Of a DNA stretch of 48,208 nt, positions 1-48,208 are shown piece after piece. The stretch covers positions 1 through 48,208 of the forward strand of contig JABDQW010000023.1 in the NCBI GenBank assembly GCA_013042055.1. Reading direction: 5' to 3'. A model generated the notes under the pieces. That model ran no database searches. It was not told the DNA's origin and saw only the letters and a program-made list of their open reading frames with translations. Source of the DNA: Gammaproteobacteria bacterium. GTDB taxonomy: Bacteria; Pseudomonadota; Gammaproteobacteria; SZUA-229. Both the position numbers and the translations under genes were made by a program. Positions within the stretch are counted from its first letter, which is position 1. Every line of letters begins with the position of its first letter.

Positions 1-505
1 GGCCGCTGCAATTATGATTGGATATCAACATTGCATCAACCAGTCCATCAAAATAGTGGTGCAGCTGCAGGGCGTTCAACGCCGGTTTTTTTCCCGCGGG
101 ATTGGCGCTGGTGGAAACCAGCGCGTGGTCTAGGCTGTCGCATAACTCGATCACCAGCGGATGTGTGCTGATGCGGATGGCCACCGTCTGGTGCCTACCA
201 GTGATCCAGCGTGGTGCACACGCCCTCGCAGGGACGACCCAGCTGGTCGGTTGTCGTTCGCCAACAATGGCGGCGCGGTCATCAGGATCCGCGACTTCTA
301 TCAATGCATCGAGTTGTTGCAAGCGGGAAGCGAGCAATATCAATCCCTTGCTGGCGTCTCTGCCTTTGAGAATGTTAATCGCATTGACGGCCGCCGCGTT
401 CAGTGGATCACAACCCAGTCCGTAAACGGTTTCAGTGGGGTAGGCAATAATTCCACCGCGTCGGATGCAGTGGGCTGCGTGTCGAATGGCGAAATCAGTG
501 GCCAT
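1..505 (-). CDS. tsaC: Sua5/YciO/YrdC-family threonylcarbamoyl-AMP synthase (partial, runs off window start)
   Basis: Reverse-complement translation MATDFAIRHAAHCIRRGGIIAYPTETVYGLGCDPLNAAAVNAINILKGRDASKGLILLAS...VAIRISTHPLVIELC...LVSTSANPAGKKP; YPTETVYGLGCD and STSANPSG-like motifs. Open ORF to the window edge, so not in the ORF track. Usual neighbour of topA/smg/dprA. Confidence 0.93.
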   Translation of the reverse strand, partial: MATDFAIRHAAHCIRRGGIIAYPTETVYGLGCDPLNAAAVNAINILKGRDASKGLILLASRLQQLDALIEVADPDDRAAIVGERQPTSWVVPARACAPRWITGRHQTVAIRISTHPLVIELCDSLDHALVSTSANPAGKKPALNALQLHHYFDGLVDAMLISNHNCSG

Positions 506-523
506 GGTAGCCTTAGAGGACGC

Positions 524-3010
524 CTAGGCTTTTTTCTTCACGGATTTTTTCTTTGCCGTTTTCTTTTTGCTAGCCTTTTTCTTGGCGGCTTTCTTTTTCA
601 CCGTTTTCTTTTTCGGCGCTGCCTTTGCTGCGGCTTCTTTCTTGACCGCCTTTTTTTTGCGACCTTTACGCTCGGGTGCGGCTGCGAGCAGTTCTTCACA
701 TTCTTGCAGGCTGAGATCCTTGGGCTCTTTATCCTTGGGGATTTTGGCGTTTTTCACGCCATCGGTGATATATGGACCAAATCGCCCATTGAGCACTTCG
801 ATGTTCGTTCCCTCAAACGACTTGATGAACTTGTTAGCGTCAAACTCTTTCTTTGCCTTGACCAGTTCCATCGCCTGCTCATGTGTGATGTTGTAGGGAT
901 CAATCCCCTGATCCTGGTATGCCTTATTGATAGAGACGAATTTTGTGTCGTACTTGACGTACGGACCGAAGCGACCATAGTTCGTGCTGAGCTTCTCGCC
1001 CTCAGGTGTTTCGCCGAGGTCTCTGGGCAGCACAAACAGGTCAAGATAGTTGTCCTCGGTGACATCGCTCATCTTCATGCCAGGGCGTAGGCTGGCAAAT
1101 TGCGGCTTTTCTTCATCATCTTTGTCGCCAATCTGCACAAATGGTCCATAGGGGCCCATACGGACGCTGACCGGCTTGCCGGTTTTCTTGTCTGTGCAGA
1201 TGAGTTTGGCTTGAGCGACCTCGGCGCGGCTGACATTGGCGTCCTTGTCTTCCACTTGTTTGATGAAAGGTTCCCAAAAATTACGCATCAACGGAATCCA
1301 GTCTTCTTCGCCACGCGAGACGTTGTCGAGTTCGTCTTCCAGGTTGGCTGTGAATTCGTAGTCTACGTATTTCTTGAAGTGCTCCGTCAGGAAACCATTA
1401 ACGATGCGGCCTATGTCCGTCGGAGTGAAACGCCGGCTCTCCAGCTCGACGTAGTCGCGATTGACCAGAGTCGAGATGATGCTGGCATAGGTCGATGGGC
1501 GGCCGATACCGTACTCCTCCAGCGTTTTGACCAGGCTGGCTTCGGTGAATCGTGGCGGCGGTTGGGTGAAATGCTGATCACTGCGGATATCGAGCAGCGT
1601 GATGCGTTCGCCTTCGTCCAATTCAGGCAGGATTTTGTTCCTGTCTTCACCCCGTCTGTCGTCATCGATATCTTCGGTATACACCTTCATGAAACCCGGG
1701 TGTTTAATCGTCGAGCCGTTGGCGCGGAAGTTGTTGCCATCGCCGCAGCCGAGATCAATGGTCACGGTATCCATGGTGGCGTGTATCATCTGGCAGGCCA
1801 TGGTACGTTTCCAGATCAGCTCGTAGAGGCCGAATTGGTCTGGCGTCAGATGCGATTTGATATCGGCCGGTAGATGACGCACCGATGTCGGACGAATCGC
1901 TTCGTGCGCTTCCTGCGCATTCTTGGATTTGGTCTTGAATGTGCGCGCTGACTCAGGCAGGAAATCAGCGCCATACAGCTGACCGATCAGTTCGCGTAGT
2001 TCAGTCAAGGCCTCGTTGGCCAGGTGGACTGCGTCAGTACGCATGTAAGTGATCAGACCGACGGTTTCGCCGCCGATGTCGATGCCTTCATAAAGCTGTT
2101 GTGCCGTGCGCATCGTGCGCTGTGCCGAGAAGCGCAGCTTGCGGGCGGCTTCCTGCTGCATGGTCGAGGTGGTGAACGGTGGATTCGGATTGCGCCGGGC
2201 TTCCTTTTTCTTAACCTGGTTGACGGTGAGCTTGCCACTCGCCGTTTCGATCAAAGCGTCTCTGGCCGCCAAGGCTTCGGATTTATTAGTGAAAGTGAAC
2301 TTGGTCTCTTGTTCGGCTTTCTCTCCTTCCCTCTTGATGGGTTTGTCGATGACCTTGTCATGATCAAATACCGTAAGCCGAGCGATGAATGCCTGCTTAT
2401 CTTTTTCGACGTCGGCCGCGATGGTCCAGTATTCGACTTCCTTGAATCGTTCGATTTCTTGCTCACGCTCGACAATCAATCTCAGAGCAGGGCTTTGTAC
2501 CCGTCCAGCAGATAGGCCGCGTTGGACTTTTTTCCACAACAGCGGCGATAGGTTAAAACCGACCAGGTAATCCAGGGCGCGCCGGGCCTGTTGGGCGTTG
2601 ATCAGGTCATTGGATAGCCCACGAGGATTATTTATCGCCTCCATAATGGCGGGCTTGGTGACTTCATTGAAGACGACGCGGTGTACATCTTTTTGTGCAA
2701 GCACGCCATCATTTTTGAGCAATTCGTATAAATGCCAGGAAATCGCTTCACCTTCGCGGTCCTGGTCAGTCGCCAGGTAGAGGGAATCAGCTTTTTTCAG
2801 GGCTTTCTTGATCGCATTGATATGTTTTTCGTTTTTTTCGATGACCTCGAATTTCATTGCGAAGTCTTGTTCGGGGTCGATCGCACCTTTTTTCGGTACC
2901 AGATCGCGCACATGACCGTACGATGCGAGTACCTTGAAGTCCTTGCCGAGGTATTTCTCGATAGTTTTCGCTTTTGCGGGAGATTCGACGATAACGAGAT
3001 TAGTGCTCAT
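524..3010 (-). CDS. topA: DNA topoisomerase I (type IA) with Lys-rich C-terminal tail
   Basis: MSTNLVIVESPAKAKTIEKYLGKDFKVLASYGHVRDL; active site GLITYMRTDA; C-terminal repeats and KKK-rich tail. Confidence 0.97.
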   Translation of the reverse strand: MSTNLVIVESPAKAKTIEKYLGKDFKVLASYGHVRDLVPKKGAIDPEQDFAMKFEVIEKNEKHINAIKKALKKADSLYLATDQDREGEAISWHLYELLKNDGVLAQKDVHRVVFNEVTKPAIMEAINNPRGLSNDLINAQQARRALDYLVGFNLSPLLWKKVQRGLSAGRVQSPALRLIVEREQEIERFKEVEYWTIAADVEKDKQAFIARLTVFDHDKVIDKPIKREGEKAEQETKFTFTNKSEALAARDALIETASGKLTVNQVKKKEARRNPNPPFTTSTMQQEAARKLRFSAQRTMRTAQQLYEGIDIGGETVGLITYMRTDAVHLANEALTELRELIGQLYGADFLPESARTFKTKSKNAQEAHEAIRPTSVRHLPADIKSHLTPDQFGLYELIWKRTMACQMIHATMDTVTIDLGCGDGNNFRANGSTIKHPGFMKVYTEDIDDDRRGEDRNKILPELDEGERITLLDIRSDQHFTQPPPRFTEASLVKTLEEYGIGRPSTYASIISTLVNRDYVELESRRFTPTDIGRIVNGFLTEHFKKYVDYEFTANLEDELDNVSRGEEDWIPLMRNFWEPFIKQVEDKDANVSRAEVAQAKLICTDKKTGKPVSVRMGPYGPFVQIGDKDDEEKPQFASLRPGMKMSDVTEDNYLDLFVLPRDLGETPEGEKLSTNYGRFGPYVKYDTKFVSINKAYQDQGIDPYNITHEQAMELVKAKKEFDANKFIKSFEGTNIEVLNGRFGPYITDGVKNAKIPKDKEPKDLSLQECEELLAAAPERKGRKKKAVKKEAAAKAAPKKKTVKKKAAKKKASKKKTAKKKSVKKKA

Positions 3011-3050
3011 GCATTCTTATCATGTCGTCCTGAAAAAACTGTTTTGTAAT

Positions 3051-3530
3051 TTAATGTATATAGTCTACATTTTCGTCAAACATGATACTTTCCATCCAGG
3101 CATAGGCATTTTCTTCGCCGGGGTGGCTGTGTAGAACGATCAATACGACCCATTTGAGTTGTTCCGTATCAAGTTCATTATCCAGCGCAATGATGCGGTC
3201 CAGCACCAGTTCACGCGTTACCGGTGTCAATATTCGCGCCTGCTCTAGAAAGACCAGAAAGCCCAGTGAATCGTCATTGAGCAGCGCTTTCTCTTCATCG
3301 CTGAAGACGCGCATGCTCGACTGCTTCACGGGCACATAATGGGCACCGTCCTGGATGCAAGCAAGATCCTCTAACCAATTGAAAGCCTGATTAATTTCCT
3401 TGTTTTGAAAGCCCATTTCCTCTAGTCTGCTTGCGATTTCTTCGCGCTCATTGAGGGATTCGTTTTCATCACCCAGAACGCGTTCAAACAAAAACATCAG
3501 AACGTCAACAGCGGATTGTTTGATAATCAT
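3051..3530 (-). CDS. smg: Smg family protein (DUF494)
   Basis: DVLMFLFERVL...FLVFLEQARILTPVTRELVLDRIIALD...LKWVVLIVLHSHPGEENAY; located between dprA and topA as in other gammaproteobacteria. Confidence 0.9.
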   Translation of the reverse strand: MIIKQSAVDVLMFLFERVLGDENESLNEREEIASRLEEMGFQNKEINQAFNWLEDLACIQDGAHYVPVKQSSMRVFSDEEKALLNDDSLGFLVFLEQARILTPVTRELVLDRIIALDNELDTEQLKWVVLIVLHSHPGEENAYAWMESIMFDENVDYIH

Positions 3531-3595
3531 TATTAAATAAAAACCTGTATTAGAGAATCCTTGAACATTCCATCGCTGGATCCTGAAAGCGGCTA

Positions 3596-4693
3596 TTATG
3601 CCACACGCGTATACCTGCCGCTTTCACTGACGACACAGCCCTCGAGCTCCAGTATCAGCAGCATGGATGCTACTTCCGCGGCGGTATAACCGCTGCGATC
3701 AACCAGTTCGTCGATGCGCATGGGTTCGTATGCGAGGCATTTGAGCAGTTTTTGGTGATCCGGGTCAAGTGCCTGAGATTGTGGTTTTTCGGGCGCGCGC
3801 GCGTTCCGAGTGGGCAGATCGGTCGGTAGTAAGGCGTATAATTCCTCCAGAATGTCGTCGGCGGTCTCCACCAGCTTGGCACCCTGGCGGATTAAACGGT
3901 GGCAACCGCGTGCCAGTGGGTTGTGTATCGAGCCTGGAATTGCAAAGATTTCCCGGCCTTGTTCCAGCGCGTGTCTTGCCGTGATCAGCGAGCCGCTGTT
4001 GAGCGCGGCCTCGACTACCAAGGTGCCCAGGGAGAGTCCGCTGATGATGCGGTTACGGCGCGGAAAATAGGCCCTGAGCGGTCGTGTACCCAGTGGGTGC
4101 TCTGATACAACTGCGCCATTGCGGGTAATCCTTTCTGCCAGTTTCTGATGGGCCGACGGATAAACAATATCGAGACCGTGTGCGACTAGAGCCACTGTGC
4201 CGGCGATACCCTCTAGTGCCCCCTGGTGACAGGCCGCATCGATACCCCGCGCCAGACCACTGGTGATTGTGATGCCTGAGCTTGATAAAAAACGGGCGAA
4301 CTCGGTCGCGGTTTGACGTCCAGACGCCGTAGGTGTTCGGCTGCCAACCATGGCCAGCTGTGGCAGCTGCAAATAGTCAGGGTCGCCCCGAACGAATAGC
4401 AGAGGTGGTGGCGTCGAGATCGTCTTCAGCCGCTCGGGATAGCGGATGTCATTGAACGTGATCAGGTGATGATTCGGTTGTTGCAGCCATTCCAGATCGG
4501 GCTCGATCAGGTTTCGAGGTGGATCCAGAATGGCGCTGACCAACTCGGAATTCAGGCCGATTTTGCCAAGCTTGGCCGCACCGGCAGCAAACACCCTGTC
4601 CGGTGTGCCAAAGACGTCGAGTAGTTGGTGGTAGGTATCCGGCTTCATGCCGGGTACTCGCACAAGTGCGAGCCAGCTGTCGATCATATTCAT
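3596..4693 (-). CDS. dprA: DNA-processing protein DprA
   Basis: MVGSRTPTASGRQTATEFARFLSSSGITITSGLARGIDAACHQGAL; PLRAYFPRRNRIISGLSLGTLVVEA. Confidence 0.95.
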   Translation of the reverse strand: MNMIDSWLALVRVPGMKPDTYHQLLDVFGTPDRVFAAGAAKLGKIGLNSELVSAILDPPRNLIEPDLEWLQQPNHHLITFNDIRYPERLKTISTPPPLLFVRGDPDYLQLPQLAMVGSRTPTASGRQTATEFARFLSSSGITITSGLARGIDAACHQGALEGIAGTVALVAHGLDIVYPSAHQKLAERITRNGAVVSEHPLGTRPLRAYFPRRNRIISGLSLGTLVVEAALNSGSLITARHALEQGREIFAIPGSIHNPLARGCHRLIRQGAKLVETADDILEELYALLPTDLPTRNARAPEKPQSQALDPDHQKLLKCLAYEPMRIDELVDRSGYTAAEVASMLLILELEGCVVSESGRYTRVA

Positions 4694-4710
4694 CCCTGAA
4701 CATTGTAACT

Positions 4711-5922
4711 TTATTTCGGTGTTCGAACTATATCGTGATTATGGATAACCCGTGTCGATTCAAGTACCAGGCCATAGCTGACATGGTCGAAGGTGCGAAA
4801 AATCATAATCAGACCACTGCGTACATCTGGCAGTACGAGCTCCACTTTCTTACCTTTGTTGTGGTGATCATATACCGATTTTCCCTTGGTATAAACTGCC
4901 AGCAGATTTCCACTCTCAAGGCCCTCGCGGCTGCCCCGGTTGACAACCGCCACTTGCAGTTTGGCAACACCGAACAAGGCATCGGGTAAGTGGATGACGC
5001 GTCCTTGGATATCCCGGTCTGGTAGCCTGGGGAAGAAAAGATTGTCGATTTTGCTCTTATCGGTTGGCAGCAGGCGGTCACCATAAAGTACTTCGCGTTC
5101 CGTAAAAGTCAGTTCACCCGTGGCTGGATCACCGTATGAGGTAATCAGCGTCTCGCCCGCGTATATCGCTTCGTAACCCAGCACTTCTTTAGTATCAGGA
5201 TCGACCAGTTCGGCGCCTTTGCGCACGACCGTGTAACGCACGCGTTCTTTGTCTATTTCGCCGCGAATGAAAATCTGATTGCCCTGACCCAGGATTAAAT
5301 GCTCATCGTCGCTACCTAGTATATAGGGCGCAGTTTGCAGTTCCTCTTTGGCGATCACACGCGGTTTGGTCAGGAACTGACGAATGGCGTCACCGGGGAT
5401 GGTATCGATGCTGGCTTCAATAGTTTTTGTACGTATGGATGGCGAAAGTTTGACCACTGGAACCGGTCCGGCGGCATCGGATACCACGGTTGTGGTTCCT
5501 CGCTGTCCGGGTTTGCTGACGACAATACGCGGCTGGCCATCGACGTAAATCAGGCTCAAAACATCACCCGGATAGATCAGATGGGGATTTTTCACCTGTG
5601 GATTCTGGTACCAAATTTCGGGCCAGAACCATGGATCTTTCAAAAACAGGTTGGCAATGTCCCACAAGGTATCACCCGCCTTGACAATGTACTGGCGCGG
5701 GTGAGCGACTCTGACGCTAGCTGCCACCGCCTGTTGCGTGTTGACCATTGCGTTCGGCTCATTGGCGGTAACGATAGTACCGGTTTCTTGCTCAGGTTCA
5801 ACATAGGCCGTATCTTCGCGTGTCGCAGACGATGAGCAACCGTATAGCACGGCGACCAGCAACAGGGTTACAATGGATGTTCGAATTTTGTGAATGCGGT
5901 CAGGAGTGACGGATATTTTCAT
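4711..5922 (-). CDS. LysM peptidoglycan-binding domain protein (lipoprotein-like N-terminus)
   Basis: YIVKAGDTLWDIANLFLKDPWFWPEIWYQNPQVKNPHLIYPGDVLSL LysM domain; VLYGCSS lipobox-like N-terminus; upstream of dprA, divergent from def. Confidence 0.9.
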   Translation of the reverse strand: MKISVTPDRIHKIRTSIVTLLLVAVLYGCSSSATREDTAYVEPEQETGTIVTANEPNAMVNTQQAVAASVRVAHPRQYIVKAGDTLWDIANLFLKDPWFWPEIWYQNPQVKNPHLIYPGDVLSLIYVDGQPRIVVSKPGQRGTTTVVSDAAGPVPVVKLSPSIRTKTIEASIDTIPGDAIRQFLTKPRVIAKEELQTAPYILGSDDEHLILGQGNQIFIRGEIDKERVRYTVVRKGAELVDPDTKEVLGYEAIYAGETLITSYGDPATGELTFTEREVLYGDRLLPTDKSKIDNLFFPRLPDRDIQGRVIHLPDALFGVAKLQVAVVNRGSREGLESGNLLAVYTKGKSVYDHHNKGKKVELVLPDVRSGLIMIFRTFDHVSYGLVLESTRVIHNHDIVRTPK

Positions 5923-6060
5923 TATTATTGTTATCCTTATGGATAATCCGTGGTTTTCAATAGTCTAGTTGATAAAATTCCATTTTGAAGCAAGCATGAA
6001 CTGATTGTAGCAGAAATAGCTAATATCGCTGTTTCCGCAGAAATTAACATCGAGATTGAT

Positions 6061-6570
6061 ATGGCGATACGAGACATACTGCATTATCCCGACAAACGGC
6101 TGCGTACCGTCGCCGAGCCGGTCGACGTGGTCGATGAGTCGATACGTAGCTTGGTTGATGATATGTTTGAAACCATGTACGCCGCCCCCGGTATCGGGCT
6201 TGCAGCGACGCAGGTCGATGTACACAAACGGATCATCGTCATCGACCTTAGTGCCGAAAAGAATCAGCCGCTGTGTCTAATCAATCCCGAGATTCGCAAA
6301 TCCGAGGGCGTCGAACAGACCGAAGAAGGCTGCCTGTCGGTACCGGATATTTTTGAGACAGTGGAACGTGCCGAGCGTATCGAAGTCAAGGCGCTGGATC
6401 GTAACGGCGAAGAATTTACACTCGAAGCCGACGGTTTACTTGCGGTGTGCATTCAACATGAGATCGACCATTTGCAAGGCAACCTGTTTGTCGACTACCT
6501 GTCTCCGTTAAAGCAGATGCGCGTCAAGAAAAAAATCCAAAAGGCGCGCCGACAGGCCACCATCATTTAG
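6061..6570 (+). CDS. def: Peptide deformylase
   Basis: [15 protein letters not shown] and QHEIDHLQG motifs. Confidence 0.97.
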
Positions 6571-6587
6571 CCCGCGGTCAGATCACT

Positions 6588-7538
6588 GTGGCTCAGAAGC
6601 TCAGCCTCGTATTTGCAGGCACACCCGATTTTTCTGTAGCGACTCTGCAAGCCTTGATCGATCAAGGCTACGACATCGTTGCCGTCTACACCCAGCCCGA
6701 CCGACCAGCAGGCCGCGGCCGCGAGTCCAGGCCGTCAGCGATCAAGCAGCTTGCGCTCGAGCATGGCTTGAAAATCTTTCAACCAGCGTCGCTCAAACAG
6801 CAAACAGAGCGACAGCAGCTGCAGGCGCTACGACCAGACCTGATGATTGTAGTGGCCTATGGCTTGCTGCTGCCGCAAGCGGTGTTATCGATTCCGCGTT
6901 TGGGCTGCATCAATGTGCACGCCTCATTATTACCACGATGGCGGGGCGCTGCACCGATTCAGCGTGCCATCCTGGCCGGCGACAAACAGACCGGTATCTC
7001 GATTATGCAGATGGATCAGGGCCTGGATACCGGCGATGTACTGGCTCGGGCCAGCTGCGAGATCAGGGATGACGATACCGGTTCGTCGCTACATGACCGT
7101 CTGATGCAGCTCGGTGCCGACACCTTGATCGCTTGCCTACCGGCCCTGCAGCAGGGTGCGTTGAAGCCTGAATCCCAGGATGACAGCCAGGCAACCCATG
7201 CCACCAAGCTCAGCAAAAAGGAAGCCGAGATCGACTGGAGTCTGGATGCGGAACAGCTCGAGCGCTGCGTTCGTGCCTATAACGCTTGGCCGGTGGCTTA
7301 CACCTTCTGGCAGAGAAAAGGCAAGACCGAGAACCTGCGCATATGGCAGGCGCAGGCGATCGAGCTTGCGCACAGCGAACAACCCGGCAAGGTATTGAGC
7401 AGTTCCGCGAACGGTATCGATGTGGCTGCGGGTAAGGGCGTGCTCAGGTTATTGCAGGTACAGTCGGCGGGTGGTCGCAGGATGACGGCATCGGAATTTA
7501 TCAATGCGCATCCCCTTGAGGGTGTTCAGTTGGGGTGA
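6588..7538 (+). CDS. fmt: Methionyl-tRNA formyltransferase (GTG start)
   Basis: SLVFAGTPDFSVATLQALI...NVHASLLPRWRGAAPIQRAILAGD. Confidence 0.97.
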   Translation: MAQKLSLVFAGTPDFSVATLQALIDQGYDIVAVYTQPDRPAGRGRESRPSAIKQLALEHGLKIFQPASLKQQTERQQLQALRPDLMIVVAYGLLLPQAVLSIPRLGCINVHASLLPRWRGAAPIQRAILAGDKQTGISIMQMDQGLDTGDVLARASCEIRDDDTGSSLHDRLMQLGADTLIACLPALQQGALKPESQDDSQATHATKLSKKEAEIDWSLDAEQLERCVRAYNAWPVAYTFWQRKGKTENLRIWQAQAIELAHSEQPGKVLSSSANGIDVAAGKGVLRLLQVQSAGGRRMTASEFINAHPLEGVQLG

Positions 7539-8896
7539 AGGCGTCCTCGACAAAAACACGGCGAAACAAAACAGCTGATGGAAAGGAGTTGAATGCTCGA
7601 TATGCTGCATTGAGGGTATTGGAAGGTGTTCTTGTTAAACGGCGCTCTTTGACGACAGCTCGACTTCTGCTCAACGAGATACCGCTACCAGCCCGGCAAC
7701 GAGCGCTGGCGATGGAGCTGGTCAACGGGGTATTGCGCTGGCGCTTCAGATACGACGCCCTGCTGGCACGGCTACTGAGCAAACCGTTGCGAAAAAAGGA
7801 CTACGATTTACAGTTGGTTTTGCTGATTGCGTTACATGAACTCAATGAGCTGAGCACGCCGGACTATGCCATCGTCCACGAAGCCGCAAGTCAGGCGCAG
7901 CGCCTCGGCAAGAAGTGGGCAACGGGTCTGATCAACGGCGTTCTGCGCAGTTACTTACGAGACCGAGAGCAATTAGCCAGCTCAATCGACGAGGATCCGG
8001 TCGCGCGCTTTGCCCATCCGCAATGGCTGATCGATCGTTTGCAACAGGATTGGCCCGAGCAGTTCGATCAGGTATTGCGAGCTAATAACCAACGCCCGCC
8101 CTTATGGCTACGGGTGAATCTGAGCAAGATCTCTGTTGACGACTATTTGCAGCAACTTGGATCGCACCAGATGACTGCCGTCCGGCACAGTCATGCGCTT
8201 GCTGCGCTGAGGCTCGATACACCAATGGATGTCGGTCAGATACCGGGTTTTGTAGACGGGTTGGTATCGGTGCAAGATGCTGCGGCCCAGATGGCGGCTC
8301 AACTACTCGCTCCCAAAAATGATGAACGAGTCCTGGATTTGTGTGCCGCGCCAGGTGGCAAAACCTGTCACCTTCTCGAATTGGCTGGCACGATAGAGTT
8401 GATGGCTGTTGAACTCAACCCCATACGCATGCAGCAAGTACAACAGAATATAGAGCGTTTGAACTTGCAGGCACAACTGATCGTCGCTGATGCAACCGAT
8501 ACGCAGAGCTGGTGGGATGGTCGTTCATTCGACCGCATACTGGTCGATGCGCCGTGTTCTGCCAGCGGCGTCATACGCCGTCACCCCGATATCAAAAGTC
8601 TGCGCCAAGCGGGTGACCTGGTCGAGCTGACCGAGATACAACAGCAAATCCTGCAGCAAGCTTGGTGTATGCTCAAGCCCGGTGGTACGCTGGTCTATGC
8701 CACCTGTTCGGTTCTAAAAATGGAAAATGAGCAGCAGATCGAAAGCTTGCTACGTTCCAATGTCGATGTTGAAGAAGTCATGATCGATCCGAACTGGGGT
8801 GTTGCATGTCGTTACGGACGTCAACTATTGCCGGGTACTGAAGACAGCGACGGCTTTTATTATGCACTCCTGAAAAAGATGGAACGGCGCCACTGA
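7535..8896 (+). CDS. rsmB: 16S rRNA (cytosine(967)-C(5))-methyltransferase RsmB (GTG start overlapping fmt stop)
   Basis: NusB-like N-terminus; VLDLCAAPGGKTCHLLEL; VDAPCSASGVIRRHPDIK; YATCSVLKMENE. Confidence 0.96.
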   Translation: MKASSTKTRRNKTADGKELNARYAALRVLEGVLVKRRSLTTARLLLNEIPLPARQRALAMELVNGVLRWRFRYDALLARLLSKPLRKKDYDLQLVLLIALHELNELSTPDYAIVHEAASQAQRLGKKWATGLINGVLRSYLRDREQLASSIDEDPVARFAHPQWLIDRLQQDWPEQFDQVLRANNQRPPLWLRVNLSKISVDDYLQQLGSHQMTAVRHSHALAALRLDTPMDVGQIPGFVDGLVSVQDAAAQMAAQLLAPKNDERVLDLCAAPGGKTCHLLELAGTIELMAVELNPIRMQQVQQNIERLNLQAQLIVADATDTQSWWDGRSFDRILVDAPCSASGVIRRHPDIKSLRQAGDLVELTEIQQQILQQAWCMLKPGGTLVYATCSVLKMENEQQIESLLRSNVDVEEVMIDPNWGVACRYGRQLLPGTEDSDGFYYALLKKMERRH

Positions 8897-9027
8897 TCCG
8901 GCTTTGGGGGCTAGCTGCATTTCTCACCAGGAGGGCTAACATCAATATACAAACAGGATACTGCAATCAGACACTGAAAGGCGTAAACTTTGCGCCATTG
9001 GATGCGTAAATACGAAAGATTCATGTA

Positions 9028-10404
9028 ATGAAAATCCTGATTCTGGGCGGCGGTCAAGTGGGGTCTACGGTTGCAGCTAATCTCGCATCTGAGGCTAATG
9101 ACATCACCTTGGTCGATACCAATATCAGCCTGCTCAACGATTTGCGCAGTCGTCTCGATATCCAGACCGTTGCTGGGCACGCATCTTTTCCGGAGGTGCT
9201 CCGGCGTGCAGGTATCATCGATACCGATATGTTGATCGCGGTGACCAACAGTGATGAAACTAACATGCTCGCCTGTCAGTTCGCACACTCGTTGTTCCAT
9301 ACTCCAACCAAAATCGCTCGTATTCGCGCGCAGGAATATCTCGAACATGAACATATTTTCTGTCATGAGGCTGTACCTGTGGATGTCATCATCAGCCCCG
9401 AGGAGATCGTTTCCAAATATGTACAACGTTTGATCGAATATCCGGGAGCGTTCCAGGTGCTCGATTTCGCCCATGGGCGTGCTCAGCTCGTTGGCGTAAA
9501 GGCGTATTATGGTGGGCCCCTGGTTGGGCATGAGATCAGGACGCTCAGAGATCACATGCCAACTGTCGATGCACGCGTTGCCGCTATCTACCGCCGGGGC
9601 AAAGGTATAACGCCGAAAGGTAGTCGCGTAATAGAGGCCGATGATGAAGTTTTTTTCATCGCTGCGAAAAAGGATATCCGCGCTGTCATGAGCGAACTGC
9701 GCAAACTGGATAAACCTTTTAAGCGCATCATGATCGCCGGGGGTGGCAATATTGGCAAACGCCTGGCAGAAGCCCTGGAGGACGACTATCAGGTCAAGTT
9801 ACTGGAATGCGACCCCGAGCGTTCGGAGCTGCTCTCGCACGAATTGAACAGAACGATCGTGTTGCTGGGTGACTCGGCAGATGAGGATTTGTTGCTGGAG
9901 GAAAATATCGATCAGATGGACGTATTCTGTACCGTTACCAACGATGATGAGGCCAATATCCTCTCATCCATGTTGGCGAAGCAGTTGGGTGCAGGTAAGG
10001 TGATGTCCTTGGTCAATCGCCACGCTTATGTCGACCTGATTGAACAGCAGGCGACCATCGATGTGGCGATATCACCGCAACAGGTGACAATCGGTGCTTT
10101 GCTGACTCATGTGCGGCGGGGGGATGTTGTTGCTGTACACTCGTTGCGGCGTGGTGTGGCTGAAGCCATCGAAGCTGTCGCGCACGGCGATGCCAGAACG
10201 TCGCGTGTCGTGGGTCGACGCATCGAACAGATTCCGCTACCCGAAGGTGCGACCATAGGAGCAATCGTACGCGGAGAGAAGGTCATGATGGCGCATCACG
10301 ATGCCTTGATCGAAACCGAAGACCATTTGATACTATTCATACAGGACAGGCGCACCACACCTGAGGTGGAGAAGTTATTCCAGGTGAGCTTCACCTTCGT
10401 GTAA
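9028..10404 (+). CDS. trkA: Trk potassium uptake system protein TrkA
   Basis: MKILILGGGQVGSTVAANLASEANDITLVD; second NAD-binding domain MIAGGGNIGKRLAEALE. Confidence 0.96.
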   Translation: MKILILGGGQVGSTVAANLASEANDITLVDTNISLLNDLRSRLDIQTVAGHASFPEVLRRAGIIDTDMLIAVTNSDETNMLACQFAHSLFHTPTKIARIRAQEYLEHEHIFCHEAVPVDVIISPEEIVSKYVQRLIEYPGAFQVLDFAHGRAQLVGVKAYYGGPLVGHEIRTLRDHMPTVDARVAAIYRRGKGITPKGSRVIEADDEVFFIAAKKDIRAVMSELRKLDKPFKRIMIAGGGNIGKRLAEALEDDYQVKLLECDPERSELLSHELNRTIVLLGDSADEDLLLEENIDQMDVFCTVTNDDEANILSSMLAKQLGAGKVMSLVNRHAYVDLIEQQATIDVAISPQQVTIGALLTHVRRGDVVAVHSLRRGVAEAIEAVAHGDARTSRVVGRRIEQIPLPEGATIGAIVRGEKVMMAHHDALIETEDHLILFIQDRRTTPEVEKLFQVSFTFV

Positions 10405-10741
10405 CCCGCATTTATCAGCAGGCGACGTAGAACATTGATAAGGAATTGCTTTTCGCTCCAGAGCGGCGCTAGCCCAAATGCCTTACCAGGGGACGAGATG
10501 ATCACACCGAGATTTGGATTGATGAAATACATCCCAGTATTTCACCCCTGCGGGGTCGTCTTGCGGTCCAAATCCGTTTCAGACGGATTTGTCACAGCGG
10601 ATTTTGCGAAGAAGGGGAATAAGCTTGTGTATTGCCGACTGAGCAAAATCCGCTGTGGATTCAATTATCAAGTGAGGGCTTGTCCATCTGGTGAGACATG
10701 CGGGCTCCGGCCTGCTCCCGCGATCCTGATGAGAAATACGG
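10405..10741. repeat. Structured intergenic element between trkA and trkH
   Basis: Ends CCCGCATTTATCAGCAGG and CCTGATGAGAAATACGG are inverted copies of one motif. Internal perfect inverted repeats: TGAAATAC/GTATTTCA, AAATCCGT/ACGGATTT, CACAGCGGATTTTGC/GCAAAATCCGCTGTG. Confidence 0.65.
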
Positions 10742-10755
10742 TTTAAGACTGTATC

Positions 10756-12207
10756 ATGCACGCCGCCATTATCCTGCGACTCATCGGGCAACTTCTCATG
10801 CTGTTCAGCATCACGCTGCTGCCGCCGGTGATTATCGATATTTTCTATCGTGAAGATGCAGGGCAGGCGTTTTTCTACAGCTACTTGTTGCTATTGGTCA
10901 CCGGTTTCCTATTGTGGCTGCCAGTAAGTAACAAAAAGGCAGAGCTGCGTCTACGCGATGGTTTCGTCGTGGTCGTCATGTTCTGGACGGTGCTGGGACT
11001 TGCCGGCTCGTTGCCATTTTTGCTCTATGAGCCGTTAACGGTTTCGGTATCCGACGCGGTGTTTGAATCGATTTCAGGTCTGACGACCACGGGTGCAACA
11101 ACTCTGATTGGTCTTGACGAGCTGCCCCACAGCATCTTGTTCTATCGACAGGAGCTGCAATGGCTGGGCGGCATGGGCATTATCGTATTGGCTGTTGCTG
11201 TGATGCCGATGCTGGGCGTCGGTGGTATGCAGTTGTATCGGGCTGAGGCGCCGGGGCCGGTCAAGGACAGCAAACTCACCCCGCGCATTGCTGAAACCGC
11301 GAAGGCGCTCTGGTATATCTACCTCAGCCTGACTATCGCTTGTGCGCTGGCGTACTGGATTGCCGGTATGGGGCTGTTTGACGCCATATGTCACAGCTTT
11401 TCAACTGTCGCAATCGGCGGATTCTCGACTCATGACGCCAGTATCGGCTATTTCAACAGTGCGGTTATCGAGGCTATCGCGATCGTTTTCATGTTTCTTG
11501 GCGGCATGAATTTCGCGCTGCATTTCGTGGCTGTGCGCACGATGGATATCAAGCACTATTTGGGCGATTCCGAGCTGAAGCTGTATGTCGGCGTGCTGTT
11601 GTTCGTATCGACAGCGAGCATTGCCTACCTTTATTTGCACCATGATGTGCCCGATTTTCTCGATGCGATTCGACAGGGGCTGTTCCACGCGGTATCCATT
11701 GGAACGACCGCTGGCTTTGCGACGACCGACTTTTATGCCTGGCCGACATTTGTTCCAGTGATGTTGCTGTTCGCGAGTTTTGTCGGGGGGTGTGCGGGAT
11801 CAACCGGTGGGGGCATGAAGGTGATTCGTGTGTTGCTGCTGATCAAACAAGGCCAGCGTGAGATGATGCGCCTGATCCATCCCAATGCCCAGGTCGTGGT
11901 CAAGGTCGGCCGGCAACCGGTCAATAACGCGGTTATCAACGCTGTCTGGGGATTCTTTGCGGCATACGTGGCCTGTTTCGTCATTATGATGTTGTTGCTG
12001 ATGTTGGATGGCTATGATCAGATCACCGCATTCTCTGCGATAGCGGCGACGATCAATAATCTTGGGCCAGGTCTGGGTGAGGTCAGTGCTAATTACGCCG
12101 GTATTGATAATTTTTCCAAATGGCTGCTATGTTTCTCGATGCTGCTGGGCCGCCTGGAAATCTTTACGTTGTTGGTGATGCTGATGCCGTCATTCTGGCG
12201 TAAGTAA
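10756..12207 (+). CDS. trkH: Trk potassium uptake transporter TrkH
   Basis: ESISGLTTTGATTL, QWLGGMGIIVLAVAVMPMLGVGGMQLYRAEAPGP, FVGGCAGSTGGGMKVIR. Confidence 0.96.
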   Translation: MHAAIILRLIGQLLMLFSITLLPPVIIDIFYREDAGQAFFYSYLLLLVTGFLLWLPVSNKKAELRLRDGFVVVVMFWTVLGLAGSLPFLLYEPLTVSVSDAVFESISGLTTTGATTLIGLDELPHSILFYRQELQWLGGMGIIVLAVAVMPMLGVGGMQLYRAEAPGPVKDSKLTPRIAETAKALWYIYLSLTIACALAYWIAGMGLFDAICHSFSTVAIGGFSTHDASIGYFNSAVIEAIAIVFMFLGGMNFALHFVAVRTMDIKHYLGDSELKLYVGVLLFVSTASIAYLYLHHDVPDFLDAIRQGLFHAVSIGTTAGFATTDFYAWPTFVPVMLLFASFVGGCAGSTGGGMKVIRVLLLIKQGQREMMRLIHPNAQVVVKVGRQPVNNAVINAVWGFFAAYVACFVIMMLLLMLDGYDQITAFSAIAATINNLGPGLGEVSANYAGIDNFSKWLLCFSMLLGRLEIFTLLVMLMPSFWRK

Positions 12208-12239
12208 GCCGATTGTGAGAAATGCGGGCTAGCTGTGAT

Positions 12240-13193
12240 ATGAGTGTCAAGCAGTCCAATTTACACTTGTACCGATTTCGGATGGAATTGTTGCATCCGA
12301 GACATTGGCCTACCTGGGTGGGTTTGGGTGTTTACTTCGTTTTCACGTTGTTGCCAATGACCGTGATCGATTGGGCGGGCTGTCGACTGGGTGACTATGT
12401 TGCGAAGAAAAACAGGAAACGATTCAATATTGCCTGCGTCAATCTGGCGCTCTGCTTTCCTGACAAGAGCAAGCTCGAGATCGATCACCTGGTGATCGAG
12501 CATTTTCGTGCGCAGTTGCGTACCGCAATGCATTTGTTCATCGTCTGGTGGCGGCCGGTATTCATGGTCAGAGCCAGGATTGTTCGGCAAGGCTTTGAGC
12601 AGATCGATTATTTCAAGGCACAGGGAAAGCAAGTCATTGTCTTACTCAGCCACAGTGTCGGGCTGGATTTTGCAGCGGCAGCGGTTACGATGGATTACAA
12701 TACCAATGGTGTGTATAAGCCAATGCGAAATGAAGTAATCGACTTTATGTTCAGCCATGGACGTACGCGGTTTGGCGCCAAGTTTGGCGGTAAATTGTTT
12801 ACCCGGGACGATGGATTGCGCCCTTTGATCCGGGAAACCCGGGCGGGCAAGGTGCTGATCTATATCGCTGATGAGGATCTGGGAAAAGAGAACTCGGTGT
12901 TTGCGCCTTTTTTCGGTGTGCCCAAATCGACCATACCGGTGCTTGGACGGATGACCAAAGCCTGTAATGCAGTGGTTCTGCCCTGCGTCAGTTGCTATGA
13001 TCCAGCCCGTAAGAAATACCGCGTCAAATTGTACCCCGCGCTCGAAAACTTCCCCAGTGGCGATGATCAGGTTGATGCGACCGCTATGAACAAGGCGATC
13101 GAAAACACCATTCTCGAGTGCCCGCCGCAGTATTTGTGGACGTTCCGGTATTTCCAGACCCGACCTGAGGGCGAGGCGCCGGTTTATGAATAG
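12240..13193 (+). CDS. LpxL/HtrB-like lipid A biosynthesis (lysophospholipid) acyltransferase
   Basis: HSVGLDF (HX4D) motif, IYIADEDLGKENSVFAPFFGVPKSTIPVLGRM, PPQYLWTFRYFQTRPEGE. The track start at 12222 lies inside an intergenic repeat, so ATG 12240 is preferred. Confidence 0.9.
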   Translation: MSVKQSNLHLYRFRMELLHPRHWPTWVGLGVYFVFTLLPMTVIDWAGCRLGDYVAKKNRKRFNIACVNLALCFPDKSKLEIDHLVIEHFRAQLRTAMHLFIVWWRPVFMVRARIVRQGFEQIDYFKAQGKQVIVLLSHSVGLDFAAAAVTMDYNTNGVYKPMRNEVIDFMFSHGRTRFGAKFGGKLFTRDDGLRPLIRETRAGKVLIYIADEDLGKENSVFAPFFGVPKSTIPVLGRMTKACNAVVLPCVSCYDPARKKYRVKLYPALENFPSGDDQVDATAMNKAIENTILECPPQYLWTFRYFQTRPEGEAPVYE

Positions 13194-13270
13194 TGCCTCA
13201 GTTTTCGAGGGGGAAGCAGGGATTGACTCGAGATTCCCTGTTTGACGTGCGTGCGGTTATGACGGGCATT

Positions 13271-13294
13271 AAAAAACCCCCGGTTGCCCGGGGG
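13271..13294 (-). terminator. Rho-independent terminator of the minus-strand candidate sRNA
   Basis: Minus strand CCCCCGGGCAACCGGGGG followed by TTTTTT (plus: aaaaaacccccggttgcccggggg). Confidence 0.9.
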
Positions 13295-13459
13295 TACGCA
13301 AACGTCCTTGCTAGGTGATCGAGCCTCGCGCTAGTGCAGTTCCATTACAGCCTGTTGTTCCATCCGGGAGTATGTCATCCTTGGGTTCCGTTTCCCGTAT
13401 CCGTGTGATACTGCAGTTATGTCCTTATGTCCCTGTTCGGCTCATTCCCTGTGTCCTGT
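13271..13459 (-). ncRNA. Candidate CsrB/RsmZ-type CsrA-sequestering sRNA
   Basis: Minus strand contains 12 GGA motifs between 13456 and 13305 (e.g. CAGGACAC, AGGGACATAAGGACA, ACGGATACGGGAAACGGAACCC, AAGGATG, CCGGATGGAAC, AAGGACG). It ends in a GC hairpin plus T6. CATAAT -10-like box at 13470-13465. No credible ORF. Upstream GacA-box-like palindrome. Confidence 0.82.
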
Positions 13460-13514
13460 AATGAATTATGCAGCGGTCGCGGCAATCAATCTATCAGGAG
13501 GAATTGACATTGTG

Positions 13515-13532
13515 TGTAGGAAAAATCCTACA
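13515..13532. promoter_or_regulatory. GacA/UvrY-like upstream activating palindrome
   Basis: TGTAGG-AAAAAT-CCTACA; same geometry as the known TGTAAG-N6-CTTACA UAS. It also overlaps a -35 position for a plus-strand TATAAT at 13538-13543 upstream of dtd. Confidence 0.7.
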
Positions 13533-13568
13533 AATGGTATAATTCATTGTAAATTCAGTTAGTTAATC

Positions 13569-14006
13569 ATGATCGCTTTATTGCAACGAGTCATATCCGC
13601 TTCGGTTACCGTCGAGGATGAGCGTATTGCCGACATCGGGCAGGGGCTGCTGGCGCTGATTGGCGTTGAGAAAAACGATACCGTGGCCAAGGCCGAGCGA
13701 CTGGCGGAGCGCATCCTGGGATACCGGGTATTTGCCGATGAGCGTGACAAAATGAACCAGAATGTCTGTAATGTCAACGGGAGTGTTTTGCTCGTGCCGC
13801 AGTTCACCCTGGCTGCGGACACCCGCAAGGGCATGCGGCCGAGTTTTTCCAGTGCCGCCGATCCCGAAACAGGAAGGATCTTGTTCGATCAACTTGTTGA
13901 TATAATGCGGAAACGAACTGACCGGATTCAAATCGGCAGATTTGGCGCCGATATGGCGGTAAAGTTGGTGAACGATGGTCCGGTGACGATTTGGTTGCGA
14001 GCCTGA
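13569..14006 (+). CDS. dtd: D-aminoacyl-tRNA deacylase
   Basis: MIALLQRVISASVTVEDE; VLLVPQFTLAADTRKGMRPSFSSAADP; VNDGPVTIWL. Confidence 0.96.
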   Translation: MIALLQRVISASVTVEDERIADIGQGLLALIGVEKNDTVAKAERLAERILGYRVFADERDKMNQNVCNVNGSVLLVPQFTLAADTRKGMRPSFSSAADPETGRILFDQLVDIMRKRTDRIQIGRFGADMAVKLVNDGPVTIWLRA

Positions 14007-14149
14007 ACGGGATTTTCGATCGTTCTGGTGAGCCATATGATTTTTATCGAATATAATAGCGACCTCGGACGCTTTCCTAATACCTTGAGCACACAAGCTG
14101 TAACGCAAACAAACAAAATAGTCAGATTCATGTTCATCGGAGATACACA

Positions 14150-14743
14150 ATGAGCCAGCGCACGGCGGAGGTTGAGCGTAAAACCAGTGAGACACAGATC
14201 CAGGTGAGCGTCAATCTGGATGGAAATGGGCATTGCAAGCTCGAGACCGGCGTGCCATTTCTAGAACACATGCTTGACCAAGTGGGTCGTCATGGTTTGA
14301 TCGACATCGAGATCGTCGCGCAAGGCGATCTGCACATCGATGCTCACCACACCGTAGAAGACATAGGCATTACGCTCGGGCAGGCGGTCGCTAAGGCGGT
14401 CGCAGACAAGACCGGCATCGTGCGCTATGGTCATTCGTATGTGCCACTGGATGAGGCCTTGTCGCGCGTTGTCATCGATTTCTCGGGACGTCCGGGCCTT
14501 GAGTATCACGTTCGATATTCACGCGCGATGATCGGCGAGTTTGATGTCGATTTGTTACACGAATTTTTTCAGGGATTCGTCAATCATGCCGGTGTTACCC
14601 TGCATATCGATAACATACGAGGTGTCAACGCCCATCACGTCGCCGAGACCGTTTTCAAGGCTTTCGGGCGTGCCCTGCGCATGGCATTGTCGTACGATCA
14701 GCGGATGGAAGGCATGATGCCGAGCACAAAGGGGGCCTTGTAG
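14150..14743 (+). CDS. hisB: Imidazoleglycerol-phosphate dehydratase
   Basis: [52 protein letters not shown]. Confidence 0.97.
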
Positions 14744-14748
14744 TAACG

Positions 14749-15396
14749 ATGTCGATGATCGCTGTCGTTGATTACGGCATGGGAAATTTGCGCTCGGTTG
14801 ATAAGGCGTTGGAGCATGTCGCCCAGTCCGGCCAGCATGTGCATATAACCTCGAAGGCCGAGGACATAGTGTCAGCAGATCGAGTCGTTTTCCCAGGTCA
14901 GGGAGCAGCGCGCGACTGCATGCGTGAATTGACCGAGCGACACTTGATCGAGCCGGTGTTGCAAGCTGCCAGGGAAAAGCCGTTTCTCGGCATCTGTATG
15001 GGCTTGCAAGTGCTGATGTCTCGCTCTGAAGAAAACGACGGCGTTGATTGTATGGGCTTGTATCAAGGCGAAGTCCGCTTCTTTGGCAAGGAATTGAACA
15101 AGGATCAGTCCATCGAACCGTTAAAAATTCCACATATGGGTTGGAATAATGTTACGCAGACCATATCCCACCCACTTTGGCACGGTATTAAACAAGGCAG
15201 CCGTTTCTATTTTGTGCATAGCTACTATGTCGATCCAGTGAACGAAGCCATCGTCGCTGGGGAAACCAGCTATGACATCGTGTTCACATCGGCAGTCGCT
15301 TGCGATAATGTATTTGCGGTACAGTTTCATCCTGAAAAAAGTGCTGTCGACGGTTTACAGCTATTGAAAAACTTTACTCTGTGGGATGGACAATAA
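14749..15396 (+). CDS. hisH: Imidazole glycerol phosphate synthase subunit HisH
   Basis: VVDYGMGNLRSVDKAL, FLGICMGLQVLMSRSEE, HPEKSAVDGLQLLKNF. Confidence 0.97.
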   Translation: MSMIAVVDYGMGNLRSVDKALEHVAQSGQHVHITSKAEDIVSADRVVFPGQGAARDCMRELTERHLIEPVLQAAREKPFLGICMGLQVLMSRSEENDGVDCMGLYQGEVRFFGKELNKDQSIEPLKIPHMGWNNVTQTISHPLWHGIKQGSRFYFVHSYYVDPVNEAIVAGETSYDIVFTSAVACDNVFAVQFHPEKSAVDGLQLLKNFTLWDGQ

Positions 15397-15419
15397 GCAT
15401 TTATGGAGCTTGAAAAATC

Positions 15420-16175
15420 ATGTTATTGATCCCAGCGATCGACCTCAAAGATGGTCAATGTGTGCGCCTGCGTCAGGGCAATATGAACGACGACACGGTT
15501 TTTGCTGATGATCCGGTGGCGATGGCAGGGCACTGGGTTGCAGCCGGAACTAAAAGGCTGCATATCGTCGACCTTAACGGTGCATTTGCCGGGAAGCCGC
15601 AAAATGCTGATGTGATCAACGAAATTGCCAGTCGTTATCCCGATATCGATATCCAGATCGGTGGCGGTATTCGTGACGAAGACACCATCGTCGCCTATCT
15701 CGATGCCGGTGTTCACTACGTCATTATCGGTACCAAGGCGGTGACAGATCCACACTTTATCAATGAAGTCTGCGTCGAGTTCCCTAACCGCATTATTGTG
15801 GGGCTGGACGCAAAGGATGGTAAGGTTGCCGTAGATGGTTGGTCCAAAGTTTCTAAGCACGATGTCATTGATATGGCGCAGCGATTCGAGGACGACGGCG
15901 TTGAAGCCATCATCTATACCGATATATCCCGTGACGGCATGATGCAGGGTTTGAATATCGATGCGACGGTGAAGCTGGCTCAGTCGATACACATCCCGGT
16001 GATTGCGTCGGGGGGGATCACGACGATGGATGATATCAAAGCGCTGAATGAGGTTGCCGACGAAGGCATCATCGGCGCCATCACTGGGCGCGCGATTTAT
16101 GAAGGCGGCATCAATCTCGCCGAGGCCCAGCGCTGGCTCGCCGAGCACAGCAGTGATTTCGGTGACGTCTACTAA
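15420..16175 (+). CDS. hisA: HisA isomerase (ProFAR isomerase)
   Basis: [47 protein letters not shown]. Confidence 0.97.
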
Positions 16176-16192
16176 ATTTGCCCGCATTTCTC

Positions 16193-16966
16193 ATGTCACT
16201 CGCTAAACGTATCATACCCTGTCTCGATGTTGATAACGGGCGCGTTGTCAAAGGCGTCAAATTTGTCGATATTCGTGATGCCGGTGATCCGGTCGAGGTC
16301 GCCCGGCGTTATGACAAGGAAGGCGCCGACGAAATCACGTTTCTCGATATCACGGCGAGTTCGGACGATCGCGATACGATCGTGCATGTTGTCGAGCACG
16401 TAGCAGAGGAGGTATTCATACCGCTGACCGTTGGCGGTGGTATCCGCAAGCTTGAGGATGTCCGTACCATGCTCAACGCTGGAGCGGATAAGGTCGCTAT
16501 CAATACCGCCGCTGTGTTTAATCCCGATTTTGTCAAAGAGGCGAGCGACAGGGTGGGTTCACAATGCATTGTAGTAGCGATTGACGCCAAGCAAATCAGT
16601 GCAGACGGTGAGCCACTGCGATGGGAGATTTTTACTCACGGTGGGCGCAAGCCAACTGGGCTCGACGCGGTTGAGTGGGCACGTAAAATGGTCGAATACG
16701 GTGCCGGCGAAATACTCTTGACCAGTATGGATCGTGACGGTACCCGCATGGGTTTCGATATTGCGTTGACGCATACCATCGCAGAGGCGGTCTCGGTGCC
16801 CGTGATCGCATCCGGTGGTGTTGGCAATCTCGAGCATCTCGCTGAGGGCGTTCTACAAGGCATGGCTGATGCGGTATTGGCGGCGAGTATTTTTCATTTT
16901 GCTGAATTCAGTGTGCATGATGCCAAGGCGTACATGGCCGGGCGCGGCATCGAAGTGCGTCTGTAA
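16193..16966 (+). CDS. hisF: Imidazole glycerol phosphate synthase subunit HisF
   Basis: [24 protein letters not shown]; track start 16178 (TTG) extended, so ATG 16193 is preferred by family N-terminus. Confidence 0.97.
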
Positions 16967-17007
16967 TTTTCCCCGTTAACCTATACTCTACCTTAGTGGG
17001 TTTCAGA

Positions 17008-17397
17008 ATGATGTCGGAAAACTGGTTGGATCAGATTCGCTTTAATGCCGAAGGCTTGATCCCAGCAATCGCCCAGGACGCCGCTAGCGGCAGGGTCTTG
17101 ATGATGGCGTGGATGAATCGAGACGCCCTAAAGTTGACGGCCGAGAAAAATGAGGCCGTTTACTGGTCGCGATCTCGGGGGAAGCTCTGGCACAAGGGAG
17201 AACAATCGGGGCACGTGCAGCAGGTGCAGGAAATACGCTTTGATTGTGATGAAGACGTGATTCTGCTAAAAGTGGAACAGAAGGGCGGAATTGCGTGTCA
17301 TACTGGTAGGGAAAGCTGTTTTTATCGTCGCCTGCAGGGTGATCGGTGGGTTGAAGTCGATCAAATCGTCAAGGATCCAAACGACATCTACCGTTAA
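17008..17397 (+). CDS. hisI: Phosphoribosyl-AMP cyclohydrolase
   Basis: [15 protein letters not shown]...[24 protein letters not shown]...[12 protein letters not shown]...[11 protein letters not shown]. Confidence 0.96.
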
Positions 17398-17427
17398 GCG
17401 ATTACAACGAGCGAATATTGGGGCGCC

Positions 17428-17739
17428 ATGACAGATACTCTCACACGGTTGGCAGACGTTCTGGAGCAGCGAAAACAGGCAGAGGCGGAGACTTCCTACG
17501 TTGCCAGCCTGTACGCGAAAGGATTGGATGCTATCCTTAAGAAGATAGGGGAAGAAGCCACTGAGGTTGTAATGGCCGCAAAAGACGGCGATGATGAAAA
17601 AGTGATACATGAAACCGCAGATCTTTGGTTTCATTGTCTGGTATTGCTGGCACACAAAGGACTTGGGCCAGATGATGTTATACAGGAACTCAGCCGACGC
17701 TTCGGTGTGTCGGGCCATGACGAAAAAGCTTCACGCTAG
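17428..17739 (+). CDS. hisE: Phosphoribosyl-ATP diphosphatase
   Basis: [52 protein letters not shown]. Confidence 0.95.
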
Positions 17740-17775
17740 GACTTTTTTGCCCGGTGTGAGAACGGAGAATGAATA

Positions 17776-18003
17776 ATGGGTATTAGTATCTGGCAATTGT
17801 TGATTGTGCTTGGCATCGTGATCCTGCTGTTTGGTACCAAGAAATTACGTAATCTCGGCGGCGATCTTGGGTCGGCTGTCAAAAGCTTCAAGGGCGCGAT
17901 TAAAGAAGGGGCCGAAGACACAACCATGAAGAAGGAAATCGAGCAAGACGACGGAAATGTCATTGATGCCGAAGTTGAATCCAAAGATAAAGACAAAGCT
18001 TGA
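17776..18003 (+). CDS. tatA: Twin-arginine translocase subunit TatA
   Basis: [39 protein letters not shown]. Confidence 0.96.
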
Positions 18004-18039
18004 GTGCAGTCAGGCACTCCCTCACCTGCCTAATCCAGC

Positions 18040-18384
18040 ATGTTCGATATCGGTTTCTGGGAACTGTTTGTAATTCTGATCCTGGCCTTGTTAGTTGTCG
18101 GGCCGGAGCGGCTACCCCAGGCGGCGCGCACCGTTGGCTTTTGGTTGGGAAAAGCGCGTCGCTATGTTGAGGGTGTCAAGGAAGAAGTGGCGAGTGAGTT
18201 TGATGTCACGGAACTCAAGCGCATGGTTCACAACCAGGAAGTGCAGATCAACGAACTACAGAGCCAGCTGAAGGAGACAGTATCACTTGATGATACATCG
18301 CCGGAGACGCCTGAACCAGAATACGAAATAATTGAGGAAGAACCCGCGCCAGCCGAAGAAACGCGCCCGAAAGCGACGGATTAA
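18040..18384 (+). CDS. tatB: Twin-arginine translocase subunit TatB
   Basis: MFDIGFWELFVILILALLVVGPERLPQAARTVGFWLGKARR. Confidence 0.96.
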   Translation: MFDIGFWELFVILILALLVVGPERLPQAARTVGFWLGKARRYVEGVKEEVASEFDVTELKRMVHNQEVQINELQSQLKETVSLDDTSPETPEPEYEIIEEEPAPAEETRPKATD

Positions 18385-18386
18385 CC

Positions 18387-19268
18387 ATGTCGGCCGATAG
18401 TCAGAACACCAGCCAGCATGCTGACGGTAAAGAACAAAGTCTGCTCGAACATCTGATCGAACTGCGCGACCGCTTATTGCGTATGGTGGTCGCGGTTCTG
18501 ATTCTGTTTCTAGTGCTGTTTCCTTTTTCCGAACAGATATTCACCGTTGTTGCAGAGCCTTTGCTGGCGTTGATGCCGGAAGGGACCTCTATGATCGCGA
18601 CCAGTGTGACATCACCTTTCCTGGTGCCGTTCAAGCTCGTCTTGCTGTTGGCAGTGTTGCTCGCGGTGCCCTATTTATTGCATCAGCTATGGGCCTTTGT
18701 CGCGCCGGGATTATACAGCCATGAGAAAAGACTGGCTGCACCCTTGTTGATATCCAGTGTGGTGCTGTTCTACTGCGGTATTGCCTTTGCCTATTTCGTG
18801 GTTTTCCCGTTGCTTTTTGCTTTTTTCATTGCGATAGCCCCTGAGGGTGTCGCTGTGATGACCGATATAGGTCAGTTTCTCGACTTTATTATTGCGATAT
18901 TCTTCGCGTTTGGAATTGCGTTCGAGGTGCCGGTCGCAACGTTTCTGTTGATTCTGGCCGGTGCTACGACCGCAGATAGTATGGCCAAAAAACGGCCCTA
19001 CATCATCGTCGCTGCCTTTGTGATCGGTATGATGCTGACACCCCCCGATATCATTTCGCAGTCCTTGCTGGCACTGCCAATGTGGGCGTTGTTTGAAATC
19101 GGCCTGATCATGTCTCGCGTATTTATCAAGCCAAAGCCGCGCGATGAAAGCCACCCGGACTATCAGTTCCACGACGATAGCACTGACGACCCGAGTGAAG
19201 CGGAAATGGATGCGATGCTCGATCGCATGGAGCAGGAAGAAGAAGAGAATCTGCGACGACCGGACTGA
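18387..19268 (+). CDS. tatC: Twin-arginine translocase subunit TatC
   Basis: EHLIELRDRLLRM, LWAFVAPGLYSHEKR, multiple TM segments. Confidence 0.96.
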   Translation: MSADSQNTSQHADGKEQSLLEHLIELRDRLLRMVVAVLILFLVLFPFSEQIFTVVAEPLLALMPEGTSMIATSVTSPFLVPFKLVLLLAVLLAVPYLLHQLWAFVAPGLYSHEKRLAAPLLISSVVLFYCGIAFAYFVVFPLLFAFFIAIAPEGVAVMTDIGQFLDFIIAIFFAFGIAFEVPVATFLLILAGATTADSMAKKRPYIIVAAFVIGMMLTPPDIISQSLLALPMWALFEIGLIMSRVFIKPKPRDESHPDYQFHDDSTDDPSEAEMDAMLDRMEQEEEENLRRPD

Positions 19269-19437
19269 CATTACTCAGCTGGATCACGGCAGAAGCGTAG
19301 GGTGCGCTGTGCGCACCGCGTATCTTCAGTTTGTTGAACTGCTCCGGTGCTGACAAATCACAGCTAGAATGAGTGTAGAATGCCCGCCCCCCGACGACGA
19401 AACCTCGTGAACACACAGACTGAAGATTGAGAAATAG

Positions 19438-20976
19438 ATGGGTGAAGCCAGAAAAGTCCCGCGAAAACCGACACTACTAATTATTTTAGACGGGTTTGGA
19501 GTGAACCCGAGCCGCATCAACAATGCAGTACTGGAGGCCGAAACCCCGCGCCTCGATGAGTATTTTTCCCGGCATAGCCACACCACGCTCGATGCGTGCG
19601 GCAGTGCCGTGGGCTTGCCTGATGGCCAAATGGGTAATTCTGAAGTAGGTCATATGACGATGGGCTGCGGCACGATCATGCGCCCGGACCTGGTGCGGAT
19701 CAATGACGAAATCGCCAATGGCAAATTCTTTCAAAATGCCGCATTGGTTGCTGCAGTCGAGGACGCGGCTGAACGGCAGCGGTCGCTTCACCTGGTCGGC
19801 TTGGTTTCCGATGGTGGTGTGCATAGCCACATCGATCACCTAGTCGCGCTGATTGATTTATGCAACCAACACAAGGTGAAGCCCATTGTTCATATGATCA
19901 CCGATGGCCGTGATACAGCTCAGATGTCTGCTCTGGTTTACCTGCATCAATTTGAGGACAAGCTGGCAGAAGCCGACGGTTGTATCGCGACCCTGTGCGG
20001 TCGATACTATGCGATGGATCGTGACCACCGTTGGGACCGAACCGAACTGGCCTGGAAAGCCATGGTAAAGGGTAAGGGTCGCGAGTCCGAAAATGCTTTA
20101 TATGCGATTGAAGAGGCCTATGCTCGCGGAGAAACCGACGAGTTCATCAAGCCAACGGTGTTGGAGGGCTGTGAGCAGATAGCGGCGGAAGATAGCGTCA
20201 TTTTCTTTAATTTCCGCGATGACCGGCCGCGCCAGCTAGCTGCGGCATTAAGCCAAGCGCATTTCAAGAAGTTTAAAAGGGGCAAATTTCATGGTGCCAA
20301 TGTCACCTGCTTGACGGAATATGATCCTAAATTTCTGTTGCCGATCGGGTATGCGCCAGAGCGGCCACAGCATACCCTCGCGTCTGTCGTCAGCCGCGCA
20401 GGTTATATGCAGTTTCATTGTGCTGAGACAGAGAAGTACGCCCATGTGACGTATTTCTTCAATGGGGGTAAGCAGAAGCCGTTTGCCGGTGAAGATCATG
20501 TCATGGTACATTCTCCGGACGTTGCAACCTACGACTTGAAACCCGAAATGAGTGCAGCTGAGGTGGCTAATAAGGCCATTAAAGCGCTGCGGTCACATAA
20601 ATACGGCTTTATTCTGGTCAATTTTGCGAATGGCGATATGGTGGGTCACACGGCGGTTCGCGAGGCGATTATCGCTGCCGTCGAAGCCTTAGACACGCAT
20701 GTCGGTCGTGTGTTGGATGCGGCTGTTGAATCGGGTTATTCGGTGCTGTTGACTGCTGATCACGGCAATTGTGACGAAATGGTCGATCCGGTTACCCAGG
20801 AACCACACACTCAGCACACGCTATATCCTGTGCCCTGCATGATTATCGATGAAACCAACTGGCATCTGATGCCGGGTGGGGACCTCAGCTCCGTGGCGCC
20901 GACGGTGCTGCAGTTAATGGGCTTGCAACAGCCTTCAGAGATGACTGGTAAAAGTCTGTTGAGAAAGAAGTATTAA
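19438..20976 (+). CDS. gpmI: 2,3-bisphosphoglycerate-independent phosphoglycerate mutase
   Basis: LLIILDGFGVNPS, GLPDGQMGNSEVGHMTMGCG, YYAMDRDHRWDR, LTADHGNCDEM. Confidence 0.96.
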   Translation: MGEARKVPRKPTLLIILDGFGVNPSRINNAVLEAETPRLDEYFSRHSHTTLDACGSAVGLPDGQMGNSEVGHMTMGCGTIMRPDLVRINDEIANGKFFQNAALVAAVEDAAERQRSLHLVGLVSDGGVHSHIDHLVALIDLCNQHKVKPIVHMITDGRDTAQMSALVYLHQFEDKLAEADGCIATLCGRYYAMDRDHRWDRTELAWKAMVKGKGRESENALYAIEEAYARGETDEFIKPTVLEGCEQIAAEDSVIFFNFRDDRPRQLAAALSQAHFKKFKRGKFHGANVTCLTEYDPKFLLPIGYAPERPQHTLASVVSRAGYMQFHCAETEKYAHVTYFFNGGKQKPFAGEDHVMVHSPDVATYDLKPEMSAAEVANKAIKALRSHKYGFILVNFANGDMVGHTAVREAIIAAVEALDTHVGRVLDAAVESGYSVLLTADHGNCDEMVDPVTQEPHTQHTLYPVPCMIIDETNWHLMPGGDLSSVAPTVLQLMGLQQPSEMTGKSLLRKKY

Positions 20977-20986
20977 AGCGGGCTAG

Positions 20987-23170
20987 CTAATGTGTCCGAT
21001 GTCGACCGCTGTGCATGCCTCCTGGATTCGCGTCGGGAACGGCATAGGGTTCCTGCATTAACAGTTGAGCGATGACATCGGCTGGCAAGGGTTTACAGAA
21101 CAGAAACCCCTGCGCTTCGTTACAGTCAATTTCCTGCAGATAATCCAATTGCTGCTGGGTTTCAACACCTTCGGCAATAACGTTCAAGTTTAAACCCTTG
21201 CCCATCGCGACGATGGTGTTGATGATAGACTTGCCGGTATGCTTCATGTTCACTTCCTTTATGAAGGTACGGTCTATTTTTAATGTGTGAATTGGTAGTT
21301 TGTGTAAATAGCTCAACGAGGAATAACCGGTACCGAAGTCGTCAATCGCTATATATACGCCTCTTTTACTGATGTTCTTTAGTTTGTGTATGATGCTATC
21401 CATGTCGCTCATAATTGTATTTTCGGTGATTTCGATTTCAAGGCAGTGACCTGGAATACCATTATCCCTGAGAACATTGGAGACGTATTTGATAATGTTT
21501 TTATCGGCAAGCTGACGAGCCGACATATTGATTGACATACGTATCTCTGGAAGACCAGCATCTCGCCATCTTTTCAGTTCAGCGCAGGCGTTGCTCAGCA
21601 CCCAATGGCCGACGTCAACAATCATGCCGGTCTCCTCGGCAAATGGGATAAACTCCGCGGGAGTGATGAGTCCGTGTGCCGGATGATTCCAGCGTAACAG
21701 CGCCTCGACGCCAACGATGTCACCTGACTTGATATTGATTTGCGGTTGATAAACTAGCTGAAATTCATTATTTTCCAGTGCCTTGTGGATGCCTGTTTCC
21801 AGCGAAAGATTCTGGAAATAGGGTGTTGTCATATCAGTGCTGTAGAACTTGAAATTGTTTTTACCTGTATCTTTGACATGATACATGGCGACGTCGGCGT
21901 GTTTGATCAATGTGTCCATATCCTTGCCATCGCGCGGAAATATCGATATGCCAATGCTGGCGCTGACATAAAGTTCGTTACCGTTGATGATGAATGGCCC
22001 TTTTAAGACTTCATTGATTTTTCCGGCAATTTTGCTGATATCTTCCTTGCCATTACCTATTTTTGGAAGCAACAGCGTGAATTCATCACCTCCGAAACGA
22101 GCAAGCGTATCACCTTCTCTAATACAGCTTTTCAAGCGTGTGCTGACTTGTTGTAGCAATTCATCACCAATAACATGACCCAGCGAATCGTTTATATTCT
22201 TGAAGCGGTCAAGATCAAGAAACATCACGGCCAGCATCTCCTGTTCACGTTTTGCTTGTGAAATCGCGAGACCAAGGCGGTCTCTTAACAGGGCGCGGTT
22301 CGGCAGGTTGGTCAGCAGATCATGATGTGCTTGAAAGTTGATGGTTTCCTCGGCGATCTTGCGCTCAGTGATATCGCGCGCTACGCCGTAAGTGCCTGCG
22401 TAGCTTTTTTTTCTCGAATCGCTCTCACTTGTATACATGCCCACAGAACTGAGTTCAACGGGTAGTGTGCGCGTATCAAAAATATGTTGTGAGCTTTCGT
22501 CTTTGTATTTCAAGCGTATCTCGACGTTACGCGATGCGCGCTCACCAACACGTCGTTCATTGAAGATATAGCGGGCAGCCTCGAGATCTGTTTGGTATAC
22601 CAGGTATGAATAGTGTTTTCCGATGAGTTCCTTGGGGTTATAACCCAACAGTGTTTCAATACGGTCGTTAATGAAAGTGAAATGCCCGTCGCGGTCGAGC
22701 ATATAAATGATGTCGGGCGAGGTATTGACTAAATATCGGTGAAGGCGCTCGGACTCACGTAATTGATCTTGTATTAGTGTGTTTTGTTTTTGCAGATGGA
22801 TTTCATTTAGCGCATTGTTGATTGTAATGATCAATTCGTCAGTGGCATACGGTTTGCGCAAAAAATCATAAGCGCCCTGTGAGCAGGCGTCTCTGGCTGC
22901 TTCGAAAGATGTCTCGCCACTAACGACAATGACGGATGCGCTCATCTGCTCTTGTTTGATGTGACGCATCACGTCATGGCCATTGACATAAGGCATTTGC
23001 AGATCCAGCAACACCAGGTCGTATTCTTTCTGGTCAAGGCAGACGATGGCTTCACGACCGCCGATAGCCGTATCGGCATCAATGCCACGTAAAGCGAGCA
23101 GGTCTCTCAGGCTCTTTAGTACTATGGGGTCGTCGTCGACGATGAGGATATTCTGTTCATTATGGCTCAT
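20987..23170 (-). CDS. Response regulator REC-PAS-GGDEF-EAL (c-di-GMP signalling)
   Basis: REC (NILIVDDDPIVLKSL...LVLLDLQMP), PAS, GGDEF (REGDTLARFGGDEF with RxxD I-site), EAL (VGVEALLRWNHP). Confidence 0.95.
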   Translation of the reverse strand: MSHNEQNILIVDDDPIVLKSLRDLLALRGIDADTAIGGREAIVCLDQKEYDLVLLDLQMPYVNGHDVMRHIKQEQMSASVIVVSGETSFEAARDACSQGAYDFLRKPYATDELIITINNALNEIHLQKQNTLIQDQLRESERLHRYLVNTSPDIIYMLDRDGHFTFINDRIETLLGYNPKELIGKHYSYLVYQTDLEAARYIFNERRVGERASRNVEIRLKYKDESSQHIFDTRTLPVELSSVGMYTSESDSRKKSYAGTYGVARDITERKIAEETINFQAHHDLLTNLPNRALLRDRLGLAISQAKREQEMLAVMFLDLDRFKNINDSLGHVIGDELLQQVSTRLKSCIREGDTLARFGGDEFTLLLPKIGNGKEDISKIAGKINEVLKGPFIINGNELYVSASIGISIFPRDGKDMDTLIKHADVAMYHVKDTGKNNFKFYSTDMTTPYFQNLSLETGIHKALENNEFQLVYQPQINIKSGDIVGVEALLRWNHPAHGLITPAEFIPFAEETGMIVDVGHWVLSNACAELKRWRDAGLPEIRMSINMSARQLADKNIIKYVSNVLRDNGIPGHCLEIEITENTIMSDMDSIIHKLKNISKRGVYIAIDDFGTGYSSLSYLHKLPIHTLKIDRTFIKEVNMKHTGKSIINTIVAMGKGLNLNVIAEGVETQQQLDYLQEIDCNEAQGFLFCKPLPADVIAQLLMQEPYAVPDANPGGMHSGRHRTH

Positions 23171-23246
23171 TTTCTCTTTACTCTATGGTGCAGTGCGCCC
23201 CAGTCTTTCGCGTTCTCTATTGATCAGCAAATACCAGGATAAGCGC

Positions 23247-25508
23247 TTATTCTTGTATATTTCGTGGCAGTAGTATGTGAAAACTCGTGCCTTTATCGCT
23301 GCTCCTGCAGCTGATAGAGCCGTGTAGTTCATTCACAAGATTTTTTACGATTGTAAGCCCCAAACCTGCATGTCCCTCACCTTTTGTTGTTGTTACTGGT
23401 GAGAACAGATCAGGTAAAATCTTGGCTGGAATACCCGGCCCGTCGTCGGCAACACAGATCTCAAAGTGTGCTTTTCCATCGACGTTTACCTGGTCTTGAG
23501 TGTAGACCATAATCTGGCCCTCTGCAGGAAGTGCCTCAACTGCATTTTTTACCAGGTTCGTATAGATCTGTTTTATCGCGTCCGCGTTGGTCGAGATCGG
23601 CGGCATACTTTCATCGAGATTGAGACTGATATCAATGTCATGCGCACCGAACAGGGACGTCTGAAACATGTGCGATAAGTCAGCGATCAGCCCATTGACA
23701 TCAACCGGAACGCTCTCGCTAATATCGGCCTCAACCGAGATGGGCTGCGCGAGATTTTCAAGCATCGTACTGATGCGCTGGATCTCGGCGCGGATAGTTG
23801 CCAGATCCTGTTGCGCTGGGTCATCACCTTCGAGCTGGATGCCAAGTATTTCCAGGTAGTTGTTGATGATAGTCAGAGGGTTACGTACCTCGTGTATGAC
23901 TTCTCTGGCGCGGGCTTTGAGGAATTTTTCCGGGTCGATTCCCATGTGATCCTCGCGCTGGTTACGAAATTCGGCAAGTGAGGTACTGATGGTGCGCGCT
24001 ATCTCATTAGCAAAGCGTTTTAACAACCCTTGTTGGTTCGATAACGCGGGTAATTGTGCTTCATCGATTCCCAGCAGCAACGTCCCTATTGCGGCGTTGT
24101 GTACGATTAGTGGCATGCAAAACAAACCTTCCTTATTGTTCAGGTCGATCAACTGGCAATCGAGAATGGAGAGATTGTCCGGGTCTTTATTGAATGAATG
24201 AATAGCGCGCATTTCCAGCAGAGCATCAGTCACAATGCTGCGACCCGGTTCGAGCGGTATGCTAATGTGTTGCAAGTGGGGATCGTTTTCAGTCGTCGAC
24301 GTTGCTTGAATCTTGTCATCAGCGGCGTCGTACAGGAAAAGTATACAGTCATTGATCCCGAATAAGACTGCTATATTCTGCTGTAGTGCTTTCAATAGGG
24401 CGCGTTTGCCGTCGATGCGTGAGAAGTGTTGGTGAACGCCGTCAAGCATCGCGATATCGCGAATTTGCTCGGCCAGCTTGACCTGCTTCAACTGGTCAGT
24501 GGACATGATTTTGTCGATGGTTTCGTTATCGATGTTAATATCGCGTGTTGCGATCCCGAACTTTTCGGCGATTTTTCCGATTTTCTCGTCGCAATTAGCC
24601 CGTATCTTCTCTATCAAGTCTGCAGGAAGTCCAAATAACTGTCGCGCGGCATTGTGTGCTTGCTCGGTATTGTCTCTATAGTTGTCATGGCTTATCAGGT
24701 TGGCCAGGTTAATGATCTTGACTAATGGATGTGCATCGAGGATTTTAGTGATGGGCTCGTGGTGGTACATGATGGCGTCGGCGAGGAACGGATGGCCATC
24801 GCGTAGTACGAACAGTTGAGCACCAACATGGCAGTGGGTGGTGTCGAGCTGATCGCTTTCCATCGTGTGTACATTTTCGTCTTCATCGACGTGAGTTAAC
24901 TCGGCGGTGTATCTATCCGGGTAGGCAGATTCCATAACCAGCTGACCCGCGTCGTGCAACAGGCCCGCAAACCAGGCTTCGCCGGTATGTTGGTAGTCCG
25001 TGAGTTGAGCGAGCTGCTCTGCAACGCAGCCACAATAGATCGAGTGGCGCCAGTGTCGCTTGAGAAAATCCATGCGCTGCTGGCTGCTGCGTGAAAAAAA
25101 CTGATGAACTGCTGAGGTTATCGCAATGCTTTTGATGGTATTGATACCCAGGCGCGACAGCTGTTTTTCAAGATTTTTCAGGCTTGTGCATTCGTTACCA
25201 CAAGAAGAAATCACCTTCACGCAGAGAGCGGGATCGTTTTGAATGATGTTGGCCAGCTTGTCGAACGACACGTTCTCATCTTGGCAGGTCTCGAGCAGTT
25301 GCACTAGCACGTGCGGCAAGGTAGGCAGTTTATGAATATCTGTCTTCTGAAGTAGTCGTATTGCTTGTTTATGCATCTGGCTGGTGTTTATGTGTTGTCC
25401 AGGTATACCCGGAAAAATGGTTGGTAGGCGAACGATGTGATCATGCGTATCTGATGAGCGCCGGAGATTTACATTTTTACTTTTCGATTTTGAATATGCA
25501 AGAAACAT
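23247..25508 (-). CDS. HDOD domain - sensor histidine kinase (HisKA/HATPase_c) fusion
   Basis: N-terminal HDOD (LPTLPHVLVQLLETCQDENVSFDKLANIIQNDPALCVKVI...AGLLHDAGQL); C-terminal REVIHEVRNPLTIINNYLEIL H-box and VADDGPGIP...GHAGLGLTIVKNLV ATPase. Confidence 0.92.
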   Translation of the reverse strand: MFLAYSKSKSKNVNLRRSSDTHDHIVRLPTIFPGIPGQHINTSQMHKQAIRLLQKTDIHKLPTLPHVLVQLLETCQDENVSFDKLANIIQNDPALCVKVISSCGNECTSLKNLEKQLSRLGINTIKSIAITSAVHQFFSRSSQQRMDFLKRHWRHSIYCGCVAEQLAQLTDYQHTGEAWFAGLLHDAGQLVMESAYPDRYTAELTHVDEDENVHTMESDQLDTTHCHVGAQLFVLRDGHPFLADAIMYHHEPITKILDAHPLVKIINLANLISHDNYRDNTEQAHNAARQLFGLPADLIEKIRANCDEKIGKIAEKFGIATRDINIDNETIDKIMSTDQLKQVKLAEQIRDIAMLDGVHQHFSRIDGKRALLKALQQNIAVLFGINDCILFLYDAADDKIQATSTTENDPHLQHISIPLEPGRSIVTDALLEMRAIHSFNKDPDNLSILDCQLIDLNNKEGLFCMPLIVHNAAIGTLLLGIDEAQLPALSNQQGLLKRFANEIARTISTSLAEFRNQREDHMGIDPEKFLKARAREVIHEVRNPLTIINNYLEILGIQLEGDDPAQQDLATIRAEIQRISTMLENLAQPISVEADISESVPVDVNGLIADLSHMFQTSLFGAHDIDISLNLDESMPPISTNADAIKQIYTNLVKNAVEALPAEGQIMVYTQDQVNVDGKAHFEICVADDGPGIPAKILPDLFSPVTTTKGEGHAGLGLTIVKNLVNELHGSISCRSSDKGTSFHILLPRNIQE

Positions 25509-25967
25509 GTAATATTTTGTAAAAAATAAAACCCGATGGCTTGCAATTTTCTTTAAATTTCAGGCCAGTAGAACTATCAGCCATCGCTACTACCAGGCGA
25601 TGATTGTAATTTTTGATCGCGCTCACTGGCAGCTGATCAATGCCTGGAGCATTGAAATAAGTTGCTTTTGGGCAGAAAATGACGCCTGGCGCGCATGCCG
25701 CGAGAAGGCAGACGCGCACCGCTGTCTGTTTTATTTGATGTTATTTCAGTCAGGTGAAGATAAATCAGCCGGGCTAGCTTGCTGGTAAAATTCAGAGCCT
25801 TCATGCAACATAGGGACTAGCGGTGCCATATTGCGTTAAATCCGGTCGTGTTAATCAATCATAGCAGGCAACGATTGGGCCTGAATATTGGCCAACGACT
25901 GCATTTGTGTTTCGACACGGCGATGAAGATAACATATTTAAACATGCACATAGCGTAGGAGAGCAAA

Positions 25968-26816
25968 TTGAAACATCTATACACATATAAGGTTTGGCTT
26001 TTCATGGCATATATCATGATGGTCGCTGCTAAGGCCCACGCGTACACCGACGATGAGCTGGGTTTTTCAATTGATATCGATGAGAGCTATCAGTTATCGA
26101 GGCAGTATGATGTGATCCGATTCCAGTCGGCAGGCAGTGACAATGTTGTCATTATCAAGAACTGGCCAGGCCTTACTGAGGAAATGGCCAAAGACTATCT
26201 GTTGGGCGGTTACCAAGATGACGTGATTGCCGTTGTTGCTAGCGGTGACGTAAGCAAGCAGGAAGTCGAAAATGGTTCGGGCTTGTTGGTTGATGTAATG
26301 GCGATTGTCCAGCGAAAACTGACGAAAGGTTTGGCTGCGGCTTTTATCGGCAATGATGGTCAGGGTATGGTGCTGCTGGCTGTTGCGGCCGAGAGTGAGT
26401 GGGACCAATTTAGATCTGAGGCTAAACAGATTGCATCGAGCGTAGTATTCAAGCAACCTAGTGCCGGCCCTGATGCACGCGATTGGTACTATATGCTGGC
26501 AGGAAAAAGCTTGGTATTCCGTGGCGAATCCAGCGATACGAGACGCAAGGAAATTCTCCATCTCTGCGGCGACGGCGGTTTCATGCATCGCCTGGCCACG
26601 TCCTCGATGCAGGATTCGGGTACCGGCTCAGCGTTCGGGTTTTCATCGAAGTCCAAATCGGGATCCTGGGAGGTTGTCGATGTTGATGGTGTAAGTCGCT
26701 TGGTATTGCACTACGGTGATGGAAGCGAGGAGTCTGCCGCGATTGAAGACAGGGACGGTCGCTTTTCTCTCGATGGGCGAAGATACATCATAGCGAGAAC
26801 TCGACATTGTCGCTGA
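25968..26816 (+). CDS. Hypothetical secreted protein
   Basis: 282 aa with N-terminal signal-peptide-like MKHLYTYKVWLFMAYIMMVAAKAHAYTDDE; TAGGAGAGC SD-like site upstream; start annotated TTG by the track. Confidence 0.7.
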   Translation: MKHLYTYKVWLFMAYIMMVAAKAHAYTDDELGFSIDIDESYQLSRQYDVIRFQSAGSDNVVIIKNWPGLTEEMAKDYLLGGYQDDVIAVVASGDVSKQEVENGSGLLVDVMAIVQRKLTKGLAAAFIGNDGQGMVLLAVAAESEWDQFRSEAKQIASSVVFKQPSAGPDARDWYYMLAGKSLVFRGESSDTRRKEILHLCGDGGFMHRLATSSMQDSGTGSAFGFSSKSKSGSWEVVDVDGVSRLVLHYGDGSEESAAIEDRDGRFSLDGRRYIIARTRHCR

Positions 26817-26940
26817 GCCGGCAGATCAGCCAATCCATTAATACGGCGGCCGGGTAAACCCGGCCGCTGTCTCTTGATCGTAGCATCACAGCTGCTTTTA
26901 AGCCGGCATAGCCCGGATGGGCAAATGTTGTTCGAGCAGA

Positions 26941-26996
26941 CCTGTCGCGCTTCAGGCTGGTCTTCGTGTCCGTAAGCTTTTTCTTCCTCAAACCGT
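26941..26996. repeat. Dispersed intergenic repeat (copy near 40725-40781)
   Basis: Near-identical 56-57 bp sequence shared with 40725-40781. Confidence 0.85.
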
Positions 26997-27217
26997 GGTG
27001 ACAGCGTTTATTTGTCATCATGACGTTGACAAGCGGAGTGATCACCCCAGGAGCCCAGAAGAATCCGCTGTGGGAATCGATCTATAAATTATGCATTTCT
27101 TTACATATCGATTGATTAGACCAATAGTTGATACCCGTCAAGTCTGCTAAATTAGAGCATAGTAAAATACTAATTGAGTAGGTTGATGAATATTTTTATT
27201 GGTATCTGGGGGTATCT

Positions 27218-27349
27218 ATGAAAGAGTGGTTAGACTTGTTATTTGGAAATGCCAGTGGTTTGATGAGTATGATTGTCATCTTTGGGACGATTGCAGTTGC
27301 GGCCTTTCTCGTAACAATGCTGGTGGTTAAATCAAGCCAAGAAAAGTAA
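27218..27349 (+). CDS. Small membrane protein, DUF3149-like (43 aa)
   Basis: MKEWLDLLFGNASGLMSMIVIFGTIAVAAFLVTMLVVKSSQEK; single TM; GGGGG near -8. Below the ORF track length cut-off. Confidence 0.7.
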   Translation: MKEWLDLLFGNASGLMSMIVIFGTIAVAAFLVTMLVVKSSQEK

Positions 27350-27442
27350 GTTTGTTGATATTGGCGAGTGAGAAGTAGCAAGGGAGGGGCTGGCTTATCG
27401 CAATTTGGGTAGAACTTTCTCCCTTGCTGCATTTTCGCTTAT

Positions 27443-27797
27443 TGGTGGGCCTGGAAGGACTCGAACCTTCGACCAATGGATTCACTTGTCCCCGGTATTT
27501 CTATCGGGAGCGGACTATCTCATCACCCTCAGCTGCCCCATTTTTCAGAACCACTGTTAGAGTGCGGGACGCTTGAACCTGTTATTAAGAACACTCGGTA
27601 TCTAAACCAGTTCTCAGGTAGTCTCTGCACCTTCCGGAAGTGTACTCCCGGTTTGGCTCAGGGTTGCCAGCAGTCGAATCTTTACTGAGACTGGCTGTTA
27701 AGGTTTCCCTGAATTCATCCCGTTCATCTCATTTCTTTCGAAATGAGCGCACCTTTTTTGATGAGTCCACTGCTCTAACCAACTGAGCTACAGGCCC
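27443..27797 (-). tRNA. tRNA-Ile(CAU) interrupted by a group I intron
   Basis: Exons join to GGGCCTGTAGCTCAGTTGGTTAGAGCAGTGGACTCATAATCCATTGGTCGAAGGTTCGAGTCCTTCCAGGCCCACCA (77 nt): 7-bp acceptor GGGCCTG/CAGGCCC, anticodon arm GTGGA-CTCATAA-TCCAT, T arm GAAGG-TTCGAGT-CCTTC, encoded CCA. 5' exon 27797-27761, 3' exon 27482-27443. Confidence 0.93.
27483..27760 (-). other. Group I self-splicing intron (278 nt, no ORF) in tRNA-Ile(CAU) anticodon loop
   Basis: Follows exon U (CAU|) and ends in G. GAAA-capped P2 (CTCATTTC-GAAA-GAAATGAG). P4 strands TCAGGG/CCCTGA, P5 GCCAG/CTGGC. R-like GTGCAGAGACTA and S-like GATAGTCC give P7 GACTA/TAGTC. Confidence 0.92.
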
Positions 27798-28037
27798 AAA
27801 AGAACATAAAGTCATCGATGTAACGCAGTGTCGTTGATCGCTCTATTTTTATCCTATGCGCTCACATGCGTGATGATAGCGTATTGGACTGAGCGCTAAC
27901 GCGCACGCAACGAATTATATATGAAACTTTTTAGGCAATCATGAAAAATTCGACATTAGGTTTAAATATACGGGCTGCTGTGGGGTATGGCAACACCCGG
28001 AGCCTGATGTCATACTCCGGATGTCGAGCCGTACAGA

Positions 28038-29888
28038 TTAATTGTTGCTGTCATCGCCGAGGAAGCTGCGCAGGTGTTCCGCTCGGCTTGGATGACGCAG
28101 TTTGCGTAGAGCCTTGGCTTCGATCTGACGAATGCGTTCACGCGTCACATCGAATTGCTTGCCGACTTCTTCCAGTGTGTGATCGGTGTTCATGTCGATG
28201 CCGAAACGCATACGCAAGACCTTGGACTCGCGTGCGGTCAACGTCGTCAAGATATCTTTGGTTGATTCACGCAATGACTCGCTGGTGGCGGAGTCGTCAG
28301 GTGACTGGATATTTAGGTCTTCGATGAAGTCGCCCAGATGTGAATCCTCATCATCACCAATAGGCGTTTCCATCGAAATTGGCTCTTTGGCGATTTTTAG
28401 CACCTTGCGTACCTTGTCTTCCGGCATTTCCATTTTTTCGGCCAGTTCTTCCGGTGTAGGTTCACGGCCCATTTCCTGTAGCATTGCTCGGAAGATGCGG
28501 TTCAGTTTGTTGATCGTTTCGATCATGTGGACGGGAATACGGATAGTGCGTGCCTGGTCTGCGATTGAACGCGTGATTGCCTGGCGTATCCACCAGGTCG
28601 CATAAGTTGAGAATTTATAGCCGCGGCGGTATTCGAATTTATCGACGGCTTTCATCAGGCCGATATTGCCTTCCTGAATCAGGTCAAGGAATTGCAAGCC
28701 GCGGTTGGTGTATTTTTTCGCAATCGAAATGACCAATCGCAAGTTGGCTTCGACCATTTCCTTCTTGGCGCGGCGAGCTTTGGCTTCGCCGATCGACATT
28801 TTGCGGTTGATTTCCTTAATTTCGGAGATTCCGAGGCCGTACTCTTTCTCCAATGCAGCGAGTTTTTGCTGTGTCAGCTTGATCTCGGGTGCCACTTCGG
28901 CGAGCGCGGGTGAATATTCGTGGCCCGTGCAGTATTCGTCTATCCAGTCGACATTGGTCTCGTTCTGGGGGAAGGTCGTTATCATGATCTTGCGCGGCAT
29001 ACGTGCACGATTAACAGCCAAATCAAGAACATGGCGTTCCAGCATGCGAACGCGTTCGATCGTTTTGTGCAGATCGATCGTTAATCGAGACACCGTGGGT
29101 GGTGTGTACTTGAATCCAAGGAACGCAGTGGCCATCGCATGACGCGCCTTCAAGACCGCCTCACGATCGCCTTTGGTGATGGTGTTGGCGGTTCGGGTGT
29201 GAGCGCGCCTGATCTTAGAAAACAGCTTTTTTACGTCCTCGGGATCGAGACCGATATCGACGGGTTCGGTTTTTTCGCTGGCTTTTCCAGCAGCGGCAAG
29301 TTTGGCTTCCTTGGCCGCGTTTTCCAGAGCTTCGGCTGCCAGGCGGTCGAGTTCCTCGTCGCTTTTGTGAAAGTCAGCCACCAAGTCGCTGAGTCGGTTG
29401 TCTCCGGCTTCAACGCCATCCCACATGTTTAGGACGGTGGTGACCGTGTGTGGATTGGTTGCCAACGCTTCCAGAACCTGCTTCAGGCCCTCTTCGATAC
29501 GTTTCGCGATCTCGATTTCACCTTCGCGTGTCAGCAGTTCGACGCTGCCCATTTCGCGCATGTACATGCGCACCGGGTCGGTCGTGCGACCAAGCTCGGT
29601 TTCGATCGATGCGAGTGCCGCTACCGCTTCCTCGGTCGTATCGTCATCCGCTTCACTGACTGAACTGTCACTCAGGATCAGCGACTCGCCTTCCGGGGCG
29701 GTTTCGCACACGTTGATGCCCATGTCGTTGATCGTGTTGATGATATCCTCGACCTGGGAGGGGTCCACAATGCCTTCGGGTAGGTGATCATTGACCTCGG
29801 AATAAGTCAGATAACCCTGCTCTTTACCTTTTGCAATAAGCAGTTTTAAGCGTGATTTCTGTTCTTTTTCAGTTACTTGTAATGCCAT
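28038..29888 (-). CDS. rpoD: RNA polymerase sigma factor RpoD (sigma-70)
   Basis: Region 2 [32 protein letters not shown]; region 4 [35 protein letters not shown] 29888 ([15 protein letters not shown]) preferred over the track's 29927. Confidence 0.97.
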
Positions 29889-30266
29889 TTGATTGCTGCC
29901 AAGCGTGAATGCAATTATTAAACCCAATCGAAAATTTTAACATTTATCGTTCATGAGATCCATCTATGTGGTGATGCTGGTGACGGTTTTCAAGTGCCTT
30001 CGATACATGTTGAAAGACGCAATCTATTCTTGCTCATCCTAGCTTTACTCCAAAGGGTCAATGGATCCCCCGTATTTTTCGCCGCCTGACGAGAGATACG
30101 GGTAAAGATCATGACTATACCAGACCGTTTCTCGATATAATATGACTGTTCGATGCCCATTCAGTTCTGATAATCGGTCAGTAACCGATCAGCGGCGTTC
30201 AGGTGCCGGGATTCCGGTATGGATTCATCATTGCGATGGTGGTCGCGCAAAGAGAGAGAGAAAATT

Positions 30267-30830
30267 ATGGTCAGTCTGGAAACACCTGTTTGTGAGTTTG
30301 ACAATGATATTGTCGATTTTTCCCTACCGGGCGTCGACGGAAAGACGTGGGACGTTGAATCATGTCGTGGAGAGAACGGCCTACTGGTAATGTTTATTTG
30401 CAACCACTGTCCCTACGTGAAAGCGATACGCGAGCGCATCGTGCGCGATACGCGTGAGCTGATGCAGATGGGGGTCAACAGTGTGGCGATCATGTCGAAC
30501 AATCCAGAGGAGTACCAGGAGGATTCGTTCGAGAATATGAAGCTGGTCGCTGAACAGTACGATTTCCCCTTTCCCTATTTAATCGATGAATCGCAGGATG
30601 TGGCTAAGGCCTATGGTGCCGTCTGTACGCCCGATTTCTTCGGTTACAACAAGGACTTGAGGCTGCAATACCGCGGCCGTCTCGATGCCAGCCGCAAGCA
30701 AACAGCGGAAGGCGACGTCAGGCGAGACCTGTTCGAAGCCATGAAACAGGTCGCCAAGACCGGGCATGGTCCTGAAGAGCAGATCCCCAGTATGGGTTGC
30801 TCCATCAAATGGAAGAGCGAAGCGGCCTGA
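30267..30830 (+). CDS. Thioredoxin-fold (AhpC/TSA-like) family protein
   Basis: DFSLPGVDGKTWDVESCRGENGLLVMFICNHCPYVKAI...YGAVCTPDFFGYNKDLRLQYRGRLDAS. Confidence 0.88.
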   Translation: MVSLETPVCEFDNDIVDFSLPGVDGKTWDVESCRGENGLLVMFICNHCPYVKAIRERIVRDTRELMQMGVNSVAIMSNNPEEYQEDSFENMKLVAEQYDFPFPYLIDESQDVAKAYGAVCTPDFFGYNKDLRLQYRGRLDASRKQTAEGDVRRDLFEAMKQVAKTGHGPEEQIPSMGCSIKWKSEAA

Positions 30831-30837
30831 AAAAATG

Positions 30838-31064
30838 GTCCGCAAATGAACGCAAATGCGCGCGAATGTTTTGTGGGGTGCGCCATGCGCGCCACGCAAC
30901 GTGTCCGGATCTTGAATGAATTGTTCGTTTTGTCTAGAGTTGTAATGGCGAGTGTTGCTCGCCGTTTCGCCGCGTGCGCGTTATCTAAGCCAGCATTTCG
31001 CTTGGGGCTCATGCGCTGCATGAGCCCCAGCCATCATTAGCGTTATTTGCGTTCATTTGCGGAC
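30838..31064. repeat. MITE-like palindromic element, copy 1
   Basis: 20-nt perfect terminal inverted repeat GTCCGCAAATGAACGCAAAT / ATTTGCGTTCATTTGCGGAC; internal hairpin GGGGCTCATGCGCTGCATGAGCCCC (31004-31028). Confidence 0.85.
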
Positions 31065-31318
31065 CCTCTTGAGAAAGTAAAACAGGCCACTCTCCGTCAC
31101 TCCCTTGCGATAGATCAACTCCTTTGCTTGCCCATTCGGGTGAATTGAGGGAAAATACGCGCCTTTCGCCGCGTCGGGCACGGTAAGATCGCGCAGTTGG
31201 AGTGTCTGGCCTGTCGTTTTTATTAAGAATAATCTAAGAATTTCAGCTCCTGAGCAGGGCTTCTATCAATATGCTCAGGATACATAACAGTTTCAAAACT
31301 TTTTAAATGGAGAGCACA

Positions 31319-33301
31319 ATGCCTTCACGCAGAGAGCTGGCTAACGCCATTCGCGCCTTAAGTATGGACGCCGTCCAACAAGCCAATTCAGGTCACCCCG
31401 GGGCGCCGATGGGTATGGCTGATATCGCCGAAGTCCTCTACAACGACTTCATGAAGCATAACCCGGCCAATCCCAAATGGGTCGATCGTGATCGCTTCAT
31501 TATGTCCAATGGTCATGGTTCCATGCTGCCCTACTCGTTGTTGCACTTGACTGGGTATGACATGCCATTGGATGAAATCAAGAACTTCCGGCAATTGCAT
31601 TCGAGAACACCGGGTCACCCTGAGTACGGTTATGCGCCCGGTATCGAGACCACGACGGGTCCGCTGGGCCAGGGTATCAGCAACGCTGTGGGTATGGCGA
31701 TCGCGGAGCGTGCGCTGGCTGCACGTTTCAACCAGGATGGGCATGACATCGTTGACCACAACACTTATGTGTTCCTTGGAGACGGTTGCCTAATGGAAGG
31801 CATTTCGCACGAATCTTGTTCGCTTGCCGGCACGCTGGGTCTGGGCAAGCTGATTGCAATCTACGATGACAACAACATTTCGATCGATGGAGAGGTCGAG
31901 GGCTGGTTCACCGATGATACACCGGGGCGCTTCACTGCCTACGGTTGGCATGTCGTGCCTGATGTGAACGGTCACGATGCCGATGCGGTCAAGGCGGCGA
32001 TCGAACAGGCACGCGCGGTAACGGATAAACCTTCGATCATCTGCTGCAAGACGACGATTGGTTTCGGATCGCCGAATAAGGGTGGTAAGGAAGAGTGCCA
32101 TGGTGCGCCGCTGGGTGCCGATGAAATCGAACTGACCCGCAAGGAGCTGGGCTGGTCTCACGATGCCTTTGTAATTCCCGATGACGTCTATGCTGGTTGG
32201 AATGCCGCTGATAAAGGTGCTGCGGCGGAGGCGGCGTGGAATGAGAAGTTCGCTGCCTATAAAGCGGCTCACCCCGAATTGGCTGCTGAATTCGAGCGCC
32301 GCACGGCTGGTGATCTGGCAGCAGATTGGGAAAGCCAGGCCGATGCATTCATCAAATCAGTGGCAGAAAAGGGCGACTCAATCGCCAGTCGCAAGGCGTC
32401 GCAGAATGCGATCGAAGGGCTTTCTGCCTTCACCGATTTCATGGGCGGTTCTGCTGATTTGGCCGGCTCCAATCTGACCATCGTTTCGCGCTCGGTACCT
32501 ATGCGTAGGCAGACTGCTGATGCCAACTACCTTAACTACGGCGTGCGCGAATTCGGCATGGCCGCGATTGTCAACGGTATTTCGCTGCACGGTGGTTTCG
32601 TTCCCTACGGCGCGACCTTCCTGATGTTTTCTGAGTATGCGCGTAATGCCCTGCGTATGGCAGCACTGATGCAGATCCAACATATCGAGGTGTTCACGCA
32701 CGATTCAATTGGTCTGGGTGAAGACGGGCCGACGCATCAGCCGGTCGAGCAGACGGCGACACTGCGTATGATGCCACGGATGTCGGTATGGCGTCCCTGT
32801 GATGCCGTTGAAACAGCGGTAGCCTGGAAAGCGGCGGTGATGAAAAAGAACGGACCGACATCGCTGGTTTTGTCGCGCCAGGGGCTGCCCCATCAGGATC
32901 GTACCGATGCCCAGATTGCCGATATCGGCAAGGGCGGCTATGTGTTGAAAGATAGTAACGGTGACCCCGACGTCATTGTTATCGCCACCGGTTCAGAAGT
33001 CGCGCTAGCGCTAGAAGCCGCCGCGGCATCGGGTAAAAACGTCCGCGTCGTGTCGATGCCATCAACGGATGCGTTCGATGCTCAAGACGAAAGTTACCGG
33101 GAATCGGTACTGCCGTCCTCGTGCACGGCTCGCGTGGCTGTAGAAGCCGGTGTGACCGGTTTCTGGCGCAAATATGTCGGCCTCGATGGCGCTGTGATCG
33201 GTATTGACACGTTCGGTGAATCAGCCCCAGCGGGTGATCTGTTCAAGCACTTCGGTTTTACCGTGGACAAGGTCGTTGATGCGATAAACAGCGTGGCATA
33301 A
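31319..33301 (+). CDS. tkt: Transketolase
   Basis: [56 protein letters not shown] 31319 preceded by GGAGAG. Confidence 0.96.
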
Positions 33302-33309
33302 AGCATTTT

Positions 33310-33333
33310 GTCCGCCCTGTGTATCGGGCGGAC
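33310..33333 (+). terminator. Hairpin downstream of tkt (possible weak terminator)
   Basis: GTCCGCCCTGTGTATCGGGCGGAC; no clear uninterrupted T tract. Confidence 0.4.
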
Positions 33334-33338
33334 AGTGA

Positions 33339-34373
<1,035 letters not shown>

Positions 34374-34395
34374 TCTAAGCGGATCTTTTGTCCGG

Positions 34396-34476
34396 GAGCG
34401 GCGTTGCGGCCCGAATTTGAAATGCTCATGTGCTCGTCTGCACACTCCGCTTTCAAAACCGAGCCGCGCCTTGCTC
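34396..34476. repeat. Long imperfect inverted repeat between gap and pgk
   Basis: GAGCGGCGTTGCGGCCCGAATTTGAAATGCTCATGTGC pairs imperfectly with GCACACTCCGCTTTCAAAACCGAGCCGCGCCTTGCTC. Confidence 0.7.
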
Positions 34477-34520
34477 GCGAGCAAAATCTCTCGCTTAGAA
34501 AGTAATTGATAGAGTCTAAG

Positions 34521-34554
34521 CCAGCCCGATTTTGTACGTCGGGCTGGTGTTTTT
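34521..34554 (+). terminator. Rho-independent terminator downstream of gap
   Basis: CCAGCCCGATTTTGTACGTCGGGCTGGTGTTTTT. Confidence 0.8.
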
Positions 34555-34634
34555 AAAGTCAGTGGCAACGAGTGTTGTTCGTTAAGTAGAAAAACTTAAC
34601 AAACATCATTCAAAAAGTATTCAGGAGTTTCAAA

Positions 34635-35816
34635 ATGTCCTTCATCAAACTCACAGATCTCGATTTGGCGGGCAAGCGCGTTTTGATCCGCGCTGACCTC
34701 AATGTGCCGGTTAAAGACGGCAAAGTAACTTCAGATGCGCGAATTGCCGCGTCTATGCCGACCATTGAACATTGCGCCAAGGCGGGTGCCAAGGTCATGG
34801 TGATGTCACACCGCGGCCGTCCGGAAGAAGGCAAGGTAGACGAAGAGAACTCGATGCAACCGATTGCAGATGATATATCTGCCAAACTCGGAAAGGACGT
34901 GCGTCTGATCAAGGACTACCTCGATAGTGTTCCCGAGGTTGCCGACGGCGAAGTGGTACTGTTCGAAAATGTACGCTTCAACGCGGGTGAAAAGAAAGAC
35001 GACGAGGCGCTTTCGAAGAAGTACGCCGCTCTGTGCGACGTATTTGTGATGGATGCTTTCGGTACTGCGCATCGCGCCCAGGCGTCGACGCACGGCGTCG
35101 GTGTCTTCGCACCGGTGGCCTGTGCCGGTCTGTTGCTGAGCGACGAGTTGGATAATCTGGCCAAGGCATTGGCGGAGCCGGCGCGTCCGATGGTCGCAAT
35201 CGTCGGTGGTTCCAAGGTATCGACCAAGCTAACCGTGCTCGAAGCGCTGTCTGAGAAAGTCGACCAACTGGTCGTCGGTGGCGGTATCGCCAACACTTTT
35301 CTGAAGGCCACGGGACACAACGTCGGCAAATCGCTGTGCGAAAACGACCTGGTTGACACGGCGAAGGCGCTGATCGATAAGATGCAGGCGCACGGCGCAA
35401 CCATTCCGATCGCGACCGATGTGGTTTGCGGCAAGGAATTCAGCGAAACTGCCGAGGCCACGCTGAAATCCGCCGATGCTGTAGAAGATGACGATATGAT
35501 CTTCGATATCGGTCCGGATTCTGCCAACGAACTGGCGGATATCATCAGCAAGGCCGGTACGATTGTCTGGAACGGCCCGGTCGGTGTGTTTGAGTTCGAT
35601 CAGTTCGGTGAAGGCACCAAGATCGTTTCGATGGCGATAGCGAATTCCGACGGTTTCAGCTTGGCCGGCGGTGGTGACACCATTGCTGCGATCCAGAAGT
35701 ATGACATCTACGACAAGGTGTCCTATATTTCCACAGCCGGCGGCGCTTTCCTCGAATATCTCGAAGGCAAAACCTTGCCTGCAGTGGCGATGCTGGAAGC
35801 GCAGGCTGAGAAGTAG
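34635..35816 (+). CDS. pgk: Phosphoglycerate kinase
   Basis: [57 protein letters not shown]. Confidence 0.97.
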
Positions 35817-35907
35817 AGCGAGCTGCGACGGGTGATTGGTTAGTGAGACAGGATAATCAGGTGCGAATTTTATTCAAGCCGCGTCGCTAGCCACTCGAAA
35901 CCAAACC

Positions 35908-37335
35908 ATGCGCAGGACCAAGATAGTCGCGACGCTGGGCCCCGGCTCGTGTTCGCCCGATGTGATCGAAGCAATGATTCGTGCGGGCGTAGATGTGTTT
36001 CGTCTTAATTTTTCTCATGGAACACACGAGGAACAACGCCAACGCCATGCATTGATACGTGCGTGCAGCGAAAAAGTCGGCCGCGTCGTCGGTGTGTTGG
36101 CAGATTTGCAGGGCCCGAAAATACGCACAGGCCGTTTCGTCGATCGGCGCGTGCAACTGATTCGCGGTGAGCGTTTTATTCTGGATGCAGATCTGGGTGA
36201 TGATGAAGGCACGAACGAGCGTGTTGGCATCACCTACAAGGATCTGCCGAAAGACGTCAGGCCCGGCCATCTGTTGTTACTCGACGACGGTCGGGTCGAG
36301 CTCGAGGTCGTCGAGGTCCAGGGCAATCAGATTCACTGCGTTGTCGGCTACAGTTGTGAATTGTCCGACAACAAGGGCATCAACCTGAAAGGTGGCGGGC
36401 TGTCAGCGCCGGCTCTGACTGACAAAGACAAGCAGGACATCAAGGCGGCGGCAGCGCTTGGTGTCGACTATGTTGCATTGTCGTTCGCGCGTTCGGCAGA
36501 GGATGTGCATCGTTGCCGTGATTATGTGCGTAAGGCTGGCAGTGATGCCGGCATCGTCACCAAGGTCGAGCGTGGCGATGCAATCGACAACATCGACGAG
36601 ATCATCGTCGCTTCGGATGTGATCATGGTGGCGCGTGGTGACCTCGGTGTAGAACTCGGTGATGCCGAGTTGCCGGCAATACAGAAGAGCTGTATCAAGA
36701 AAGCGCGTGACCTGAACAAGGTTGTGATCACGGCGACGCAGATGATGGAATCGATGATCGACAATCCGATTCCGACGCGCGCCGAAGTGTTCGACGTGGC
36801 CAATGCCGTGCTGGACGGGACCGACGCGGTCATGCTGTCCGGTGAGACGGCGGTCGGTCGCTACCCCGTCAAGGTGGTGCAGGCGATGAGCCGTATCTGC
36901 GAGCACGCCGAGCAGCAGTCCGCAGCGCGATTGTCGGATCATCGCGTTCACCTTATGTTCGGCAGGGTTGATGAGGCCATCGCGATGGCTACAATGTATA
37001 CCGCGAATCATCTCGATGTGGCGGCGATCGCTTCATTGACGGAATCAGGCGCTACCGCGCTGTGGATGTCGCGCATCAGTTCGGGTATTCCGATTTATGC
37101 GCTGACCCGGCACCACAAAACGCAACGCAAGGTGGCTCTGTACCGGGGAGTTTATCCGGTCAACATCGAGAACAACCGGATTGGGCCGATTAATGTGACC
37201 CAGAGCGTCATCGATGTGTTGTTGAGCAGGGATATCGTATCCAAAGGTCAACGGATCATTATGACGCGCGGTGACCTGATGGGCGAAAAGGGGGCGGGTA
37301 CCAATGCGATGAAGATCGTGGATATCCCTGCGTAG
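35908..37335 (+). CDS. pyk: Pyruvate kinase
   Basis: [92 protein letters not shown]. Confidence 0.97.
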
Positions 37336-37393
37336 AAAAATTTCAACGGTATTAATATCAAGCGTAAAACTACCAAATTTTAGGAGAACTAAA

Positions 37394-38431
37394 ATGGCTT
37401 TAATTTCAATGAGACAATTGCTGGACCACGCCGCCGAGAACGACTACGGTATGCCGGCATTCAACGTAAACAACATGGAGCAGGTGCATGCGATCATGCA
37501 GGCTGCCGATGAAACCAACAGCCCAGTGATCATGCAGGGTTCAGCGGGTGCACGTTCCTACGCGGGCGAGCCGTTCCTGCGCCACCTGATCAGCGCCGCT
37601 ATCGAAATGTATCCACACATCCCGGTGGTCATGCACCAGGATCATGGTTCGGAGCCGGCTGTATGCCTGCGTTCGATCCAGTCCGGTTTTAGCTCGGTAA
37701 TGATGGATGGCTCGCTGAAGCCAGACATGAAGACACCATCGAGTTACGAATACAACGTCGAAGTGACCCGCAAGGTGGTTGACATGGCACACGCCGGCGG
37801 TGTTTCCGTCGAAGGCGAGCTCGGCTGCCTGGGTTCACTCGAAACCGGTGAAATGGGTGAAGAAGACGGCCACGGTGCCGAGGGCAAGCTGGATATGGAT
37901 ATGTTGCTGACAAGCGTAGACGAAGCAGCTGACTTCGTCGAAAAGACCGGCGTCGATGCACTGGCGATCGCGATTGGAACCTCGCATGGCGCCTACAAGT
38001 TCACAAAGGAGCCGACCGGTGAAATACTGCGCATCGACCGCATCCGTGAAATCCATGCGCGCATTCCCAACACCCACCTGGTGATGCACGGTTCATCCTC
38101 GGTACCGCAGGACTGGTTGGAAGTTATCAACAACTACGGCGGTGATATGGGCCAGACCTATGGTGTACCGGTTGAAGAAATTCAGGAAGGCATCAAAAAC
38201 GGTGTCGCCAAGGTCAACATCGATACCGACCTGCGCATGGCCTCAACCGGCTCGATCCGCAAGCATCTGTCCGATAATCCGTCCAACTTCGACCCGCGCA
38301 AGTTCCTGAAGGAATCGACCGCCGGCATGAAGGAAATCTGCAAGGCCCGCTACGAAGCTTTCGGTTGTGCCGGTAATGCATCCAAGATCACACCGGTCTC
38401 GCTGGAGAAAATGGTAGGGTTCTACCAATAA
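37394..38431 (+). CDS. fba: Class II fructose-bisphosphate aldolase
   Basis: [54 protein letters not shown]; CbbA-like. Confidence 0.95.
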
Positions 38432-38456
38432 GACCTGTGGCGTGATGCACACTGAA

Positions 38457-38480
38457 AGAGGGGGCTTATGCCCCCTTTTT
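38457..38480 (+). terminator. Rho-independent terminator downstream of fba
   Basis: AGAGGGGGCTTATGCCCCCTTTTT. Confidence 0.88.
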
Positions 38481-38537
38481 GCTTCCAGTGATATGCTCAG
38501 GTTGCAGTTTAGATCATCAATAAAAACAACAACGAGA

Positions 38538-38731
38538 GTCCGCAAATGAACGCAAATAAACGCAAATATTTTTTTGGTTTTGCTGCGCAATAGAAAAACT
38601 CAAACATTCACAAGCCATTAGCGTGCGTAGGCGTTAATTTTCGGATTGGAAAACACGATTGAAGCCATAGCACCTTAGTGTTTCAGATGCGCAGCATCAA
38701 AGCTCAGAATTATTAGCGTTTATTTGCGGAC
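38538..38731. repeat. MITE-like palindromic element, copy 2
   Basis: GTCCGCAAATGAACGCAAATAAACGCAAAT at left; TTATTAGCGTTTATTTGCGGAC at right. Confidence 0.85.
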
Positions 38732-38738
38732 TAACAAC

Positions 38739-40091
38739 ATGATTGAAACGATAACCGAATTTACCGGCACGTTAGCTGGTTTTCTGTGGAACAATGGCGT
38801 GACCATGTTGATTCTGGTCGGTACCGGTCTGTATCTGACGATACGCCTGCGTTTCGTGCAGCTGACCGGCTTTCGTCATGGCTGGGTGCTGATATCAGGC
38901 AAACTCAGTCGCGATAGCGATAGCGGCGAGGTCAGTCATTTTCAGGCCCTGTCAACAGCGCTGTCGGCCACCGTCGGTACCGGAAATATCGCCGGCGTCG
39001 CGACGGCGATTTCGCTGGGTGGTCCGGGCGCGTTGTTCTGGATGTGGGTGACCGCATTCGTTGGTATGGCGACCAAGTTTACCGAAAGCACGCTGGCGTT
39101 GAAGTTCAGAGAAGTGGATGCGGACGGCACCATCGCCGGCGGACCGATGTACACCTTGCTGCACGGCCTGAAGATGAAACGCACGGCGGCCCTGTTTGCC
39201 GTGTTCGCGTTAGTCGCGTCGTTCGGTATCGGCAACCTGGTGCAAGCGAATTCGGTGGTCGATGGTCTGACCTATATTTGGCCTGATTTTAAAGCCCATG
39301 GCTGGGTAATCGGCACCGTGCTTTCGCTGCTGGTGGGTTCGGTGATCATTGGTGGCGTGCATCGCATCGCGGTCGTTGCCAGCGCCATCGTTCCATTTAT
39401 GGTGATCATCTATGTCGTATCGGCGCTGGCGGTATTGATCCAACACGCCGCTGAGATACCCTCGGCGCTGCTGACAATATTCAATCTTGCCTTGAATCCC
39501 TGGGCCGCGGGGGGTGCCGCCGTAGGAGAGGCGATACGCTGGGGAGTGGCGCGCGGACTGTTCTCCAATGAGGCCGGGTTGGGCTCATCGCCGATGGCGC
39601 ATGCGGCTGCGCGCACCAACGAGCCTGTGCGTGAAGGCCTGGTTGCGATGATGGAGCCGTTTATCGACACCATTGTGATCTGCACGATGACCGGATTGGT
39701 TATTGTATTAAGCGGTGCCTACCTGACAGCCGATGATGGCATCGTCGGCGCCGCACTAACGGCCTACGCGTTCAATCTGAATTTCGGTGATTTTGGCGCT
39801 ATGATCGTCGGCTTCGGCTTGTCATTGTTCGCTTTTTCGACGATGATTGCCTGGTCCTACTATGGCGACCGTTGCGCACGCTTTTTGTTCGGCAAGAAAG
39901 CGGTGTTGTACTATCGCATCGTCTTTACGCTGGCTATCATCGTCGGCGCTGCTGTGCCGCTTAAGCTGGTTTGGAATATCGCCGATATTACGACCATACT
40001 GATGGCGTTGCCGAACCTGCTCGCGCTGTTCTTGCTGGCAGGTCTGGTACAGCGCATGAAATCGGACTATTTCGGTCGTCTGCAGGGATGA
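38739..40091 (+). CDS. Alanine/glycine:sodium symporter (AGCS family)
   Basis: FQALSTALSATVGTGNIAGVATAISLGGPGALFWMWVTAFVGMATKFTESTLALKFRE; GVARGLFSNEAGLGSSPMAHAAA. The track start (38724) lies inside the upstream repeat. Confidence 0.94.
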   Translation: MIETITEFTGTLAGFLWNNGVTMLILVGTGLYLTIRLRFVQLTGFRHGWVLISGKLSRDSDSGEVSHFQALSTALSATVGTGNIAGVATAISLGGPGALFWMWVTAFVGMATKFTESTLALKFREVDADGTIAGGPMYTLLHGLKMKRTAALFAVFALVASFGIGNLVQANSVVDGLTYIWPDFKAHGWVIGTVLSLLVGSVIIGGVHRIAVVASAIVPFMVIIYVVSALAVLIQHAAEIPSALLTIFNLALNPWAAGGAAVGEAIRWGVARGLFSNEAGLGSSPMAHAAARTNEPVREGLVAMMEPFIDTIVICTMTGLVIVLSGAYLTADDGIVGAALTAYAFNLNFGDFGAMIVGFGLSLFAFSTMIAWSYYGDRCARFLFGKKAVLYYRIVFTLAIIVGAAVPLKLVWNIADITTILMALPNLLALFLLAGLVQRMKSDYFGRLQG

Positions 40092-40117
40092 GCACAGTAA
40101 CCGATTGATTTCATTTA

Positions 40118-40255
40118 ACCGCAGAGGCGCAAAGACGCAGAGGATTAATTTTTTGTGTAGGAGCGGCTTCAGCCGCGAATCGCTGGTTTTCGCGGCTGAA
40201 GTCGCTCCTACGATTTTACACTCAAATAACTCTGCGCCTTTGCACCTCTGCGGTT
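40118..40255. repeat. Nested palindromic element: ACCGCAGAGG..CCTCTGCGGT arms with internal REP pair
   Basis: Outer arms ACCGCAGAGGCGCAAAGACGCAGAG / CTCTGCGCCTTTGCACCTCTGCGGT; inner TGTAGGAGCGGCTTCAGCCGCGA / TCGCGGCTGAAGTCGCTCCTACGA. Confidence 0.85.
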
Positions 40256-40288
40256 GGTCATATTTTTAACAGTTAATAGGAGATGCTC

Positions 40289-40627
40289 ATGATCCAGATC
40301 GCAGAAGGCCTGGAATACGAAGATCAGATCACCGGCGACGGTGACGAGGCAGTGCCGGGCAAGACGGTCGAAGTGCACTACACCGGCTGGCTGACCGACG
40401 GTAAAGAATTCGATTCCAGTCATAGACGCAACGACACCTTCAGCTTCAAGCTGGGTGGTGGTCAGGTGATCCAGGGCTGGGACCAGGGTGTCGCCGGTAT
40501 GAAGGTCGGTGGTGTACGCAAACTGACCATCGCCCCCGAGTTTGGATACGGTGCCCGTGGCGCCGGTGGCGTAATACCGCCGAATGCAACACTGATATTC
40601 AAGGTGGAACTGGTCAGCGTGAGTTAG
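40289..40627 (+). CDS. FKBP-type peptidyl-prolyl cis-trans isomerase
   Basis: VEVHYTGWLTDGKEFDSSHRRNDTFSFKLGGGQVIQGWDQGVAGMKVGGVRKLTIAPEFGYGARGAGGVIPPNATLIFKVELV. Confidence 0.95.
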   Translation: MIQIAEGLEYEDQITGDGDEAVPGKTVEVHYTGWLTDGKEFDSSHRRNDTFSFKLGGGQVIQGWDQGVAGMKVGGVRKLTIAPEFGYGARGAGGVIPPNATLIFKVELVSVS

Positions 40628-40724
40628 CCGGCATTTCTCATCAGGCGGCGTAGAGTGCTAATAAGACATTGGCTCTTTTGATAAAGCTCGGATGATCGTA
40701 AATACAGTGTGTTTTTCAGGCATG

Positions 40725-40781
40725 CCTGTCACGGTTCAGGCTGGTCTTCGTGTCCGTAAGCTTGCTCTTCACTCAAACCGT
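40725..40781. repeat. Dispersed intergenic repeat (copy near 26941-26996)
   Basis: CCTGTCACGGTTCAGGCTGGTCTTCGTGTCCGTAAGCTTGCTCTTCACTCAAACCGT vs CCTGTCGCGCTTCAGGCTGGTCTTCGTGTCCGTAAGCTTTTTCTTCCTCAAACCGT. Confidence 0.85.
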
Positions 40782-40864
40782 AGCTATTGCTATGCTTTTC
40801 GCTCCAGAGCAGCGCTTACGAACACGGGCGAGTCGTTCCAATACACGAAGGGGTTCGGGCGCAT

Positions 40865-40920
40865 GCAGGAGCGACTTTAGTCGCGATTTCGGCCGAAATT
40901 CGCGATTAAAGTCGCTACAG
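40865..40920. repeat. REP-like inverted pair
   Basis: GCAGGAGCGACTTTAGTCGCGATTTCGGCCGAAATTCGCGATTAAAGTCGCTACAG. Confidence 0.8.
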
Positions 40921-40953
40921 ACCCTCTCCTGCAAATCGTATGTGGATTCATTG

Positions 40954-41640
40954 CTACAACGTTCGAGTAGCGATCGCGTCGATTAGTGCGTCCGACAACT
41001 GACTGCGATTGAATTCCTGAAGATAAACGCCACAGTCGAGCTGTTCCCTCAGGTCGGTCGCATTGTCCATCTGTCCATCCGGGTCGTCATTCAGCTTGTT
41101 GAGTACAATGCCGGCGAGTTCGAGGCCGCGCGTCCTGATCGCCTCGACATTCAGCAAAACCTGGTTCAATACACCCAGCGTGTTTTCGGCAACCAGCAGC
41201 ACCGGCAGCTGTAACGCCACGGCCAGATCGGCGTTCAGTCCGTCCCCGGTTATTGGCGAATAGAAGCCGCCGGCGCCTTCCACCAGCAGGAAGTGGCCTT
41301 CGCTGTTATCCAGGCATGCGTCAACGAGCTGTTCAGTAGTAAGCTGCGTATGGGCCAATCGGGCCGCGCGAGCCGGTGAAATTGGCGGTTGAAAGCGGTA
41401 CGGACAGACATCCGCCAACGTGCCGCCGTATGCAGCGGCTTGCATCAAGGCCTGCGCGTCGCTCGGCAACAGCTCACCCTGCACGAAGTCGCAGCCCGAT
41501 TCGACCGGTTTGCGCGGTACAACCGGAAACTGTTTTTCTGTTAGTGCTTTTGCCAGCAGCACGCCGATATAGGTTTTACCGACACCGGTGCTGGTACCGG
41601 TGATGAAGATGCCTGGCAGCGATGGCGTTTGCCTGATCAT
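40954..41640 (-). CDS. bioD: Dethiobiotin synthase
   Basis: GIFITGTSTGVGKTYIGVLLAKAL; KPVESGC; LLVEGAGGFYSPI. Confidence 0.94.
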   Translation of the reverse strand: MIRQTPSLPGIFITGTSTGVGKTYIGVLLAKALTEKQFPVVPRKPVESGCDFVQGELLPSDAQALMQAAAYGGTLADVCPYRFQPPISPARAARLAHTQLTTEQLVDACLDNSEGHFLLVEGAGGFYSPITGDGLNADLAVALQLPVLLVAENTLGVLNQVLLNVEAIRTRGLELAGIVLNKLNDDPDGQMDNATDLREQLDCGVYLQEFNRSQLSDALIDAIATRTL

Positions 41641-41659
41641 CCTAGATTCCGCAGTTGAA

Positions 41660-41778
41660 CACAGATTTAACGCTGCACCGCTAGCGTCAGGGCAAGGCGC
41701 GACTTGCAGCTAATGGCCGTCGTCCTTGGCAAAAGTTGCAACGCCGCCATGGCGCTAGCGGAGCGGCGATAAACTGTG
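41660..41778. repeat. MITE-like palindromic element with about 25-bp imperfect terminal inverted repeats
   Basis: CACAGATTTAACGCTGCACCGCTAGCG / CGCTAGCGGAGCGGCGATAAACTGTG. Confidence 0.75.
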
Positions 41779-41884
41779 TAGCGACTCACCCGTTGGGTGA
41801 ACGTAAAATACTGCATAACTTTTCGAATAATCATAGAGTTGACTAGAAGTAATAGCGATCAACTGCGGAATCTAGGATCATGCG

Positions 41885-42769
41885 TTACTCGATCAACAGC
41901 TTTCTCGCCTGTTGGTATTTCGCCGCGGTTTTTTCGGCAATATCGGTGGGCAATTCCGGTCCGGGAGCGGTCTTGTTCCAATCCAGCTGCTCAAGATAGT
42001 CGCGCACGAACTGTTTATCGAAGCTGACCGGGCTGGTACCGGGCTGATACGCGTCGACCGGCCAGAAACGAGAAGAATCCGGGGTCAGTACTTCATCGAT
42101 CAGCGTTAAGGTCCCGTCCCGGTCGAGGCCAAATTCAAATTTGGTGTCAGCGATGATGATACCGTGCTCGCGGGCGTAATCGGCTGCTTCGCGGTAAAGG
42201 CGCAGGCTGGCATCGCGCACCTGAGCAGCAATCTCTGTGCTGAGCAATGTTTCAGATGCGGCGAAATCAATATTCTGATCGTGTGAGCCGACACTGGCTT
42301 TGGTCGAGGGTGTATAAATGACCTCGGGCAAGCGATCGGCGATTGTTAGGCCGGGCGGCAGCGCAATACCGCAGACGGCCCCGGTTTGTTGATAGTCTTT
42401 CCAGCCTGAGCCGATCAGATAACCGCGGACGATGGCTTCGACTGGTAGTGCCTTGAGTTTTCTAACAATCATCGCGTGATGCTCGACTTCAGCGCGTTCA
42501 GCTGCGTCGGGTAGCGCTTGCTCGAGTGGCATGGTGCTGAGATGGTTAGGGATAATATGCGCCAGCTTTTGCATCCAAAAGCGGGTGACCTGGTTCAGGA
42601 TCATGCCTTTGCCCGGGATGGGCGTCGGCATGACGACGTCGAAAGCGGAGATGCGATCGGTCGTGACGATCAGCATATGACGGTCATCGATATCGTAGAT
42701 ATCCCGGACTTTGCCTTTGTGCAGCAGTGGCAGGCTCTTGATGTGACTTGTGTATAGCGCTTTTGGCAT
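41885..42769 (-). CDS. purC: Phosphoribosylaminoimidazole-succinocarboxamide synthase
   Basis: [75 protein letters not shown]. Confidence 0.96.
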
Positions 42770-42837
42770 AGTGATGATTTAAGATGCGTGTCTGATCAGT
42801 ATTTAATGGAAGAGCGTTATTCTACGCGGAGTTACAG

Positions 42838-43590
42838 ATGACAACAAAGCAATCCGAGTCGGACCGTGATGGCATAAAAAACGTCAGCGTCGTCACACAC
42901 GTCAGCTTCGAGAACCTGGGGAGCTTCGAACAAATCCTCAGAGAAGCTGGATACACGATCAACTATATCAGTGCCAGCAGTGGGGGCTTGACCGAAATCC
43001 GGCCGCAATCGGATGACTTGCTGATCATTCTAGGCGGACCGATCAGCGTCAATGATGTCGATGCGTATCCGTTTCTGCGAGCCGAACTCGAGCTGCTCAA
43101 TGAGCGCTTGTCTGTAAATAAGCCAACCCTGGGCATTTGTTTGGGCGCCCAGTTGATTGCCAAGGCGCTGGGGGCAGCGGTGTATCCCGGTTCCGTGAAG
43201 GAAATCGGTTGGTCGCCGATTCAGTTGAGCGATGGTGGTAGCCGCTCTGCGCTGCGACATCTCGTCGGTGAAGATGTCTGTGTGTTGCACTGGCATGGCG
43301 AAACTTTCGATCTGCCCGATGATGCTGGACTGTTGGCATCCAGCCAAAGCTATCCTCACCAGGCATTCGACTACGGCAATACGCTGGCCTTGCAGTTTCA
43401 TCCGGAAGTGACGCAACGCGGGCTCGAACCGTGGTTTGTCGGCCATGCCGTCGAAATTCAACAGACCGACGGTATCTCCGTGTCCCAACTGCGTGCTGAC
43501 AGCGCGCGTTATGCCGATACTCTACAGGCACGTGGCTACCGCTTTCTGCTGGAATGGCTCGACGATGTGTCCGAACAAGCCTCCGCGTGA
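42838..43590 (+). CDS. Class I glutamine amidotransferase domain protein (GMP synthase-like)
   Basis: LLIILGGPISVND, PTLGICLGAQLIAKALGAAVYPGSVKEIGW, LALQFHPEVT. Confidence 0.9.
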   Translation: MTTKQSESDRDGIKNVSVVTHVSFENLGSFEQILREAGYTINYISASSGGLTEIRPQSDDLLIILGGPISVNDVDAYPFLRAELELLNERLSVNKPTLGICLGAQLIAKALGAAVYPGSVKEIGWSPIQLSDGGSRSALRHLVGEDVCVLHWHGETFDLPDDAGLLASSQSYPHQAFDYGNTLALQFHPEVTQRGLEPWFVGHAVEIQQTDGISVSQLRADSARYADTLQARGYRFLLEWLDDVSEQASA

Positions 43591-44306
43591 ACGCCCGCGC
43601 GATCAGCAAGCAATTGAGAACACTTGCTGATGCCGAGATTGCGTGCCATTCGCAAGGTTTTTTCAAGACAGGCAAGGGCGAATACGGTGAAGGCGACCGT
43701 TTTTTAGGTATACGCGTCCCGGAATTGCGACGATACATCAGGCAGTTTCGTGACGTTGCACTCGATGAGGTGTTGCGCTTGCTCGCTTCTGACTACCACG
43801 AAGAACGTCTGTTCGCATTGCTGTTGTTGGTCGATCAGTTCAAACGGGGCCCGGACCCGCAGCGGCGCTGGATATACCAGCACTACCTGGCCAATACGCA
43901 CCACATCAACAACTGGGACCTGGTCGACTGTTCCGCCGACAAGATCGTTGGGGTCTGGCTGCAGCAACGCAGTCGTAAGCCGTTGTATCGATTGGCCAGG
44001 TCGACATCGCTGTGGGAGCGGCGGATCGCGATAATGGCAACATTCCATCTGATTCGGCAACACGACTTCGAAGATGCGTTAGCGATTTGCGAATTGTTGC
44101 TCAACGATGAGGAAGACCTGATTCACAAAGCCGCGGGGTGGATGTTACGTGAGATCGGCAAGCGCGATACCGCCGTGGAAATGGCGTTCCTCGATGTCCA
44201 TTACGCCGTCATGCCGCGCACGATGTTGCGTTATGCGATTGAACGCTTGCCGGAAGCCGACCGGCGCGCTTATCTGATCGGAAAAAGGGCTTCCCCTGAT
44301 TACTGA
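43587..44306 (+). CDS. DNA alkylation repair protein (AlkD-like)
   Basis: GEGDRFLGIRVPELRRYIRQF, HHINNWDLVDCSADKIVGVWL, KAAGWMLREIGKRD; GTG start overlapping the upstream stop. Confidence 0.88.
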   Translation: MNARAISKQLRTLADAEIACHSQGFFKTGKGEYGEGDRFLGIRVPELRRYIRQFRDVALDEVLRLLASDYHEERLFALLLLVDQFKRGPDPQRRWIYQHYLANTHHINNWDLVDCSADKIVGVWLQQRSRKPLYRLARSTSLWERRIAIMATFHLIRQHDFEDALAICELLLNDEEDLIHKAAGWMLREIGKRDTAVEMAFLDVHYAVMPRTMLRYAIERLPEADRRAYLIGKRASPDY

Positions 44307-44318
44307 CAGGGGTAATGA

Positions 44319-44393
44319 GTCCGCGAACAACGCAAATAACGCCAATAAGTCTTTATCATTAGCATTTTTGCGTTAGTCGCGTATTTCGCGGAC
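44319..44393. repeat. MITE-like palindromic element, short diverged copy 3
   Basis: GTCCGCGAACAACGCAAATAACGCCAATAAG...CATTAGCATTTTTGCGTTAGTCGCGTATTTCGCGGAC. Confidence 0.75.
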
Positions 44394-44613
44394 TAAATTA
44401 TCATGATCTGTTGGCAGATCGTCCAGGCGATTTGAATGACGGATGTCCCTGATTTTCCCGTCCTTTTCTTTATCAAGCGCTTTCGCTAAAATAATATGCC
44501 TTGTCCGCAGTTTGAGCTGACATCTGGCGTGCGGCAACAAGGTGTCAGTATTCTGAGATAGTCTATTTAAATCAGTTGGTTAGTCCGGCTGTTCGGATAA
44601 TTTTGGGTAAAAA

Positions 44614-47600
44614 ATGAGCACCACACAAGATCTGCAGATTCGTTACGGTTTACCTGAGAAACAGGGCCTGTATGACCCAGCGATGGAAAAGGACAGTTGC
44701 GGTGTCGGGTTCGTGGCGCAAATCAAAGGCCTTGCCAGCCACCAGATACTTAGAGATGCGAACCATATTCTACAACGCATGGTGCACCGCGGCGGTTGTG
44801 GATGTGAACCCAATACGGGTGATGGTGCCGGCATCCTGACCAGTTTGCCTTACGAATTCCTCGGGCGTGTGGCGCGCGACGATTTGGGCGTCGCATTGCC
44901 GCAAAAGGGTCGCTTCGCTGCCGGCAATGTTTTTTTGCCTGTCAACGAGGCATCCCGCGCGCATTGTAAAAAATTCGTCGAGCAGATGATCGCCGAACAG
45001 GGGCAGCAGCTGTTGGGCTGGCGTCAGTTGCCCATCGATACCGACGGCGCCGATGTCGGCCCGACCGCGCGTCAGTCGCAGCCGCACATGGAGCAGCTTT
45101 TCATCGCTGCTGCCAATGGGATCGAGGGCGATGCCTTTGAACGCCAGCTGTACATCATTCGCAAGCGCAGCACGCACGCGCTACGCGGCGATAAAAACAT
45201 CGAACAGAGTAAGTTGTTCTACATCTGCTCGCTGTCGACCAAGGTGATCATCTACAAGGGCATGCTGACCGCACACCAGGTCAAGCCTTTTTACACCGAC
45301 CTGCAACAAAACGACTACACAGCCCATTTGGCGATGGTGCATTCGCGCTTCAGCACCAATACCTTCCCGTCGTGGGACCGCGCTCAACCTAACCGCTTCA
45401 TGAGTCACAACGGTGAAATCAATACGCTGTTGGGCAACAAAAACTGGATGGCGGCGCGCCAGGGTGTGGTTGAATCAGACCTGTTCGGCGACGACATCAA
45501 GAAATTGTTCCCGATCGTCGAAAAAGACTGCTCCGATTCCGGCACTTTCGATAACGTACTCGAATTTCTATTGATGTCGGGTCGAACGCTGCAGGAAGCG
45601 GTGATGATGATGGTGCCCGAGGCCTGGCAGCAAGACGTCAATATGGATGAGTCCAAACGGGCTTTCTATCGTTTTCACTCGGCTCTGATGGAACCTTGGG
45701 ACGGTCCTGCATCGATCGCCTTCACCGATGGCCGTTACATTGGTGCGGTGCTCGATCGCAATGGGCTGCGCCCGAGCCGTTATTACCTGACCCACGATGA
45801 CCGCGTTATCATGGCGTCGGAGGTCGGTGTGCTCGAGGTCGATCCCGCCAACGTCAAATTCAAAGGCCGTTTGCAGCCCGGCAAGATGTTCCTGATCGAT
45901 TTCGATAAGGGTGAGTTGATCTCGGATGAGGTCCTCAAAGGCGATTTTGCCGCGCGTCTCCCCTACACCGAATGGCTCAAAAACCAGGAAATCAAGCTGG
46001 CAGACCTGAAGCCAGAGCAGGAGCCGCATGGCTTCCATCCCGAAACCCTGTTGGAGCGCATGCAGGCCTTTGGCTATACCGTTGAAACCATGCAGTTCAT
46101 GTTGATTCCTCTGGTGCAGGAATTGCGCGATCCGGTCGGTTCGATGGGTAACGATACCGCGTTAGCCTGTCTGTCCGATAAACCGCGCATGATCTACGAT
46201 TATTTCAAGCAATTGTTCGCGCAAGTCACCAATCCAGCGATCGATTCGATCCGTGAAGAGGTCGTGATGTCGCTGGAGTGCTATATCGGGCCGGAAGCGA
46301 ACCTGCTCGACACCACCGAGCAACACGCAAACCGGCTGCGTGTGCCGCATCCGATCCTCAACAACGAGGAACTGGAAGCGCTCAAGCACATGAATTATCG
46401 CGACTGGCGCAGCCTGACGATCGATATTACCTACGACAAGTCGGAAGGTCCCGACGGACTGTCCAAAAGCCTGGAAAATATCTGCTTCCAGGCAACCGAG
46501 GCCATCAATGACGGTTACAGCTTGATTGTGCTGTCCGACCGCAATCTCAGTGAGGATCGCGTCGCGGTGAGCACGCTGCTGGCCGTCGGCGCAGTGCACC
46601 ACCATCTGGTCGATAACCGGCTGCGTACACGCATCGGTATCGTCGTCGAAACCGGCGAGGCGCGCGAGGTGCACCACCACTGCCTGTTGGTGGGCTATGG
46701 CGCCGATGCGATCAATCCCTACCTGGCCTTCGAAGCCCTGTTCCAGGCCAAACGTGACGGTCTGTTGTCGGCGGATGAATACCCCAATGATGAATCCATC
46801 GTCGCTGATTACCGCAAAGGTGTGGTCAAAGGGATGTTCAAGGTCATGGCCAAGATCGGTATCTCGACCTTGCAGTCCTACAAGGGAGCGCAGATTTTCG
46901 AAGCGGTCGGCCTCGGTGAAGGCGTTGTCGATCGCTGCTTCAAAGGCACCGTCAGCCGTATCAAGGGCGTTGAACTCGATGTGCTCGCCGAAGAGGCCTT
47001 GCGCCGTCATGAACTGGGCTATCCCAGCCGAGATGTCGTGCGTTTGCCAGTGCTGCCCAACCCGGGTGATTTTCATTGGCGTTCCGGCGGCGAGTTGCAT
47101 ATGTGGAATCCCGACACGATCGCCAATCTGCAGGCAGCGGCGCGCACCAACAGTAGAGACGCGTATCAACGCTTTGCCGATTTCGCCAACAACGAAGCCA
47201 CCCGACGTGCGACTCTGCGCGGCTTGCTGAAGTTCAAGGAGGGCGCTAATGGTGGACCGATAGCGCTCGATGAAGTTGAACCGGTCAAAGAGATCGTCAG
47301 GCGCTTTTCGACCGGCGCGATGAGCTTCGGCTCGATCTCCGCAGAGAGCCATGAGACGCTTGCAGTGGCGATGAATCGTCTCGGCGGCAAATCCAACACC
47401 GGTGAAGGTGGTGAGGATTCGGAACGCTTTGCTCCGTTACCGAATGGCGATTCCAAACGTTCTGCGATCAAGCAGGTCGCATCCGGTCGTTTTGGTGTTA
47501 CCAACTGGTATCTGACGAATGCGGATGAATTGCAGATCAAGGTTGCACAGGGCGCCAAGCCTGGTGAGGGTGGCGAACTGCCGGGCGGCAAGGTCGACGT

Positions 47601-48208
47601 TAATATCGCACGTATCCGTCATTCGACACCGGGTGTTGGCCTGATCAGCCCGCCGCCTCACCATGATATCTATTCGATCGAAGACCTGGCGCAGTTGATC
47701 CACGATCTGAAAAATTCCAACCCGTCGGCGCGCATCAGCGTCAAGCTGGTGTCTGAAATCGGTGTGGGTACAATTGCGTCGGGTGTTGCCAAGGCCTATT
47801 CCGACCATATCGTGATCGCCGGTCACGACGGCGGCACCGGGGCGTCGCCGCTGACTTCGGTCAAGCACGCCGGTTTGCCGTGGGAGCTGGGCGTGGCTGA
47901 AACGCATCAGACCCTGGTAATGAATGATCTGCGTTCTCGCGTTGCGCTGCAGACCGATGGCCAATTGAAAACGGGCCGCGATATCACGATTGCCGCGTTG
48001 CTCGGTGCCGAGGAGTTTGGCTTTTCCACCGCGCCGCTGATCACGCTGGGCTGTATCATGATGCGCAAGTGTCACTTGAACACCTGCCCGGTCGGCATCG
48101 CGACGCAGGATCCGGATCTGCGTAAGAAATTCAAGGGCGAACCCGAGCACGTGGTCAACTATCTGTTTATGGTGGCTGAGGAAATGCGCGGTTACATGGC
48201 CCAGCTGG
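44614..48208 (+). CDS. gltB: Glutamate synthase large subunit (partial, runs off window end)
   Basis: [39 protein letters not shown]...[82 protein letters not shown]. Open to the window end, so not in the ORF track. Confidence 0.97.

Follow-up and report, generated by a model that had tools for sequence, protein, structure and literature searches.

A predicted GacA-activated, CsrA-titrating small RNA in a family of uncultured gammaproteobacteria

The minus strand between an acyltransferase gene and dtd in an uncultured gammaproteobacterium is read here, with a probability of about 0.9, as encoding a free-standing sRNA of the CsrB/RsmZ functional class, predicted to be activated by GacA and to titrate CsrA. 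The window, meaning the whole 48,208-nt stretch of DNA that was analysed, corresponds to contig C82 in a draft genome totalling 3.55 Mb over 312 contigs, with 92% completeness. As judged from sequence, the RNA is a new sequence family within a known functional class, and its role is very probably that of a GacA-activated sequesterer of CsrA. An earlier note on this DNA had proposed just such a new member of the Csr/Rsm functional class, a proposal supported by family-wide conservation, promoter geometry, the GGA motifs, covariation, and the presence of csrA and a GacS/BarA-like kinase.

We infer transcription, GacA dependence, and the binding and titration of CsrA in the following terms. Phosphorylated GacA (UvrY) would bind an upstream palindrome and bring about transcription from a CATAAT promoter, and the resulting RNA of roughly 190 nt would terminate at an intrinsic terminator. 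The 5' and 3' parts of the RNA would close into a short helix, while roughly 12 GGA motifs, largely unpaired, would bind several CsrA dimers and thereby titrate CsrA away from its mRNA targets.

Read along the minus strand from 13532 to 13270, the locus opens with an 18-bp palindrome of the GacA/UvrY type, TGTAGGATTTTTCCTACA (TGTAGG-N6-CCTACA; 13515-13532), which its sequence and conservation mark as a probable upstream activating site. A CTGATAG element (13491-13497), which only very few copies in alignment A2 lack, lies between this box and a CATAAT -10 box (13465-13470), and CATA[AC]T occupies the same position in nearly all relatives. The predicted sRNA, delimited by a covariance model and by GGA counts, covers 13270-13459 (about 188-190 nt, with 12 GGAs). 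Its start probably lies 6-8 nt 3' of the -10 box, and the GGA-rich stretch begins at about 13459. Near the 5' end is a GGA module, GGACA-N3-GGA-...-GGACATAAGGA (13422-13456); in a closing helix, the 5' arm GAGCC (13439-13443) is matched by a 3' arm, GGCUC (GGCTC in the DNA; 13322-13326), close to the 3' end of the RNA, and a conserved AUCACC segment follows. Finally, the intrinsic terminator (13270-13295) consists of an 8-bp G+C-rich stem with a 4-nt loop (13295-13276) and a T6 tract (13275-13270). Every element described in the earlier note was found where it had been placed, base for base: the CATAAT box and the palindrome are both present, a count confirms the 12 GGA triplets of the minus-strand transcript, and the minus-strand terminator is indeed the sole terminator-like site between the two flanking genes. 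These neighbours, the convergent acyltransferase gene (12222-13193, plus strand) and the divergent dtd (13569-14006, plus strand in the ORF list; D-aminoacyl-tRNA deacylase in the earlier note's naming), both lie outside the RNA.

Taken by itself, the single sequence is suggestive but not decisive. No other segment of the window, on either strand, matches 12 GGAs in 190 nt (the mean is about 2 and the plus-strand maximum 8), but a first-order Markov model derived from this transcript gives the count a P of about 0.04, an enrichment that is only modest. The fold stability of the lone transcript is not significant (z = -1.35). The box TGTARG-N6-CYTACA has exactly one match in the 3.55-Mb assembly, at the sRNA locus; this uniqueness was dropped as stand-alone evidence, as about one chance match per 3.5 Mb is expected for this class of palindrome by our own estimate and a control read backwards also gives one. 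It is the conservation of the box, -10 box, GGAs, helix, and terminator in relatives that shows the element to be more than chance.

BLAST against six genomes of the same genus recovered the element from five, with 73-81% identity. A covariance model, R1, built from ten copies of the transcript only and beginning 3' of the -10 box, matches its own genome in a single copy (13268-13464, 203.8 bits) and detects the element in 44 of the 54 genomes that represent the family; in the tally of good-quality family genomes, 20 of 22 genomes and 12 of 14 genera are represented. Outside the family a match is rare, with 8 of 274 genomes of the class giving one, and three of those eight are themselves family members. 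Palindrome, GGA cluster, and terminator, the combination whose conservation had been put forward as a check on the original proposal, are kept together in relatives. Two or three R1 matches each occur in the genomes of genus g12 (G063, G064, G066, G067, and G069), which suggests that copies of the sRNA gene have been duplicated there.

Because R1 begins after the -10 box, the upstream box serves as an independent test of the assignment. A GacA-type box, TGTARG-N6-CYTAC[AG], stands upstream in 38 of the 39 aligned copies; for UvrY, the published site is the inverted repeat TGTAAG-N6-CTTACA, 18 nt long (PMC4682653; also PMC3171408). In our own copy the -10 box is 44 nt downstream of the palindrome, and across the alignment the spacing from the box to CATA[ACT]T is 43-44 nt in 25 copies and 66-67 nt in 12. 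The two spacings differ by about 23 bp, or two helical turns, a step that would fit an activator having to face the polymerase. The CTGATAG element precedes the -10 box by about 21 bp, off the standard -35 spacing.

Within the transcript, the 39 aligned copies carry 10-17 GGAs each, and the first four, which make up the 5' module, occupy unchanged columns in 36-39 of the 39. The idea that the GGAs sit in loops was favoured in aggregate by fold predictions, which in 36 of 39 copies leave the guanines of GGAs less paired than the remaining guanines, but not motif by motif, as the predictions for individual GGAs are mixed. For the terminator and closing helix together, 91.8% of cells are paired across the 39 copies, with a covariation score of 0.483 versus 0.180 for shuffled and at most 0.095 for slid alignments. 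Most of that covariation comes from the terminator, in whose stem seven of nine pairs have changes on both sides. The closing helix takes different forms at the same place in different genera (GAGCC/GGCUC, GAGUC/GACUC, AUGGC/GCCAU, and UUGGC/GCCAA), its register varies among groups of genera, and its support against single-sequence shuffles is marginal. Run on the whole alignment, RNAalifold recovered nothing but the terminator; the closing helix was instead specified explicitly and its pairs counted. The AUCACC segment 3' of the helix is near-invariant, with ATCACC in 33 of 39 copies.

These comparative data bear directly on the other ways of reading the locus. A chance purine-rich intergenic stretch, ending in the terminator of an unseen upstream gene, would fit the modest single-sequence statistics, but it is refuted by family-wide conservation, fixed promoter geometry, and covariation, and the ORF list holds no minus-strand ORF of at least 60 aa within 13268-13470 to supply such a gene; next to no credence can be given to it. 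Less easily dismissed, though still unlikely, is a real GacA-activated sRNA that acts chiefly by pairing with mRNAs (Hfq- or ProQ-type) through a seed in its conserved 3' part, GAGGCUCAAUCACCWAG, with the GGAs secondary. AUCACC is among the best-conserved parts of the RNA, is found again in two RNAs with GacA boxes from beyond the family (L157 and L160), and is absent from the E. coli csrB sequence examined, and CsrA titration alone leaves its conservation near the 3' end unexplained. The 10-17 GGAs of each copy and their positional conservation, however, are predicted by CsrA titration and are not needed by a seed RNA, and the two activities are compatible rather than mutually exclusive. It is tempting, if speculative, to suggest a family-wide Csr sRNA of dual function, in which GGA titration is joined by another activity, be it base-pairing, protein binding, or controlled decay, that depends on the closing helix and AUCACC. 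Were that so, AUCACC, which is also present in RNAs behind GacA boxes in other gammaproteobacterial families, might identify a broader clan of Csr RNAs that has gone unrecognised.

The position beside dtd raises another alternative, namely that the palindrome and divergent transcript form a cis element controlling dtd or the downstream his genes. The dtd start codon is 37 bp from the palindrome, and a TATAAT lies 5 bp beyond the palindrome in the dtd direction. But the sRNA overlaps neither dtd nor the acyltransferase gene and is directed away from dtd, and although dtd adjoins it in most relatives, within the short flanks examined dtd was not found beside the copies L067, L071, L057, L028, and L026, which belong to several genera. 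Moreover, the spacing of the dtd-side TATAAT is inconstant even within the genus, whereas that of the sRNA-side CATAAT is constant, and control of dtd in cis is accordingly very improbable. Nor is there support for the earlier note's suggestion that a Gac/Rsm cascade is linked to this particular locus. Because it overlaps no gene, points the opposite way, and was not found next to dtd in several genera, the sRNA is likely to exert its effect on CsrA in trans, and on the evidence of the flanking sequences its association with dtd is one of neighbourhood only.

The titration reading calls for regulatory partners, and these were sought in the same genomes. The csrA gene was found in our own genome (92.5 bits, over the cut-off), and encodes a canonical product of 62 aa; it adjoins an aspartokinase gene and lies near tRNA-Ser and tRNA-Arg. 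Almost all family genomes without csrA are also without the neighbouring lysC, so its absence from several relatives looks like a gap left by missing csrA-lysC regions, and true absence was set aside. A full-length match to a BarA/GacS-like kinase is present in our own genome at C189. For gacA, the expectation held in four sister genomes (G001, G002, G004, and G006), whose homologues are 50-52% identical to UvrY, but not in our own 3.55-Mb draft assembly, where neither gacA nor uvrC was found. In G002, gacA is one gene away from uvrC, and our own syntenic contig, C273, begins just beyond the gacA-uvrC stretch; the loss is therefore likely an assembly gap, with a contig break as the probable cause of the missing gacA.

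GacA-type boxes also occur at other loci. L157 (genome G139) and L160 (genome G101), two of the R1 matches from outside the family, possess a TGTAGG-N6-CCTACA box, a short GGA-rich RNA, a terminator, and the AUCACC segment, and may be regarded as candidate further Csr RNAs with no Rfam match. At L053 (G009:C661), L017 (G050:C13), and L016 (G051:C40), a GacA-type box is followed by a shorter RNA with 5-8 GGAs and a terminator. At L053, CATACT lies 44 nt 3' of the box, and this RNA could be a second, RsmX/Y-like species. Relatives also carry extra GacA boxes with no GGA-rich RNA downstream.

Elsewhere in the window, at 27491-27772 on the minus strand, is a Group I intron (Rfam RF00028, 78.8 bits, E 1.8e-18). 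The tRNA that it interrupts, in the anticodon loop, has an apparent CAT anticodon and is recovered by ARAGORN once introns are allowed. Introns of this group are already known from bacterial tRNAs.

The sRNA itself has no match to the Rfam models for CsrB (RF00018), CsrC, RsmX, RsmY, or RsmZ at gathering or permissive thresholds, in searches that extended to E = 5 for L002-L011 and to E = 2 for 15 divergent loci; as a positive control, E. coli csrB matches the CsrB model at 365 bits. A scan with the CsrB and RsmX/Y/Z models had been put forward as a check, and since none of them matches, the RNA would be a functional analogue that cannot be recognised as belonging to those sequence families. 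The GacA site and GGA motifs have been used together as predictors of CsrA/RsmA-regulating sRNAs (PMC5568370 and its predecessor), and the portions of that work consulted do not mention this lineage; nor did a literature search of partial coverage find any such RNA for it.

Csr sRNAs diverge fast and escape sequence models, so whole lineages appear to have CsrA without an antagonist. A probable antagonist is now supplied for one family of uncultured gammaproteobacteria, placing the GacS/GacA-CsrA cascade there, and the covariance model detects the sRNA in most family members. The predicted GacA promoter has a very regular geometry, and the conserved helix and 3' motif are open to functional testing.

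Among known systems, the short distance from box to promoter resembles that of rsmX and rsmY, and the RNA has more GGAs than Pseudomonas RsmX, RsmY, or RsmZ. Like these three, it is short and combines GGA motifs with an upstream palindrome; the three depend on GacA, and the palindrome is their upstream activating sequence (PMC2375449), and a like dependence on GacA is predicted here. Unlike them, it has no Rfam match, and the new family has a 5'-3' closing helix and an AUCACC tail.

The E. coli CsrB and CsrC RNAs likewise have many GGAs, an upstream 18-bp UvrY palindrome, an intrinsic terminator, and an intergenic location, in a cell with csrA and barA/uvrY (PMC4682653); our own assembly has csrA and a barA-like gene, with gacA only in the sister genomes. 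The sRNA described here is about half the length of CsrB, with 12 GGAs as opposed to 22 (PMC11882849), and its palindrome is centred about 66 nt before the probable start, compared with -183 in E. coli csrB.

Shewanella CsrB1/CsrB2 and Pseudoalteromonas Pf1-Pf3 were found by the same search logic (GGA repeats, a promoter or UvrY box, and a terminator). They differ in organism and in scale, the Shewanella RNAs being about 420 nt (PMC3171408) and Pf1-Pf3 having 25, 21, and 9 GGAs, respectively (PMC11882849). Both sets were experimentally confirmed after prediction (PMC3171408; PMC11882849). Taken as a whole, its architecture is one held in common with E. coli csrB (PMC4682653), Shewanella CsrB1/CsrB2 (PMC3171408), and Pseudoalteromonas Pf1-Pf3 (PMC11882849).
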